A stretch of DNA of 64,000 bases, taken from contig NZ_JALNMI010000001.1 of NCBI RefSeq assembly GCF_023156585.1, positions 124,001 through 188,000 on the forward strand, in the 5' to 3' direction. Each line of letters begins with the position of its first letter. The stretch's first letter is position 1. Below the pieces are notes generated by a model. That model saw nothing but the letters and a program-made list of their open reading frames with translations, had not been told where the DNA came from and made no database searches. This document shows positions 1-64,000 of this stretch, in pieces. Source of the DNA: Subsaxibacter sp. CAU 1640 (GTDB taxonomy: Bacteria > Bacteroidota > Bacteroidia > Flavobacteriales > Flavobacteriaceae). The position numbers and the translations under genes are program-made.

Positions 1-778
1 ATGACTCAAATGTAGTCTGAAGATTCCCTATAAAATTTTCATCTTGACGTTTTCCGGAAACCAACAGACTCGATTTTATTTCTGAAATCGCCTTATCGTC
101 TGTCACATCAAACATATTACTTATGACAAATCCTTTGAAAATATAACTGTTTGGAGGAAACTTTTCTTTCCATAATTCCATATCATCAAAAGCATCCAAC
201 AATTCATTGAAATCATCTTCTGTTATTTCCGGAGCATCTTCAGTTCGTACGATTTCAGTAAAATCTGCATTATATAGAATTTTATATGTATGCAATACGC
301 CATTGATGTCGGGTATTTCATAGAAAAAAGGACGCTTAAAGTCTACCTTATAGCCATAATAAAAATTTAAAATGATGACACATGCCACTCGATACTTATC
401 ATCTTCTGGCATGTTTTTAATGGTTAAACTGTAATCCTCCCCAGCATTTTTGATGATTTTCCTAAAACGTTCAGACGAGTTAAAGATTAAATCATGATAA
501 GGTACAGATGCCGTTTTAATTTCATTCGTGGCTAGGACGGGTGAAAACAAATCTTGAAGAATAAAATGAATTTCCTTTTCATAGGTTTTTAAAAGAGACA
601 CATCACTAAAACCGTTTCTCAACACAGGAATCTCTTTTTGAATTGACAAAATCTCTTTGGCTTTAGATGCCGTGAAATTGTCATCGCTTTCAGCAAGAAG
701 TTCGTAATGCTGTAGAAGCTTGTCAAAACTAACTTTGAGTGTAAAAGGTGATTCTATATTGTCATTTAAATCTTTCAT
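1..778 (-). CDS. Probable GAF-domain protein, 5' part only
   Basis: An open frame of 259 codons starts at the ATG at 776-778 on the minus strand and runs off the left edge without a stop, so the C-terminus is missing. It begins MKDLNDNIESPFTLKVSFDK and has no signal peptide or membrane segment, so it should be cytoplasmic. The visible part is acidic and mostly alpha-helical in character (for example LLQHYELLAESDDNFTASKA). It resembles the N-terminal region of long GAF-domain proteins that are common in Flavobacteriaceae and of unknown signalling role. That match is from memory of the family and no GAF core can be confirmed in the visible residues. It is separated from the starch operon by a terminator and a possible promoter of its own, so it is not part of that system. 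Confidence 0.5.
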   Translation of the reverse strand, partial: MKDLNDNIESPFTLKVSFDKLLQHYELLAESDDNFTASKAKEILSIQKEIPVLRNGFSDVSLLKTYEKEIHFILQDLFSPVLATNEIKTASVPYHDLIFNSSERFRKIIKNAGEDYSLTIKNMPEDDKYRVACVIILNFYYGYKVDFKRPFFYEIPDINGVLHTYKILYNADFTEIVRTEDAPEITEDDFNELLDAFDDMELWKEKFPPNSYIFKGFVISNMFDVTDDKAISEIKSSLLVSGKRQDENFIGNLQTTFES

Positions 779-796
779 TCTTCAAATGTCTCTATC

Positions 797-804
797 CAAA
801 TTTA
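797..804 (-). promoter_or_regulatory. Candidate -7 promoter box for the left-edge gene
   Basis: On the minus strand this reads TAAATTTG, an exact match to the Bacteroidota -7 consensus TAnnTTTG. It lies 18 nt before the ATG at 778, which would give a short leader. No clear -33 TTTG was seen at 19-21 bp upstream. Confidence 0.35.
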
Positions 805-863
805 CAAAATAATATGTTAGACGAAACAAGTTGAAATATCTAACAACAAGATAAAATTTGAAT

Positions 864-895
864 AAAAAAAGCCCTAATTCATTTCATAGGGCTTT
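864..895 (-). terminator. Rho-independent terminator of the starch operon
   Basis: On the minus strand, AAAGCCCTA and TAGGGCTTT pair around a 10-nt loop (arms 887-895 and 868-876), followed by a run of T. It lies 30 nt past the stop of the last amylase gene of the operon (925) and separates it from the left-edge gene. Confidence 0.8.
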
Positions 896-924
896 AAACA
901 ACAATCGTATAAGTACTGAAAAAA

Positions 925-2355
925 TTATTTCATAAGAATGTGGTATTCCCACGGTTTAAGAGTTATCTTTCCATTTTCAGCCGAAAATGCTTCTCCTGTC
1001 ATGTAATCTTGCACTCCCTCTACATAATCTGAATCAAATGTTTGATTCGACTTTGAAAGGTTGGCTAAATAACCTACAGTCGTACCGTTATGATTTCTTG
1101 TAAACATAACGACATTATCATTTCCAGTCTCAATTCTCCCAAAATCTGCTCCTATTTCACTATTCGCCAAAGCTGGATTGGTGTTTTTCAAATTGCCAAG
1201 CTTCTCCAATAATGGCCACATCTTTCCTTTTGTTTTTGGAATTGAATCTTTTTCGAAAAATTTCAAACGATGGTTCATATCATACTCCATTCCTGAATAA
1301 ATCAATGGCATACCTGTTGTCATATAGGACAAAGCGAGCATTGCAGGTGCAGCATCACCCATTCGTTCGCCAATAGTGCCGCTCCAAGAATTTTCATCGT
1401 GATTTGTAATGAAATTCATCATAATATCATTTTTCTCATATTTACCATCACGCTCATCCAAATAGGTGTACCAATCTTTAGCTTTATTCTTCCCTTGTGC
1501 AATATTGTTCATCATATGATGACCATCCCAAGCGTAACCCATATCAAATAGATTTCCCTTGAACAATTCTGGTTCCCAAGCTTCGGCGAGCATAAAAACA
1601 TCTTTGGTACTTCTCAATTGTGGTATTGCATCTTCCCAAAAATCCAACGGTACCGAACCAGCGACATCACAACGGAAACCATCAACGCCTTCTTCTCTAA
1701 CCCAATACTGCATATCTGCAATCATTTGTTTGCGCATCTCTTGATTGTCATAATTCAAATCTGCTGTGTCAGTCCAATCGGTTCCTGCAGGATGTGTGAT
1801 GTTGCCATCAGCATCTTTTGTATAAAAATCTGGATGGTCTTTAATCCAAACATGGTCCCAACCAGTGTGATTTGGTACCCAATCCAAAATAACGAACATT
1901 CCATTATCGTGAGCGGTTTTTACCAATTCCCTGAAATCTTCAATAGTTCCAAATTCCGGATTGATTTTGGTATAATCAGCAACGGCATAGTAACTTCCCA
2001 AATATTTTGCTTGCTCTGCTTCTGGAAAATCGGTTGCAAATTTGCTGTCTGGTCCTCCTGTCGCTTTTCTTTTGGTTTCACTGATTGGAAATACTGGCAT
2101 CAGCCAAATGACTTTGACACCCAATTGTTTCAATTGAGGAATGTCTTTTGTGAATTCGTCAAAATGCCCTGAAGCCGAATACTGTCTGATATTTGCTTCA
2201 TATATGACACCTGTATTGATAACGTCTTTTGTAATTGTCGGAATGGAATCTGTTGATTCTGCCGTGACATCTTCACCTTCATTCATATTTTTTTTGTCGT
2301 CTTTGCAAGCCATAAAACTACTTGCAATCAATAAAGTCAGAATTAGTTTTTTCAT
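925..2355 (-). CDS. GH13 alpha-amylase, lipoprotein
   Basis: This 476-residue enzyme should hydrolyse alpha-1,4 bonds of starch or maltodextrins. The N-terminus is a lipoprotein signal ending in the lipobox SFMAC (Cys17). All GH13 motifs are visible: DWVPNH (158-163), GFRCD with nucleophile Asp230, AEAWE with acid/base Glu258, and TNHDE with Asp320. The residues after the cysteine (KDDKK) resemble the flavobacterial lipoprotein export signal, so it is the best candidate in this operon for a surface-exposed SusG-like amylase. That location is inference. It is the last gene of the operon, 10 nt after the preceding GH13 gene, and is followed by a strong terminator. Its compact size implies only the catalytic barrel and a C-terminal sheet, with no added carbohydrate-binding module. 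Confidence 0.93.
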   Translation of the reverse strand: MKKLILTLLIASSFMACKDDKKNMNEGEDVTAESTDSIPTITKDVINTGVIYEANIRQYSASGHFDEFTKDIPQLKQLGVKVIWLMPVFPISETKRKATGGPDSKFATDFPEAEQAKYLGSYYAVADYTKINPEFGTIEDFRELVKTAHDNGMFVILDWVPNHTGWDHVWIKDHPDFYTKDADGNITHPAGTDWTDTADLNYDNQEMRKQMIADMQYWVREEGVDGFRCDVAGSVPLDFWEDAIPQLRSTKDVFMLAEAWEPELFKGNLFDMGYAWDGHHMMNNIAQGKNKAKDWYTYLDERDGKYEKNDIMMNFITNHDENSWSGTIGERMGDAAPAMLALSYMTTGMPLIYSGMEYDMNHRLKFFEKDSIPKTKGKMWPLLEKLGNLKNTNPALANSEIGADFGRIETGNDNVVMFTRNHNGTTVGYLANLSKSNQTFDSDYVEGVQDYMTGEAFSAENGKITLKPWEYHILMK

Positions 2356-2365
2356 AATATTGTGT

Positions 2366-4030
2366 TTATTTTATCGCCTCTAAAAGCACGATGGTTTCTT
2401 TTGAATCTATGTTAATTTTTCCGTTCGTAACTGTGGCATTCATTCCTGAATATGCATCTCGTAATTTTTGTCCTTCATTAAAAACTGATGATACATCCAA
2501 TTCTTTCATTCCGCTAGGTAAATCCAATCCAACAACCACTTTGTCAGAATAGTTGCCATTTGAATACTGTCTTTTGAAGACATAAGGCGATTGTGATATC
2601 ATTTCGTGAACACCTGCACCTATAGCTGGATGATTTTTTCTGAATTGACCCAACTTTTGCCAATGAGATAAAAGCTTATTAGTTTCTTCATTGTTTTTCA
2701 CATCATCCCAATTCATAAAAGAACGTAGCGTCGCATCGCCAACGGTTTCTTCAATCACGAGCGAACGTGCGGATTCATCGCCATAATATGTTTGAGATGT
2801 TCCTGGAGCCAAAAGCAATTTTGTGGCCGTTTCATAAGGTTTTTCACGATTGCCATCATAGGGTTGGCCATCATCGTGCGATGCCAAATAGTTCAGCAAT
2901 CCGTAGTCTTTTAAATCATTATGAAGAACGGTTGAATATCTTGAAAAAAGCGTTTCATTGTCTTGCTGCAATGCATTCCATTTGAATTCAAAATTGATAA
3001 GGCTTTCAAACGCATTATCAAAATAATTTATTTTCGTTCCACCCAAATCATAGGCTTTTCCGGCAGAGATACCATAACCATACACTTCACCAACCAAGTA
3101 AAACTCATTATCATCCATCACTTTGTCAGGATTGTCAGTTTTGTATTTTGAAAAAGCAAAATCACATTCTTTTTTGAACTCTTGCCAAACGAACTCCTCG
3201 GTATGCTTCACAGTGTCTACACGATAACCATCAATACCAAAATCTGTGATGTAATCGGTCAACCATTTCATAATGTAAAATCTTGGTGCTCTTGGATGAC
3301 CAGTTCTTTCAAAGAAAGCGTCCAATTCTGCGACTTCTTGGTCGAAGCGACCTTCTGCTTTCCATTTTTCAACCAATTGCGGTGGCAACTCCACATTATC
3401 ATTGCTTTCCGTTTTGATATCTGGAAGGTTTTTAACAAGGGTACAGGTTATTGTTGAATCATAAGTGGTGTAATCGCATTGAGGCGATGTTCGAACCCAT
3501 TCGTCAGGCCAAACAGGGTCTTCTTCTGTAACTGGTCCTGTATGATTGATAACGGCGTCCAATAACACTCGAATTCCCCTTTTGTGAGCTGTATCTACCA
3601 ATTTCTTCAAATCATCAGCAGTACCATAATTCGGGTCGATGGCTGTCCAATCTTTTGCCCAATAACCGTGAAAACCGTAAGTAACACCAGTGCCTTCGTC
3701 AGTTCCTCCGTGAATTTGCTCGACGATTGGTGTCATCCAAATAGCATTGACACCCAAATCATTGAAATAACCTTCCTCAATTTTTTGTGTGATGCCTTTC
3801 AAATCACCTCCTTCAAAACCACGCAACTTGCCTGTTTCCTTTGTTCTGTCAAAATTGATATCATTTGAAGTGTCGCCATTATTGAATCTATCGGTCAACA
3901 AAAAATACAGATTTGCTCCTTCCCAAACGAAAGGTGTTTCAGGCTTTTTTTCAGCTGTGTTTTTTTTTGGGTTTTCAGCACAACCAAAAAGAACTATAGC
4001 GATTAATATGATGGTTAGATAGTTTTTCAC
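2366..4030 (-). CDS. GH13 alpha-amylase/cyclomaltodextrinase-like lipoprotein
   Basis: This 554-residue GH13 enzyme has a lipoprotein signal (lipobox LFGC, Cys17), then the catalytic domain from about residue 35. The motifs are LLDAVINH (region I, about 156-163), GYRVD with nucleophile Asp272, VGEVYG with acid/base Glu315, and ASHDD with His385-Asp386. A long insertion between regions I and II (about 165-250) holds a pair of cysteines (185 and 196) that could form a disulfide. It probably acts on maltooligosaccharides in the periplasm or on the outer membrane. The start overlaps the stop of the GH31 gene by 4 nt, so translation of the two is probably coupled. Specificity (alpha-amylase, neopullulanase or maltogenic) cannot be decided from motifs alone. 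Confidence 0.92.
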   Translation of the reverse strand: MKNYLTIILIAIVLFGCAENPKKNTAEKKPETPFVWEGANLYFLLTDRFNNGDTSNDINFDRTKETGKLRGFEGGDLKGITQKIEEGYFNDLGVNAIWMTPIVEQIHGGTDEGTGVTYGFHGYWAKDWTAIDPNYGTADDLKKLVDTAHKRGIRVLLDAVINHTGPVTEEDPVWPDEWVRTSPQCDYTTYDSTITCTLVKNLPDIKTESNDNVELPPQLVEKWKAEGRFDQEVAELDAFFERTGHPRAPRFYIMKWLTDYITDFGIDGYRVDTVKHTEEFVWQEFKKECDFAFSKYKTDNPDKVMDDNEFYLVGEVYGYGISAGKAYDLGGTKINYFDNAFESLINFEFKWNALQQDNETLFSRYSTVLHNDLKDYGLLNYLASHDDGQPYDGNREKPYETATKLLLAPGTSQTYYGDESARSLVIEETVGDATLRSFMNWDDVKNNEETNKLLSHWQKLGQFRKNHPAIGAGVHEMISQSPYVFKRQYSNGNYSDKVVVGLDLPSGMKELDVSSVFNEGQKLRDAYSGMNATVTNGKINIDSKETIVLLEAIK

Positions 4031-6411
4031 TTGGATAATTTTATTTCGATTTCAGATGTTTTACTGGTATTCCATAGCATCGGAATGGTCAAGGTTTTTG
4101 AAGTATCGCTCCAATTGACACTTGATTTTTTTCCGTCGATTTTGATGCCTTTTGGCTTGCGTAAAATGTTATGAATTATGATTTCTATTGACTTTTCAGA
4201 AGCTGTATAATTCTTCCCAATTTCTGCTTCAAATTCCAGTTCCAACCCATTCTTTTCAAGCTCACTTTGAAAATGCAACAATTCATAGGCACCATTTTCA
4301 TAGGCATTCGGTGTTGCTCCATCATCATTGTAAAGTTTCCCTTTGCTTTCAGCCACAGAACTATCAAAGTAATAATGTAATTCAATCGTATCTCCTTTAT
4401 ATTCCTTTGTGCTTTGCATAGGCTTTGCCATTGGAATAAAAGCTCCAGCTCTTACATAAGTTGGAATATATCCTTGATGCGTTTTGACTGTTTTGGTAGT
4501 TCCGCCTTCAAATTCTTCATCTGTATAATAGTCAAACCAAACCTGATTTTTCGGAAAATAAATATCCTTTGAAGTCACACCAGATTTCATAATTGGTGAG
4601 ACCAAAAAAGCATCTCCCCAAAAATATTCTGAAGCATCATTTTGAAGTTTTTGTGTATCATCTTCAAAAAACAGAGGTCGCATCAAGGGCTTACCTTTTT
4701 GATGGTTTGTAAATGCCAACGTGTAATTGTAGGGCAATAATTTATAGCGCAGTTCAATTGCTTTTTTAGCCAACGCTTTTGTTTTCGGTTCCCTGAAAAC
4801 AGGTTCAGCAGGCACTTCTTCTTGAGCGTGAGGTCGGTAAATAGGCTGAAAAACTCCATACTGCAACCAACGCGCATAGAGTTCATCGTCCAAATTATTT
4901 CCAGCAAATCCGCCCAAATCAGAATGCATATAAGCCAAACCTTGCATTCCCATTTGAAGAGCTATTTCCGGTTGACTTTGCAAACCTCCCCAACTTCTAT
5001 TGACATCGCCAGACCAAGGCATCATTCCAAAACGTTGCGAGCCAGATGAACCAGCACGCATCAATATAAACGGACGCTGACTCGGAAAATCTTTTTGATA
5101 ACCTTCGTGAATCAATCTCGCCCAATCGTGACCATAAATATTATGAACTTCATCAGCCGTTCCTGTAGCGTGAAGCAATTTCGACGGATGCACTTCTGGC
5201 TCTCCTAAATCGCCCCAGATTCCAGTCACACCCATATTTGCGAGGTCTTTGTAAATATTCCAGAACCACGATTTTCCTTTCGGATTATATATATCAATCA
5301 AACCAGTATTCCCGAAATAAAAATCAAATTTGAAAGGATTTCCAACGGAATCTTTTGCCAAAACACCCTTGTCAACAGCCTCTTGCCATCTTTTAGATGT
5401 GGTCAATACGAAAGGTTCAGTCACCAAAATGGTATTGACATTTTTGGACTTTAAATCCTTCGTCATTTGCACAGGGTTTGGAAACGAATCTTTTAAAAAC
5501 TCAAGATTTCCCATATGACCTTGAATATCCTTTCCAAACCAGAAAATATCAATGATTATGGCATCCAACGGAATTTCTTCATCTCTAAACTTTTGAACTG
5601 TGGCCTCGACTTCCGCTTGCGTGTGATACCCAAATCGGCTGGAAAAATTGCCGAGTGCCCAACGCGGAGGCATCGGTTGCTTGCCTGTCAAATCGGTATA
5701 ATTATCCACAAGGTCGTACCAAGAATCACCAACCACTACCTGATAGGTTTTGCGACCAGAAATGGTTTCGTAAGTAAGTGTATTGTTCTTTTGACTATCC
5801 AAATCCAAAAAACCAATTGGCGCATTGTCAAAATGAATCAAATATTTATCTGAAGACAGTACAATTGGCATCGTATAATTCATCAATTCAGAATGTGTTT
5901 CATAACCATAATGTGCTCGATTGTAGAGTTGTAAACGATGGCCACGACGGTTCATTCCAAGGGCTCGTGCGCCTCCACCATAGAGAACTTCCTGGCTTTT
6001 GACATTAAACTGAATAGTTTCCAAACTATCATTTTTCACATAACCCATTTTTTCTGAAATGATGGGTTTTCCTTTGTAAGCATAAGAAATTTGGAACGGT
6101 TGTTTTTGAATTTTAATGGAAATCCCATCAGTTTTTAATTCATAAGAATTTTCACTTTCAATGAAATCCGTTTTTATCATTTCCTTCTTAAGAACAACTG
6201 CGTGAGACGACGGATTGAAGGTTTCGCCATTTGGAATATAACTTGTTTCGATGATGAATTGATTGTATGGCACAATCCTGTAGAGACCATCATTTACCTT
6301 AACCTCAATCGTATTATCTTGTTGGCTAATGGATTCGAAAGTTCGTTTGGGATTTTGGGCAAATCCAAACTGAATCAACAAAACCAATATGATGGAAATA
6401 AAATGCTTCAT
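4027..6411 (-). CDS. GH31 alpha-glucosidase, periplasmic
   Basis: This 794-residue family GH31 exo-acting alpha-glucosidase has a Sec signal peptide (about 1-18, cleaved near GFA-QN). The order is an N-terminal beta-sandwich (about 30-230), the catalytic barrel (about 245-600) and C-terminal beta-sheet domains. The catalytic motif WGDLGEPE carries nucleophile Asp401, a variant of the usual WxDMNE, and WSGDVNRSW carries acid/base Asp469. It should release glucose from the non-reducing ends of maltooligosaccharides delivered by the SusCD system. The gene overlaps the downstream GH13 gene by 4 nt and directly abuts the upstream esterase gene, which supports one transcript. It has the same general role as SusB of Bacteroides, but SusB belongs to GH97, so this is a different enzyme family. 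Confidence 0.93.
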   Translation of the reverse strand: MKHFISIILVLLIQFGFAQNPKRTFESISQQDNTIEVKVNDGLYRIVPYNQFIIETSYIPNGETFNPSSHAVVLKKEMIKTDFIESENSYELKTDGISIKIQKQPFQISYAYKGKPIISEKMGYVKNDSLETIQFNVKSQEVLYGGGARALGMNRRGHRLQLYNRAHYGYETHSELMNYTMPIVLSSDKYLIHFDNAPIGFLDLDSQKNNTLTYETISGRKTYQVVVGDSWYDLVDNYTDLTGKQPMPPRWALGNFSSRFGYHTQAEVEATVQKFRDEEIPLDAIIIDIFWFGKDIQGHMGNLEFLKDSFPNPVQMTKDLKSKNVNTILVTEPFVLTTSKRWQEAVDKGVLAKDSVGNPFKFDFYFGNTGLIDIYNPKGKSWFWNIYKDLANMGVTGIWGDLGEPEVHPSKLLHATGTADEVHNIYGHDWARLIHEGYQKDFPSQRPFILMRAGSSGSQRFGMMPWSGDVNRSWGGLQSQPEIALQMGMQGLAYMHSDLGGFAGNNLDDELYARWLQYGVFQPIYRPHAQEEVPAEPVFREPKTKALAKKAIELRYKLLPYNYTLAFTNHQKGKPLMRPLFFEDDTQKLQNDASEYFWGDAFLVSPIMKSGVTSKDIYFPKNQVWFDYYTDEEFEGGTTKTVKTHQGYIPTYVRAGAFIPMAKPMQSTKEYKGDTIELHYYFDSSVAESKGKLYNDDGATPNAYENGAYELLHFQSELEKNGLELEFEAEIGKNYTASEKSIEIIIHNILRKPKGIKIDGKKSSVNWSDTSKTLTIPMLWNTSKTSEIEIKLSK

Positions 6412-7386
6412 TTATTTTTTCAATAAAAATTCAAAAGGAATATGTAATCGCTTTTGCCAAGCCAATTCGGAATGGTCAGCACCTTCAAATTTTAGATTTT
6501 TGAAATTTGTGGCATCGTATCCCTTGTCTTTATAAATTCTGTCAACCGTTGATGCATATTTTGGATAGAATTTGTCCAAGGCTTCTGTGCCATAATCGAA
6601 GTAAAGCCTGTGGTTTTTAGGCGAAGGTGCATTATCTTCCATATACTCAAAAAAGGAATTTGCCAGCAAATCGCTATCATTTGGATTGCCTCCTGGCCAA
6701 TGTGTAGAAAGACAGGCTGCGCCTCCAAAAACCTTTGGATATTCAGAAATAGCATACATTGATATTAATCCACCCATACTCGAGCCAGCCACATAGGTGT
6801 TTTCTCTATCGGTCAAGACTGAATAATTTTTGTCTACATACGGCTTCAATTCTTCAACCAAAAAGCCTAAATAATTATCAGAAGTCACAGAATCGAAACG
6901 CATATTGTTGTCTTTCGCAACTTGTACCAACGAATCTTTCTGTCTATCTGTCAATGCTTCAAAAGGTTTCTGCGGAAAATATTCGCTGTGACGCAACTCG
7001 TTGATGTTGAAAGGTGCCACGACGATAAAGTCCTTTACAATACTATCGTTCATCAACCTAGTCGCCACCTCATCGACCATCCATTCCTGTTTGTTCCAAG
7101 TAATGCGTGCATCGAACAGCATTTGTCCATCGTGCATATACAAAACGGCGTATTTTTTGTCCTTGGAATAGTTAGAAGGCAACCAAATATCGACCTTTCT
7201 AGGAGGAATAAAATTCGACGGAAAGTCATCAATTCGCAACAAAGTTCCGCCCGAGAAATCACCTTCAATAGTATCTGTTACAACGTTAGAAGTATCAGCT
7301 GGTTTTATATTTTTCTTTGCTGAATGGGAATCGTTTTTGCACGATACAAAAAACAGCAAAGCGATGATGATAACAATGTTTTTCAT
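6412..7386 (-). CDS. Alpha/beta-hydrolase esterase (esterase D-like), lipoprotein
   Basis: This 324-residue protein has a lipoprotein signal (lipobox FVSC, Cys16) and an alpha/beta-hydrolase fold of the putative esterase family that includes enterochelin esterases and CE1-type enzymes. Visible features are the strand and oxyanion region VLYMHDGQMLF (81-91), the nucleophile elbow GSSMGG with Ser203, and a late GADHSE with catalytic His305. An Asp near 264-271 probably completes the triad. It is sandwiched between two starch enzymes with a 4-nt overlap upstream and no gap downstream, so it belongs to the same operon. The family cleaves ester bonds, whereas starch has none unless acylated. The substrate is therefore unknown, and a role on esterified glucans or co-occurring esters is only inference. 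Confidence 0.82.
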   Translation of the reverse strand: MKNIVIIIALLFFVSCKNDSHSAKKNIKPADTSNVVTDTIEGDFSGGTLLRIDDFPSNFIPPRKVDIWLPSNYSKDKKYAVLYMHDGQMLFDARITWNKQEWMVDEVATRLMNDSIVKDFIVVAPFNINELRHSEYFPQKPFEALTDRQKDSLVQVAKDNNMRFDSVTSDNYLGFLVEELKPYVDKNYSVLTDRENTYVAGSSMGGLISMYAISEYPKVFGGAACLSTHWPGGNPNDSDLLANSFFEYMEDNAPSPKNHRLYFDYGTEALDKFYPKYASTVDRIYKDKGYDATNFKNLKFEGADHSELAWQKRLHIPFEFLLKK

Positions 7387-9242
7387 TTAGTAGTCAAAAT
7401 GATGCTTCCTTTATGGTTCAATGTCAATGTTTTTGGCCACATAAATTCTTCATCAGAGATTATATTCTTAACTTTTTTGCCTTCGAGACCAACTTCCTTA
7501 AATCGTGAAAGGTCGATTTCGATTGGCAAATCATTCTTGTTGATGATATGCACGACGATTTCATCATCCATAGTTCTGAACAAGGCATAAACACCATTAT
7601 CAGGTGCAAAATGAACCGTTTTACCTTCGTGGATGGCTTTGCTATCTTTTCTGTAATTCAAGATTTTTTTGAGGTAAGATTGCATATCCTTTTGGTCATC
7701 GGACAAACCTTCACCTGTAAACGCATTTACAGTATCGCCTTCCCAACCTCCAGGGAAATCCGTACGAATCAGACCGTGGTCACCAGGTTTTGCAGTGTCA
7801 TTCATCAAAATTTCGGTTCCGTAGTAAATCTGCGGAATTCGAGGCAGAACCAATAAATAACTTAAAGCCGTTTTTGTATCATTGACATTTTCATTTAACT
7901 GTGTGAAGATGCGACTCATATCGTGATTATCTGGAAATATCATAATGTCTTTTGGAGAGGCGTAGTGGAAATCGTTTGCCAAACCTTCGTAGATTTTCAC
8001 CAAACCTTTATCCCATTGCTCATCTTCAGTCAATGCTTCAACAATCAGTCTTTGCATCGCAAAATCCATTGTAGACCTTAAATTTGACACGTAGCCATCA
8101 CGATTGTTAGCGCCTTGTTGCCAATAACCAATCAATAGCGGATTGTAACTCCATTCTTCTCCAACGATACTGAAATTGGGATATTCAGTCATAATGGCGC
8201 CAGCCCAATCGGACATAAAATTCTTGTCAGGATAAGGATAGGTATCCTGACGGATGCCACCCAAACCAAGCGTTTCTACCCACCAAATACTGTTTTGGAT
8301 GATATACTTTGCCATAAAGGGATTCTTTTGATTCAAATCTGGCATTGAAGAGACAAACCAGCCTGCATTCAACAATTCTCTGTCATAATTCGACGAATAA
8401 ATATCTTGATTGCTTGTTCTTCTATGATTTGAAGTTTTTAAATCGCTTTTATTGGTGAAATCTTCCTGAAAATTCACCCAGTCCTTAAACGGTAAGTCCT
8501 TCATCCACCAATGCTCACTTCCGCAGTGATTCGCCACTTGGTCCATTACCAACTTAATTCCTTTTTCTCGTGCTTTGTCTGCTAATTCTCGATATTCTGC
8601 CAAAGTTCCAAAACGAGGGTCCACTTGATAAAAATCGGTCATTGCATAGCCATGGTAGGATGCTCTTGGCATATCATTCGTCAATACAGGGCAAGGCCAA
8701 ACTGCTGTAAAACCCATATCATCAATGTAATTTAAATGATTGATAATTCCTCTTAAATCGCCGCCATGTCGACCATAATCATTTGTTCTATCTATGGTTT
8801 TTTCCTTTAAATTTTGAAAGGTATCGTTCTTTGGATTTCCATTGGCGAAACGGTCTGGTGTGATTAAATAAATGACATCACTGCTATCAAAACCAACATA
8901 CGTTTCAGGCGATTTTTCCCTTTCTTTCAGTTGATACGGTTGTTTGACTTTTTTACCGTTTTTCAGATTGAAAACAATGTCAAATATCCCTGGTTTGGTC
9001 GATTCAGAAATAGCCAAATCAATAAAAAGATAGTTTGGGCTTTCACCAGAACTCACTTTTTTGACCGTCAATCCCGGATATGAAATTTCAACTTGCGCAC
9101 TGCCAATGTTGTCATGTTTCACCAGCAATTGCAATTCAGTGTTTTTAAAACCTATCCACCAGTTAGGTGGTTCAACTCTATCTACTTGTGAAAAAAGTGT
9201 CATACTAATTAAAGATAATAGAATTTGGATTAGTTGTTTCAT
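7383..9242 (-). CDS. GH13 neopullulanase/cyclomaltodextrinase (SusA-like)
   Basis: This 619-residue periplasmic GH13 has a Sec signal (about 1-19). The N-terminal beta-sandwich starting with VEPPNWWIGFKNTELQL (23-39) is typical of the cyclomaltodextrinase N-domain found in SusA. The catalytic barrel follows with MDQVANH (233-239), GIRQD with nucleophile Asp333, GEEW with acid/base Glu362, and DNHD with Asp441. A C-terminal beta domain ends the protein. By family it hydrolyses alpha-1,4 links in maltooligosaccharides, cyclodextrins or pullulan in the periplasm. It lies 26 nt after the GH65 gene and overlaps the esterase gene by 4 nt (ATGA). It is the closest counterpart of SusA in this locus. 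Confidence 0.93.
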   Translation of the reverse strand: MKQLIQILLSLISMTLFSQVDRVEPPNWWIGFKNTELQLLVKHDNIGSAQVEISYPGLTVKKVSSGESPNYLFIDLAISESTKPGIFDIVFNLKNGKKVKQPYQLKEREKSPETYVGFDSSDVIYLITPDRFANGNPKNDTFQNLKEKTIDRTNDYGRHGGDLRGIINHLNYIDDMGFTAVWPCPVLTNDMPRASYHGYAMTDFYQVDPRFGTLAEYRELADKAREKGIKLVMDQVANHCGSEHWWMKDLPFKDWVNFQEDFTNKSDLKTSNHRRTSNQDIYSSNYDRELLNAGWFVSSMPDLNQKNPFMAKYIIQNSIWWVETLGLGGIRQDTYPYPDKNFMSDWAGAIMTEYPNFSIVGEEWSYNPLLIGYWQQGANNRDGYVSNLRSTMDFAMQRLIVEALTEDEQWDKGLVKIYEGLANDFHYASPKDIMIFPDNHDMSRIFTQLNENVNDTKTALSYLLVLPRIPQIYYGTEILMNDTAKPGDHGLIRTDFPGGWEGDTVNAFTGEGLSDDQKDMQSYLKKILNYRKDSKAIHEGKTVHFAPDNGVYALFRTMDDEIVVHIINKNDLPIEIDLSRFKEVGLEGKKVKNIISDEEFMWPKTLTLNHKGSIILTTK

Positions 9243-9268
9243 TTTTCCTGTTTTAGATAGTTTAAAGC

Positions 9269-11575
9269 TTAAACCGTCACCAGATTATTAGGACTGACCG
9301 TTACAGCTTTTCCATTGACCAAAATCTCTAAATCTGATTCACCAGTCAATTCAAAATTGGTGGCATTTTGACCAATGGAGATTTTTAAAATATGGTTTCT
9401 GAAATTCACTTTAAACGAATAGCCATCCCATTGTTTAGGAATTTTCGGCTCGAATGATAACGTGTCGTTGACTACACGCATGCCGCCAAAACCTTCCACA
9501 ATACTCATCCATGTTCCAGCCATTGACGTGATGTGAAGACCTTCATGAACTTCTTTGTTGTAATCATCCAAATCAAGTCTCGACGTTCTCAAGTAGAATG
9601 TATAGGCTTGCTCCATTCTATCAAGTTTAGCCGCTTGAATACTATGCACACAAGATGACAATGAACTTTCATGAACTGTAAATGGTTCGTAAAAATCGAA
9701 ATGACGTTCCAATTCTTCAGTTGAAAAATGGTCTTCAAAGAAATAAAAACCTTGCAACGTATCAGCTTGTTTAATATATGGTGAACGCAATATTTTGTCC
9801 CATGACCATTTTTGGTTAATAGGTCGTTGCGATTTGTCAAGATTTTCAACCGTCACCAAGTCTTTATCCAAAAATCCATCTTGTTGTAAAAACACATTGT
9901 GCTTTTCAGAATATGGAAAATACATCTTGTCTGCAACGTCTTTCCATTGGTCCATTTCAGATGAAGACAGGTTTACCTTATTCATAATACGAGCGTAATC
10001 CGAATTGAAATCAGATTTCACTTTTTCAATATTTTCCAAAGTGTAATCAATACACCATTTTGCAATGTAATTTGTGTACCAATTGTTGTTCACATTGTTT
10101 TCGTATTCGTTCGGACCCGTAACTCCGAGAATGACGTATTTATTCTTATCAGTTGAAAAATTAGCTCTTTGATGCCAAAAACGTGCAATTCCAATCAATA
10201 CTTCCAGACCTTTTTCTGGAATGTAGCTATAATCACCAGTGTATCTGTAGTAGTTGTAAATTGCAAAGGCAATAGCTCCATTTCTATGGATTTCCTCAAA
10301 CGTTATTTCCCATTCGTTGTGGCATTCCTCACCGTTCATGGTCACCATAGGGTATAAGGCTGCGCCATTTTTGAATCCCAATTTTTCGGCGTTTTCAATA
10401 GCTTTTTCAAGGTGATGGTAGCGATATGCCAATAATTTTCTTGCAACTTCTTGGTCTTTGGTAGCCATATAGAACGGGATGCAATAGGCTTCAGTATCCC
10501 AATACGTACTTCCACCATATTTTTCACCTGTAAAACCTTTAGGACCGATATTCAAACGTGCATCTTTACCCAAATAAGTTTGGTTCAACTGGAAAATATT
10601 AAAGCGAATACCTTGTTGGGCTTTCACATCACCATCAATCGTGATGTCAGCCATTTCCCATATTTGCGACCAAGCTTCTTTTTGCTCTTGCAACAACGCA
10701 TCAAATCCTAATTGAGTGACTTTTTGCAAATTGTTCTTTGCAGCCTGAACGAGGTCCTCCTTTTTATGGTTTCGGTCAACAGTATAACCACCGAACTTTG
10801 TTACCGTAATTGTGTCACCTTTATGAAGCTGGTTTTGATATTGAAACTCGATATAATCTACCGCATCGTTAATCGTTTTTTCCTGTTTCAGCACTTTGCC
10901 ATTTACAGAAATAATTGATTGCATATACGTGCAGACATGGAATTCCGTTTTCATGGTATGCGAACGTATGAATGCTTGGTCATTTTCAAAACTGACATCC
11001 ATGGTGTTCCAGAATTTATCGTCCCAATTGCTGTCTTCATTAGTGATTCCAGCATCGAGATACGGCGCAACGACCACTTGGGCATCATTGTTCAATAATG
11101 TCAAATTATATTCAATTGCTCCCAATTCATCCTGATTCAAACTCAAAAAGCGTTTGGCATCAACTTTAACTTCAATAAAATTATGCAAAATCACCTCAAA
11201 GCTTCTAGCGAGCCATCCTTCTTTCATGTTCAATTCTCTTCGGAAATTTTTGACTTCCTTACATTTTGCTAAATCCAACACTTCGCCATTTATGGTGACA
11301 TTAATGCCAATCCAATTTGGTGCATTGAGAACTTTGGCAAAATATTCTGGATAACCATTCTTCCACCAACCCACACGGGTTTTATCTGGATAGTAAACAC
11401 CAGCGATGTAACTTCCTTGAAACGTTTTACCAGAATATTGCTCTTCAAAATTGGCACGTTGACCCATGGCACCATTTCCAATGCTGAACAGACTTTCCGA
11501 GGATTTTACTCTTGAGGCATCGAAACCCTCTTCAATGATGGACCAACCATCTGGTTTTATATAATCTTGATTCAT
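9269..11575 (-). CDS. GH65 maltose phosphorylase
   Basis: This 768-residue cytoplasmic enzyme has no signal peptide. It should phosphorolyse maltose with inversion to beta-glucose 1-phosphate and glucose. The N-terminal beta-sandwich (about 1-280) is followed by the alpha/alpha barrel, with YWDTEAY (358-364), a YPMV segment (408-411), and TGPNEYENNVNNN, where Glu490 fits the general acid of GH65 enzymes. The immediate downstream pathway partner, beta-phosphoglucomutase, lies just upstream in the operon and the MFS permease before that. Together they form import, phosphorolysis and entry to glycolysis. Related GH65 activities (kojibiose, trehalose or nigerose phosphorylase) are possible, but the starch context argues for maltose. 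A 69-nt spacer separates it from pgmB. Confidence 0.92.
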   Translation of the reverse strand: MNQDYIKPDGWSIIEEGFDASRVKSSESLFSIGNGAMGQRANFEEQYSGKTFQGSYIAGVYYPDKTRVGWWKNGYPEYFAKVLNAPNWIGINVTINGEVLDLAKCKEVKNFRRELNMKEGWLARSFEVILHNFIEVKVDAKRFLSLNQDELGAIEYNLTLLNNDAQVVVAPYLDAGITNEDSNWDDKFWNTMDVSFENDQAFIRSHTMKTEFHVCTYMQSIISVNGKVLKQEKTINDAVDYIEFQYQNQLHKGDTITVTKFGGYTVDRNHKKEDLVQAAKNNLQKVTQLGFDALLQEQKEAWSQIWEMADITIDGDVKAQQGIRFNIFQLNQTYLGKDARLNIGPKGFTGEKYGGSTYWDTEAYCIPFYMATKDQEVARKLLAYRYHHLEKAIENAEKLGFKNGAALYPMVTMNGEECHNEWEITFEEIHRNGAIAFAIYNYYRYTGDYSYIPEKGLEVLIGIARFWHQRANFSTDKNKYVILGVTGPNEYENNVNNNWYTNYIAKWCIDYTLENIEKVKSDFNSDYARIMNKVNLSSSEMDQWKDVADKMYFPYSEKHNVFLQQDGFLDKDLVTVENLDKSQRPINQKWSWDKILRSPYIKQADTLQGFYFFEDHFSTEELERHFDFYEPFTVHESSLSSCVHSIQAAKLDRMEQAYTFYLRTSRLDLDDYNKEVHEGLHITSMAGTWMSIVEGFGGMRVVNDTLSFEPKIPKQWDGYSFKVNFRNHILKISIGQNATNFELTGESDLEILVNGKAVTVSPNNLVTV

Positions 11576-11584
11576 TTTTTATAG

Positions 11585-11607
11585 ATGTTAGATTTTAGAT
11601 TTTAGAC
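11585..11607. repeat. Short AT-rich tandem repeat in operon spacer
   Basis: The spacer between pgmB and the GH65 gene holds GTTAGATTTTAGATTTTAGA, a near-tandem repeat with an 8-nt period of ATTTTAG type. It has no matching inverted arm and no clear function. Similar AT-rich repeats are common in flavobacterial spacers. Confidence 0.5.
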
Positions 11608-11644
11608 CGTTTCTCTGTAAGATGTGCTGGTCAATATCCGTTCT

Positions 11645-12310
11645 CTATGTTCTTTTTTCGTTAATTAAATTTGTTAGGAATTCATTGCTGATTTCTGAAA
11701 AATCATTGAAGACATAATCGGCTTCCTTTAAGGTTTCTTTATCTCCAATACCGATGGATATCATGCTGGCAATGTTCGCCGCTTTCACTCCTGCCACGGA
11801 ATCTTCAAAAACAATACAATCTTTTGCATTGCAGTTCAAGTTCTTCGCAGCATTTAAAAACACCTCTGGATTTGGTTTTGCTTTTGATACGTCGTTTCCG
11901 TCCACGATGCTTTCAAACTTGTCAAGAATATTGACTTTTTGAAGAATCATTCTAGCATTTTTACTTGCGGAACCCAAGGCGATTTTTTGATCATTTTCAA
12001 TAAGGAATGTCAAAACACGGTCTACATCTGGAAGAATTTCTGTTTCATCCATTTTTTTAATATAAGCTAGATAATCATCATTTTTTAGTGCCATCAATTC
12101 CATAAATTCGTCTTCAGAAATACTTTTGTTTCCCCACGACAGAATTTTTTCCAATGATTTTACACGGCTGACACCTTTAAGCTGCTCATTTTGATGTTCC
12201 GTAAAATCGACACCAATGCTGTTGGCCAATTTTTTCCAAGCCAAAAAATGATACTTGGCCGTATCGACTATCACTCCGTCAAGGTCGAATATGAAGGCTT
12301 TTTTATTCAT
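11645..12310 (-). CDS. pgmB: Beta-phosphoglucomutase
   Basis: This 221-residue HAD-superfamily enzyme converts beta-glucose 1-phosphate, the product of maltose phosphorylase, to glucose 6-phosphate in the cytoplasm. The N-terminal motif FDLDGVIVDT carries the nucleophile Asp9 and general acid/base Asp11. A helical cap follows, with LKGVSRVKSLEKIL (about 64-77) matching the beta-PGM substrate-binding signature. Later come LGSASKN (motif II), the KAKPNPE lysine and the FEDSVAGV acidic motif. The start overlaps the end of the MFS gene by 4 nt. The HAD fold alone would allow other phosphatases, but the LKGVSR segment and the GH65 neighbour make beta-PGM the strong choice. Confidence 0.93.
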   Translation of the reverse strand: MNKKAFIFDLDGVIVDTAKYHFLAWKKLANSIGVDFTEHQNEQLKGVSRVKSLEKILSWGNKSISEDEFMELMALKNDDYLAYIKKMDETEILPDVDRVLTFLIENDQKIALGSASKNARMILQKVNILDKFESIVDGNDVSKAKPNPEVFLNAAKNLNCNAKDCIVFEDSVAGVKAANIASMISIGIGDKETLKEADYVFNDFSEISNEFLTNLINEKRT

Positions 12311-13674
12311 GTGCTTTTATGTATTACATCTAATTTATCTTTCACTTTAAAGGATAGTAATCCTGCAATGATTAAACTGATACCGCTGGCTACGATCGCA
12401 AAAATTGCTTGATCGTTGTACACATATTTAACCAAAGGACCTCCAATGACACCATTGACTATTTGAGGAATCACGATGAAAAAATTGAAAATACCCATGT
12501 AAACTCCCATTTTCTTTGGAGAAATGGAGCCTGCGAGCATAGCGTAAGGCATTGAAAGAATACTTGCCCATGCAATTCCTATACAAATCATCGGAAGAAT
12601 AAGTCCGTATTCGGAAGAGGTAAAGTAAATCATAATCAACCCTAAACCTCCTATAAATAAAGCATATGCATGAGTTTTTTTCCTACTTATTTGTTTTGCT
12701 ATAATTGGCAATAGAAACGCAAAAATGGCAGAAACACCGTTGTAAATCCCAAATAAAATTCCGACCCAATTCCCAGCCTCTTGATAAGTTTCACTACTTG
12801 AATCATTGGAAGGCAGCCCATAAACATGTTGCGCTATGGCAGGAACCGAAAATACCCACATACCGAAAAGTGCAAACCAAGAAAAAAATTGAACCCAACT
12901 TAACTGTCTCATGGTTTGAGGCATCTTTCTGAAATCATCAAAAATGTCGGTCAATTTTGATTTTGGTTGTTCACCATCAATCTGAAGTGCTTCTCGATGT
13001 GATTTTTCATCTTCAAATTGAGCCAATTCTTCTGGCGAATACTCTTTAGTGGTAAAAATTGTGATAAGTATGGAACCTATTAGCACAATTGCTCCAATTA
13101 TAAAAGACCACAATAGATTATCTGGCACTGTGCCGTCAGGAGAGTTTTTTGCAACCCCGAACCAGTTGGCAAACACCCATGGAAGCCATGAACCTATAAC
13201 AGCACCAATTCCAATGAGTGCAGTCTGAATACTAAATCCTTTCGTTGTTTGCTCATCTGCAAGATTATCTGCCACCAAAGCTCTGAATGGTTCCATTGCA
13301 ATATTGAAGGATGCATCCATTATCATAAGCATACCAGCGCCTACCCAAAGAGCAGGCAAAATGGCAATCATAAAATCAGCTTGCGGAATGAGTATCATTC
13401 CTACTGATGCCAACACGGCACCCAAAAGGAAAAATGGCTTTCTTCGTCCAAAACGTGTCCATGTATTATCACTGTAATGCCCAATTATTGGTTGAACAAT
13501 CAATCCCATAATAGGAGCAATTAGCCAAAACCATGACAACTCATGGACGTCTGCACCAAATATTTGTAAAATTCTGCTAGCGTTAGCATTTTGAAGTGCG
13601 AATCCCATTTGGATTCCCAAAAAACCGAAACTCATGTTCCAGATTTCCCAAAATCCGAGCGTGCGCTTTTTCAT
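12307..13674 (-). CDS. MFS sugar permease (maltose importer)
   Basis: This 455-residue inner-membrane protein has about 12 hydrophobic segments. It begins MKKRTLGFWEIWNMSFGFLG and contains the cytoplasmic loop TWTRFGRRKPF (about 90-100), a form of MFS motif A seen in the sucrose/maltose (SLC45-like) and GPH-like sugar carriers. A charged cytoplasmic loop with EYSPEELAQFEDEKSH lies near the middle. It is the first gene of the starch catabolic operon, directly before pgmB and the maltose phosphorylase, so it most likely brings periplasmic maltose or short maltodextrins into the cytoplasm by cation symport. The specificity is inferred from context. The 139-nt region before its start holds two overlapping inverted repeats that may control it. 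Confidence 0.9.
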   Translation of the reverse strand: MKKRTLGFWEIWNMSFGFLGIQMGFALQNANASRILQIFGADVHELSWFWLIAPIMGLIVQPIIGHYSDNTWTRFGRRKPFFLLGAVLASVGMILIPQADFMIAILPALWVGAGMLMIMDASFNIAMEPFRALVADNLADEQTTKGFSIQTALIGIGAVIGSWLPWVFANWFGVAKNSPDGTVPDNLLWSFIIGAIVLIGSILITIFTTKEYSPEELAQFEDEKSHREALQIDGEQPKSKLTDIFDDFRKMPQTMRQLSWVQFFSWFALFGMWVFSVPAIAQHVYGLPSNDSSSETYQEAGNWVGILFGIYNGVSAIFAFLLPIIAKQISRKKTHAYALFIGGLGLIMIYFTSSEYGLILPMICIGIAWASILSMPYAMLAGSISPKKMGVYMGIFNFFIVIPQIVNGVIGGPLVKYVYNDQAIFAIVASGISLIIAGLLSFKVKDKLDVIHKST

Positions 13675-13700
13675 CTATAGTATGTATTAAATTACTACTA

Positions 13701-13760
13701 TTGATAAGCGAAATACTTATCAAAACTTATTTGTGAGAAGTGAAAATATAAGTTTTGATA
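13701..13760 (-). promoter_or_regulatory. Overlapping inverted repeats in the starch operon leader
   Basis: Two perfect inverted repeats compete for the same bases. TTGATAAG (13701-13708) pairs with CTTATCAA (13716-13723), and TATCAAAACTTAT (13718-13730) pairs with ATAAGTTTTGATA (13748-13760), with a 17-nt loop. They lie between the regulator gene's stop and the MFS gene's start, both on the minus strand. They could be operators, a terminator for the regulator gene or an attenuator. There is no T-run after either stem on the minus strand, so simple termination is less likely. Confidence 0.5.
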
Positions 13761-13813
13761 TAATAGAATCAGGCGTAAATATACTAAAGTTTTTAATTAA
13801 ACCTACAATTTTA

Positions 13814-14854
13814 TTATTTGGTAGATTCGCGTTCTATAAGATTTGTCTCGATGACAACGGTCTGAAAACGTTCTTCATCTTCCTCATGTTCAAGCTTATC
13901 AATCAACAAATCTGCCGCCTTTTCTCCCATTTCCTGACCATGTTGACTCACCGTTGTAAGGCTAGGTGTCGCATGTTTGGATAATACTCCATCAGTAAAA
14001 CCGATAACTTGTATGTCATCAGGAATTTTCATGTTCAACTTTCTTGCGACCTTCATTGCGATAATGGCATAAAGCTCATTCACTGCAAAAATACCATCGA
14101 TGTTTTTGTTTCGTTTGAATAAACCTTCTATTTCGTCTTCAAGTGAATCTAAATGATCTTCTGACAACAATTCATCATCAACCTTTAATATTAAGTTTGA
14201 ATTTGGAATCATTTTATGATCTTCAAGGGCTTCAAGATATCCCTGTGTTCTTAATCTGCCAACACTTACGTAGTCTTTAGTAGTAATGATGGCAACATGT
14301 TTGCAGCCATTATTAAGAAGTTTATTGACTGCATTTTTGGAACCTTTCATATCATCGATAATGACTTTGTCACAAATGATATCGTTCACAACCCTATCAA
14401 ACATCACGATGGGCATTCCCTGGCTAATGGTTTCATTAAAGTGGTGATAATCTTGTTGCTGAAGTGTTTCTTTTGAAATTGAGAGAATAAATCCATCAAT
14501 ACTTCCATTGGCAAGCATCTGCATGTTAATCACCTCTTTATCAAAAGATTCATTGGACAACCCAACAATTACATTATAACCCCTTCTATTTGCAACCAGT
14601 TCAATTCCTCTAATAACTTTAGCAAAAAAATGATGAACAATCTCTGGAATAATAACACCGATGGTCTTCGTCTTCCTATTTTTAAGACTTAATGCAATGT
14701 TATTTGGCCGATAATTATAGAGCTTTGCAAATGCCTGAACCTTTTCTCTGGTATCTTCACTTATTTCGATGCTGTTTCGTAAGGCTTTTGACACCGTGGA
14801 TATTGAAACATCAAGTTCTTTGGCTATTTGCTTAAGAGTAATTTTCTTTCTCAT
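13814..14854 (-). CDS. LacI-family transcriptional regulator of starch genes
   Basis: This 346-residue regulator has an N-terminal LacI helix-turn-helix (ITLKQIAKELDVSISTVSKA, 5-24), a hinge-helix region with NNIALSLKNRKTKTIGVIIP, and a periplasmic-binding-protein-like effector domain to the end. It lies between the divergent susC operon and the minus-strand maltose operon and points the same way as the latter. It therefore very probably controls both, with a maltooligosaccharide or sugar phosphate as effector. A perfect LacI-type palindrome with a central CG (15012-15025) lies in the divergent spacer. Repression or activation cannot be told from sequence. The name malR-like would fit, but orthology is not established. 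Confidence 0.92.
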   Translation of the reverse strand: MRKKITLKQIAKELDVSISTVSKALRNSIEISEDTREKVQAFAKLYNYRPNNIALSLKNRKTKTIGVIIPEIVHHFFAKVIRGIELVANRRGYNVIVGLSNESFDKEVINMQMLANGSIDGFILSISKETLQQQDYHHFNETISQGMPIVMFDRVVNDIICDKVIIDDMKGSKNAVNKLLNNGCKHVAIITTKDYVSVGRLRTQGYLEALEDHKMIPNSNLILKVDDELLSEDHLDSLEDEIEGLFKRNKNIDGIFAVNELYAIIAMKVARKLNMKIPDDIQVIGFTDGVLSKHATPSLTTVSQHGQEMGEKAADLLIDKLEHEEDEERFQTVVIETNLIERESTK

Positions 14855-15011
14855 CTATTATTTGAAATATGAGCGAATTTAATGAAAAAGTTCCACTATT
14901 AAGATTTTTTGAAAATCCGAAGTTGGCATTAAAGAGGATACATTATTGTTTATTTGACAAATTTTAGGTATTTTCATTATCATCTAGCCAAATAAAAAAA
15001 AGTTTTTAACA

Positions 15012-15025
15012 CGAAAACGTTTTCG
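15012..15025. promoter_or_regulatory. LacI-type operator, starch locus
   Basis: The sequence CGAAAACGTTTTCG is a perfect 14-bp palindrome with the central CG usual for LacI-family operators. It lies in the 283-bp spacer between the divergent LacI gene and susC. No second copy was seen in the window. No promoter can be fixed confidently near it. TAGATTTA (15073-15080) and TAAATTTT (15102-15109) are one base off the -7 consensus. Confidence 0.75.
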
Positions 15026-15137
15026 CGAACCTAATTAGGACATGCATACAATGTAGATACCTAAAATTTACATAGATTTAACCCGAGAAGTGAAAATATA
15101 TTAAATTTTAAAAGCAACTAACTCTTAAGAATAGTGT

Positions 15138-18044
15138 ATGAAAACATTTTTAAATAGTTTATTACTACTGACATTATTTGTTCCCTCAATTCTCATGTCA
15201 CAATCCACTGTTTCGGGTACTGTAACAGAAGAAGCTAGCACATTGCCTGTGCCTGGTGTAAATGTTATTATTAAAGGTACCAGTACTGGGACAACGACAG
15301 ATTTTGATGGTAAATATTCCATAAATGTCAAGACGGGAGATGTCCTCGTATTCTCTTACATAGGATATAAGACACAAGAAATTACTTATAACAACCAATC
15401 AACAATTAATATTTCACTAGCTGAAGATACAGCAAAATTAGATGAAGTTGTGGTAATTGGATACGGTACAACAACCGTTAAAGATGCAACAGGTTCTGTT
15501 GAGAAGATTGATTCGGAAACGTTTAACAAAGGTGCAATCGTTTCACCTGAAAACCTTTTGGCAGGTAAGTCTGCTGGTGTTAGGATCACGTCCTCTTCGG
15601 GTTCACCTGGCTCAGGAGCAGAGATAAGAATTAGAAATGGTGGTTCATTGAGTGGAAGCAATAGCCCTCTAATTGTCGTCGACGGAATTCCATTAAGTGG
15701 TCAAAGTATCAATGCAATCAATCCAAATGAAATTGAAAGTTATACAATCTTAAAGGATGCCTCTGCAACTGCAATATATGGGTCTAGAGCGACTGCTGGG
15801 GTTGTTATAATCACGACAAAAAAAGGCAGAACAAACACTCCGCTACAAGTTGAATATGATCTTCAAATTTCAACTGGTAAACTGATAGACAAAGTAGATG
15901 TTTTAAGTGCTGACCAATTCAGACAGTACATTATAGACAATGGCGGTAACGAGAACCTATTAGGTAATGCAAAAACTGATTGGCAAGATGAAATCTACGA
16001 AGCTGCACAAGGCGGAATACATAACCTAACAGTTTCAAAAGGTTTTAAAAACAGTTCCATTCGTGTCAACTACAACCTTGCAAATCAAAATGGTATTTTA
16101 TTAACTTCTCAATACAGAAGAAACGCTATTAACCTTAACTACGAACATCGTTTGTTGGACGATCATTTAAAGGTAAATATTACTTCCAAGGGTAGTTTTG
16201 TTGACAACCGTTTTGCTGATGAAGGAGCAATTGGAAGTGCTTTGTTCTTTGATCCAACGCAACCAGTTGAAGGAAACTGGGCTGGTTACTTTGAATTTGA
16301 AGACGAAGATGGCGTTAGAAATTTAGCACCAAGAAATCCGGTTTCTTTATTGTTACTTAGAGATAACAGACAACGTGCAAAAAGAAATATTTCTAATATT
16401 CAGCTAGACTACAAATTCCATTTCTTACCTGAGTTAAGATTAAATGTTAATGCTGGCTTTGATTATGAAGAATATGACGGGCGCTATTTTACAGATCCTA
16501 GTGCAGGTTTCAACAATTTGAATGCCGATCAATTTGCATCACGTGGCACATATTTCGGAACAAACAAAAATCGTCTTTTGGACTTATACCTAAATTATAA
16601 GAAAGATTTAAATTCAATTGTTTCTAAAGTAGATGTTACAGCTGGTCATACGTATCAAAGATTTTATAATATAGGTGAGTCGAGAGATCTCAATACCGCG
16701 ACAGGTGAATTTGATGCTGTAGTTCCTCCTTCACCTTTCCAACTTATATTAGAATCTTATTTTGCTAGAGCCGAAATTACTTTAGCGCAAAAGTATATTT
16801 TTACTGGTACTTTTAGAAGAGATATCACATCACGTTTCTCTCCAGACAATAGAAATGGTAACTTCCCTTCTGCAGCTTTTGCTTGGTTAGCTTCTGATGA
16901 AGATTTCCTTAAAGATTTAAATACTTTTAGTAATCTTAAGTTGAGATTGAGCTGGGGTGTTACTGGTCAGCAGGCGATTGGTGGAGCTTTCCCTTATCTA
17001 GGCGTTTACAGTTTGGGTGATATTCAATCCCAATATCAGTTCGGAAATCAATTTGTTCCAACTATCAGACCAGAAGGTTATAACGAAGATTTGAAATGGG
17101 AAGAAGCCACAATGTATAACGTTGGTTTAGATTATGGCTTGTTTAACAACAAGATCACAGGTACTGTAGATTTATATTACAGAAAGAATAAAGACCTTTT
17201 GCAGTACGCTCCTGTACCTGCAGGAAGTAATTTAGAGAACTTTTTGGATCAAAACGTTGGTGAAACTGTGAGTCGAGGTGTTGAATTTGGTATTAACTTC
17301 TCACCTGTGAAAAATGACAATTTTAACTGGGATGTAAGTGCTAACTTTACTTTAAGTGATGTAGAAATTACTAAACTTACCCTTAACGATGCACCAGGCT
17401 CTATAGGTACCCCTACCGGCCCGACCCTTTCTGGTGGTGTAGGTAATTTAATTCAAATTAATACAGTAGGGTACGAACCAAATGCATTCTATGTTTTTAA
17501 ACAAGTTTATGGTGCTGATGGACAACCTATTGAAGGTGCATATATGGACCTAAACGGTGACAATGTGATCAATGATAGTGATAAATACCGATATCAGTCA
17601 CCTACTCCAGATGCATTTTTTGGTTTTACTTCAAATATGAGCTATAAGAATCTCGATTTGAGTTTTACATTAAGAGGAAGTTTAGGAAACTATATGTATA
17701 ACAACTTTAAATCTGCGAATGGTTACGGTCAGGCAATATTGAACCAAGTTGGAAATCAGCACTATGGAAATGGAAGTACAGATGTGTTGAATACAAACTT
17801 TGTAAATAACCAACAATTTTCCGACTTATATGTTGAGAACGCTTCATTCTTGAGAATGGACAATATATCACTAGGTTATAATGTGCCTTTTGAAAAAATC
17901 AAGTTTAGAGCGTCTTTGACAGCACAAAACGTATTTACCATTACCGAATATTCAGGCTTGGATCCTGAAATTGCGAGTGGTGTTGATAATAACGTATACC
18001 CAAAGCCACGTACATTTGTTCTTGGTCTTAATTTTACATTTTAA
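15138..18044 (+). CDS. susC: SusC-like TonB-dependent receptor, starch
   Basis: This 968-residue outer-membrane transporter has a signal peptide (about 1-21), then a carboxypeptidase-D-like regulatory domain (about 24-100, with GVNVIIKGTSTGTTTDFDGK), the SusC signature DEVVVIGYGT (about 103-112), the plug domain with IRIRNGGSLSGSNSPLIVVD (about 168-187), and a long 22-strand beta-barrel ending in the terminal Phe (LNFTF). By family it works with SusD as an energy-dependent 'pedal-bin' importer of oligosaccharides, here maltooligosaccharides. It is the first gene of a plus-strand operon, with susD 26 nt downstream and two SusE/F-like genes after it. The divergent LacI operator lies about 110 nt upstream. 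Confidence 0.95.
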   Translation: MKTFLNSLLLLTLFVPSILMSQSTVSGTVTEEASTLPVPGVNVIIKGTSTGTTTDFDGKYSINVKTGDVLVFSYIGYKTQEITYNNQSTINISLAEDTAKLDEVVVIGYGTTTVKDATGSVEKIDSETFNKGAIVSPENLLAGKSAGVRITSSSGSPGSGAEIRIRNGGSLSGSNSPLIVVDGIPLSGQSINAINPNEIESYTILKDASATAIYGSRATAGVVIITTKKGRTNTPLQVEYDLQISTGKLIDKVDVLSADQFRQYIIDNGGNENLLGNAKTDWQDEIYEAAQGGIHNLTVSKGFKNSSIRVNYNLANQNGILLTSQYRRNAINLNYEHRLLDDHLKVNITSKGSFVDNRFADEGAIGSALFFDPTQPVEGNWAGYFEFEDEDGVRNLAPRNPVSLLLLRDNRQRAKRNISNIQLDYKFHFLPELRLNVNAGFDYEEYDGRYFTDPSAGFNNLNADQFASRGTYFGTNKNRLLDLYLNYKKDLNSIVSKVDVTAGHTYQRFYNIGESRDLNTATGEFDAVVPPSPFQLILESYFARAEITLAQKYIFTGTFRRDITSRFSPDNRNGNFPSAAFAWLASDEDFLKDLNTFSNLKLRLSWGVTGQQAIGGAFPYLGVYSLGDIQSQYQFGNQFVPTIRPEGYNEDLKWEEATMYNVGLDYGLFNNKITGTVDLYYRKNKDLLQYAPVPAGSNLENFLDQNVGETVSRGVEFGINFSPVKNDNFNWDVSANFTLSDVEITKLTLNDAPGSIGTPTGPTLSGGVGNLIQINTVGYEPNAFYVFKQVYGADGQPIEGAYMDLNGDNVINDSDKYRYQSPTPDAFFGFTSNMSYKNLDLSFTLRGSLGNYMYNNFKSANGYGQAILNQVGNQHYGNGSTDVLNTNFVNNQQFSDLYVENASFLRMDNISLGYNVPFEKIKFRASLTAQNVFTITEYSGLDPEIASGVDNNVYPKPRTFVLGLNFTF

Positions 18045-18070
18045 AAAAGAACTATAAAAAGAAAGAAATT

Positions 18071-19657
18071 ATGTTAAACAAAATTAGAAAAACAGCTCTA
18101 TTGGCTTTTGGACTTCTGGCCATTGTTTCTTGTACCAAAGAAATTGATGACTTAAGGCCTATTAACCAAGCGACGGCTGACGAGATTTTTAATGACCCAG
18201 CATCTTACCAATCTTTTTTGGCAAAAATATATGCAGGATTGGCCATAAGTGGGCAACAAGGACCTGCTGGAAATCCTGATATTTCAGGATTAGATGAAGG
18301 ATTCTCCAATTATTTACGTTTATATTGGAAGGTACAAGAACTGACTACTGATGAGGCTATTATTGGATGGAATGACGGAACCATAAAGGATTTACACTAT
18401 CAGAACTGGACAGCAGGTAATGAATTTATTGGTACGATGTATTCTAGAGTTTTATATCAAACAAGTTTGTGCAATGAGTTTATTAGACAAACCACTGATG
18501 CAAAACTTGATGAAAGAGGTGTTGACGGAGATTTGCGGGCTCAAATTCAAACTTATAGAGCAGAAGCTCGCTTTATGAGGGCATTGAGTTATTATCACGC
18601 TTTGGATTTGTATAGAAATGTTCCTTTTACCACAGAAAATGATATAGTTGGAGCCATTCTTCCTACGCAAACGAATGCAGATGATCTTTTTGCTTACATA
18701 GAGTCTGAATTGATAGCTATTGATTCAGATTTGATTGCAGCTCGTCAAAATCAATATGCTCGTGCTGATAAAGCTGCTGCTTGGATGCTTTTAGCAAAAC
18801 TTTATTTAAACGCAGAAGTCTATATCGGTGAGAATAGATACAATGACGCAAGAATACAAGTGGAAAAAGTGATAGGAGCAGGTTATACATTAGAGCCTAA
18901 CTATGAGCACTTATTTTTGGCAGATAACGATCAATCAAATGAAATTATCTTCCCTATAGCTTTTGATGGATTATATACACAAGCTTTTGGTGGAATGACC
19001 TTCTTGTGTCATGCACCTGTGGGTGGTGATATGTCGCCAGCTGATTTTGGTGTTAATGGAGGTTGGGCTGGTGTCAGAACTACTAGTTCTTTTGTTGAAA
19101 AATTCCCAGGCATGGCAAACTCTTCTGACGGTAGAGAATTATTCTTCACACAAGGCCAATCATTAGAAATAAATGACGTTTCTGATTTTCAAGACGGTTA
19201 TGCCATCGCAAAATACAAGAATGTAGACAGAAATGGAAACCCAGGATCAGATCCTTCCGGAGATTTTCCCGATACAGATTTTCCAATGTTCAGATTGGCT
19301 GATGCTTATTTAATGTATGCAGAAGCAGTTCTTCGTGGCGGAGGTGGAGACGTTGGTACAGCTGTGGGATATATCAATTTGTTAAGAGAACGTGCTTATG
19401 GTAATTCTTCAGCCAATATTTCTGCTGGAAACCTAAATCTTGATTTTATCATCAATGAAAGGGCTCGCGAGCTTTATTGGGAGTGTCATAGAAGAACTGA
19501 TTTGGTAAGATTTAACCAATTTACTTCGAACGGTGTCTGGCCATGGAAAGGAAACGTTCCAAGTGGGACTACTACAGCGTCATTTAGAGATGTATTTCCT
19601 ATTCCTACATCAGACTTAAGTGCTAATCCTAATTTACAACAAAACCCAGGTTATTAA
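18071..19657 (+). CDS. susD: SusD-like starch-binding lipoprotein
   Basis: This 528-residue RagB/SusD family lipoprotein has a signal ending in AIVSC (Cys18). It contains TPR-like helical repeats, with YRAEARFMRALSYYHALDLY (about 156-175) and the C-terminal signature FRLADAYLMYAEAVLRGGGG (about 407-426), both typical of the family. It should form the lid of the SusC barrel on the cell surface and bind maltooligosaccharides. It lies 26 nt after susC. The final part, with LRERAYG and LNLDFIINERARELYWECHR, is the usual conserved C-terminal end. No unusual feature was seen. Confidence 0.95.
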   Translation: MLNKIRKTALLAFGLLAIVSCTKEIDDLRPINQATADEIFNDPASYQSFLAKIYAGLAISGQQGPAGNPDISGLDEGFSNYLRLYWKVQELTTDEAIIGWNDGTIKDLHYQNWTAGNEFIGTMYSRVLYQTSLCNEFIRQTTDAKLDERGVDGDLRAQIQTYRAEARFMRALSYYHALDLYRNVPFTTENDIVGAILPTQTNADDLFAYIESELIAIDSDLIAARQNQYARADKAAAWMLLAKLYLNAEVYIGENRYNDARIQVEKVIGAGYTLEPNYEHLFLADNDQSNEIIFPIAFDGLYTQAFGGMTFLCHAPVGGDMSPADFGVNGGWAGVRTTSSFVEKFPGMANSSDGRELFFTQGQSLEINDVSDFQDGYAIAKYKNVDRNGNPGSDPSGDFPDTDFPMFRLADAYLMYAEAVLRGGGGDVGTAVGYINLLRERAYGNSSANISAGNLNLDFIINERARELYWECHRRTDLVRFNQFTSNGVWPWKGNVPSGTTTASFRDVFPIPTSDLSANPNLQQNPGY

Positions 19658-19670
19658 TAAAATTTTAATC

Positions 19671-20771
19671 ATGAAACATTTATATAAAAAATTAGGTTTA
19701 TTGAGCTTGGCTATTATTTGCTTCACCGCCTGTGAAAAATCGGGCGATGAGTTCACGGCATCCAACCAAGGTGACTCTATTTTATTAGAGGCAGATATTA
19801 GCACCATAGACCTAGACGATACAAACCCTAGTAATCCTGCCGTTACATTAACGTGGAGTGATGCTAATTATGGTGTTCAAACAGCTATAAATTATACCGT
19901 TGAAGTATCTGCTGATCAAAGTTTTTCTGCACCATATGTGGCTGGAAATTCAACTGATACAGCATTTTCATGGACAACCTCGCAATTGAATGCGTCTGCT
20001 TCAAATGCAGGATTAGATCCGTTTGAATTTGCCTCTCTGTATGTGAGGATAAAATCTTCTGTGGGATCACAAAATAGTCTTCCGAGCTTTTCCAATGTGA
20101 TTATGCTTATGGTAAAACCTTACTATAATTATCCGTATGTGGATCTTTATTTTGTAGGTCCAGCAAGTGCATCTGGATGGGAGAATAACAATAGTAACGC
20201 TGCTCTGTTTAGAAGTGCTACGGAGGATAACATTTATACCTATACTGGCTACTTTAATGCAGATCAGTTAAAAATGCTTGAAATGCGAGGTGCTTGGGCT
20301 CCTCAATATGGTGGCACTGGCGGAAGTTTAGTATATAGACCTACTGAAGCTGCAGACGATCCTTCACCAATAGCTGACATAACATCAAGTGGATATTATA
20401 CATTCACAGCAAATTTATCTAATTTGACCTACAGTGTTGAACCGTTTGATGTTGGCTCATCTCCAACTTTAAATTCAGTTGGAATTGTGGGCTCTGCAAC
20501 TCCAAGCGGTGGTTCTGAAACTGCTCTTCAAAAATATGGTATCGGTGGAAACGTTTTTGATCCTCATATATGGTATTCCATGAATATTCATTTAGTTCCA
20601 GGTGAGCTTCAATTCGTGGCTAATAATACTGATACTTGGGGAAGTGATACACAATTTTCTGGTCAGACAACTCCAAATGGTGGAACAATTACCGTGATTG
20701 TTGAAGATGACTATGAAGTTTGGTTTAATGATTTAACTGGTGACTATATCCTAATTCCTTTAAACTTATAA
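19671..20771 (+). CDS. SusE-like starch-binding outer-membrane lipoprotein
   Basis: The frame is open from 19620, but the ATG at 19671 is chosen. It lies 13 nt after the susD stop and gives a normal lipoprotein signal, MKHLYKKLGLLSLAI with lipobox FTAC, for a product of 366 residues. An N-terminal SusE-type Ig-like domain (about 25-150, with NPAVTLTWSDANYG) is followed by two C-terminal carbohydrate-binding modules. One is near 160-260 (LYFVGPASASGWENNN) and the other near 265-366 (VGIVGSATPSGG). By family it binds starch at the cell surface and helps the SusCD complex. It is the third gene of the operon. SusE proteins are poorly conserved, so the exact glycan specificity is inferred from context. 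Confidence 0.85.
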   Translation: MKHLYKKLGLLSLAIICFTACEKSGDEFTASNQGDSILLEADISTIDLDDTNPSNPAVTLTWSDANYGVQTAINYTVEVSADQSFSAPYVAGNSTDTAFSWTTSQLNASASNAGLDPFEFASLYVRIKSSVGSQNSLPSFSNVIMLMVKPYYNYPYVDLYFVGPASASGWENNNSNAALFRSATEDNIYTYTGYFNADQLKMLEMRGAWAPQYGGTGGSLVYRPTEAADDPSPIADITSSGYYTFTANLSNLTYSVEPFDVGSSPTLNSVGIVGSATPSGGSETALQKYGIGGNVFDPHIWYSMNIHLVPGELQFVANNTDTWGSDTQFSGQTTPNGGTITVIVEDDYEVWFNDLTGDYILIPLNL

Positions 20772-20775
20772 GATT

Positions 20776-22404
20776 ATGAAATTTTTATTAAGAAGATTTA
20801 GTATCGTATTAGCATTACTTCTGGTAATAGGTTGTAGTGAAGAAGATTTGACTATTACAAGTCCAGATAGTTTTCAATTGGTAACTCCGGAAGCCACCAA
20901 CATTAATTTGAATTTTGCTTTTCCGGACAATCCAGCATTCACACTGGCTTGGATAGACAATATGACTGGAGCAAGTAATTATACCATCGAAATGGCTACA
21001 GATGGAGATTTTACTTCACCTATACAATTGGGCTCTTCAAACACCAACACATTTACAATGTCTGTTGCTGAATTTAATAATGCGCTTATAACGGCAGGAA
21101 TAAATGCCTATGAAAACACTTCTATTTTCATGAGAGTGTCGGCTGGTAACGTGTTTAGTAATACAGTGATATTTAGTGTGAATTCTTATCCTGAAACTCC
21201 TCCAATAATAGTAAGCCCTAACAGTGGTTTTGCAATTGTATTGTCAAGCGGTTCTGCTGGCGATGAAGCTATGCTCGTTGAATGGCAAGATCCAGATTTC
21301 AATACTGATCCATCAAATACTTTAGTTGATATTTCTTATGATTTGGAGGTAGCATTGGCAGGTTCAGACTTTGCGAACGTTGTTACAGCTGGATCTGTTG
21401 ATAATATGACTAATCTTTCTATATCACATTCTGATTTGAATGCAGCGGCCATAAATGCTGGCATAGCACCTGAAGAAATGGGTAATTTAGATTTAAGAGT
21501 AAAAGCAACTATACAAACTGCATCTGGTGATATTGTCAGATATTCAGATAGCATAATGATTGAGGTTACAACATATGCAGGTATTTCTACATGGGGTATA
21601 GTTGGTTCTGGATATAATAACTGGGGTGCATTTGCTGACGCCCCTTTTTATACGACTGCCCAACCTAACGTTATTGTTTCATATGTAACCCTTGTAACTG
21701 GTGAAATTAAGTTTAGAGAAAATAATGATTGGGGTAATAACTTTGGAGACACAGGTGCTGATGGTACTTTGGATGCTGGTGGAGATAATATAGCTGTCAC
21801 AGCTGGTAATTATAGAATAACTATCGATTTCAATACGAACACATACACGATTGAACCTTGGTCATTGGGTGTTGTAGGTTCGGCTTATAATGATTGGGGA
21901 GCTACGACAGATGCTAAATTTTATTACGATTTCACAACGAATACTTTTAAAGTAGGAATCAAATTGATAGATGGCGCAATTAAATTTAGAGTGAACAACG
22001 ATTGGGGCACTAATTATGGTGGTTCTAACGGCATTTTAAGTATTGGTGGCAGTGACATTATAGTGGCTGCTGGATTTTATACAATAACTGTTGATTTAAA
22101 TAATAACACCTACTCTATTGTATCCGATGACATATTAGGAGTGGTGGGGTCCGCTTATAACGATTGGGGTGCAACCGCCGATTTTTCATTGACAGAAGTT
22201 AATCCTGATATTTGGGTTGGAGATATTATAACACTGATCGATGGGGCAATGAAATTTAGAGTTAATGAAGATTGGACTACGAATTACGGTGGAACTGCAG
22301 GAATATTAAGTCTCAATGGAAGTGATATAAATGTTACTTCAGGTTTATATCGAATAAGAGTTGATCTTGCCAATAATACATATCAGTTAAATCAAGTTCA
22401 ATAA
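20776..22404 (+). CDS. SusE/SusF-like surface lipoprotein with three tandem modules
   Basis: This 542-residue lipoprotein (lipobox VIGC, Cys20) has two SusE-type Ig-like domains (about 40-137 and 142-266) and then three tandem copies of a roughly 88-residue module (about 272-360, 364-449, 454-540). Each copy carries the pattern GxVGSxYNxWGA near its start, then IKFRxNxDW and an ending like DLNNNTYxI. The repeats correspond to the starch-binding modules of SusE/SusF and conserve Trp in the YNDWG and NNDW positions, which suits stacking on glucose rings. It begins 4 nt after the previous gene. Its role is surface retention of starch, inferred from family and context. A terminator follows directly, so it closes the susCDEF-type operon. 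Confidence 0.87.
   Translation: MKFLLRRFSIVLALLLVIGCSEEDLTITSPDSFQLVTPEATNINLNFAFPDNPAFTLAWIDNMTGASNYTIEMATDGDFTSPIQLGSSNTNTFTMSVAEFNNALITAGINAYENTSIFMRVSAGNVFSNTVIFSVNSYPETPPIIVSPNSGFAIVLSSGSAGDEAMLVEWQDPDFNTDPSNTLVDISYDLEVALAGSDFANVVTAGSVDNMTNLSISHSDLNAAAINAGIAPEEMGNLDLRVKATIQTASGDIVRYSDSIMIEVTTYAGISTWGIVGSGYNNWGAFADAPFYTTAQPNVIVSYVTLVTGEIKFRENNDWGNNFGDTGADGTLDAGGDNIAVTAGNYRITIDFNTNTYTIEPWSLGVVGSAYNDWGATTDAKFYYDFTTNTFKVGIKLIDGAIKFRVNNDWGTNYGGSNGILSIGGSDIIVAAGFYTITVDLNNNTYSIVSDDILGVVGSAYNDWGATADFSLTEVNPDIWVGDIITLIDGAMKFRVNEDWTTNYGGTAGILSLNGSDINVTSGLYRIRVDLANNTYQLNQVQ
21589..22395 (+). repeat. Three in-frame tandem repeats coding for binding modules
   Basis: Three consecutive segments of about 260-270 bp encode related modules, recognisable by GGTTCTGSWTATAAY and TGGGGTGC near the start of each. 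Copies 2 and 3 are the most alike. This looks like internal duplication inside the lipoprotein gene. Confidence 0.8.
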
Positions 22405-22422
22405 ACCTAATTTAAACACAAT

Positions 22423-22452
22423 AAAGGGCTGACTTTGGGGTCAGCCCTTTTT
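22423..22452 (+). terminator. Terminator after the susCDEF-type operon
   Basis: AAAGGGCTGAC (22423-22433) pairs perfectly with GTCAGCCCTTT (22440-22450) around a 6-nt loop and is followed by T residues. It lies 19 nt past the lipoprotein stop and 21 nt before the next gene, so the secreted amylase may depend on readthrough or its own promoter. Confidence 0.85.
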
Positions 22453-22472
22453 GAATTAAATAAATTTAAGCT

Positions 22473-25343
22473 ATGAAAAAAATTATCCTATTTCTTTTTA
22501 CACTACTAACTACAATGTGCTATGCACAACAACAAACAGTTACCTATAGTGTAAATCCTTCTACATTTGAAGAAACAGATAACATAACATTGACTTTTAA
22601 TGGTAGCAGCATTAACGAATCTCTTTGGGGAGTATCGGGAAACGCACTGTACCTTTGGGCATGGTCTTTTGATTTAAACAACGCAAATATCATGGACTGT
22701 CCAACAAATGGTACTTGGACAAACTCAAGTGAAGCAAATCGTTTAACTTATAATGCAGGAACTGATACTTATACCATTTCGTTTGTGCCAAGCACCTTTT
22801 ATTCAAGAACAGGTATTGGACGCATAGGATTTTTGGTCAAAGCAAAAAATGGTACTGGAGATAAGAAGAGCCAAGATATTCTATTAAATGTTGGGACGTT
22901 TCAAGTCAATATGACAACTCCTCAACAAAATAGTTCTACGATTTTGGCTTCTGGCGGGAGTTTAAACATCGTTGCTAGTAATACAGGAGGAAGTGCAAGT
23001 TATGTTCTAAAGTCCAATGGCTCAACATTAAATACAAATGCTTCCACTTCAAATTATGCATATACTCATTCAAACATTACTTCGAATCAAAATTACCAGT
23101 TAGAAGTAACTTTGGGAGGTTCAACGATTACGAAATTGTTTTCAGTTATTGTAAACCCCGGTACAGTTACGCAGACTATGCCAGCCAATATGGTAGATGG
23201 TATTAACTATATCTCTAATACTTCGGTACTTCTTGTTTTGAATGTTCCTAATAAGGATTTTGTATATGTAGCTGGTAGCTTTAATAACTGGCAGCCAGGA
23301 ACATCATATGCTATGAAAAAAGATCCTTCCAATGGTAAATTCTGGTTAGAGATTACCGGTCTTACTGCTGGTCAAAATAATACCTATCAATATTGGGTTG
23401 TGGATGAAACACCTATTTCTGGCTCGCCAAGATTAGTTAAAACTGCTGATCCATTCTCTACATTAGTTCTATCGCCTTTTGACGACCCAGGAATATCTCC
23501 AATCTCTTATCCTAATATTCCTGCTTATCCTTCAGGACAGGAACGAGAAGTCACACTTTTCAAAACTGGAGAGACGCCATACAATTGGCAAGTGACTAAT
23601 TTCGTAAAGCCTAAAAAAGAAGATTTAGTTGTTTATGAAGTATTGATTAGAGATTTTGATGCAAATAGAAACTATCAAACTCTTATTGATAAAATTGATT
23701 ATTTCAAAAACTTAAATATAAATGCAATCGAGTTAATGCCAGTAATGGAATATGAAGGCAATGAAAGTTGGGGTTATAATACAGCCTTCCACATGGCACT
23801 GGATAAATATTACGGTACAGAGAATAAATTGAAAGAGTTTGTTGATTTATGTCATCAAAATGGCATCGCAGTTATTTTAGATATAGCCCTTAATCATGCC
23901 TTTGGTAGAAACCCGATGGTGCGTATGTGGATGAACGATCCTGATGGTGATGGATGGGGAGGACCAAGTTCTGAAAGTCCATATTTTAATCAAACAGCGA
24001 CCCACTCCTACAGTGTAGGAGATGATTTCAACCATCAACTACCTATGACTCAATATTATGTTCAAAGAGTTGTAAAACATTGGATTCAAGAATTCAAAAT
24101 AGATGGTTTTAGATGGGATTTAACTAAAGGTTTTACTCAAAATTGTCAAGGAAGTGATGGATGTACCAATTCATATCAACAAGATCGCGTGGATATATTG
24201 AAGGCTTACGCTGATTATTCGTGGTCATTAGACCCTACTCATTATGTAATTTTTGAACATTTGGGTCAAGAGAATGAGGAAAAAGAGTGGGCCAATTATC
24301 GTTATAATGAAGGCAAAGGCGTCATGATGTGGGGAAAAATGACTGACCCATATAATCAATTAACAATGGGCTTTAATTCAAATAACAATATCGCCGGAAT
24401 TGGTCACAAATCTAGAACTCAATTTCAAGGACCTCGTGTGATGGGTTATGCTGAAAGTCATGATGAAGAACGTTTGATGTATAAAAATATTACCTATGGA
24501 AATAACACAAATGGTTCCTATAATGTAAGAAACTTGAATACAGCACTAGGTAGAATGTCTGCTTTGGGTGCTGTGACAATTCCTGTACCTGGCCCAAAAA
24601 TGATTTGGCATTTTGGAGATTTAGGAATGCAGAATTCAATTTTCACTTGCTATAATGGTACTGTGAATGAACCGGGTGGAACTGACGGCGATTGTAAACT
24701 AGATACAAAACCTCAACCTCAATGGACAAATAATTGGTTAGGAGATGTGAATAGAAATAAAATTTATAACGATTGGGCTCGTTTGATACAATTAAAACAA
24801 GACGAACAAGTTTTTGAGGGAGATTATGATATTAATTCTGGTGGAACATTAACACCTAAAATTTATATATTCAATAATAGTTTGCCTTCAACACAGCTTA
24901 AAAATGTTGTTATTCTAGCCAATTTTGATGTGACTTCTCAAAATGTCACTCCAAATTTCCCATACGCTGGTGTATGGTACGATTTAATGGATCCAACTGG
25001 AGCAACTTCAATGAATGTTACAAACACTGGTGCTTCCATTCCGATTGCTGCAGGTCAATTCAAAATTTATGGAAATAGAGCTTCGACCCTAGGTGTAGAA
25101 GAAATTAACTTGGTTAATAATTTTAGAATTTACCCTAATCCTGTTAACAGTGCTTTTAACATCAATATCGCAGTAAATGAATTGGAAGTTTATGATCTAA
25201 CAGGAAAATTGGTAAAGTCGTTTAAAGGAAATTTCACAACAACGGATTCTTTTGATATTTCTGATTTAACCCAAAGTATTTACTTGGTGAAAGTTCTAAA
25301 TACAGAGGGTCAAACCTCAACAACTAAATTGGTAAAACTTTGA
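22473..25343 (+). CDS. Secreted multidomain GH13 alpha-amylase with T9SS sorting domain
   Basis: This 956-residue extracellular amylase has a Sec signal (about 1-18) and two N-terminal beta domains (about 20-145 and 148-230). A CBM48/E-set-like domain follows with YVAGSFNNWQPG (265-276), then the GH13 barrel (about 385-800) and a C-terminal T9SS sorting domain (about 880-956, with FRIYPNPV, VYDLTGKLVK, and the ending TKLVKL). The catalytic motifs are ILDIALNH (468-475), GFRWD with nucleophile Asp549, IFEHLG with acid/base Glu595, and ESHDEE with Asp664. It should be exported by the T9SS and either released or attached to the surface. It acts first on starch, before SusCD import. It sits between two terminators, so a promoter in the 69-nt gap is likely but was not resolved. 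Confidence 0.92.
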   Translation: MKKIILFLFTLLTTMCYAQQQTVTYSVNPSTFEETDNITLTFNGSSINESLWGVSGNALYLWAWSFDLNNANIMDCPTNGTWTNSSEANRLTYNAGTDTYTISFVPSTFYSRTGIGRIGFLVKAKNGTGDKKSQDILLNVGTFQVNMTTPQQNSSTILASGGSLNIVASNTGGSASYVLKSNGSTLNTNASTSNYAYTHSNITSNQNYQLEVTLGGSTITKLFSVIVNPGTVTQTMPANMVDGINYISNTSVLLVLNVPNKDFVYVAGSFNNWQPGTSYAMKKDPSNGKFWLEITGLTAGQNNTYQYWVVDETPISGSPRLVKTADPFSTLVLSPFDDPGISPISYPNIPAYPSGQEREVTLFKTGETPYNWQVTNFVKPKKEDLVVYEVLIRDFDANRNYQTLIDKIDYFKNLNINAIELMPVMEYEGNESWGYNTAFHMALDKYYGTENKLKEFVDLCHQNGIAVILDIALNHAFGRNPMVRMWMNDPDGDGWGGPSSESPYFNQTATHSYSVGDDFNHQLPMTQYYVQRVVKHWIQEFKIDGFRWDLTKGFTQNCQGSDGCTNSYQQDRVDILKAYADYSWSLDPTHYVIFEHLGQENEEKEWANYRYNEGKGVMMWGKMTDPYNQLTMGFNSNNNIAGIGHKSRTQFQGPRVMGYAESHDEERLMYKNITYGNNTNGSYNVRNLNTALGRMSALGAVTIPVPGPKMIWHFGDLGMQNSIFTCYNGTVNEPGGTDGDCKLDTKPQPQWTNNWLGDVNRNKIYNDWARLIQLKQDEQVFEGDYDINSGGTLTPKIYIFNNSLPSTQLKNVVILANFDVTSQNVTPNFPYAGVWYDLMDPTGATSMNVTNTGASIPIAAGQFKIYGNRASTLGVEEINLVNNFRIYPNPVNSAFNINIAVNELEVYDLTGKLVKSFKGNFTTTDSFDISDLTQSIYLVKVLNTEGQTSTTKLVKL

Positions 25344-25377
25344 GTTAGTCTAAACCAATACCACCAACCAGAAGAAG

Positions 25378-25410
25378 AGCCTTTCCTTGTGATTTATAGG
25401 AAAGGCTTTT
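25378..25410 (+). terminator. Terminator between convergent starch and galactose loci
   Basis: AGCCTTTCCT (25378-25387) pairs with AGGAAAGGCT (25398-25407) around a 10-nt loop and is followed on the plus strand by TTTCGTTTTATTT. It ends the secreted amylase gene. It may also act in reverse for the minus-strand operon that stops at 25419, although the T-run there is poor. Confidence 0.85.
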
Positions 25411-25418
25411 CGTTTTAT

Positions 25419-28004
25419 TTAATTCAATGTAACCGATATGATTCCAATACCATGTGACGCTTGTCTTTCTTCAAAAGAAACCTCTGGACCTATCGAAAAT
25501 TGAATACTTTCAATTCTGTTGATGTCTAACTTATCTGTGATATTGTGTTCTAAATAATAAGGCAAAAAACTTGGATACGGTCTTGGCAAAGTGACCGTCT
25601 TTACAGGTTTTAAATCTGAAATTGACAATCTGTAATCTTTGGTTTCTGTTCCGATTTCAATGACATTTCCGTAGGATGAACCATCGTCCATCACAATTGC
25701 AATTTGAAGTTTGCAAGGTTTATCATTTAGAGCCCTTCCTTTCAAAACAATATATTTTTTAGACGACAAATCTTCTCTTCTACCTTCAATTCTATCCGTC
25801 ACAAAATGCTTGAATGTATAGTCATAAATGGGTTCAGAATTCAGATTTTCCTCATCCACTACAAACAGTTTTTCGATGTTCATCTGGTATTCCGCTTCTT
25901 TCGGATTTGAGGTGGGCACCAATTTAAAATTGTTTCGCCATTCTTTTACCAGCAAATCGGAATCCTCCAAAGCGTCAAACAACAGAATCGGGTTTGTAGA
26001 TGGCACAACCGCCACTTTATAAGTTTCACTGTCATAAAAATCCCATTCAAACGGTCTGCCTGCTCTATCAGCAGGATAGGTCCTATAGTTTTCTCCCGTC
26101 TTTACAATGATGTTATAATTGAGATAACCTATGGAAATTTTATCGGTAGGAATGACGGCTTCATATTGATAGGCATTCGATTTTTTCATTTCGATATTAA
26201 ATCGTTCGTTTCCGGAATAACCAACGACTTGAATAGTTTCTGGAGTTTCGGGAGAAATGTATTGAACTTCAATTTTCAAAGAAGAACCTTCTGCAATTTC
26301 GAGAATGGGTTCGTGCTTCAAGTATGACTTGTCAACGGTCGTCTTCGGAGCATAAAAATCTTTCAGTTGATTGGTCTTAAATATATCATTCGACTTCCAA
26401 GTTTTTTTGACACCAGCCTTGCTCAACATATACGTTCCAGGTCGAATGCTGAAGGCTTTTCCACTTGTTTTGGTTTGGAATGTATTATCATCATTAATGG
26501 CTTCAATCGCAAAATCAGTTCCCAAATTCTGGAGATTGATGGTCATTTGATGTGTTTCCCAATTGATGACACCAACCGTTTTATCAAAACTATTTCTTCC
26601 GAATGGATTGCTCACCCAAACCGCATCAGGCTGTACTTCCAACCGCCAAATACCATCTGAAATCCGGTCTAAAAAGTAAGCTCCTACTCCATCATATTTT
26701 ACAACCGATGAATTACCAAAACCGGCAATTTCCTTCAATTTGGTTTCATCTTTAGGAATTGAATTCGTTGTATTCGTATAAAAGAACTTTTCATCTGAAT
26801 TGTATTCCGCCAAATCAGATTTGTAATCCACCTTAAAATTTCCAAAGGAATTATTATCAGGGTAAGTTCCATATTCTTTGTACATCGGAACATTATGAAA
26901 AACTTCTGAACAGATTTTTAACGCCAATGCTTTTGAAGGCGTATAATTCAAATTCATATAATGTGTGTTGTACTCTGTATTGTAAGACGCCAAAAACGTT
27001 GGGTCATAGGCAAAATGCGTGGCGATTTGAATGCCTGCCGTCCTAAAACTCCTCGCCATCGCTGGATACATATACGATTTCCCTACATCGGCAGCATCAA
27101 ATTCATAGACCAATTTGGCTCCGTTGTGTTTTTTGATGATGTCATCAAATGGCATATCATAATCATTGACGTTGGGCAACAAATTCCCTGACAGTTCTCT
27201 TTGATATCCCAAACCTGTTGGGTACCATTGAAACGTTCCGCCATCTGCACCACCTTTAAAATAGGCATCCATAAATTGGACGGCGTGACTCATATTGTAA
27301 AAAAACGGTTTTTTGGTGCCTGCTTTCTTCATCGCGTCGACCATTCCTTTGACAAATTTTGTGACGTCTTCAGGCTTTCCGCGATGGTGCGGCTCGTTGC
27401 TAACTTCAAAGGCAATCACATTCGGTTCATTCTTGTAAGCTACGCCTGTATAAGGATTGATATGGTTCAAAAATTGGAACAAATAATTCTGCTGCGCCTT
27501 GATGGCATCAGGATTTGTGAGGCAATCTGCTTTTCCATATTTGTGTGAAAATCCTGGTGTATCAGAATCAGGTTCAGGCCAACCATCGCCCCAAAAAGCA
27601 ATGGGTGTAATCACATAATTGATGTTATGCTCTTTCAGTTTTTTCAACAGATAATCAAACGCATCCAAGTATTCATTTTCTAACAGATTACCTTCCTCAT
27701 CGCTGATTTGCGTATCCCAAACGTGAAGCCTATACAAATCAAAACCCAATCGTGTGAAATGATACACATCATTGTCAATAGCTTGTTTTGGGTCAACACC
27801 CATTTTCTTGGCGTTTCGGTAGGCGTGGGCAAACGGTACGGTATAATTCACACCAAAACCATAAACTTCCTCCTTGGTTTTTTCCCAACGCATCACACCT
27901 TTATTATCGACATACACATTCCCTTGAGGCTTTTTGCCTTGCGAAAAAATAGTTCCGAAGCAACAAATCAATAAAATGGTCATTAATTTTTTTAGAATCA
28001 TCAT
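25419..28004 (-). CDS. Clan GH-A (GH5-like) glycoside hydrolase, secreted
   Basis: This 861-residue protein has a signal peptide (about 1-21) and a (beta/alpha)8 catalytic domain. An FEVSNEP motif puts the acid/base at Glu204, and LVYEFDAAD puts a likely nucleophile at Glu301, the spacing expected for GH5-like enzymes. Beta-sandwich regions follow, rich in aromatic residues (about 440-540, 560-660 and 670-861). It is the last gene of the minus-strand galactose operon (14 nt after galT), so it should release galactose or a galactoside. The residues do not by themselves assign a GH5 subfamily, and exo- or endo-activity is unknown. Annotated relatives in Bacteroidota are often just 'membrane or secreted protein'. 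The two-Met start (28004 or 28001) is not resolved. Confidence 0.75.
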   Translation of the reverse strand: MMILKKLMTILLICCFGTIFSQGKKPQGNVYVDNKGVMRWEKTKEEVYGFGVNYTVPFAHAYRNAKKMGVDPKQAIDNDVYHFTRLGFDLYRLHVWDTQISDEEGNLLENEYLDAFDYLLKKLKEHNINYVITPIAFWGDGWPEPDSDTPGFSHKYGKADCLTNPDAIKAQQNYLFQFLNHINPYTGVAYKNEPNVIAFEVSNEPHHRGKPEDVTKFVKGMVDAMKKAGTKKPFFYNMSHAVQFMDAYFKGGADGGTFQWYPTGLGYQRELSGNLLPNVNDYDMPFDDIIKKHNGAKLVYEFDAADVGKSYMYPAMARSFRTAGIQIATHFAYDPTFLASYNTEYNTHYMNLNYTPSKALALKICSEVFHNVPMYKEYGTYPDNNSFGNFKVDYKSDLAEYNSDEKFFYTNTTNSIPKDETKLKEIAGFGNSSVVKYDGVGAYFLDRISDGIWRLEVQPDAVWVSNPFGRNSFDKTVGVINWETHQMTINLQNLGTDFAIEAINDDNTFQTKTSGKAFSIRPGTYMLSKAGVKKTWKSNDIFKTNQLKDFYAPKTTVDKSYLKHEPILEIAEGSSLKIEVQYISPETPETIQVVGYSGNERFNIEMKKSNAYQYEAVIPTDKISIGYLNYNIIVKTGENYRTYPADRAGRPFEWDFYDSETYKVAVVPSTNPILLFDALEDSDLLVKEWRNNFKLVPTSNPKEAEYQMNIEKLFVVDEENLNSEPIYDYTFKHFVTDRIEGRREDLSSKKYIVLKGRALNDKPCKLQIAIVMDDGSSYGNVIEIGTETKDYRLSISDLKPVKTVTLPRPYPSFLPYYLEHNITDKLDINRIESIQFSIGPEVSFEERQASHGIGIISVTLN

Positions 28005-28017
28005 AATTTGATTTAAG

Positions 28018-29049
28018 TCAATTTTCAGCTAAATGTTTTAAGGTTTGCGCAGCAGATTCGGCTGTGATATCACGCTGTGGACTAGCGAACATCTCATAGC
28101 CAACCATAAATTTTTTCACAGTGGCACTACGTAACAGAGGCGGATAAAAACTCATATGCCAATGCCAATGCTCGTTCTTTTTGCCATTGCAAGGCGCCTG
28201 ATGAATCCCGCTGGAATAGGGAAACGACGTATTGAACAACTTGTCATACAACTTGGTAATTACTGAAATAGCTTCCGCAAAAAGAATGGTTTCCTCTTCG
28301 GTCATTGCCAAAATATCTTTTTCGGACAACTTCGGGATTATCATCGTCTCGTAAGGCCACACTGCCCAAAACGGAATCAGAACCACAAAGGCTCTATTTT
28401 CAAACACAATGCGTTCTTTCAACTGCAATTCTTGTTTTAAATAATCACTTAAAAGCGTTCTTTGATTTTGCTCAAAATAATGCAGTTGATGTTTATCTTT
28501 CTTTAGAATCTCATTCGGTAAACTCGATTGGCTCCAAATCTGTCCGTGAGGATGCGGATTGCTACAACCCATAATCGCACCTTTATTTTCAAAAATCTGA
28601 ACATATTGAATGTTATTAAGCTTGCTCAAACGTCGGAATTCATCTTGCCACGCATACACCACTTTTTGGATGTCACGAACGTTCATTTGTGCCAAACTTT
28701 TGGAATGGTCAGGACTAAAACAAATTACTTTACAGACACCTTGTTCACTTTCCGCCTTTAGCAACCCATTGTCGACTTTAAAAGATTTTGAATCACTTTG
28801 CAAGGCTGAAAAATCATTGACAAACACAAATACATTTTTGTAATCGGGATTAACTTCGCCGTTGGCACGCACGTTTCCAGCACATAAATAGCAGGTTGCA
28901 TCGTGAACAGGACGCACCTCTTTGACCGTCTCTTCTTGCTGCCCTTGCCAAGGACGCTTGGAACGATGTGGAGAAACCAAAACCCACTCTCCAATGAGCG
29001 GATTGTAGCGTTTATGCGAAAAATTGTGGATGTCAGAATTCGTGTCCAT
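28018..29049 (-). CDS. galT: Galactose-1-phosphate uridylyltransferase
   Basis: This 343-residue cytoplasmic Leloir enzyme transfers UMP from UDP-glucose to galactose 1-phosphate. The N-terminal region carries YNPLIGEWVLVSPHRSKRPW (15-34). CYLC (53-56) fits a Zn site and SNPHPHGQ holds the catalytic His168. HWHWHMSFYPP near the C-terminus is also typical. It lies between galK (5 nt upstream) and the GH-A glycosidase gene. No domain is missing and the length is normal for the family. There is no galE in the operon, so UDP-glucose/UDP-galactose interconversion must be encoded elsewhere. Confidence 0.96.
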   Translation of the reverse strand: MDTNSDIHNFSHKRYNPLIGEWVLVSPHRSKRPWQGQQEETVKEVRPVHDATCYLCAGNVRANGEVNPDYKNVFVFVNDFSALQSDSKSFKVDNGLLKAESEQGVCKVICFSPDHSKSLAQMNVRDIQKVVYAWQDEFRRLSKLNNIQYVQIFENKGAIMGCSNPHPHGQIWSQSSLPNEILKKDKHQLHYFEQNQRTLLSDYLKQELQLKERIVFENRAFVVLIPFWAVWPYETMIIPKLSEKDILAMTEEETILFAEAISVITKLYDKLFNTSFPYSSGIHQAPCNGKKNEHWHWHMSFYPPLLRSATVKKFMVGYEMFASPQRDITAESAAQTLKHLAEN

Positions 29050-29054
29050 TGTGA

Positions 29055-30206
29055 TTAATTTTGAATGAGATGCGTTCCTTGTGATAATTTCACTTTATAA
29101 ATAGAACAATGCTTTCCATATGTTTTTAAATATTTTTCTGAAATATCAGTCGCGTAAGAATCCATAGCATCTCGGTGAACAATATTAATGGTACAACCTC
29201 CAAAACCGCCACCCATCATGCGTGCGCCTTTGACTTGTGGATGCATTTTGGCTTGCTCAACCAAGAAATCCAACTCTGGACAACTGATTTTAAATTGATG
29301 CTGTGCACCATCGTGCGCCTCAAAAAGCAATTGTCCCAAAGCGTCCAAATCATCATTTTCAATGGCTTTCCCAGAATTCAGCACACGCTCATTTTCTTGT
29401 AACACATATAAAGCTTTTTGATACTCCACAGGTGTAAGTTGGTCTTCAATTGCCTTGAGACCTTCTTCAGTCGCGTCACGTAAAAAATCTATTTTCAGCA
29501 AATTGGCTACTTTCTCACAGACGTGACGCCTATCGTTATATTCTGCATCCACCAAATTATGGCTCACATTGGTATTAATCAACATAATGCCATACTCTTT
29601 AAAATCGAGCTTGTAGGATTTTGATTCTTGCGCTCTGCAATCGAGCAACAGCGCACTGTCTTCCACTCCAAACATACTTGCGTATTGGTCCATAATTCCG
29701 CAACGAACACCAACATAATTATGTTCTGCTTTTTGTGAAATTGCAATCATTTCGTGTTTGGTGAGATTCAATTGGAACAATTCATTCAAACCGAAAACGA
29801 TGCTGTTTTCCAAAGCTGCTGATGATGACAATCCTGCACCTTTCGGAAGGTCACCGGCAAAAACGACATCGAAAGGTTGTACTACAATTCCTTTCTTCTG
29901 AAGTTCTCCAACAACGCCGACCACAAAGTTTTTCCAATTGCCGTTTGTGATAGGTTCAATGGCATCCAACGCAAATTCGTAGGTTTCTTGTGCATCCAAA
30001 GCGAAGGCAGTACAATTGGGCGAAGAACTCTTGCCAATAGCGGCAATAATGCCTTTGTCGATGGCGGCCGGAAACACAAAACCCTCATTGTAATCGGTAT
30101 GTTCGCCGATGATATTGATTCTTCCTGGCGAGCTGATGATTAACGGCTCACTTCCAAATTTCTCTTGAAATGCCTGTGTTACTTTATGTACGAGTTCTGT
30201 ATTCAT
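29055..30206 (-). CDS. galK: Galactokinase
   Basis: This 383-residue GHMP kinase phosphorylates galactose at C1 with ATP. Family motifs are visible in order: the galactokinase signature SPGRINIIGEHTDYNEGFVF (26-45), the ATP-binding LPKGAGLSSSAALE (about 124-137), and the C-terminal MMGGGFGGCTI. It directly abuts galM upstream (1 nt between genes) and is followed by galT, so the three Leloir genes are co-transcribed. It is cytoplasmic and of normal length. Confidence 0.97.
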   Translation of the reverse strand: MNTELVHKVTQAFQEKFGSEPLIISSPGRINIIGEHTDYNEGFVFPAAIDKGIIAAIGKSSSPNCTAFALDAQETYEFALDAIEPITNGNWKNFVVGVVGELQKKGIVVQPFDVVFAGDLPKGAGLSSSAALENSIVFGLNELFQLNLTKHEMIAISQKAEHNYVGVRCGIMDQYASMFGVEDSALLLDCRAQESKSYKLDFKEYGIMLINTNVSHNLVDAEYNDRRHVCEKVANLLKIDFLRDATEEGLKAIEDQLTPVEYQKALYVLQENERVLNSGKAIENDDLDALGQLLFEAHDGAQHQFKISCPELDFLVEQAKMHPQVKGARMMGGGFGGCTINIVHRDAMDSYATDISEKYLKTYGKHCSIYKVKLSQGTHLIQN

Positions 30207-31115
30207 TTATGCAGTTGCATTAGATTTTACATCGACTTTCCAATACGATTCAAAACGTTCATTGGGCTGCAAAAGTTTCAAACCGCGAGGGTCGTTAAAA
30301 CTATTGGCAGCACCAGATTGAGGCTCAATAGCGATGGTTTTCCGATTTGGAGGAATATAAATCTGAACGTAATTATTTGTTTTTGAAAAAGTGAAATTCA
30401 GGTGATAATCTGGAGTTTTGAATTGCAGTTGCTCGCCATCCATCAAAAAACAATTATCCAATTCTAAATCCTTGATTTTTGAATTGTCAAATATTTCCAC
30501 TTCTTCTTCGTGTGTGGGAATCAATTGTGAGTTGACCAAAATCTTTCGGTGGCAATTCAAACTTAAATAACTTTCGGATAGATTGCTCGAAACAAAATAG
30601 GGATGCCAGCCAAGCGTAAACGGAAAGGCACGATTGTCCATATTCTTTATGTCAACAATCATTTCAACAGAACTTTCCTTGAAAATATAACTTGCTGTCA
30701 AAATATATTTGAATGGAAAACCAGCATTATTTCCGTTCTCGATGTGTCGAACGTGAACCACAGCGTCATTTTTATAGCCAAATGAATGTACCAAATCAAA
30801 AGGTTTGTTGTAAACCAATCCGTGCAGCGCGTTGTTCTCTTCAACTTTATTGATATCCAACTGATACGATTTTCCATTGAAATGATATTGGCCGTTTTCA
30901 ATGCGGTTCACAAACGGGAACAAGATTGACGATGCATAAGAGACCTCATATGCGACGGTTTCTTGACTCGAAATTACAGTCGCGCCATCCAAAATCAGTT
31001 CTTGCAAACTACCTCCCAAATTCAAATCAATTTTGGCATAAACTTTTTCAGTTGAATGTTTCACTTCAACATAATTCCCTGATTCTTTCTGTATGTGATT
31101 GACCTCAAACATCAC
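30207..31115 (-). CDS. galM: Aldose 1-epimerase (galactose mutarotase)
   Basis: This 302-residue protein is of the aldose 1-epimerase family, which interconverts the anomers of galactose or other sugars. NALHGLVYNKPFD (about 88-100) carries a conserved His, and TLGWHPYF (about 167-174) carries the second conserved His. A C-terminal NNYVQIYIPP and IAIEPQSGAAN (Glu base) complete the active site. There is no signal peptide, so it should be cytoplasmic. The start overlaps the GntR-type regulator's stop by 4 nt and galK follows directly. The sequence is more divergent than classical GalM, so other mutarotase substrates are possible. The operon context favours galactose. Confidence 0.9.
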   Translation of the reverse strand: MMFEVNHIQKESGNYVEVKHSTEKVYAKIDLNLGGSLQELILDGATVISSQETVAYEVSYASSILFPFVNRIENGQYHFNGKSYQLDINKVEENNALHGLVYNKPFDLVHSFGYKNDAVVHVRHIENGNNAGFPFKYILTASYIFKESSVEMIVDIKNMDNRAFPFTLGWHPYFVSSNLSESYLSLNCHRKILVNSQLIPTHEEEVEIFDNSKIKDLELDNCFLMDGEQLQFKTPDYHLNFTFSKTNNYVQIYIPPNRKTIAIEPQSGAANSFNDPRGLKLLQPNERFESYWKVDVKSNATA

Positions 31116-32110
31116 AAAGATTTTCTGATAATCAAAGCATTAGGATTTTCAATTTTTAAATGTTCTTTGTTCAAAATCATTTGGGCCAATCGTTTTCCCA
31201 TTTGGTTAAAATCGGTTGAAATAGTGGTGATGCCACCTTCCACAATCTCTTTCATCAAGGTATCGTTATAGGAAATCACGCCTATGTCCTGTCCCAAAAT
31301 CAAGTTTTGGTCTTTGAGTTTCTTGATGAACAGAATCAGATTTTGATCATCTAAAATCAGGTACACCTCTCCTTTTTGAAGTGTTCTGTCTTTTAGTGAA
31401 TTGATGACTTCACAAGGGAAATCGGTGTGTTTTCGGTATTTCTGAAAGCCGTTCAACATTCCCAAAGGCTGTTTTTTGTCTGGAAAAAGGAGTACTACCT
31501 TTTTATAATTCTCAATAAGGTTTTGAGCTTGCATTAAACTGTTAAAAATGTCCGTTTCAAAATTTTGATAAATGGCTGGATAATCAGCTAACTCCTCGTT
31601 TGTTTGGTCCAAAATGAACACCTTATCGCTAGGCAATTTTTCAATGACACTCGACGTATTTTTAAGATTGGCAGGCATAATAACGTAATGGTTATAATTG
31701 CCCAAATTGTCATAAATCAGCTTTCGGAACATATCTTCATTGAAGTGATGAAAAAAAATATCCACCTGAATGTTCTTATCCAATTCATTGATAAAAGACG
31801 TGTACAAATCCTCTTTGAAGGCATTGAGTTCATCAAACAACAAGAATATTTTTTGCGTTACTTGAATATGTTCGCTCTTGATATAATAACCTTTCCCAAC
31901 TACAGATTCTACAATTCCGCGGTTTTTCAGTTCGTTAAAAGCCATCAAAACGGTATCTCTCGACAAGGAAAATTGGTCTCTTATATGATTAAGTGATGGC
32001 AAGGCATCACCTTTCTTCAGAGTACCTTGTGTCAAGGCATTCTCTATAGAGTGCACAATCTGTTTGTACTTTGGAGTTCCTGATTGTTCTTTTACTGAAA
32101 TTAATGCCAT
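31112..32110 (-). CDS. GntR-family regulator with sugar-binding C-domain
   Basis: This 332-residue regulator combines an N-terminal GntR winged helix (about 7-75, with LPSLNHIRDQFSLSRDTVLM) with a LacI/periplasmic-binding-protein-like effector domain (about 88-332). That architecture is common in Bacteroidota sugar regulators such as those for arabinose or fucose. It is the first gene of the galactose operon and overlaps galM by 4 nt. It is divergent from the GH2 gene, with 90 nt between the two start codons, so it very probably controls both directions and itself. The effector is likely galactose or a galactoside, by context. An ACTGGTA direct repeat in the spacer is a candidate binding site. 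Confidence 0.9.
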   Translation of the reverse strand: MALISVKEQSGTPKYKQIVHSIENALTQGTLKKGDALPSLNHIRDQFSLSRDTVLMAFNELKNRGIVESVVGKGYYIKSEHIQVTQKIFLLFDELNAFKEDLYTSFINELDKNIQVDIFFHHFNEDMFRKLIYDNLGNYNHYVIMPANLKNTSSVIEKLPSDKVFILDQTNEELADYPAIYQNFETDIFNSLMQAQNLIENYKKVVLLFPDKKQPLGMLNGFQKYRKHTDFPCEVINSLKDRTLQKGEVYLILDDQNLILFIKKLKDQNLILGQDIGVISYNDTLMKEIVEGGITTISTDFNQMGKRLAQMILNKEHLKIENPNALIIRKSL

Positions 32111-32114
32111 AATG

Positions 32115-32122
32115 CAAATATA
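32115..32122 (-). promoter_or_regulatory. Candidate -7 box, galactose operon
   Basis: On the minus strand this reads TATATTTG, an exact TAnnTTTG match, 4 nt before the start codon at 32110. If used, the transcript would be nearly leaderless. No -33 TTTG was seen at the right distance. Confidence 0.4.
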
Positions 32123-32129
32123 AAATAAA

Positions 32130-32150
32130 ACTGGTAGGTACTGGTATGGT
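32130..32150. promoter_or_regulatory. Direct-repeat candidate operator for the GntR-type regulator
   Basis: ACTGGTA occurs at 32130-32136 and again at 32140-32146, in the context ACTGGTAGGTACTGGTATGG. The 10-bp period places both copies on one face of the helix. It sits between the two candidate promoters of the divergent spacer, a position suited to controlling both. Confidence 0.5.
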
Positions 32151-32181
32151 TTATAAAAAAATTCAGTATTTTAGCATAATA

Positions 32182-32189
32182 TAATTTTG
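32182..32189 (+). promoter_or_regulatory. Candidate -7 box, GH2 gene
   Basis: TAATTTTG matches TAnnTTTG exactly and lies 11 nt before the ATG at 32201. No good -33 element was seen. Confidence 0.4.
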
Positions 32190-32200
32190 CAGCAATCATT

Positions 32201-34636
32201 ATGAATTCAATAAAGTATATTCTCTCCATAACCTTCTTGTCATTTGCATTTCAACTACAATCCCAAGTTCGAGAAATTCATAAGCTCAAATACGATTGGA
32301 AATTTCATAAAGGAGATGTGGTTAATGCTTATGCGACCAATTTTGATGATTCCAAATGGGAAACTGTGACCGTTCCTCACGATTGGGCCATATACGGACC
32401 TTTTGACAAAGAGGTCGATAAGCAAGTTGTGGCCATCTCACAAAACGGCGAAAAAATCGCTACAGAAAAAACTGGTCGTACAGGTGCACTTCCGTACATC
32501 GGAACGGGCTGGTACCGTACCGATTTTACCTTAACTGAATTCACAAAAGATAAGAAAGCACTCATTGTTTTTGATGGTGCGATGAGTGAACCTGAAGTAT
32601 TCATCAACGGAAAAAAAGTTGGCGAATGGAAATATGGCTATGCCTATTTTTATTTTGATATTACCGATTATCTCAAAGGCAACAACAGCAATACGTTGGC
32701 TGTAAAACTGACCAATAAAGGTTTGTCCTCTCGCTGGTATCCAGGAGCAGGTTTGTATCGTAACGTTAGAATCGTTTTGAAAAATAAGGCAAGCATTGAC
32801 CAATGGGGCACCTTCATCACCACTCCAAAAATCACGAAAGATGTTGCTCAAGTGAACATCAAAACCAATGTTTCAGGAAGTAATCTGCGATTGGTCACAG
32901 AGATTTTCGATGCCGAAGGCCAAAAATTGAATTCCAATGAAACACAAACGCTTTTTGGAAATTCCTTTGAACAAAATATTGCCGTTAGCAATCCCAATCT
33001 GTGGAGCCCTGAAACACCTTATCTCTACACAGCAATTTCGAAATTGTATACCGATAGCAAACTGGTAGATGAAATAAGCACTAAATTCGGGATTCGCCAG
33101 ATTCAGTTTGATCCAGAACACGGCTTTCGCTTGAATGGAAAAGTTACGAAATTCAAGGGTGTTTGTCTTCATCACGATTTGGGACCTTTGGGAACAGCAG
33201 TCAACAAATCGGCCTTGCGACGCCAAATGACCGTTTTGAAAGATTTGGGTTGCAACGCCATAAGAAGTTCTCATAATATGCCTTCCATTGAGCAACTGGA
33301 ATTGGCGGACGAGATGGGATTTTTGTTTTTGGCGGAAAGTTTTGACGAATGGGCAAAACCGAAAGTTGAAAATGGTTATAATCGCTATTTCGAAGACTAT
33401 GCAGAAAAAGATGTGGTCAACTTGGTACGTGCTACTAGAAATCATCCATCCATTGTGATGTGGAGCTCTGGAAATGAAGTGCCAGACCAGTGGGGCAACG
33501 AAGGCGTTAAACGTGCCAAATGGTTACAGGAAATTTTCCATCGCGAAGACCCGACGCGTCCAGTAACTGTCGGGATGGACCAAGTAAAAGCGGTAATGGA
33601 ATCCGGTTTTGGAGCCTTGATGGATGTACCTGGATTAAATTATCGTGTGAATTTGTATGAAGAAGCTTATGAGAAATTTCCTCAAGGTTTTATTCTCGGC
33701 TCGGAAACGGCATCAACGGTTAGCTCTCGCGGGATTTACAAATTTCCTGCGGAAAAAGCGAGTATGAAGACCTATTCAGATTTTCAGTCTTCCTCATACG
33801 ATTTGGAATATTGCAGTTGGTCCAATTTACCTGAAGATGATTTTGTACTGCAGGATGACAAGCCTTGGGTCATTGGTGAATTTGTCTGGACAGGTTTTGA
33901 TTATCTCGGCGAACCGACGCCTTATGATGAGGCTTGGCCTTCAAGAAGTTCGTATTTCGGGATGATTGATTTGGCTGGCATTCCAAAGGATAGATACTAC
34001 TTATACCGAAGCCGCTGGAATACCAAGGACAACACCTTGCATATGTTACCACATTGGAATTGGGAAGGACGTGAAGGCGAAACGACACCTGTTTTTGTTT
34101 ACACGAATTATGATAGCGCGGAATTATTTCTCAATGGAAAAAGTCTTGGAGTTCAAAAGAAAAACAATGAATCCAAACAAAGTAGATACCGCTTAATGTG
34201 GATGGATGTCAAATATGAACCTGGAACTTTAAAAGTGGTAGCATTGGATGATAATGGACAGCCCGTTGCCGAAGAAGAAATTAGAACCGCAGGGAATCCG
34301 TATAAAATTGTGTTAGATTCAGATGTTCAAACTTTAAAAGCAGACGGAGAAAACTTGGCATTTGTGACCGTTTCCGTAGTTGATAAAAATGGTATTCCGT
34401 GTCCGACAGCCAACAATCAATTGGATTTTAAGGTCAAAGGAAAAGGAAGTTTCAGAGCAGCCTGCAATGGTGATGCCACATCTTTGGAACTATTTCACAA
34501 ACCGACGATGAAGCTTTTTAGTGGAAAATTGGTGGTGATTGTTCAGTCTTCCGAAGAAGCTGGCAACATCGAGTTGACGGTTTCTAGTAAAAATCTGAAA
34601 AGTGCAAAAATGACTCTGAACTCTGAAGAAAAGTAA
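32201..34636 (+). CDS. GH2 beta-galactosidase family enzyme, secreted
   Basis: This 811-residue GH2 enzyme has a signal peptide (about 1-21). The order is the sugar-binding jelly roll (about 25-195), an Ig-like domain (200-300), the catalytic barrel (about 302-600), and C-terminal domains like DUF4982 (from about 625, VYTNYDSAELFLNGKSLG) and a last Ig-like domain. WSSGNEVPDQW gives acid/base Glu426. GSETAS gives likely nucleophile Glu502, 76 residues later, the same distance as in LacZ. It should remove terminal beta-galactose in the periplasm. It is divergent from a GntR-galM-galK-galT operon, which supports beta-galactosidase over other GH2 activities. Its 3' end converges with the topoisomerase gene with only 12 nt between them. 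Confidence 0.9.
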   Translation: MNSIKYILSITFLSFAFQLQSQVREIHKLKYDWKFHKGDVVNAYATNFDDSKWETVTVPHDWAIYGPFDKEVDKQVVAISQNGEKIATEKTGRTGALPYIGTGWYRTDFTLTEFTKDKKALIVFDGAMSEPEVFINGKKVGEWKYGYAYFYFDITDYLKGNNSNTLAVKLTNKGLSSRWYPGAGLYRNVRIVLKNKASIDQWGTFITTPKITKDVAQVNIKTNVSGSNLRLVTEIFDAEGQKLNSNETQTLFGNSFEQNIAVSNPNLWSPETPYLYTAISKLYTDSKLVDEISTKFGIRQIQFDPEHGFRLNGKVTKFKGVCLHHDLGPLGTAVNKSALRRQMTVLKDLGCNAIRSSHNMPSIEQLELADEMGFLFLAESFDEWAKPKVENGYNRYFEDYAEKDVVNLVRATRNHPSIVMWSSGNEVPDQWGNEGVKRAKWLQEIFHREDPTRPVTVGMDQVKAVMESGFGALMDVPGLNYRVNLYEEAYEKFPQGFILGSETASTVSSRGIYKFPAEKASMKTYSDFQSSSYDLEYCSWSNLPEDDFVLQDDKPWVIGEFVWTGFDYLGEPTPYDEAWPSRSSYFGMIDLAGIPKDRYYLYRSRWNTKDNTLHMLPHWNWEGREGETTPVFVYTNYDSAELFLNGKSLGVQKKNNESKQSRYRLMWMDVKYEPGTLKVVALDDNGQPVAEEEIRTAGNPYKIVLDSDVQTLKADGENLAFVTVSVVDKNGIPCPTANNQLDFKVKGKGSFRAACNGDATSLELFHKPTMKLFSGKLVVIVQSSEEAGNIELTVSSKNLKSAKMTLNSEEK

Positions 34637-34648
34637 TACGTCAAAAAA

Positions 34649-35662
34649 TCAATTCAATCGTTTTTTGAGCATACACAGAACACCTAACTCTTCGCGAGAC
34701 AAGTTTTCGTTCTTCTTAATCAAATGATTCACTTCCTTTTGAAAATAATTGATGGTTTTTCCATCAACATATTCTTCAATGACTCTTGGATCGATATAAG
34801 AACTTCTCGCTACCGAAGGTGTGTTTCCGAGTTGTTCACTCACTTTGATAACGGCATTTCGGATATTTTTGTCCAACGCCTTTTGGTCCTTTTCTTCAAG
34901 AGCCCCTATTTCATCAAGAGCAATAGCAGCTATCACCGTTCCGGCCCAAGTTCTAAAATCTTTTGCAGAAAACTCTTCGCCCATCACATCCCGTATATAT
35001 TCATTTAGATGGTCACTTTTTACATCCTGTCGATTACCATCCTCATCAATAAATTTAAAAATTTCATATCCTGGCAATTCATCAATTTCTTTCACGATAC
35101 GAGCCAGTTTTTTGCCCACAATATGACGTTCTTGCTCCTTACCTGATTTTCCTATATAATGAAAAATCAACTCATCACCTTCAATTTGTAAATGTTTACT
35201 TCGGATGGTGGTCAAACCATAAGATTTATTTTCTTTGGCATAGCGGTCACTACCTGGTCTAAAATAGGCGGCTTCGAGCAAACGAACCATACAAGCCAAA
35301 ACTTTTTCACGACCTAGAGTCCGTTTTCGTAAATGCTGTCCTGTCACACGGCGCATATGCTCCAACTGATCTGCGAATTGAAGGATTCTATCAAATTTCT
35401 GTTGCTCCTGTTTCTGACGAAATTTTGGATTGTAGATGTATTGTTTTCGACCTTTATCATCACGACCCGTCACAAGAATTTTTCCACCTTTTCGTGAATT
35501 TATTTCAACCTCTGTCCACGCTGGAGGAATCACCAAAGATTTGAACCATTCTTTCAAATCCTTATCCGTAATAGTGTTTCCAGACTCATCCAGATAACGA
35601 AAACCTTTGCCGTGTTTTTTTCGGTAATACATTTGAATTTTATTAGCAGACCAATTTAACAC
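34649..35662 (-). CDS. Type IB DNA topoisomerase
   Basis: This protein of up to 337 residues relaxes DNA by a single-strand break through a 3'-phosphotyrosine. In GTG-start numbering, VIPPAWTEVEI (44-54), RPGSDRYAKENKSYGLTTIR (135-154), FSAKDFRTWAGT (231-242) and the active-site Tyr289 in ARSSYIDPRV are diagnostic. The longest frame starts at GTG 35662 and an in-frame stop lies just upstream. ATG 35632 (MYYRKKHGKGF) is an alternative giving 327 residues. Either way the segment before the conserved GKGF is shorter than in most bacterial relatives. It has no link to pectin and lies 73 nt after the GH28 stop on the same strand, so it may be read through from the pectin operon. Confidence 0.92.
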   Translation of the reverse strand: MLNWSANKIQMYYRKKHGKGFRYLDESGNTITDKDLKEWFKSLVIPPAWTEVEINSRKGGKILVTGRDDKGRKQYIYNPKFRQKQEQQKFDRILQFADQLEHMRRVTGQHLRKRTLGREKVLACMVRLLEAAYFRPGSDRYAKENKSYGLTTIRSKHLQIEGDELIFHYIGKSGKEQERHIVGKKLARIVKEIDELPGYEIFKFIDEDGNRQDVKSDHLNEYIRDVMGEEFSAKDFRTWAGTVIAAIALDEIGALEEKDQKALDKNIRNAVIKVSEQLGNTPSVARSSYIDPRVIEEYVDGKTINYFQKEVNHLIKKNENLSREELGVLCMLKKRLN

Positions 35663-35735
35663 AAATTACAAATGCTATAAGTTGAATTGTTAACTCAAAT
35701 CAAATTGATTTAGGAGGTTAGGATACTAAAAAATA

Positions 35736-37088
35736 TCAATTGGCAGCGCTTGGAACGCTTTGTTTTTCGCCAATAACTACTTCATTAAACGTGACATTAT
35801 TTGTATTCGTAAGTGTCATTCCGTTTTTGGCTTTGTTTATAGTGAGACGGTCCAGAGTAACATTTTCAACCTTTTGGGTCGCATAACCCTCCAACACGAT
35901 AGCAGTATTGCTCACATTCCCGAAGCTAACATTTGAAATATAGATATTTGAGATTTTTGAAGGAAAGTCTCCACTTCCCTCGCCGTGGTAATTAGCTGTT
36001 ACGTAGATAGCGTCTTCCACGTCACCAAATTCGGTATCAGTGATTGACACATCACGAATATAGCCACCTCGGTCGCTATTGGTTTTCAGATAAATACCAC
36101 GCTTTAAATAACCGCTCGCTCGATTGTCGTACGCATATACTTTCTGGACACCAGCGCTCATTTCACTGCCAATTACGATGGCGTGCAAACCTTTAAATCG
36201 GTTGTTCCGAATAAGGATATGCTGCGATGGTTGGTCTGAACTAGCACGTCCATCGTGGTCGCGTCCCGCTTTGATAGCAATATTATCGTCTGCATTGTCA
36301 AAGTCGATATCTTCGATGAGAACATATTTCGATTGTTCAATATCAATGCCATCATTGTTTTTATTATGGGCATTGTACTGAAGTCCACGCAATGTAATGC
36401 GTTCGCTCTTCAACAGGTGCACACACCAAAAAGGTGCATCTTCAATCGTGACATCTTCTATAAGAATGTTTTTTGAATTGACGAACTGAATAAGCTGTGG
36501 ACGTAAATAATGACCTTCGCCAAAACGTCGCTCCGCCACATTTACTTGCTGATGATTCATATCGCCACTCAATTGCTTGCCTTTATCTTCCAGAGCTTTC
36601 CAAGAACTCCATTCAGAATTGCCCTCGCCATCGATAGTTCCCGTGCCTGTTATGGCAACATCTTCCACATCGATACCATAAATCATAGGACTATAGTTGT
36701 AGAGCGACGTGCCTTCCCAACTGGTAAGAACCAATGGATAATCTTTTGGATTGGTACCAAAAATGAGCTTCACACCATCTTCAAGATGCAATGCAGTGCG
36801 GCTTACAAAATGAATCGGTCCTTTGATAAGATAGTTCCCTTTCGGAACTACAATGGTACCTCCATTCTTCTTGGCACAGGCATGCATAGCCTTGTCGAAA
36901 GCGATTTTGCAATCAGTCGTACCATCACCCTTTGCTCCGAAATTGGTCACGTTCACACGGTAATTTGGAATCTTTGGTAAACTGATTTGGCTCTCAATAG
37001 ACTTTACGATAGAATCTCGGTTGAAAGTCAGCTGACCCATCATCGGAATCGTAAAAAACAACAACAGAATGGCACTAACAGTTTTCAT
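35736..37088 (-). CDS. GH28 polygalacturonase family, secreted
   Basis: This 450-residue right-handed beta-helix enzyme has a signal peptide (about 1-19). The GH28 catalytic set is visible: NNDGIDI (Asp246), ADDNIAIKAG (Asp267/268), GLHAIVIGSE (His302, where most members have GHG), and RGIYLKT (Arg330/Lys335). It should hydrolyse alpha-1,4-galacturonic or rhamnogalacturonan links in the periplasm. The start lies 9 nt after the CE12 stop, so it is the last pectin gene of this minus operon. The N-terminal part, NFGAKGDGTTDCKIAFDKAM (49-68), is the family's usual entry strand. Exo- versus endo-activity cannot be decided. Confidence 0.92.
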   Translation of the reverse strand: MKTVSAILLLFFTIPMMGQLTFNRDSIVKSIESQISLPKIPNYRVNVTNFGAKGDGTTDCKIAFDKAMHACAKKNGGTIVVPKGNYLIKGPIHFVSRTALHLEDGVKLIFGTNPKDYPLVLTSWEGTSLYNYSPMIYGIDVEDVAITGTGTIDGEGNSEWSSWKALEDKGKQLSGDMNHQQVNVAERRFGEGHYLRPQLIQFVNSKNILIEDVTIEDAPFWCVHLLKSERITLRGLQYNAHNKNNDGIDIEQSKYVLIEDIDFDNADDNIAIKAGRDHDGRASSDQPSQHILIRNNRFKGLHAIVIGSEMSAGVQKVYAYDNRASGYLKRGIYLKTNSDRGGYIRDVSITDTEFGDVEDAIYVTANYHGEGSGDFPSKISNIYISNVSFGNVSNTAIVLEGYATQKVENVTLDRLTINKAKNGMTLTNTNNVTFNEVVIGEKQSVPSAAN

Positions 37089-37097
37089 AGATAGTTA

Positions 37098-37865
37098 TTA
37101 TTTGAAATAATCACCAAGTGATGGTACTTTTTTGCGAAGTTCCTCAACAGCGAGCTTGGCAACTTCCGTCGCTCCAAGCACAGATAGATGGGTGTCATCG
37201 GTTTTTCCTTCTGGATAGTAAGGAATGGCATTAGGAAGGTAATGCAAATGCAACGTCTTTGAGCCTTCCGCACCATAGGATTCTTCGAGCTGCTCGGTGA
37301 GGTATTGCAAGTCAATCAACGGAACATCAAGGTCTTGTGCTACGAGTCGTACTTCCATCGGATAGACGCCGTGCGTATCTACAAGCGTTCCGTCTGCGTT
37401 GAAATTCCGGCGGACGATAGACGTAAATAGCACTGGCATAGCACCTTTACTGCGCGATTCTTCAACAAATTTGATGAGGTTATTCCGATACGAAGTATGC
37501 GGATTCGTATAGCGCTTTGGGTCGTTCACTTTTTGGTCATTGTGTCCAAACTGGATAAACACAAAATCCCCTTTTTTGAGTTGTTTCATTACAGAATCCC
37601 AACGTTTTTCATTGATAAAACTGCGTGTACTTCGACCATTGACAGCGTGGTTAAAAACCGTTGCGCTATTGGTTAGGAATTCTGGCAATAGCTGTGCCCA
37701 TCCTCGCTCTGGATTTTCTTCAGGATTAGGCTTATTTGCCATTGTCGAATCCCCGATCGTATGAATATTGATACTTGTAACTCTTCCAGAGTCATCTTCA
37801 TTTTTGGAAGTGTCTTTACAAGCCACTAAAAAGACGAGCAGTAGCAATAACTTAAATACCTTCAT
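37098..37865 (-). CDS. CE12-type rhamnogalacturonan acetylesterase, lipoprotein
   Basis: The frame is open from 37898, but the ATG at 37865 gives a proper lipoprotein signal (MKVFKLLLLL, lipobox LVAC at Cys16) and a 14-nt overlap with the upstream gene, so it is preferred (255 residues). It is an SGNH hydrolase with TIGDSTMA (Ser40), AVNGRSTRS (oxyanion Gly/Asn region), IQFGHND (Asn) and DDTHLSVLGA (Asp/His). It should remove O-acetyl groups from rhamnogalacturonan or homogalacturonan. It is followed by GH28 after 9 nt. The residues after the cysteine (KDTSKNEDD) are acidic and could favour surface display. Confidence 0.9.
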   Translation of the reverse strand: MKVFKLLLLLVFLVACKDTSKNEDDSGRVTSINIHTIGDSTMANKPNPEENPERGWAQLLPEFLTNSATVFNHAVNGRSTRSFINEKRWDSVMKQLKKGDFVFIQFGHNDQKVNDPKRYTNPHTSYRNNLIKFVEESRSKGAMPVLFTSIVRRNFNADGTLVDTHGVYPMEVRLVAQDLDVPLIDLQYLTEQLEESYGAEGSKTLHLHYLPNAIPYYPEGKTDDTHLSVLGATEVAKLAVEELRKKVPSLGDYFK

Positions 37866-39870
37866 ACCATTGTTTTTTTGATGACTTATTGGTTTCACCT
37901 AAAACTGTCTCTAGTGTGTACTGTTTTGCTTCTGAAGCTTTCAATTGATAAGACCAAAGCACACGTTGTTTTGGTTGGAAGCCATCTCCTTTGTTTTGGT
38001 ATTCTGCATAAAAAGAGGTTTGCTCTGCTTCAGGTTTATCCCAATTATGCCATCCTTCAGGAAGAATATGGTTGCCCAAATCACAGTCGATAAAAACCGT
38101 TTTTGCGTAAATGCGCCAAGGCCTTCCAAGGTAAACTTTACTAACATCAGCATCTGCCGTAATCTTACAATTTTTAAACACATAGCCGTAGGTAGTATCC
38201 TTCGGGGTAGAGGCGGCAGTAATATATGAGTTCTTTTTACTATTAATGGTGCAATTATCGAAGAATGCTGTGGCGCTTCCGAAGATGAAATCGGTCGTCC
38301 CTTCGATATAACAGTCCTTAAAATATTGGCGTCCATTACCCGAAGCGTAGAGTGTATCTTGATTGCCCAAAATACGACAGTTCACAATTGCCACCCGATT
38401 GGAGAATACTGATAATGCAACTGCCTGCCCAACATCACCTGAAGAATTCTCAATGGTAAGATTCTTTGCGATGAAATCATCCGCCTCTACAAGCAAGGTA
38501 TAGGTATAAAAGGTGCTGTTGCGACCCATCCCAACCTTGTTAAAGTAATCATCGTAGGTGATAATGGTTTGCTCTTTACTTTCTCCTACAAGTGTGATGT
38601 TCGTGTTCCATTCGTGTACTTTCACTTTCTCCTTATAAATGCCATTCTTGATGAATATAGTAATTTTTTCATACGGAAAAGATTTGCTGTTATTGATGGC
38701 TTCTTGGACTGTACGATAATCACCCGAACCGTCGGCTGCTACCGTTACGTTGAAAGGGTCTTCAGGCGTTGTTTGTTGTGAATCGTCATTTTTTTTTACG
38801 TTATGTGCCTCTGCCCAGCGGTCGAATTTTTTAAGCACTTCTTTTGGTTCGTTGGTGTACCAAGCATACCCATTTCGGCGTTCAGCTCCAATTTCATCAA
38901 GACTATATTTTTTAATACCGTCGCGGTCACAGAAAAATGGCGTGTTATTGTGCAGTTCCATAAAGCGTGCCCAAAGTGGAGGAGCGTCTGCATCAGCAAC
39001 CATTTTTTTGTCAATGACCTTACCTTTTTCGTTATACACACGTTCTTCACGGAGTCCAGTAATTTTCACACGTTCGAACCAATCGTGGGCACTAGTTACC
39101 GCCCGAATGACCTCTGGCGAGGGATTGTCGAGACTCATCAACAACAAAACAATCTTGGCAGACTCCTTGCCGCTCAAAGAAGGAAGCTCATAAGCACGCG
39201 CCTTGGCAGGTTGCAATGTTACTTCGTCATGCTGTGCACACCACGCCGTGAGTTTACCGTTTTGTACATATTGGGTTTTAATGATGCAGTCAATACCTTT
39301 ATTGAAAGCTACTTCCGCTTTCTGAATGGTTTCTTCGGAAGGTGCGATTGAATAATAATCCGTACGGTTTTTAATTTCCTGAAGCACCTTCATAATATTC
39401 ACCATAGAATCATCATTATAGGTGATATGCGAATAATACTTATTCTCTGGATAGGGATAAAATTGTGGCCAACCACCATTATCATACTGTGCTTTCAACA
39501 AGTAATTGAGCCCATCAAGGAACGCTTGCTTGTAACGTTCCTCGGGAAAATGGCGATACACTTTAGAAAGAAAGAGCATTTCCTGATACGTCGCACCATT
39601 ATCTGTTGTGGCACCATCAGCCTTCGACTTTAATTCACGCAATTTCTGCTTATCCTCGTTTGATAATGGCTCTTGCATCTGGATATTCTTTGGCCAACCA
39701 CCAATATCACGTTGATATAAAAGCACATTATCCGCAATTTGCTTCACGTCAGAAGTCTTGTAATAGGCTTCATCTCCTTTATAAATAATGTCGCGCCAAG
39801 ACTTATCGTGCACTTGCGAATGCACTTGCAAGGAAATCAATGCAGTAAGGATAAATAAGTAAAATTTCAT
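37852..39870 (-). CDS. PL10 pectate lyase fused to CE8 pectin methylesterase
   Basis: This 672-residue two-enzyme protein has a signal peptide (about 1-18). The PL10 pectate lyase domain (about 25-355) shows DIGGWPKNIQM (55-65), NDDSMVNIMKVLQEI and KARAYELPSLSG. A short polar linker (NDDSQQTTPED, about 361-371) leads to the CE8 domain (about 373-660) with GNQDTLYA (Asp505), TTDFIFGSA (Asp527) and LGRPW (Arg583). The enzyme would de-methylate homogalacturonan and cleave it by beta-elimination in one polypeptide. Its start overlaps the oxidoreductase stop by 4 nt and its end overlaps the CE12 start. There is no sorting domain, so it is probably periplasmic. Confidence 0.92.
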   Translation of the reverse strand: MKFYLFILTALISLQVHSQVHDKSWRDIIYKGDEAYYKTSDVKQIADNVLLYQRDIGGWPKNIQMQEPLSNEDKQKLRELKSKADGATTDNGATYQEMLFLSKVYRHFPEERYKQAFLDGLNYLLKAQYDNGGWPQFYPYPENKYYSHITYNDDSMVNIMKVLQEIKNRTDYYSIAPSEETIQKAEVAFNKGIDCIIKTQYVQNGKLTAWCAQHDEVTLQPAKARAYELPSLSGKESAKIVLLLMSLDNPSPEVIRAVTSAHDWFERVKITGLREERVYNEKGKVIDKKMVADADAPPLWARFMELHNNTPFFCDRDGIKKYSLDEIGAERRNGYAWYTNEPKEVLKKFDRWAEAHNVKKNDDSQQTTPEDPFNVTVAADGSGDYRTVQEAINNSKSFPYEKITIFIKNGIYKEKVKVHEWNTNITLVGESKEQTIITYDDYFNKVGMGRNSTFYTYTLLVEADDFIAKNLTIENSSGDVGQAVALSVFSNRVAIVNCRILGNQDTLYASGNGRQYFKDCYIEGTTDFIFGSATAFFDNCTINSKKNSYITAASTPKDTTYGYVFKNCKITADADVSKVYLGRPWRIYAKTVFIDCDLGNHILPEGWHNWDKPEAEQTSFYAEYQNKGDGFQPKQRVLWSYQLKASEAKQYTLETVLGETNKSSKKQWYEGI

Positions 39871-40910
39871 ATAGCTATAACTTGTTTTTCTGTATTGCTT
39901 TTTAATGCGGCTTCAATCACTCGGATGACCTGCGCGCCTTCTTCAGCCGTTACTGGTAAAGGTTTTTGATGACGAATCGCTTCATAAATACCATTATAAT
40001 AGGCCATATAGTCTCCAATTTCTGAAGAAACGGAATCCTTGTGCGATTTGCCATCCTTCATTATATGTAATAATCCTTGTTCTGAATCAGGCTCTACACC
40101 CCAATTCGATGTATTCGGTTTTATTCCCTTTTGAAGTTCGCCTTCCTGAATGTCGGATTTTGTTTTTATAAATGAACCATTACTACCGTGCAATTGATAA
40201 GCAGGTAAAGCTTCACGCACAAAATAACTTGATTTCAATGTCACTAAATGCTGTTCATAATAAAGTTTTACATCAAAATAATCTGTGACTTTTGAATTGT
40301 GCCGAAATGTATCCATATGAGCAAAAACGGCTTTCGGCATACCAAACAATTGCAAAGATTGGTCAATCAAATGAGAACCCAAATCATAAAGACTACCAAC
40401 GGCTTCAGTTGGTGTTTCCTTATGCACTTTATAACTCAATCCTGGGTCAAAACGGTCATAATGAAACTCTGCTTCTACAATCTCACCCAAGATTCCAGAA
40501 TCCACTATTTTCTTAACGGTTTTAAAATCACTATCCCATCGACGATTGTGATATACTGACATCAAAACATAGTTATCCTTTGCCAATGCTATCAATTCTT
40601 CTGCTTCAGAGACTGTGGCTGTGAACGGTTTTTCAACCACAAGATGTTTGCCAGCTTTGATAATCTGCTTCGCAAAATCATAATGAGTAATGTTTGGTGT
40701 ATTGAGAATGACCAATTCGATATTTATATCTTCCAGCATTGCTTCAAGACTTCGAAAAGTTTTGATGTTAGGATATGCTTTTTCGGCCAAATTTTTACTG
40801 CGTTCCAAAACGCCATACAAATTAAAACTAGGATTGACATCTATAAAAGGTGCGTGAAAAAGGTGTCCGCTCATCCCAAAGGAGCATAATGCTGTATTGA
40901 TTGGCTGCAT
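39867..40910 (-). CDS. Gfo/Idh/MocA-family NAD(P)-dependent oxidoreductase
   Basis: The ATG at 40910 is preferred over the far-upstream 40943. It begins MQPINTALCSFGMSG, giving the Rossmann entry GMSGHLFHAPF, and lies 4 nt after the cupin stop. The product has 347 residues. The family motif EKPF (about 97-100) with the preceding GKHLVV, the YHNRRWDSD segment and the C-terminal beta-sheet domain are typical of Gfo/Idh/MocA. No signal peptide means a cytoplasmic role. In a pectin operon it might reduce or oxidise a uronate or keto-sugar, but the substrate is not evident and inositol- or glucose-type specificities exist in the family. It overlaps the PL10-CE8 gene by 4 nt. Confidence 0.85.
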   Translation of the reverse strand: MQPINTALCSFGMSGHLFHAPFIDVNPSFNLYGVLERSKNLAEKAYPNIKTFRSLEAMLEDINIELVILNTPNITHYDFAKQIIKAGKHLVVEKPFTATVSEAEELIALAKDNYVLMSVYHNRRWDSDFKTVKKIVDSGILGEIVEAEFHYDRFDPGLSYKVHKETPTEAVGSLYDLGSHLIDQSLQLFGMPKAVFAHMDTFRHNSKVTDYFDVKLYYEQHLVTLKSSYFVREALPAYQLHGSNGSFIKTKSDIQEGELQKGIKPNTSNWGVEPDSEQGLLHIMKDGKSHKDSVSSEIGDYMAYYNGIYEAIRHQKPLPVTAEEGAQVIRVIEAALKSNTEKQVIAI

Positions 40911-40914
40911 AAAC

Positions 40915-41352
40915 TTAATTTTGATTGTACTTTTTAATGACAAGATACTTCAATTCTGTGTCACCAACATTACGAATACCGTGCAAAGAATTCGGCGGAC
41001 AATAAAAGCTAGTATAAGGTCCAGCGACTCTAGTATCACCATCCAGAAAAAATTCCGCAGTACCCTCGAGTACAAAAAAGAATTCGTCCTCTTTATGACG
41101 ATGCGGTTCGTGTGTGGCCATTTTGGGCGCAACCACACTCAATTTCAAAGTTCTACCATCCAAAAAATCCTTGTCAGCAAACCAATATTGATAGCCAACT
41201 TTAGTTTTGACCGTTTCTTCCATATCAAAAGAATTTACACAATTGTCTATTGTAAACTTTTCAACGGAAGATTTTGGTTCATTTTTCGATTCTTGTGAAA
41301 ACACAAAGTCGATAGAAAAACACATCAAACAAATTAACACAAATTGTTTCAT
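40915..41352 (-). CDS. Secreted cupin protein
   Basis: The ATG at 41352 is chosen because it gives a signal peptide (MKQFVLICLMCFSIDFVFSQ) and leaves the operator at 41362-41375 upstream. The longer frame from 41376 would put the operator inside the gene. The product has 145 residues. A single cupin domain (about 55-143) has the metal pattern HEPHRHKEDEFFFVLEG with two His and a Glu, then GPYTSFYCPPNSLHGIRN with a late His. KdgF-type cupins open unsaturated galacturonate rings, so a similar periplasmic role in pectin breakdown is attractive. This is inference, since cupins are very diverse. It is the first gene of the minus pectin operon. Confidence 0.78.
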   Translation of the reverse strand: MKQFVLICLMCFSIDFVFSQESKNEPKSSVEKFTIDNCVNSFDMEETVKTKVGYQYWFADKDFLDGRTLKLSVVAPKMATHEPHRHKEDEFFFVLEGTAEFFLDGDTRVAGPYTSFYCPPNSLHGIRNVGDTELKYLVIKKYNQN

Positions 41353-41361
41353 AACAGATTC

Positions 41362-41375
41362 TGTAATCGATTGCA
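41362..41375. promoter_or_regulatory. Pectin operator before the cupin operon
   Basis: TGTAATCGATTGCA is a near-perfect palindrome, with one mismatched pair, 9 nt before the chosen cupin start. On the minus strand TATATTTA (41376-41383), one base off the TAnnTTTG -7 box, abuts it directly, so a bound repressor would cover the start of transcription. Confidence 0.75.
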
Positions 41376-41513
41376 TAAATATAAAGATAATTTACAAAAA
41401 ACGAAATTTCAAACTCCCAAAATGCTATTTCTGTTAATTTCAACGAATAAATTCTCTCAATTTATCAAAATTTGATTAAATAATTTGGATAATTGAAAAA
41501 ATACGCATACATA

Positions 41514-41527
41514 TGCAATCGATTACA
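41514..41527. promoter_or_regulatory. Pectin operator before the first PL1 gene
   Basis: TGCAATCGATTACA lies 35 nt before the PL1 start. A -7-like TACATATG (41508-41515), one base off consensus, overlaps its first two bases. Confidence 0.75.
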
Positions 41528-41562
41528 TAATTATTTTAGTATGAACTAACTTTAATGTTTTT

Positions 41563-44043
41563 ATGAAAAAAACTTTACTTTATTTGTTCGTCTTTTTTGC
41601 ATTTATAGAAATGAATGCACAGACGGTAACCATCACGCAATCTGTAGGATGGCTTGAATCTGCCTATGTAACTTGGGATCCTGTCGCTGGTGCTGATAGT
41701 TACAATGTCTATTACTCCGGAAACGGGTTTACCAATCAACAAATCGACACGCAACTTATCCGTAATTACGGAAGTTATTATCGTGCCGATGTATTAGGGC
41801 TTGCAGCTGGAACATATACTATTAATGTTGTTCCGGTTACAGCAGGTGTAGAAGGCACTGCCACAACTTCGAGCAGTATCACGGTTTTGGCTCACGACCG
41901 TAATGGATTTGCCCACGAAGGCGGCCACGTTCCTGGCGCTTATAATCTTGACGGGACCTTAAAGGCAAATGCTGTGGTGATCTATATTACCGAAAATTCC
42001 AAGAATACGGTATCACTAAATGTCATTGGCGCCACTTCAAATCCGTGTGTCGGACTTCAAACAATTCTAGATGGGTTTAAAAGAGGTGATGATGACAGAC
42101 CTCTTGCCGTACGTTTAATTGGTAACATTACCGACCTTAATTATATGTTGAATGGTGATATTGTCATCGAAAATGAGAATAACCCTTTAGGAAGTATCAC
42201 TTTTGAAGGTGTGGGCTCTGATGCCACTGTCAATGGTTGGGGATTAAGAATCAAGAGAGGTACCAACATTGAAGTAAGGAATTTAGGTTTTATGCTTACC
42301 AATGCAAGCGAAGGTGATAACGTGGGGCTACAGCAAGATAATGACCACGTTTGGGTTCATAATTGCGATATGTTTTATGGAGCACCAGGAGGTGATGCCG
42401 ACCAAGCAAAAGGCGATGGAGCGTTGGACTGTAAACGTTCAACTTATGTGACAATGTCCTACAATCACTTTTGGGATACAGGCAAAAGTAATTTATTGGG
42501 TTTAAGTGAAAATACAACCACAGGTCTCTATATAACTTATCATCACAACTGGTATGACCATTCAGATTCGAGACATCCAAGGGTTCGTTTTTATTCTGCC
42601 CATATTTACAATAATTACTTTGACGGAAATGCAAAATATGGTTCAGGTTCTACCGAAGGTTCTTCTCTATTTGTTGAAGGAAACTTATTTAGGAACTGCA
42701 AATATCCTATGCTGACCTCACAGCAAGGAACCGACATTTATAATGGTGCCCAGGGTACTTTTTCAGGTGAAGATGGAGGCTTTATAAAGGCCTATAATAA
42801 TGATATTACTGGAGCCACGCGATTTGTTCCTTACGATGCGGCAAACTATCCAGTTCAATTTGATGCTTATGTTGCGAGTACAAGGAATGAAGTAGTGAGC
42901 AATTCCATCTCTTCTTATCAAGGCGGTAATACTTATAATAATTTTGATACTGACCCTTCTCTGTATATAAATTCTTTGATTATTGATACACCAATAGAGG
43001 CAAGAGATAAGGTGATGCAGTATTCTGGTCGCGTTTCGGGAGGTGATATCAATTGGAATTTCAATAACGCGATCGATGACACCTCATCAGCATTGAACAC
43101 TGGGTTGGCAGCTCTATTGAATAATTACACGTCAGGTTTGGTCTGCATACAAGGCGATGCGTCAGGAAATGGCAGCACACAAACACTTACAGTACCAAAC
43201 AATAATGAGCAATGGGTGGACGAAGGAACAGCTATCAGCGATATGATTTTTGTTTGGGGTGGAGACGCTACAAATGCAACGGTGAATGGGTTGCCTTCTT
43301 CTGGGATCAATTACACCATCGACGTAAACACTAAATCTGTTACCGTTTTCGGAACACCAACAGCAAATGTCAACTTTACTGTTGTTACAAGCGGTCCAGC
43401 AGGCTCACCTGTAACTGGAAATGGCAGTATTTCTATCAACGGACTTCCGAATGGTGATGAAATACATAATTTTACTGCTTCAGGTTTGAACAGTAGTTAT
43501 TACACTTTTACGTCAGCCAATATGAATTCTACTCCTGGGAATACAACTTACGATGGCTTGACTTTAACAGCAAGGCTAAAGATAGAATCATCTACCAATA
43601 TTGCTTACACAACAAATTCTGAATCGACTTTAACATTGGTTTTTGATCCAGGATTCAGCGGAACCATTAAACTAGATGGAGTCAATTATACGGCTAGCAA
43701 TGGTGTTTTGAGCATTCCATCTGTGCCAGTGGGTACACATAACATAACAAAAGGAAATGTCGCGAATTTGTATTACATCAAAACTCAATTTACATTAGGA
43801 GTAGATGAGCACTCTACAAATCCTGCACTAGTTATTCATCCAAATCCTGTAACAAAGGTTTTAAATATACAATTCAATGATGACATACAAACTGTGTTAA
43901 TTTATGATGTGCTTGGCCATTTGATAAAAACTATCAAAGGTAATGTTCGAACAATTGAAACAGACAATTTAAGTTCAGGTCACTATCTTATGAAAGTACA
44001 AACGCACAAAGGTATTCTAACTAAAAAGTTTGTCAAGTATTGA
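41563..44043 (+). CDS. Secreted PL1 pectate lyase with T9SS sorting domain
   Basis: This 826-residue extracellular lyase has a signal peptide (about 1-20) and an FN3-like N-terminal domain (about 21-110, with VTWDPVAGADSYNVYYS). The PL1 beta-helix (about 112-480) shows DHVWVHNCDMF (261-271), GDGALDCKRSTYVTMSYNHF for the calcium and backbone region, and RHPRVR, a RxPxxR motif with Arg337 catalytic. Ig-like domains follow (about 530-740), then a T9SS C-terminal sorting domain (about 755-826, with VIHPNPV and the ending KKFVKY). It should cut de-esterified homogalacturonan outside the cell. It forms a single-gene unit between its own operator and a terminator. Confidence 0.92.
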   Translation: MKKTLLYLFVFFAFIEMNAQTVTITQSVGWLESAYVTWDPVAGADSYNVYYSGNGFTNQQIDTQLIRNYGSYYRADVLGLAAGTYTINVVPVTAGVEGTATTSSSITVLAHDRNGFAHEGGHVPGAYNLDGTLKANAVVIYITENSKNTVSLNVIGATSNPCVGLQTILDGFKRGDDDRPLAVRLIGNITDLNYMLNGDIVIENENNPLGSITFEGVGSDATVNGWGLRIKRGTNIEVRNLGFMLTNASEGDNVGLQQDNDHVWVHNCDMFYGAPGGDADQAKGDGALDCKRSTYVTMSYNHFWDTGKSNLLGLSENTTTGLYITYHHNWYDHSDSRHPRVRFYSAHIYNNYFDGNAKYGSGSTEGSSLFVEGNLFRNCKYPMLTSQQGTDIYNGAQGTFSGEDGGFIKAYNNDITGATRFVPYDAANYPVQFDAYVASTRNEVVSNSISSYQGGNTYNNFDTDPSLYINSLIIDTPIEARDKVMQYSGRVSGGDINWNFNNAIDDTSSALNTGLAALLNNYTSGLVCIQGDASGNGSTQTLTVPNNNEQWVDEGTAISDMIFVWGGDATNATVNGLPSSGINYTIDVNTKSVTVFGTPTANVNFTVVTSGPAGSPVTGNGSISINGLPNGDEIHNFTASGLNSSYYTFTSANMNSTPGNTTYDGLTLTARLKIESSTNIAYTTNSESTLTLVFDPGFSGTIKLDGVNYTASNGVLSIPSVPVGTHNITKGNVANLYYIKTQFTLGVDEHSTNPALVIHPNPVTKVLNIQFNDDIQTVLIYDVLGHLIKTIKGNVRTIETDNLSSGHYLMKVQTHKGILTKKFVKY

Positions 44044-44063
44044 TTTAGAATCTATACTAAAAC

Positions 44064-44097
44064 AAAAAGCCTTCTGATAAACGGAAGGCTTTTTTTT
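44064..44097 (+). terminator. Terminator after the first PL1 gene
   Basis: AAAAAGCCTTC (44064-44074) pairs with GAAGGCTTTTT (44084-44094) around a 9-nt loop, inside a run of T. It lies 20 nt after the PL1 stop. Confidence 0.85.
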
Positions 44098-44178
44098 CGA
44101 CAGGTTGATCCGAATTTACACCACTATCGAGACCTTATTTATTTCAATAAAGATCAATGTACAATGACTATAATAGAT

Positions 44179-44208
44179 AAAAAAAGACGCCTTAAAAATT
44201 TCAAGGCG
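44179..44208 (-). terminator. Terminator after the orphan secreted protein
   Basis: On the minus strand CGCCTT (44203-44208) pairs with AAGGCG (44188-44193) around a 9-nt loop, followed by TCTTTTTTTATC. It faces the previous terminator across about 80 nt in which nothing else was recognised. Confidence 0.7.
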
Positions 44209-44258
44209 CCATAAATTGGATTTAACCTAAAAATATTAACTCAACTGTATTTTATGTT

Positions 44259-45056
44259 CTACTGAACTAACAATTTTACTGATTTTTGTCCCTCGTTTGT
44301 TTTTATTGTAGCAATATAAAAACCTGTGTTTAAGCTAAAGCTGGTATCAGTATTTGTATTTACAGTTTTAACCAATGCACCTGTCAGAGCATAGATGCTT
44401 ATTTCTGAATTGCTTCTTACATTCGAAACATAAACTGTGTCTCCGATAGCCTTTACATTTGTTGAAACACCCTCAACCAAATCATTTGTACCTAAAAGAG
44501 TACTGCTGATTTCCAGTTTGTATAAATTGTAAGCATTTCCAGCAAATAAAACATATAGGTTTCCTGCTCCACCTAGATAATCTGCTTCCATATATTGAGG
44601 ATCTGTATCACCCAAACCAACATAGTGAGTTACTTCAGAAGTACCGTCAGTAACCCATAAATCACGAGGCGTACTTGTACCACTTTGTCTAAACCAAACC
44701 TTCACAGCAACTGGTCCATCTACTGGAAAGGTCAAATAACGTCGCGTTGGTAAGAATGTTACACCATCTGAAGGATCAATGCCACTATTGCCACCAGCTT
44801 TCCAGCGATTTACGCTAGTGTACTCGTCTGCTGTTCCAGCAAACCAAGTCGCGCTGTTAGCTTCGACTATTCCAAAACCAGAACCTCCTTCTGGAACTTG
44901 AGTCAATCCATCGACTGTGGTAGTCTCGGTTAAAGCTGTTGGATTCTCTGGCCAATTGACGGTGTCGTTGCCAAAATCCCACACCTTATCCTGTGCTTTA
45001 ATAGTGACAACACAAAATAAAAATGGCATTACAATAAAAAGTAGTTTTTGTTTCAT
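44259..45056 (-). CDS. Orphan T9SS-secreted protein, possible pectin-binding module
   Basis: This 265-residue protein has a signal peptide (about 1-21), one beta-rich module (about 22-185, starting DKVWDFGNDTVNWPEN) and a T9SS sorting domain (about 190-265, ending KSVKLLVQ). No catalytic motif was recognised. The module resembles the segment of the neighbouring CE8 protein that starts DVWDFGAEQLD, sharing the VWDFG opening, an RYLT strand and a final (V/Y)xLxK/R-type strand. It could therefore be a stand-alone copy of that module. It has its own promoter with two operator copies and its own terminator, so it is expressed as a single gene. A carbohydrate-binding role is inference only. Confidence 0.6.
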   Translation of the reverse strand: MKQKLLFIVMPFLFCVVTIKAQDKVWDFGNDTVNWPENPTALTETTTVDGLTQVPEGGSGFGIVEANSATWFAGTADEYTSVNRWKAGGNSGIDPSDGVTFLPTRRYLTFPVDGPVAVKVWFRQSGTSTPRDLWVTDGTSEVTHYVGLGDTDPQYMEADYLGGAGNLYVLFAGNAYNLYKLEISSTLLGTNDLVEGVSTNVKAIGDTVYVSNVRSNSEISIYALTGALVKTVNTNTDTSFSLNTGFYIATIKTNEGQKSVKLLVQ

Positions 45057-45072
45057 TTTTTAAAAGTATTTA

Positions 45073-45104
45073 GTTAATCGATTACACAATTGTAATCGAT
45101 TACC
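45073..45104. promoter_or_regulatory. Tandem pectin operators before the orphan gene
   Basis: Two copies lie 18 bp apart, centre to centre: GTTAATCGATTACA (45073-45086) and TGTAATCGATTACC (45091-45104). On the minus strand TATTTTGG (45103-45110), one base off the -7 consensus, overlaps the second. The first lies 16 nt before the start codon. Confidence 0.75.
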
Positions 45105-45169
45105 AAAATACTAATAAATTTTTATAAAATCATATTTTTTTAACAAAAAAGTGCAGTGGCCAATAAGCC

Positions 45170-48100
45170 CTAGTGGGATAGCAGTTTTACTGTTTTAGAA
45201 CCTTTTTCAGAAGTGGCTTTTACAATCCACAAACCTTGAGGTAAAGCCATTTCCATATCCGTATAGGTGCTGCAACTTTTCAATAGTGCACCAGTCATAC
45301 TATATACTCTCACTTCGGTTTTTGAGGTCACATTCGAAATGAATAATTTTTGATTATAAGTTTTGATATTAACTGAAGTTCCAACAGTTCCATCAATTTC
45401 ATTAATCCCCAAAAAAGCGAATGGATCCCAACCATCATTCCCTTGAGTAAAGTTTAATGTTGTTATGTTCGTTCCGTCAGTCAAAACTGGCGATGACAAC
45501 ACTGTTGACCAAGGCGCACGAACACCAGAATTGTCCACACCTGGTGCATTTTCAATAGTGCCAAATTCATACATCTTTGGAGATTCACCTCCTAAAGAAC
45601 TTGTCCATCCTACTGGTGAAATCAACGAAAGTCCTTCTGAACCTGGATACGTTGATTCATCAATTGTGGTGTTATAGAAAACAACCTCACTTGTGTTAGG
45701 TGCCCAAGGACGTCCAAAATATCCTGGTTTCGAACCATTGACCGAAGCTGTCTCAACACCAGGAACTGGGGAAACTACGTGACATTGATACATCAAAAAG
45801 CCTCTGCCACTTGTTTGTTGAGCTGCAGTAATGTAAGCCGCGTCACTACTTGAATCACTCGTGTTCAGCATCAATTCTGATTCGTAAAAGACCGCTGTCA
45901 TTCCACCGAAAATGTAATCAACTGCACCCATCATTACACCTTGATATGCGGCAAACCTTGCTCCAGACGCACCATAAAAAGAATCTTGACGACCGATGAC
46001 TCTACAATTGTTTAAAAACACTCTATCTGCACTTGCTGCAATGCCAAGGGCTGCTGCCTGCGTTACATAACCAGCCGCTCTATTTTGAACTGCTGTATTT
46101 CCGTAATCAGTCGGTCTAACAGGCTCACTCGGAGCTTTAGGCAAAACGACATCTTGAGATTCTTTCAACGAAATGTATTGATTGAATGAATTTTCAAGAA
46201 TGATGTTATCAAAAGTGATGTCTTCAGCCGTGATAACCACCGTAGCATTCCAATAAGAAGAACCGCCACCTGTTCCTTCTTGATTGACATAATTTGTGTA
46301 GCCATTTTCAGTGTTAACTGCCAATGCTTCAGCGCTCCATTTGTTATTGGTAGACTGACTAAAGAAATTATATTTTTGACCATAATAAGATGTTATTCTC
46401 ACCGCATTGGCATCGATATCAACTCCAGCATTTAATAATCCGATACTTGGACTTGTTGAAGCATTTTTTAGTGTAATGTTGTTGTTCGAAACCACTAGCA
46501 TTTCTTCATAATTTCCTGGGTCGATCATAACCATTACATGTTCATCGTTTGAACGTTCCATCCTTGAAATAGCGTCCAAAGCGCCATTTATTGTCTGATA
46601 ATCTTTATCTACACCCACGGTAACTATTGGACTATATCCTACTATTGAAACCACCTTGAACGACGTGAAATAAGAATTTCCACTAACTGATATCGTCACA
46701 GTTCCATCAGAAGTTCCTGGATAAATATATTCACTTGTAACACTTGTACTAGTACTATTGGATGTATTTGTAATTGTCGGCCCTCCCTCAACGGAATAAC
46801 TGGATTGGTAATAATCTTTGATTATCACTTTGTCCCCAACCTGAACAGGAATTGCGATGGTAGCACCATTGCCTGCGTTCAAATCACCATTTGCACCCCT
46901 AACATTGACATTGCCAGTAAATATTAGCCCCTTGTAAGCAGTTGCTGCTGTTATCACTCTGTCATTAAATCGCCATTCTGAAATTGAATTAAAGGTTAAA
47001 GTTTTTGAAGTTGGCGCCGAGGACACAACTAGATTTGAGGTTAATGCTAACTCAATTGGATACAAATCAAGGCCCTCATACGAAATTTCATAAACCCCAT
47101 CTCTTAAACTTACAGATGACACATCAGTAAAAGAATAAGAATAACCATCTTCATTTAAATTTGTAAAAGTTAAACTCAATGCTGATCGTTGCGATACCGT
47201 CAAATCAGGTGTCGCAATCGAAACATTGTATAAAGGTTTTAATGTAAAGTTGATATTCGATGTTTCCGCAGCCATTCCGATGGTGATCGTGTTCGAAAGA
47301 ATTTCATAATCATTGACACCTATGGCGGATATCGTATATTCAATATTGGCTTCCAGATTTACACTATAAGTAGAATTGGCTTCATCAATGGTTACAACAG
47401 GCGTGTATATACTTCCTGCCGCAGGATCTGGTGTGAAATCTAACCCCAAACCAGTCACATCTGGCAATCCTGAAATGTTACCACTCAAATTGTACAAATC
47501 TACTTGTAAAAGAACAATATCGTGTGTGGTTGTAGATTCGGCAACGTCCAATGTGTCTCCACTTGTGATAATATATCCATTTGCTCCTGCAAGACTCAAT
47601 TCATATTCATATCCTTCAGGCAAATCTACCGTATATGTGCCGCTGGAAACAACCGAAGTTACAACCTTTCCAGCAGCATTGGTGAATTGAATGCCATAAC
47701 CACCAGGAAGTCCTGGAGCTTGAGATTCGTCAACGGCTCCTGTAATAGTAATGTAGTTTGCCGCCTTTCTATAGACTCTAAAATAACTCGGTTTACCTGT
47801 TGTATCGTAAATCTGGTACTCACCAGCTGATTTTGCAACAAAATCCACAACGGTTTCAGCAGCAGGAACTGCTACTTGGTCTGTTTGGGCAGAAGGATCG
47901 GGAACATATACGAAATTCAATACACCACCGGCATCGGTTCTAGTATTGAGCGTCACCTCATCATCTTCGGCAAGATTTAAAGTTAAATATCTCCCAGTAT
48001 TGGCTCCAGAATTTACATAAACCCTACCCGTAAAATTGGTAGAGCTTGCAATGTTCTCATCCCATCTTGTCAAGTTAGTGTTAGTCGATCTTAATCGGTC

Positions 48101-48781
48101 GCTTGTTCCATTCGTAACATAACCTAAATCTCCAGCACTGAATGATGGTAAATTGACACCACTTGAACCTGGAGTAATCGAAATATCATACCAAGAATTG
48201 ATAATCGATTCTGATAGCATATTGTTATATAAGATAGGATCTAACTGTTCAGCTCCGAAATCCCAGACATCCGTCATTAACACTGCCGCTGCCATAGAGG
48301 TAACTTCAATAGCTGGAGTGTAAGCGTTCGAACCGTTGAAGGTAAAATATAAAGTTGTTGGGCTCCCAACATAATTGAACTCATAGTACCCTGTTTGGTC
48401 AGCCATTCCTGGATGCGAATCTAAATCCACATCGATGGACCCCAATTCACTTCCTCCTGGAGTAGTTCCTCCATGCATTGTCCCTGCACTGTATACAGAA
48501 CCATAAAAACGAATGGTATTATCCGTATTATCAACATCTATCTCTAGAAGATTCCCTTCTTTGAATGAAACTCCATAACCGTTACTATGCCAAAGGGTAG
48601 TTGCCGCTTGAGTTCTAACTTTACCATCAGGACTAACTGTCGAAGTTACTGGATCCCATTGTGTACCAGTATTAGTGAACGTTGAACCGTCTGCCAAGTT
48701 ATAATTGGTAGTTGTTTGACCTTGCAGTGCAAAACAAATTAAGAACAACGTCAAAGTGATAAAAACTGAAAGCTTTTTCAT
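45170..48781 (-). CDS. Giant secreted CE8 pectin methylesterase with T9SS sorting domain
   Basis: This 1203-residue protein has a signal peptide (about 1-22). A beta-rich N-terminal half holds at least two modules (about 25-160, and about 172-345 starting DVWDFGAEQ) and Ig-like repeats (about 345-520). Another beta module (about 600-712, EWRFNDRVI) precedes the CE8 beta-helix (about 718-1110). Its active-site residues are visible as GRQDSFYG (Asp933), GAVDYIFGG (Asp955) and FGRPW (Arg). A T9SS sorting domain ends it (about 1125-1203). It should remove methyl esters from homogalacturonan outside the cell. It is preceded by its own operator copy. The large non-catalytic part is unusual for the family and could bind polysaccharide. 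Confidence 0.9.
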   Translation of the reverse strand: MKKLSVFITLTLFLICFALQGQTTTNYNLADGSTFTNTGTQWDPVTSTVSPDGKVRTQAATTLWHSNGYGVSFKEGNLLEIDVDNTDNTIRFYGSVYSAGTMHGGTTPGGSELGSIDVDLDSHPGMADQTGYYEFNYVGSPTTLYFTFNGSNAYTPAIEVTSMAAAVLMTDVWDFGAEQLDPILYNNMLSESIINSWYDISITPGSSGVNLPSFSAGDLGYVTNGTSDRLRSTNTNLTRWDENIASSTNFTGRVYVNSGANTGRYLTLNLAEDDEVTLNTRTDAGGVLNFVYVPDPSAQTDQVAVPAAETVVDFVAKSAGEYQIYDTTGKPSYFRVYRKAANYITITGAVDESQAPGLPGGYGIQFTNAAGKVVTSVVSSGTYTVDLPEGYEYELSLAGANGYIITSGDTLDVAESTTTHDIVLLQVDLYNLSGNISGLPDVTGLGLDFTPDPAAGSIYTPVVTIDEANSTYSVNLEANIEYTISAIGVNDYEILSNTITIGMAAETSNINFTLKPLYNVSIATPDLTVSQRSALSLTFTNLNEDGYSYSFTDVSSVSLRDGVYEISYEGLDLYPIELALTSNLVVSSAPTSKTLTFNSISEWRFNDRVITAATAYKGLIFTGNVNVRGANGDLNAGNGATIAIPVQVGDKVIIKDYYQSSYSVEGGPTITNTSNSTSTSVTSEYIYPGTSDGTVTISVSGNSYFTSFKVVSIVGYSPIVTVGVDKDYQTINGALDAISRMERSNDEHVMVMIDPGNYEEMLVVSNNNITLKNASTSPSIGLLNAGVDIDANAVRITSYYGQKYNFFSQSTNNKWSAEALAVNTENGYTNYVNQEGTGGGSSYWNATVVITAEDITFDNIILENSFNQYISLKESQDVVLPKAPSEPVRPTDYGNTAVQNRAAGYVTQAAALGIAASADRVFLNNCRVIGRQDSFYGASGARFAAYQGVMMGAVDYIFGGMTAVFYESELMLNTSDSSSDAAYITAAQQTSGRGFLMYQCHVVSPVPGVETASVNGSKPGYFGRPWAPNTSEVVFYNTTIDESTYPGSEGLSLISPVGWTSSLGGESPKMYEFGTIENAPGVDNSGVRAPWSTVLSSPVLTDGTNITTLNFTQGNDGWDPFAFLGINEIDGTVGTSVNIKTYNQKLFISNVTSKTEVRVYSMTGALLKSCSTYTDMEMALPQGLWIVKATSEKGSKTVKLLSH

Positions 48782-48825
48782 TTTATAAAGATTTATTGAT
48801 TAGTTAATTTATATTTACATCGATA

Positions 48826-48839
48826 TGCAATCGATTACT
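48826..48839. promoter_or_regulatory. Pectin operator before the giant CE8 gene
   Basis: TGCAATCGATTACT lies 44 nt before the CE8 start. On the minus strand TAAGTTAA (48840-48847), a weak -7 box, directly abuts it, the same geometry as at the other sites. Confidence 0.7.
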
Positions 48840-48871
48840 TTAACTTAAAAAAAAGTAATTTTTACAAGAGA

Positions 48872-50185
48872 TTACTTTTTAATAACTTTAAACATTTCAA
48901 CTTTGGACCCAACTTCAACTTTACAAAAATAAATTCCGCTTTCATATCCACGGAAATCAATCTCTGAAACATCATCTAATTTCTCTGAACTCGTGTAAAG
49001 TTTTTTTCCATTTAATGAGTAGATTGATATTTCAGCCCTACTATTATTTCTTTCAACAAGCTTTATGTTTAACTTATCTTCAATTACCGTAGGATAGTAT
49101 TTTATGCCTGTAGTTGTATAATCATCAACACCCAAATTGTCGCAAGACGATGATATAACACCAGATGCACTGACCTGAAGCGTTGCACCTGCACCACAAG
49201 AGGTATCTGTTACTGCCGTTGAAACATCAGTCACAGGAAAAGATGTGTAGGTATAGGAAGGTGCTGAAACAGATCCCAAATTAGACACGTTATTTATACA
49301 ATCATTAAATTGTAGCGACACCATACCACCATCTGAACCTGCATTTTGATAAACGTTAGTGACATTATTGAAATGTGATTTTTCAACATAACACGTTAAG
49401 TTATTCGTTCCTCCGCCAAGGCCTAAAGCCGCTGAACCAGAAACGCCAGGATTATAATAGCAGTTCAAAATATGTAGCTCTGCATTTCTTGCACGCGGCA
49501 TTCGCGCTTTACATCCACTAGCCCAATAACAATTTTGAAAAGTGACACTATAATGCCCATCTGATGGAGCATTGCTGCTGCTGGATCCTATAAGATTGGA
49601 AAATCTATGATCATTGGAACCACCAGGACCACCTGTTATAGGAGGCTTTAAATAAGTGAACTTGCACCAAGAAACGGTAATGTTGTCCGAATTATTTTTA
49701 ATGTCAAAATTCCCATCAATACCATCCTGAAATTCACAATGATCAACCCATAAATTGGTACATCCGTCCGCGGTAAGATTATCGCGCCCATCCACATCAT
49801 ACGCTCCAGGCCCTTCAAAAATTAAATTTCTGATGATAACATTGTTAGAGCCATTCTTTAAATTGAGAATTCCCGAACCAGATGGAGTAAGGTCATTATT
49901 TACCAATCTTGCACCAGGAAGCCCAATAATAGTTTTGTTGATTACCACTTCACTTATGGGTTGACCGGTAGGTATAGTTATGGTGCCAGAAACCAAAATC
50001 ACTTGCGGAGTGGATAAACGGATGTTTGCTTTAAAGTCAGTGTAGTTTGAAACGGTTACAGGAGAAACATTTCCACCTCCAGTTGTATTTGCACCAAAAC
50101 CCTCTGGTGAGGCCATATAATATGTTTGAGCTAACAATGATGTAAATGATAATGTTAAGACAAGTAGAAGTAAAGTTTTTTTCAT
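48872..50185 (-). CDS. Secreted PL1 pectate lyase with T9SS sorting domain
   Basis: The frame is open from 50308, but the ATG at 50185 gives a clean signal peptide (MKKTLLLLVLTLSFTSLLAQ) and places the operator outside the gene, so it is chosen (437 residues). The PL1 beta-helix starts at ASPEGFGANTTGG (25-37) and carries WVDHCEFQDGIDGNFD (146-161, calcium ligands) and ARMPRAR with the RxPxxR motif (Arg228, Arg233). A T9SS sorting domain ends it (about 362-437, with YYPTVIEDKLNIKL). It should cleave homogalacturonan extracellularly by calcium-dependent beta-elimination. It lies downstream of a divergent promoter region shared with the pectin susC. Confidence 0.93.
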   Translation of the reverse strand: MKKTLLLLVLTLSFTSLLAQTYYMASPEGFGANTTGGGNVSPVTVSNYTDFKANIRLSTPQVILVSGTITIPTGQPISEVVINKTIIGLPGARLVNNDLTPSGSGILNLKNGSNNVIIRNLIFEGPGAYDVDGRDNLTADGCTNLWVDHCEFQDGIDGNFDIKNNSDNITVSWCKFTYLKPPITGGPGGSNDHRFSNLIGSSSSNAPSDGHYSVTFQNCYWASGCKARMPRARNAELHILNCYYNPGVSGSAALGLGGGTNNLTCYVEKSHFNNVTNVYQNAGSDGGMVSLQFNDCINNVSNLGSVSAPSYTYTSFPVTDVSTAVTDTSCGAGATLQVSASGVISSSCDNLGVDDYTTTGIKYYPTVIEDKLNIKLVERNNSRAEISIYSLNGKKLYTSSEKLDDVSEIDFRGYESGIYFCKVEVGSKVEMFKVIKK

Positions 50186-50217
50186 CAATGCGGATCTATT
50201 ATTTAACACAACATTCT

Positions 50218-50231
50218 TGTAATCGATTACA
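50218..50231. promoter_or_regulatory. Perfect pectin operator before the second PL1
   Basis: TGTAATCGATTACA is a perfect 14-bp palindrome. On the minus strand the exact -7 box TATGTTTG (50232-50239) abuts it, so the operator covers the likely transcription start. Confidence 0.85.
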
Positions 50232-50363
50232 CAAACATAAGATTTTATTTGAACATTTTTCTTGTCTATAAAAAAATTAACATTTTCGTTTTTAATATAA
50301 AACTTCAATATCCTTATTTTTTGAGCTGAAATATTTAGATATTCAAAAAATATTATTCAAAAA

Positions 50364-50408
50364 TTTGCGTAATTAAAAAATAATAATAAATTTGTGCAAT
50401 CGATTACA
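50364..50408 (+). promoter_or_regulatory. Promoter and operator of the pectin susC operon
   Basis: TTTG (50364-50367), a 19-bp spacer and TAAATTTG (50387-50394) form a consensus Bacteroidota promoter. The operator TGCAATCGATTACA (50395-50408) follows with no gap and covers the expected start of transcription. Confidence 0.88.
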
Positions 50409-50491
50409 TTTAAATATTAACTTAACTAACAGTTTTCATGTGTAACAATTTAATTGATTATTTGTTTTTCAAATCACAGAAAAGAAAACCT

Positions 50492-53400
50492 ATGAAGGTT
50501 TCATTATTTAAGCCCTCATTGATTGTATTATTCCTTCTTTTAACTTTTAATAATTCAGTTGTATTTGCTCAAAATACCACTGTCACAGGAACTGTGACAG
50601 CCGAAGATATTGGTGGCCCCTTACCTGGCGTTACAGTTTTGGTCAAAGGAACATCAAATGGTGCAGTAACAGATTTTGATGGAAATTATACATTAAATGT
50701 AACTACTTCTAATGCCATTTTGGTTTTTTCCTATGTCGGTTACATTACACAGGAGGTAAATATTGGTACTAGTAAAACTATTAACGTAGATCTTAAACCT
50801 AGTTTAGAATCATTAGACGAGGTTGTAGTTATCGGTTATGGTACAACTAAAAAATCTGATTTGACAGGGTCAGTTGTAACTATTGACGGTTCAGCACTTA
50901 CTAAACAGCCGATATCAAATGTGGGTGAAGCGCTTACGGGTCGTTTAGCTGGAGTATCTGTTGTATCAACTGAAGGGTCTCCAGACGCTGAAATTAATAT
51001 TAGGGTGCGTGGAGGCTCATCCCTAACTCAAGACAGTTCTCCATTAATTATCGTGGACGGATTTCCTATCAGTAATCTTTCCGATATTGCAGCTTCTGAT
51101 ATAGAAAACATTTCGGTTTTGAAAGATGCTTCGTCTACTGCAATCTATGGTTCCAGAGGTGCCAACGGTGTTGTGATCATAACCACTAAAAGTGGTAAAG
51201 AAGGTAAAATTAGTGTTAACTTCAACATGTTTTATGGAGTTAAAAAAGTGCAAAATTTTATCGATGTATTAGAGCCTGAAGACTACGTGAAATGGCAATA
51301 TGAATATTCACTATTGAGAAATAACCCCGATCTTTATGAAGATTATTTCGGAACATGGCAAGACTACGATCAGTATATTGGCATGGAAGGCAATAATTGG
51401 CAAAAACAGATATATGGTCGTTTAGGGAAAACTCAAAGTCGCGATTTAGCTATAAGAGGTGGATCAGAAAAGGTCAATTTCAATTTCAATTATGCTCACT
51501 ACGATGAAAAGGCAATAATGGTAGGTTCAAATTTCAAAAGGGACAATCTGTCATTATCCTTAAAAGCTAAACCAAATGATAGAGTGAATTTAAATTTCAC
51601 CATGCGTTATTCTGATACTGAAATTAATGGTGGAGGTGCCAATGAACAAAATGAAGTGTCGTCTCAAGATTCACGTTTGAAACATGCCGTTGGATACTCT
51701 CCAATTCCGGTTCCTGGGGTTACCACTACAAATACAGATGAAGCGATTTTTGGAAACTTAACCAACCCTTTCATCGCAGTGGATGACAATCAGCGTCGTC
51801 AATTCAGAAAAAACTTCAATATGCTTGGTAGTTTTTCATGGGAATTTCTTGATGATTTAACCTATAAAATGGATTTAGGTCTTGATAACAGATATGATTT
51901 GGATTATCGATTTTATGGTCGTTCAACCTATTATTCATCAAACAGACCTGAAGTAGAAAACCAAGGGCTTCCAGGTCTTATCACGAGAGACCGTAAAAGG
52001 GAAACGTTCAGAAATGCAAATACACTAAATTACGATTTCAAAAAAATACTTGGAGAAAACCACTCACTAAAATTGCTTCTAGGTGAAGAAATGATTGTGA
52101 CAAAAGATAACAGGGTCACAAGTGAACTCCACGGGTTTCCGGCAGATTTTGATTTCGAGACCTCGGTAAATTTGACTACTCAAGGTGATCCATTTTCTAT
52201 TGACAACTTTAATAGCCCTGATGATAAATTATTATCTTTCTTTGGACGATTAGAGTATGATTACAAGAACAGATATCTTGTTACAGGTACATTCCGCGCA
52301 GATGGTTCCAGTAAATTCCTTGGCAATAACCGCTGGGGATATTTCCCATCAGCGGCTGTGGCATGGAAAATCAGTGAAGAGAACTTCTTAAAAGATGTTT
52401 CATGGATTAACACTTTGAAGTTGAGAGCTAGTTACGGTGAAGTAGGTAATAATAATATTCTTACAGGTCAAACAAGACAGACATTCCAATCCTATAACAC
52501 AGGCTATTTAAATGGAATTAATAGTTATTGGGCAACTTCTGATATTTTGGCCAACCCAAATCTCAAATGGGAGACCACTACCACTCAAAATTTTGGTTTT
52601 GATTTTGACTTATTACGAGGACGTATTAATGGAACGATCGAGACTTATAAAAATCTTACTACAGATTTATTGTTTCTATACCCAACTCCAGGAACAGGAT
52701 ATGAAAGTCAATTTCGTAATGCTGCCGAATTGCAAAATACTGGAATAGAAGCAACATTGAATGTTATAGCTATAGAAAATGCCGATTACGGGTTAAATTT
52801 TTCTTTCAACATCAATTTTAACAAACAGAGAATAAATTCTCTCGGTGGGCTAAATGAAACTATCTTTTATTCTGATTGGGCTTCTTCACAAATACCAGGA
52901 GATTTTATATTAAGTGAAGGTGGTACATTAGGAATGATGTATGGATATGTAAATGACGGTCGATATGAAATCTCTGACTTCACTTATAATTCAGATACTC
53001 AAAGCTATATTCTAAATGAGGGTGTAGTTCGTGACGAAGATGTTGTCGGGGAACCAATGCCAGGAAACATGAAATTGAAAGATTTAAATGGTGATGGCAT
53101 CATTGATGTGAACGACAGGACCGTTATAGGTAACGCAAATCCAAAACATACAGGTGGTATTGTATTGAACGCCTATGCCTACGGATTTGATCTCTCTGCT
53201 GCATTTAACTGGAGTGTTGGAAATGATATTTACAACGCCAATAAAATCGAATTTACAACTGCTAACGCAAACAGTACCTATCGTAATTTAAGTTCTGTAA
53301 TGGCAGATGGTGTGAGATGGACCAACCTTGATCCCAATTCAGGTCAACTTGTAACAGACCCTGATCAATTGGCTGCTTTGAATGCAAACACTACATTATG

Positions 53401-53695
53401 GTCACCATTTATGGATCGTTATGTTTTAAGTGATTGGGCAATAGAAGATGGATCCTTTTTAAGACTTAATACGCTTACTTTGGGTTACACCACTCCAGAA
53501 TCTATTACTTCGAAAATGGGTGTTTCAAGATTGAGGTTTTACCTCACTGCAAACAATGTTTTTGTATTGACCAATTACAGTGGCCCAGATCCGGAAGTTT
53601 CAACAAGAAGAAGATCGCCACTTACTCCAGGTGTTGACTATTCAGCGTATCCAAGAGCTAGACAACTCGTATTTGGATTAAATCTTAGTTTCTAA
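50492..53695 (+). CDS. SusC-like TonB-dependent receptor, pectin
   Basis: The frame is open from 50438, but the ATG at 50492 gives a normal signal peptide (MKVSLFKPSLIVLFLLLTF, cleaved after VFAQ), so the product is 1067 residues. A carboxypeptidase-D-like domain (about 30-105, with GVTVLVKGTSNGAVTDFDG) is followed by the SusC signature DEVVVIGYGTT, the plug with IRVRGGSSLTQDSSPLIIVD, and a beta-barrel ending in LNLSF. It should import pectic oligosaccharides together with the SusD protein 20 nt downstream. It is the first gene of an operon behind a consensus promoter and an operator. It is about 100 residues longer than the starch SusC of this window, within the family's range. Confidence 0.94.
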   Translation: MKVSLFKPSLIVLFLLLTFNNSVVFAQNTTVTGTVTAEDIGGPLPGVTVLVKGTSNGAVTDFDGNYTLNVTTSNAILVFSYVGYITQEVNIGTSKTINVDLKPSLESLDEVVVIGYGTTKKSDLTGSVVTIDGSALTKQPISNVGEALTGRLAGVSVVSTEGSPDAEINIRVRGGSSLTQDSSPLIIVDGFPISNLSDIAASDIENISVLKDASSTAIYGSRGANGVVIITTKSGKEGKISVNFNMFYGVKKVQNFIDVLEPEDYVKWQYEYSLLRNNPDLYEDYFGTWQDYDQYIGMEGNNWQKQIYGRLGKTQSRDLAIRGGSEKVNFNFNYAHYDEKAIMVGSNFKRDNLSLSLKAKPNDRVNLNFTMRYSDTEINGGGANEQNEVSSQDSRLKHAVGYSPIPVPGVTTTNTDEAIFGNLTNPFIAVDDNQRRQFRKNFNMLGSFSWEFLDDLTYKMDLGLDNRYDLDYRFYGRSTYYSSNRPEVENQGLPGLITRDRKRETFRNANTLNYDFKKILGENHSLKLLLGEEMIVTKDNRVTSELHGFPADFDFETSVNLTTQGDPFSIDNFNSPDDKLLSFFGRLEYDYKNRYLVTGTFRADGSSKFLGNNRWGYFPSAAVAWKISEENFLKDVSWINTLKLRASYGEVGNNNILTGQTRQTFQSYNTGYLNGINSYWATSDILANPNLKWETTTTQNFGFDFDLLRGRINGTIETYKNLTTDLLFLYPTPGTGYESQFRNAAELQNTGIEATLNVIAIENADYGLNFSFNINFNKQRINSLGGLNETIFYSDWASSQIPGDFILSEGGTLGMMYGYVNDGRYEISDFTYNSDTQSYILNEGVVRDEDVVGEPMPGNMKLKDLNGDGIIDVNDRTVIGNANPKHTGGIVLNAYAYGFDLSAAFNWSVGNDIYNANKIEFTTANANSTYRNLSSVMADGVRWTNLDPNSGQLVTDPDQLAALNANTTLWSPFMDRYVLSDWAIEDGSFLRLNTLTLGYTTPESITSKMGVSRLRFYLTANNVFVLTNYSGPDPEVSTRRRSPLTPGVDYSAYPRARQLVFGLNLSF

Positions 53696-53715
53696 TTTAA
53701 TTATATTTAAAAAAG

Positions 53716-55503
53716 ATGAGAAATTTTAAAATAATTGCAGGAATATTAACAATAATACTTTTAGCTTCATGCCAAGAAGTAGAAGATGATTTTCTTGATG
53801 CTCCTGCCCCTTCTAGTTTAGAAGAACCTGTCATATTCTCAAATGCTGATCTTGCTCGCGGTGCTGTAGATGGGATTCTAGAGCCAATGGGACAAACCAA
53901 TTCCTACCGTGGTCGCTTTATTCCATACTATGGCTTTAATACTGATGCCGAATGGAATTACAATTCTGATGAGCCCGGCAACGCAGCTGGTGAGCTATGT
54001 ACTTATGATGCAGATCCTACCAATACTCAAATGAACACTGACAACAATGCTTGGGCAATGATGTACTCAGGAATTGAACGTGCCAATATATGTATTCGCG
54101 GAATTCGTGCTTATGGTAACCCTGAACCTGGGAATGCACTCGGACAATTATTAGGAGAAGCCTTAACTTATAGAGCAATTTATTATGCTGATCTTATGAA
54201 AGCGTGGGGAGATGTTCCGGCTCGCTTTGAACCAATTAGCACAGAGACAATTTATTTACCTAAAACAAACAGAGACATTATTTATAAACAGATTATAGCT
54301 GATTTGGAAGAAGCTTCAACTTTAGTTGCTTGGCCTAATGAAACTTCAGCCACCACTTCTGTTGAACGTGTGAATAAAGCTTTTGTAAAGGGCTTTAGAG
54401 CTCGATTAGCAATGGTAGCAAGTGGATTCCAACAATATCCTGATGGTGTTAGAAGGAGTAACGATCCTGAACTATCAGTCGCAAACATGTATACACTGGC
54501 TCTAAATGAATGTTTGGATGTTATAAATAGTGGGACTGCACAACTTACACCTTCTTTTGAAACTTTATGGAGAAATCTTAATGAAGAAGTTTTAGCTGCG
54601 GGTAGAGAATCCCTTTGGGAAATTCCATTTGCAGCTGGCCGTGGACGAGTTTTGTTCTCATTTGCTGTAAGACATAGAGGAGTTGATCAACATACGGCAC
54701 AGCCAAGAGGAGGCATTGCAGGGCCGCTACCAACTGTATTCTATGATTATGATGAAGCAGACTTAAGAAGAGATGTCACCTGCGTTCCTTATGAATGGGG
54801 CAATCCTGTCAATGAATTTGCACAGCAACAACTTGTTGGTTTAGATACATGGTATTTTGGAAAATATCGTTATGAATGGATGACTCGTAGAGTAACATCA
54901 ACTAATGATGATGGTATCAATAAAATTTATATGCGTTATGCAGAAGTATTATTAATTGCAGCAGAAGCGGCAAATGAGTTGCAAGGCCCTGGAGCAGCAG
55001 CTCCTTATTTAAAGGAAATTAGAATGCGCGCATTTCCACCTGCCCTTCATGCGGAGAAAGTGGATAATTATGTCAACAGCTTAACTTCCAGTCAGGCAAT
55101 GTTTAATGCTATTGTGAAAGAACATGAATTTGAGTTTACAGGTGAAATGGAACGTAAACAAGCCTTAATTAGATGGAATCTTTTAGGTGATAATTTAGCA
55201 CAAGCTAAAGTCAAAATGACAAATCTTCGCAACAGAACGGGTGAATATGCCAATGTTCCTTCCACGTTGTACTATAAGTATGAAGCTGACGGTGAAACGC
55301 TAGATATATATGGTCTTAATAGAAATGAGAACACTAACCCAGGTCCAGAATATTCGAGTTTTGACTGGACATCTTTGACCGATATACAAATTAATTCCCT
55401 TTTTCAAGTTGGGGTTGATCCAGATAATAGACAGTTCTGGCCTATTTGGCAAGTATTTATTGATGCCAGTAACGGCCAACTAGTCAATGATTACGGTTAT
55501 TAA
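53716..55503 (+). CDS. SusD-like lipoprotein, pectin
   Basis: This 595-residue RagB/SusD protein has a lipoprotein signal (lipobox LASC, Cys16) followed by an acidic segment (QEVEDDFLDAP). The helical SusD core holds LLGEALTYRAIYYADLMKAW (about 142-161) and GFRARLAMVASGFQQYP, and the C-terminal part holds INKIYMRYAEVLLIAAEAAN (about 407-426), the usual family signature. It should bind pectic oligosaccharides on the cell surface and cap the SusC barrel. It lies 20 nt after susC and 27 nt before the beta-helix lipoprotein. The exact glycan is inferred from the surrounding lyases and esterases. Confidence 0.93.
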   Translation: MRNFKIIAGILTIILLASCQEVEDDFLDAPAPSSLEEPVIFSNADLARGAVDGILEPMGQTNSYRGRFIPYYGFNTDAEWNYNSDEPGNAAGELCTYDADPTNTQMNTDNNAWAMMYSGIERANICIRGIRAYGNPEPGNALGQLLGEALTYRAIYYADLMKAWGDVPARFEPISTETIYLPKTNRDIIYKQIIADLEEASTLVAWPNETSATTSVERVNKAFVKGFRARLAMVASGFQQYPDGVRRSNDPELSVANMYTLALNECLDVINSGTAQLTPSFETLWRNLNEEVLAAGRESLWEIPFAAGRGRVLFSFAVRHRGVDQHTAQPRGGIAGPLPTVFYDYDEADLRRDVTCVPYEWGNPVNEFAQQQLVGLDTWYFGKYRYEWMTRRVTSTNDDGINKIYMRYAEVLLIAAEAANELQGPGAAAPYLKEIRMRAFPPALHAEKVDNYVNSLTSSQAMFNAIVKEHEFEFTGEMERKQALIRWNLLGDNLAQAKVKMTNLRNRTGEYANVPSTLYYKYEADGETLDIYGLNRNENTNPGPEYSSFDWTSLTDIQINSLFQVGVDPDNRQFWPIWQVFIDASNGQLVNDYGY

Positions 55504-55530
55504 AAAAATTGAACTTAATAATAAGTTATT

Positions 55531-57090
55531 ATGATTATGAAAATAAAATTTCCTCTTAAAAGAATCCTAACTTTATCGCTCCTAATGCTAACCGCTTTGG
55601 GTTGCACCACTGATGATGAATTGATCGAAAATTTAGATATCAGTAGGGAATTTGCTCCAGTTGGCCTAGAGTTCTTTATACGTACACAAACTACGGTGGA
55701 ATTACACTGGAATACAGATGACAATGTTGACAATTATGTAGTTGAAGTTAGTGAAAATGCAGATTTTTCTAACTTGGTTGAATCAGTAAATGTGTCCTCA
55801 AATGAGATTCCAGTTCAAATTCTTTTGGCAGCAGAAACGTTTTATTATATCCGTGTTAAGGCAGTTAGTTCAAGAGGTTTGGCCGATTCCAATTGGTCAA
55901 CAATTACCGCACAGACTTTTGCAGAGCAACTCTTCCTACCAATACAGCCAGGAGATATTTTGTATAACCAGGCAACATTGAGATGGGTTCCTAACAGCGT
56001 GGTTACACAGATTACTGTAGAACCAGGAAGTATAGTTTATGATATTACGCCTCAAGAAATGGCAGATGGAATGGCAACCATTACAGGCCTTTCTGGAGAA
56101 ACTACTTATACGGCTATACTATTAAACGGTAGTAATGTCAGAGGTGGAATGTCATTTACAACAGAAGTAGACCCAAGTACAGGAACCGTGATAACTCCAT
56201 CAGATAATATATTTGAAAGAGTAACTAATGCAAGCCCTGGGGATGTTCTGATCTTGGAGCCTGGAGATTACACCGCTCAAGTTGGTACAATTACTTTGGA
56301 TAAATCATTAACCATTCGCGCTCGTTATAGTTACGACAAGCCTATGTTGAAGGTAAGTGTTTCAATTGTTACAGGAGCCACTGACGTGAGTTTGATCGAT
56401 TTAGACTTGACAGGTGATTTGCCAACAAGTTTAACAGATGTCGTAAGATTTTCAGCCGCTGGTGATTTTAATTCATTACTAATAAGAGGATGCAATGTCC
56501 ACGACTATGACCGTTCCTTCGTGGCTGGAAATGTCGCAGGTGCTACAGTCAATTCAGTAGAAATCAACAATTGTGTAGTGACTAATGTTATTACAAATGG
56601 AGGTGATTTCATCGATTTTCGAAATACGAACGCCCTAAACATTTCAGTATCAAACAGCACTTTTGACCATTGTGCGCCCATGCCTGGTAGAGATTTTTTC
56701 AGAGTTGATGCGGCTGGAAATCTTAATGGAAGCGCAACGGTAAACATTCTCTTAGAGTCTTGTACACTTTATGCTTGTGCGGACAGTAACAGCAGAAGAA
56801 TTTTCTATGTTAGATTCAATGCAAATGAAATTACCTCTAGAAATAATTTAATTACAGATACTGCTGTTGAAGCTTATTCAGACCAAAGCTCTACAGATGA
56901 GACTATTGTTTTTGACAACAACAATTACTTCAATGCACCTACCTTGTATGACCCATCAGTAGCCAGATTTGACACATCAACAACGTATTTAACATTAGAC
57001 CCAGGCTTTGCAGATCCTGCTTCTGGAGACTTTACAGTTACAAATCAAACAATTATTGATAATCAAATTGGTGATCCTCGCTGGAGATAA
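55531..57090 (+). CDS. FN3 and beta-helix surface lipoprotein (DUF4957/DUF5123-like)
   Basis: This 519-residue lipoprotein (lipobox ALGC; starts at 55531 or the second Met at 55537) has two FN3-like domains (about 35-125 and 130-210, with TVELHWNTDDNVDNYVVEVS). A right-handed parallel beta-helix follows (about 225-519), opening with IFERVTNASPGDVLILEPGD and rich in short turns such as SNSTFDHC and SRNNLITD. That arrangement fits DUF4957 and DUF5123 proteins found in the SusE position of pectin loci. No lyase residues such as RxPxxR were recognised, so it may bind rather than cut pectin. It is the third and last gene of the susCD operon, before a terminator. Confidence 0.75.
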   Translation: MIMKIKFPLKRILTLSLLMLTALGCTTDDELIENLDISREFAPVGLEFFIRTQTTVELHWNTDDNVDNYVVEVSENADFSNLVESVNVSSNEIPVQILLAAETFYYIRVKAVSSRGLADSNWSTITAQTFAEQLFLPIQPGDILYNQATLRWVPNSVVTQITVEPGSIVYDITPQEMADGMATITGLSGETTYTAILLNGSNVRGGMSFTTEVDPSTGTVITPSDNIFERVTNASPGDVLILEPGDYTAQVGTITLDKSLTIRARYSYDKPMLKVSVSIVTGATDVSLIDLDLTGDLPTSLTDVVRFSAAGDFNSLLIRGCNVHDYDRSFVAGNVAGATVNSVEINNCVVTNVITNGGDFIDFRNTNALNISVSNSTFDHCAPMPGRDFFRVDAAGNLNGSATVNILLESCTLYACADSNSRRIFYVRFNANEITSRNNLITDTAVEAYSDQSSTDETIVFDNNNYFNAPTLYDPSVARFDTSTTYLTLDPGFADPASGDFTVTNQTIIDNQIGDPRWR

Positions 57091-57117
57091 AGAATTTTAA
57101 TGCATGAGTTAGCCTAA

Positions 57118-57152
57118 AAAGAGGTGTGCATTCTTGGCATACCTCTTTTTTT
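57118..57152 (+). terminator. Terminator after the pectin susCD operon
   Basis: AAAGAGGTGTGC (57118-57129) pairs with GCATACCTCTTT (57137-57148) with one G-U pair and a 7-nt loop, followed by TTTT. The remaining 88 nt before the next gene show no operator copy and no clear promoter. Confidence 0.85.
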
Positions 57153-57240
57153 ACTAAAACAGATTAGCAACCTATTCCTTTGAGATCGAAAATTCAATTC
57201 TGATTGATTAATTTTAACACAAAAGATCATTATTCTCCCT

Positions 57241-58671
57241 ATGAAAAAACAACCTTTATCAGTCTATCTTATTTCTATTGGTTTGACCATATTGCTACTA
57301 TTTGCATTTGGTTGTAAAAATGCAGAGAAAAAGACAGTTGAAAAACCAGACACATTTGCTGCCGCTGATGATATCATCAGGAACATTAACGTTCCAACCT
57401 TTCCAGATAAGACTTTCAACATTATCGATTTTGGAGCAATTTCTGACGGAACTACAAGTAATTCAGAAGCTTTCAAAAAAGCCATCGACAGCTGTTCGAA
57501 AGTAGGTGGAGGTAAGGTGATTGTCCCTTCTGGCAAATTCCTCACTGGACCCATTTATATAAAAAGCAATGTTAACCTTCATCTTGAAGAAGGTGCTGAA
57601 GTATTGTTTTCAACAGATGCAAAAGAATACTTACCAGTGGTCCATACGTCTTATGAAGGTCAAGAATTGATGAATTACTCGCCATTGATTTATTCTTACA
57701 AAGAGAAAAATATTGCCGTTACCGGAAAAGGAACCTTCAACGGACAAGCCAGTAATGATAACTGGTGGGCATGGTGCGGAAAAGATGTCTATGGTTATGT
57801 AGATGGCACACCAAAACAGCAAGATGACCACAATTTGCCTCGCTTGTGGAAAATGTCAGATGACAACGTTCCAGTTTCTGAACGTGTATTTGGCGAAGGC
57901 CATCAATTGAGACCACAATTCATACAACCTTTTGAGTGCGAAAATGTTCTGATTCAAGGTGTAACATTTACAAACGCCCCTTTTTGGGTAATTCATCCCA
58001 TAAAATCAAATAATGTGACGGTTGATGGTGTCACTGTGAAAAGCCATGGGCCAAACAATGACGGTTGCGACCCAGAATATGCAAAAAATGTTCATATCAA
58101 AAACTGCATATTTGATACAGGAGATGATTGCATCGCAATTAAATCGGGTCGTAACAATGACGGTCGGGTTGTCAATATTCCAAGTGAAAACATTGTGGTC
58201 GAAAATTGTGATATGAAAGATGGCCATGGCGGTGTAGTCATGGGAAGTGAAATTTCAGCAGGTGTAAGAAACGTATATGTTCGGAACTGTAAAATGGATA
58301 GCCCAGAATTGGACCGTGCCATCAGAATCAAAACCAATACATTGCGTGGTGGTTTTGTGGAAAATGTGTTTGTACGCGACATTCAGGTGGGGCAAGTGAA
58401 AGAAGCTGTCCTAAAAATCAACACGTATTATGGAACCTATGCCAACCAAGAAGGCAACTTTATGCCATCGATTAAGAACATTCATTTGGAAAATATCACC
58501 GTTGAAAACGGAGGTGAATTTGGCGTTTTGATTAAAGGTCGTCCTGAAAGCCCTGTTCAAAACGTAACGCTCACCAATGTCACCATCAAAGGTGCCAAAA
58601 CAGATTTGTCTGTTGAAAATTCAGAACCTATCATCTTTAAAAACACGACCATCAACGGAAAAAACTATTAA
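57241..58671 (+). CDS. GH28 polygalacturonase family lipoprotein
   Basis: This 476-residue beta-helix enzyme has a lipoprotein signal (lipobox AFGC, Cys25). GH28 residues are complete: NNDGCDPEY (Asp274), GDDCIAIKSG (Asp295/296), GHGGVVMGSE (His329) and RIKTN (Arg362/Lys364). In this family the N-x-D/DD/GHG/RIK pattern marks hydrolysis of galacturonan or rhamnogalacturonan. It is the first gene of the final plus operon (GH28, DUF4861, GH105, GH43, CE12, esterase) with short spacings. That context of unsaturated-oligosaccharide processing favours an exo-acting or rhamnogalacturonan-directed role. The pre-barrel region with NFGAISDG-like FGAISDGTTSN is typical. Confidence 0.93.
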   Translation: MKKQPLSVYLISIGLTILLLFAFGCKNAEKKTVEKPDTFAAADDIIRNINVPTFPDKTFNIIDFGAISDGTTSNSEAFKKAIDSCSKVGGGKVIVPSGKFLTGPIYIKSNVNLHLEEGAEVLFSTDAKEYLPVVHTSYEGQELMNYSPLIYSYKEKNIAVTGKGTFNGQASNDNWWAWCGKDVYGYVDGTPKQQDDHNLPRLWKMSDDNVPVSERVFGEGHQLRPQFIQPFECENVLIQGVTFTNAPFWVIHPIKSNNVTVDGVTVKSHGPNNDGCDPEYAKNVHIKNCIFDTGDDCIAIKSGRNNDGRVVNIPSENIVVENCDMKDGHGGVVMGSEISAGVRNVYVRNCKMDSPELDRAIRIKTNTLRGGFVENVFVRDIQVGQVKEAVLKINTYYGTYANQEGNFMPSIKNIHLENITVENGGEFGVLIKGRPESPVQNVTLTNVTIKGAKTDLSVENSEPIIFKNTTINGKNY

Positions 58672-58680
58672 AAAATCATC

Positions 58681-59682
58681 ATGAAAAAATTAGGATTTAT
58701 AGCACTGCTACTTGTCAGCTTCTACGCTTGCAACGACACTAAAAAAGAAACTTCGCCAGCGGAAACAACAGAAAAAACCACTCCAAAAACCTATGCTGAA
58801 ATCTCTATTGCACAAGGTGGCGAATGGGTTGATGGCCCAAGAGGTCATAAAGAATTTGCAAATGGTACTTCCTTTAAAAATGTGAATTCTATTGATGTTC
58901 CCAAAGAGCATACGGACCATTCGTGGTATATCCGTTACGAAGGTCCTGGCTGGGAGAATAGTCAGGTTGGTTATCGTTTGTATCTCGATTGGAGAAATGC
59001 CATTGACATATTTGGGAAGAAAGTCGACAGTATGGTTTTGCCTTACGTGGGACAAGATGGTTTCGACTCCTATCACGAACCGTCACCATGGGGACAGGAT
59101 ATTCTTAAAGCAGGAAAATCTATGGGAATAGGCGGCTATGGTCGATTGATGAATGATACGGTTGCGCACTTCAATTCGGTCAAAAACACCTTCGCAAAAG
59201 TTGAGAATTCTGACGATGCTTCAACGGTTCATATTTCCTATAAAGATTGGAAAACAGGTGATGACAGCATTGATTTGGAAAGTAAGCTGACCATTTATCC
59301 ACAAGATAGATATACCAAGGCTGAACTGAATCCTTCAAAAGAAATTGCAGGTCTCTGCACGGGAATTGTAAAGTTTAAGGACATTCCATTGCAAAAGAAA
59401 GAAGGTCAAAAATGGGCTTATATCGCAACCTATGGAACACAAACATTGGTGAGCGAAACGGACAAACTCGGTATGGCTGTTTTTTATAAACTGGATGAAT
59501 TATCTGAACAAAAAGAAGGCGAGCATGACCATTTGGTGGTATTTAGACCTACTACTAAAACTTTAACCTACTACTTTTTGGGAGCATGGGAACAAGAGCC
59601 AAATGGTATCAGAACAGAAGCAGATTTTTTTAATGATTTGGACGCCAAATTGCAAACACTTGACAATTCAAACACGCTTTAA
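58681..59682 (+). CDS. DUF4861 family lipoprotein
   Basis: This 333-residue lipoprotein (lipobox FYAC, Cys17) belongs to the DUF4861 family, judged from HSWYIRYEGPGWENSQVGYR, YLDWRNAIDIFGKK and the C-terminal YYFLGAWEQEPNG. It is largely beta in character and carries several conserved Trp, His and Asp residues suited to a carbohydrate active site, but no known catalytic motif can be named. It lies 9 nt after GH28 and 11 nt before GH105 in one operon, so it acts on, or binds, pectic fragments. Genes of this family recur in pectin loci, which suggests an undefined enzymatic step. I cannot assign a reaction from sequence. Confidence 0.75.
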   Translation: MKKLGFIALLLVSFYACNDTKKETSPAETTEKTTPKTYAEISIAQGGEWVDGPRGHKEFANGTSFKNVNSIDVPKEHTDHSWYIRYEGPGWENSQVGYRLYLDWRNAIDIFGKKVDSMVLPYVGQDGFDSYHEPSPWGQDILKAGKSMGIGGYGRLMNDTVAHFNSVKNTFAKVENSDDASTVHISYKDWKTGDDSIDLESKLTIYPQDRYTKAELNPSKEIAGLCTGIVKFKDIPLQKKEGQKWAYIATYGTQTLVSETDKLGMAVFYKLDELSEQKEGEHDHLVVFRPTTKTLTYYFLGAWEQEPNGIRTEADFFNDLDAKLQTLDNSNTL

Positions 59683-59693
59683 ACATCAAACAA

Positions 59694-60932
59694 ATGAGGT
59701 TAAAAAACGCATACATTCTTTTGATTCTCTTGGCATTGACAGCATCTTGCAAACAATCAAAAGAAAATAGATCTGAACAAAACGAAAGTACATCAACGGA
59801 AAAAGTGGTTCCTGAAAACCTGAAATGGTCCGAAAGAATGATGTTATCCGAAATGCATCGTGTTCCAAAGGCATCAATGATTGATTTCGTCAAAAAACCA
59901 CGGTGGAGCTACACAAATGGTTTGGTTTTGAGCGCATGCGCGAAAGTCTATGAAGAAACCAACAAACAAATTTACTACGACTACATTTACAACTACGCCG
60001 ATGAATTGATTGATAGCACAGGTACCATCGAAACCTATAAATTGTCCAATCAAAACCTTGATATGATAAAATCAGGTGATGTGTTGTTGTATTTGTACCC
60101 AAAAACAAAAGAAGAACGGTTTTTGCTTGCCATGCAGACTTTAGACAGCCAAATGGAGTCACAGCCAAAAACATCAGATGGAGGTTATTGGCACAAGAAA
60201 ATCTACCCTTATCAAATGTGGCTCGATGGCTTGTACATGGCTGAACCTTTTCACATTCGATACGCACAGCAATATTTTAAGGACGATGCTAAAATTCAAA
60301 GAGTATATAACGATGTTGTGCACCAATTCGACCTCATCCAGAAGCATAGTCGCGATGAAAAAAGTGGCTTGCTGTATCATGGCTGGGACGAAAGCAAGGA
60401 GCAACGTTGGGCCAACAAAGAGACTGGAAACTCACAACATTTTTGGTCGCGTGGTATGGGATGGTATGGGATGGCAATGGTAGATGTGTTGGACTTTTTG
60501 CCTGAAACGCATCCTGGCCGTGAGCGTATCATCAACTATTTGAATCAGTATGCAGAAGCTATTGTGAAAGTTCAGCACGAATCTGGCTTATGGTATCAGG
60601 TCTTGGACCAAGGCAATCGTGAAGGAAATTATCTGGAAGCATCCGGTTCAGCAATGTTCACTTATACTTTGGCAAAAGGTGTTCGTAAAGGTTATTTGGT
60701 CGAAAAATATTTAGAAAATGCAAACAAAGCATACGATGGTATCATCAATCAATTAATTACGGTAGAAGACAACGGACTCGTCAACCTCAACCAAGTTTGT
60801 GGTGTGGCAGGTTTGGGCGGCGAACCTTACAGAGATGGTTCCTACGAATATTACATCGGTGAAATCATTCGTCCGAATGACCCAAAAGGAACGGGACCAT
60901 TCATCATGGCAAGTTTGGAATTGAACAAATAA
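59694..60932 (+). CDS. GH105 unsaturated rhamnogalacturonyl hydrolase
   Basis: This 412-residue lipoprotein (lipobox TASC, Cys19) has an (alpha/alpha)6 barrel. The signature YQMWLDGLYMAEPF (173-186) carries the catalytic Asp178, and HFWSRGMGWYGMAM and GNYLEASGSAMFTY are also typical of GH105 (YteR-like). By family it removes the 4,5-unsaturated galacturonic acid left by polysaccharide lyases from the non-reducing end. It therefore follows the PL enzymes of this locus. It is 11 nt after DUF4861 and 7 nt before GH43. The location is probably periplasmic or on the outer membrane because of its lipid anchor. Confidence 0.93.
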   Translation: MRLKNAYILLILLALTASCKQSKENRSEQNESTSTEKVVPENLKWSERMMLSEMHRVPKASMIDFVKKPRWSYTNGLVLSACAKVYEETNKQIYYDYIYNYADELIDSTGTIETYKLSNQNLDMIKSGDVLLYLYPKTKEERFLLAMQTLDSQMESQPKTSDGGYWHKKIYPYQMWLDGLYMAEPFHIRYAQQYFKDDAKIQRVYNDVVHQFDLIQKHSRDEKSGLLYHGWDESKEQRWANKETGNSQHFWSRGMGWYGMAMVDVLDFLPETHPGRERIINYLNQYAEAIVKVQHESGLWYQVLDQGNREGNYLEASGSAMFTYTLAKGVRKGYLVEKYLENANKAYDGIINQLITVEDNGLVNLNQVCGVAGLGGEPYRDGSYEYYIGEIIRPNDPKGTGPFIMASLELNK

Positions 60933-60939
60933 ACGTTGA

Positions 60940-62568
60940 ATGAAGTTTTACCTAAAATTTGTTGTTTTATTGATTTCTGCAACCATACTGGCACAAGCAG
61001 ACAAACCTTACATATCTAAAGTTTGGGTGGCTGATAATGGCGATGGTACATACCAAAATCCAATCATTTATGCGGATTATTCAGACCCAGATGTCGTTCG
61101 TGCTGGTGATGATTATTATATGACGGCTTCTAGTTTCAATGCCGTTCCGGGTTTACCAATTTTACATTCGAAAGATATGGTCAACTGGAAGTTGGTCAAT
61201 TATGCCTTGCCTCTAGTTGTTCCCAAAGAAACGTTTGACATTCCTCAACACGGTAACGGTGTTTGGGCACCGAGTATTCGCTATCACAACAACGAATTTT
61301 ACATTTATTGGGGCGACCCAGATTTTGGAATTTATATGGTGAAAACTCAAGACCCATTGGCCAATTGGGAAGCGCCAGTCTTGGTGATGGAAGGTAAAGG
61401 TTTGATTGACCCTTCTCCGCTTTGGGACGATAATGGTAATGCCTATTTGGTGCACGCTTACGCTGGCAGTCGTGCTGGCGTGAAAAGTCTTTTGTCCGTC
61501 AATAAAATGAATCCCGAAGGCACAAAAGTGCTTGATGCAGGAGTTCACGTGTATGATGGTCATGATGAAGATGATACCATTGAAGGTGTTAAATTTTACA
61601 AAAGGAATGGTTATTACTACATTTTTGCACCAGCAGGTGGGGTTGCGACTGGATGGCAAGTGGTTTTACGGTCGAAAACCATTTACGGCCCTTACGAACG
61701 AAAAGTTGTTCTGGAGCAAGGTAGCACGAACATCAATGGTCCGCATCAAGGTGCCTGGGTGGACACACCGAGTGGTGAATCATGGTTTTATCATTTTCAG
61801 GATGTAGACGCCTATGGACGTGTTGTGCATTTGCAACCGATGACCTGGAAAAATGATTGGCCTGTGATGGGTAAGGACTTGGATGGAAATGGAATCGGCA
61901 AACCAGTAAAATCCCATATAAAACCTTCCATTGGCAAATCCTATCAAATTCAAACACCTGTAGAAACTGATGATTTTAAAGGTTTCAATATAGGACTTCA
62001 ATGGCAATGGAATGCGAATCCAAATGTCGTCTGGCATGCAAAATTGCCTGGGAATGATTATTTGAGATTGTTCTCCATTAAAGTTCCAGAAGATTCGAAA
62101 AACCTTTGGATGGTGCCAAATCTCTTGCTACAAAAATTTCCAGCGCCCAATTTTACAGCATCTACAAAAATCACGTTACATCCTGAAGAAGCAAAAAATG
62201 GCAAAACTGCCGGACTCATCATTATGGGTACTGATTATGCCACATTAAGCATTTCGCATGATGATAAAGGCTTTTTTATTCAGCAAACGGAAGCCATTGA
62301 TGCCATTGCTGGTTCTGAAGAAAAAGTAAACGAATCACAACGTTTAAAATCGAATTCAGCTTTTTTTAAGGTGGAAGTAGTTGCGCCTGATGCGATGTGT
62401 CAATTCAGTTATTCTGAAGATGGAAAGACCTTCAAAAAAATTGGCAAATCGTTTAAAGCCCAACCCGGAAAATGGATTGGTGCCAAGGTCGGATTATTTT
62501 CGATTAGTACTCAAGAAGCCAAACGAGGTGGATATGCCGATGTAGATTATTTTGAAATCACAAAATAG
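60940..62568 (+). CDS. GH43 glycosidase (arabinosidase/xylosidase type), secreted
   Basis: This 542-residue protein has a signal peptide (about 1-20). The five-bladed propeller (about 35-330) has YSDPDVVR (base Asp49), GLIDPSPLWDD (Asp157) and TIEGVKFY (acid Glu215). A C-terminal beta-sandwich follows (about 345-542, the usual GH43 accessory domain), ending in the segment AKRGGYADVDYFEI. It probably removes arabinose, xylose or galactose side chains from rhamnogalacturonan oligomers. The subfamily cannot be fixed. It lies 7 nt after GH105. Its stop codon TAG is in the same frame as the CE12 gene that follows, with only two codons before the latter's TTG start. Confidence 0.9.
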   Translation: MKFYLKFVVLLISATILAQADKPYISKVWVADNGDGTYQNPIIYADYSDPDVVRAGDDYYMTASSFNAVPGLPILHSKDMVNWKLVNYALPLVVPKETFDIPQHGNGVWAPSIRYHNNEFYIYWGDPDFGIYMVKTQDPLANWEAPVLVMEGKGLIDPSPLWDDNGNAYLVHAYAGSRAGVKSLLSVNKMNPEGTKVLDAGVHVYDGHDEDDTIEGVKFYKRNGYYYIFAPAGGVATGWQVVLRSKTIYGPYERKVVLEQGSTNINGPHQGAWVDTPSGESWFYHFQDVDAYGRVVHLQPMTWKNDWPVMGKDLDGNGIGKPVKSHIKPSIGKSYQIQTPVETDDFKGFNIGLQWQWNANPNVVWHAKLPGNDYLRLFSIKVPEDSKNLWMVPNLLLQKFPAPNFTASTKITLHPEEAKNGKTAGLIIMGTDYATLSISHDDKGFFIQQTEAIDAIAGSEEKVNESQRLKSNSAFFKVEVVAPDAMCQFSYSEDGKTFKKIGKSFKAQPGKWIGAKVGLFSISTQEAKRGGYADVDYFEITK

Positions 62569-62574
62569 ATTAAT

Positions 62575-63396
62575 TTGAAAGTCAATTATTTACATATCAT
62601 ATGTGTCAGCTTACTCATAGTTGGCTGTGCTTCCGATAACAAAACTCAAACTTTTACAAAAGTCTACCTCATCGGAGATTCTACTATGGCGGATTATACT
62701 GGATATTACGACCTTGGCAAGGATTATATGAAAACTAGATATCCTATAGCAGGTTGGGGCCAAGTCTTCCAACAATTTTTGATATCGGATAGTCTTTCAA
62801 CTTTAAAAAATATCATCAAAACAGATAGTGTCATTGTGGATGACAGAGCAAGAGGTGGCAGAAGCACACGTACTTTTTTTCAGGAAGGCAGATGGCGCGC
62901 AGTTTATGATAGTTTGAAGCCAAATGATGTGGTCATTATGCAATTTGGTCATAATGATGCCGCAGAACAGAAGACCGAACGTTACGTTAATATTGAAGGT
63001 TATAAAGAATTTTTAAGATTGTTCGTCAATCAAACAAGGGAAAAAGGAGCCATTCCCATCATTTTGACACCTGTGGCACGAAATTATCCTTGGAAGGATG
63101 GCAAGCTTCAAAACGTTCATGGCGAGTATGACCAAGCGCCTAAAGATATTGGCATTGAGATGAATGCAATGCTTATCGATTTGAATAAAAAATCGAGAGA
63201 CTTTTTTACAAAAAAGGGTGAAACTTATGTTTCAGAAACATACTTTATGAACTTACCTGAAGGTAAATATGAAGCATATCCAGAAGGATTAAAAGACAAT
63301 ACTCACTTTCAACCACAAGGTGCCACGGAAGTTGCCAGACTTGTATATGAAGGACTAAAAGAATTGAATTTAAAGTTAAAACCTTCGGATGATTAG
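62575..63396 (+). CDS. CE12-type rhamnogalacturonan acetylesterase, lipoprotein, TTG start
   Basis: This 273-residue SGNH esterase shows IGDSTMAD (Ser36), ARGGRSTRTF, MQFGHND (Asn) and DNTHFQPQG (Asp/His). The only in-frame Met before the catalytic serine is absent, so translation must start at a non-ATG codon. TTG at 62575 gives a good lipoprotein signal (KVNYLHIICVSLLIVGC, Cys18) and lies two codons after the GH43 stop in the same frame. It should remove acetyl groups from rhamnogalacturonan or galacturonan. It is longer than the other CE12 of the window and has a distinct insertion (YYDLGKDYMKTRYPIAG). It overlaps the next esterase gene by 8 nt. Confidence 0.88.
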   Translation: MKVNYLHIICVSLLIVGCASDNKTQTFTKVYLIGDSTMADYTGYYDLGKDYMKTRYPIAGWGQVFQQFLISDSLSTLKNIIKTDSVIVDDRARGGRSTRTFFQEGRWRAVYDSLKPNDVVIMQFGHNDAAEQKTERYVNIEGYKEFLRLFVNQTREKGAIPIILTPVARNYPWKDGKLQNVHGEYDQAPKDIGIEMNAMLIDLNKKSRDFFTKKGETYVSETYFMNLPEGKYEAYPEGLKDNTHFQPQGATEVARLVYEGLKELNLKLKPSDD

Positions 63397-64000
63397 GATA
63401 AATTCGTCAATATGGAAAAATATATTCTTCTGTAGTCTATTGATGACTAGCATCGATATTCATCTCTATTCTCAAGAAAAAGAACCAGAATTCAAACCAT
63501 ATACAATTGAATCCACCTATCAAAAGCTAAAAAAATACCATCCATTCATCACTCCCATTGAACCATTGGTTTCAAAAGACATCCTTGCCAATGAAGATAT
63601 TGTTTACAAAAGCATTGAAGATACCCTCCTAAAATTGGACATCTATACGCCAAAAGACACATTAAAATCCTATCCTGCGGTATTGTTGATACATGGTGGC
63701 GGTTGGCTGACTGGAAGCAAGGAAAATCAACGTGTGATGGCGCAACATTTGGCATTAAATGGTTTTGTGGCTGTGACAGCTTCTTACCGATTAGGTTTGG
63801 AATCCCCTTATCCCGCAGCCGTTCACGATTTGAAAGATGCCATCAGATGGATGCGTCAGAATGATAAAAAATATTCGATTGATTCGAAAAAAATCGCCGT
63901 TTTAGGAGCTTCTGCTGGCGGACAATTGGCCACATTAATTGGCATTACCCCTAATTCAGAAGTGTTCGGATTTGATGCCGATGTTTCTGACGACGTCCAA
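63389..64000 (+). CDS. Secreted alpha/beta-hydrolase esterase, 3' end cut off
   Basis: The gene is open from the ATG at 63389 (MIRINSSIWKNIFFCSLLMT signal peptide) to the right edge, giving 204 visible residues. The start overlaps the CE12 stop by 8 nt, which suggests translational coupling. The fold is an alpha/beta-hydrolase of the BD-FAE/carboxylesterase type: LLIHGGGWLTGS (99-110, oxyanion HGGG), YRLGLESPYPAAVHD (133-147), and GASAGGQLA with nucleophile Ser175. The catalytic Asp and His lie beyond the edge. In this operon it could be a pectin acetyl- or feruloyl-esterase. That is inference. Confidence 0.85.
   Translation, partial: MIRINSSIWKNIFFCSLLMTSIDIHLYSQEKEPEFKPYTIESTYQKLKKYHPFITPIEPLVSKDILANEDIVYKSIEDTLLKLDIYTPKDTLKSYPAVLLIHGGGWLTGSKENQRVMAQHLALNGFVAVTASYRLGLESPYPAAVHDLKDAIRWMRQNDKKYSIDSKKIAVLGASAGGQLATLIGITPNSEVFGFDADVSDDVQ

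Follow-up and report, generated by a model that had tools for sequence, protein, structure and literature searches.

Putative pectin-binding modules and the architecture of the stand-alone protein

Surface glycan-binding proteins of the SusE/F type are lipoproteins, and CBM77 has been described as a homogalacturonan-binding module. Two solved domains of the PDB, 8wc1 and 8x8h, both bear the title "A carbohydrate binding domain of a putative pectate lyase," the former being labelled "Pectate lyase family 9" and the latter a pectate disaccharide-lyase. We compared with these systems a stand-alone T9SS protein, the 265-aa product of an open reading frame on the minus strand (44259..45056) of the 64,000-nucleotide stretch of DNA that was analysed as a whole (the window). 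With the SusE/F-type proteins it shares a presumed non-catalytic capture of glycan and co-regulation with a PUL, but it carries a T9SS tail, and no lipobox was seen by eye ahead of its mature start. Like CBM77, which occurs in the adjacent PL1 protein, its module is a pectin-associated accessory module of the same locus, but the Pfam CBM77 model (PF18283) did not match this module at E up to 1, nor any of 29 relatives. The domains 8wc1 and 8x8h are its best fold matches, whereas identity to them is about 15% and the domain is part of a lyase there and stands alone with a T9SS tail here.

The gene lies between that of a PL1 pectate lyase with CBM77 and a T9SS tail, which it adjoins (41563..44043, plus strand; Pfam), and that of a 1203-aa CE8 pectinesterase with a T9SS-like tail (45170..48781, minus strand; Pfam Pectinesterase, E 3e-21; TIGR04183, E 0.0011, under the cut-off). 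All parts of the stand-alone gene are given on the minus strand. A signal peptide of about residues 1-22 (MKQKLLFIVMPFLFCVVTIKAQ; 44991..45056) forms the hydrophobic N terminus, which by eye ends in KAQ, and this feature, including the "AQ" boundary, is kept in relatives. Residues 23-186 (44499..44990) form a beta-sandwich module of carbohydrate-binding type, about 164 residues long, assigned from the AlphaFold model and its PDB matches. Residues 207-265 (44262..44438) are a T9SS type A C-terminal sorting domain, recognised by TIGR04183 with 30.5 bits, above the cut-off of 23 (E 2.6e-7); the Pfam model Por_Secre_tail matched at E 1.5e-4, under its own cut-off. With its Sec signal peptide and type A tail, the protein is, from its sequence, a predicted T9SS type A substrate.

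Neither Pfam nor NCBIfam revealed an enzyme domain in the protein or a named family for its module, and the modules of its relatives were likewise without a family match. The preliminary description, which had presented an enzyme-free T9SS protein of no recognised family, was thus borne out on both points. Within the module, R84, Y107, W121, R131, and K180 are conserved and are candidates for a binding site or for the core.

Fold of the module and its kinship with the CE8 modules

The AlphaFold model of the 244-aa mature protein had a pLDDT of 90, and the two nearest PDB folds to its module were 8wc1 (TMt 0.81) and 8x8h (TMt 0.77), the E values of the top two hits being 1.2e-7 and 4.7e-7. A PDB search with the protein as a single sequence returned nothing, and the profile of the stand-alone modules ranked 8wc1 first among PDB sequences at a sub-threshold E of 3.9. 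The same profile matched L044, from another family of the class (E 3.2e-10), and L044 in turn matched 8wc1 (4.2e-5) and 8x8h (1.4e-3), thus providing a bridge of homology from the stand-alone module to the solved domains. A viral structure library gave no good match. In its predicted model, the module shares the fold of these pectate-lyase carbohydrate-binding domains; its class, the galactose-binding-like sandwich, also includes members with non-carbohydrate functions.

The module had previously been likened to residues 172-345 of the neighbouring CE8 protein. In BLASTP, the tails of the two proteins aligned strongly (38%, 6e-14) and the module contributed only "VWDFG"; a single-protein query of the genome itself with the module retrieved no other protein. 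Profile-profile comparison of 20 stand-alone modules with five CE8 modules of the 172-345 type gave a probability of 3.7%, and hhalign with 26 CE8-type modules gave 44% (E 2.3e-4). The CE8 module concerned (residues 172-348; 47738..48268, minus strand) was modelled with a pLDDT of 91.7, its top two PDB matches were again 8wc1 and 8x8h, and the profile of CE8 modules retrieved from the PDB sequences only 8x8h (7.7e-4) and 8wc1 (2.5e-3). The resemblance thus stood at the level of the fold and was not confirmed in the pairwise sequence comparison, and the folds, which structure prediction could have separated, have their two nearest neighbours in common.

The kinship is claimed at the fold level because both confident models share 8wc1 and 8x8h, sequence alone being insufficient. 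We conclude that the stand-alone and CE8 modules share a carbohydrate-binding superfamily but are not close relatives, their relationship holding at the fold or superfamily level only. The CE8 module 172-348 shares with the stand-alone module these two PDB matches, the VWDFG start and the same operator motif on its gene, but sequence kinship is very weak and it sits within a 1203-aa enzyme. A recent copying of this module, which the preliminary description implied, was not upheld: sequence kinship is remote, and in profile comparison the N-terminal CE8 module (residues 23-165; 48287..48715, minus strand) comes nearer to the stand-alone module (hhalign 85%, E 6e-6). No kinship was found between the stand-alone module and the third CE8 module (A6).

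At three other loci (L075:1333-2355, L076:1237-2205, and L077:1246-2217), we encountered T9SS-tailed proteins that stand alone and contain the CE8-type WDFG module itself, and their modules matched the CE8-type profile with E values from 1.5e-19 to 5.8e-29. They are the earlier described pattern in its literal form; the L075 protein adjoins a GH28 gene and the L076 protein a tagaturonate-reductase-like gene. We also observed CE8 relatives of 2000-2580 residues (L013:5839-11850, L055, and L068), of which the one in L013 has several additional N-terminal modules of the YDF type.

Operator-like palindromes and the likely pectin regulon

Two operator-like palindromes precede the stand-alone gene on the minus strand, GTAATCGATTAC at 45092..45103, kept upstream of 19 of 20 relatives, and GTAATCGATTAA at 45074..45085, 18 bp from the first. 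With at most one mismatch, GTAATCGATTAC occurs at 7 sites in the window against 0.10 expected, a number that none of 100 shuffles reached, and the earlier description is confirmed as to the two operator-like palindromes. All 7 sites lie just upstream of pectin-cluster genes: besides the two ahead of the stand-alone gene, the motif scan placed one each at the CE8 gene (48827..48838, minus strand), the PL1 gene 48872-50185 (50219..50230, minus strand), the SusC-like gene (50396..50407, plus strand), the PL1-CBM77 gene (41515..41526, plus strand), and the divergent cupin-like gene (41363..41374, minus strand). Among the relatives, a AATCGATT palindrome was found about 30 to 60 bp upstream of the start codon in 19 of 20, the Salegentibacter and Mesonia copies included, and shuffled upstream regions contained it with a mean of 0.11 and a maximum of 1 (500 shuffles).

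The strict form, GYAATCGATTRC, has eight sites in the 3.47 Mb host genome, all within 37 kb (C1:165363-202497), a pectin/galacturonate region that includes a LacI-family gene. These sites precede PL1, CE8, SusC, PL9/LacI, and KduI/UxuB-UxuA genes. Two operators lie past the window, at L093:2385 and L093:14987 (G000:C1:189884 and 202486), the one flanked by a PL9 lyase and a LacI-family regulator, the other by KduI and UxuB/UxuA, both at divergent promoters, and they likely mark the regulon together with its regulator. The LacI gene (L093:2480-3502) may encode the protein that binds the AATCGATT operators, and the motif would then define a LacI-type pectin/galacturonate regulon.

The scan for sigma-70 promoters upstream of the stand-alone gene found nothing. 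Directly ahead of operator 1 lies TATTTTG (45104..45110, minus strand), a putative -7 promoter box that resembles the -7 type of Bacteroidetes; in several relatives the corresponding position is occupied by TATATTTG. The promoter of its own that had been proposed for the gene is thus plausible at best, the empty scan counting against it and the box before the first palindrome in its favour. The position of the TATATTTG-like box directly ahead of the palindrome in several relatives suggests, from sequence comparison, that the operator covers the transcription start. Downstream, a terminator-like hairpin with a T run was recovered at 44186..44210 (minus strand), where 0.7 would be expected by chance in the scanned region, in agreement with the earlier description.

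Distribution, neighbourhood, and proposed role

We searched for relatives in random samples of 397 genomes of the family and 396 genomes of the order Flavobacteriales, and found stand-alone relatives in only 6 and 19 of them, respectively. Every order-level relative is an open frame with a length of 248 to 322 residues and without fusion to an enzyme, and tandem pairs of stand-alone genes occur in the genus g277 and in several other genomes. The family is unnamed in the libraries searched but widespread, and its kind is already known. When the short flanks of the relatives were searched with the pectin proteins of the window itself, a PL1 or CE8 gene adjoined every stand-alone Flavobacteriales locus checked; the short locus L038 has no PL1 or CE8 by itself, and its neighbour copy L028 has one. 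The exception is a two-module version in Salegentibacter and Mesonia (L009:7920-9236 and L010:7926-9239), located outside any pectin locus beside an M1 peptidase, with the pectin operator still upstream.

The large CE8 was present in all six family genomes with the stand-alone protein and in 16 of the 22 positive genomes overall, five of the remaining six belonging to g277. In these five, two stand-alone copies are accompanied nearby only by a short, bare CE8 without modules. Conversely, the stand-alone protein is absent from 7 of the 13 family genomes having the large CE8, and it is dispensable for this reason. The large CE8 was rejected as an obligate partner, as the two proteins occur apart in both directions.

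The predicted fold, the linkage to PL1 and CE8 genes, and the operator common to the pectin regulon together best support a dedicated extracellular pectin-binding role, so that the main line of the preliminary interpretation holds. We consider it probable that the protein is a co-regulated, T9SS-exported pectin-binding protein consisting of a CBM only and helping the PL1 and CE8 enzymes in trans. In the presence of pectin breakdown products, the presumed LacI-family repressor would leave the AATCGATT operators, and the protein would be made alongside the PL1 lyases, the CE8 esterase, and the SusC/D uptake pair, and exported by the Sec system and then by T9SS. Its beta-sandwich module would retain homogalacturonan, either on the surface of the cell or in the medium around it, thus serving the enzymes as a binding partner in trans, like the surface glycan-binding lipoproteins of other PULs. 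The module is acidic (pI about 4.2, with 9 K+R vs 21 D+E), and simple ionic binding of polygalacturonate is therefore not favoured; a ligand that is neutral, methylated, or bridged by calcium would suit such a module better. The passages found in papers on growth with pectin (PMC6247017 and PMC5306329) contain no data on the family of this module.

The partner bound by the module could instead be the CE8 or PL1 enzymes and not the polysaccharide, in which case the protein would gather them at the cell surface as a dock or scaffold. The constant company of the large CE8 in the six family genomes and the similar tails of the stand-alone protein and its CE8 neighbour are in line with this, but similar tails are expected among T9SS proteins, the solved structures nearest in fold are carbohydrate-binding domains, and the five g277 genomes, with two copies and short bare CE8 only, indicate that the large CE8 is unneeded as a partner; we regard such a function as quite unlikely. 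A surface adhesin, which would use pectin as its anchor on plant or algal walls when the cell attaches or glides and would not help the enzymes directly, would be compatible with a T9SS tail on a CBM-like fold and with the paired and tandem copies of some genomes. This small single-module protein, however, does not resemble the known large adhesins, and tight co-regulation with catabolic genes fits nutrition better, so that we hold adhesion to be unlikely.

Beta-sandwich lyases exist, and the conserved R84, Y107, R131, and K180 could be catalytic, in which case the module would itself be a small unrecognised lyase or esterase. Among the best 50 PDB matches, however, there was no beta-jelly-roll lyase, and the glucuronidases in that set aligned poorly (TM about 0.2). 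There is no positive evidence for an enzymatic role, and it appears very improbable. A further candidate role, that of a T9SS surface nuclease like AS87_RS02955, came from the NCBIfam model NF052644; of 29 full-length members, 7 matched it, with an E of 3.7e-9 at best. The window protein, however, reached 19.9 bits where the cut-off is 260, and module-only sequences did not match at all; the likeness to AS87_RS02955 lies in the T9SS tail, whereas the module is unrelated. Since the match arises from the tail only, a nuclease role is excluded with near certainty, and this was the sole match to a non-carbohydrate family, of the kind that would have spoken against a carbohydrate-related module.

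Compared with the probable pectin-binding role of the single protein, a broader reading is more tentative, and we would put it somewhat below an even chance: an unnamed CBM family, whose Flavobacteriales members are always enzyme-free T9SS proteins, would perform trans-acting capture of pectin, with some lineages pairing it with bare PL1 or CE8 enzymes instead of enzyme-linked binding modules, and with the pectin operator kept even off-locus. The stand-alone proteins would be the founding enzyme-free member set of an unnamed pectin-associated CBM family, and would show that T9SS bacteria leave the binding of substrate to separate proteins under common regulation. The operator motif could also guide searches for additional pectin proteins of Flavobacteriales that lack a name, off-locus ones included. 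One contig binned as Bacteroidales (L008) encodes a module 77% identical to that of the window, with CE8 and PL1 neighbours, reflecting either horizontal transfer or mis-binning.
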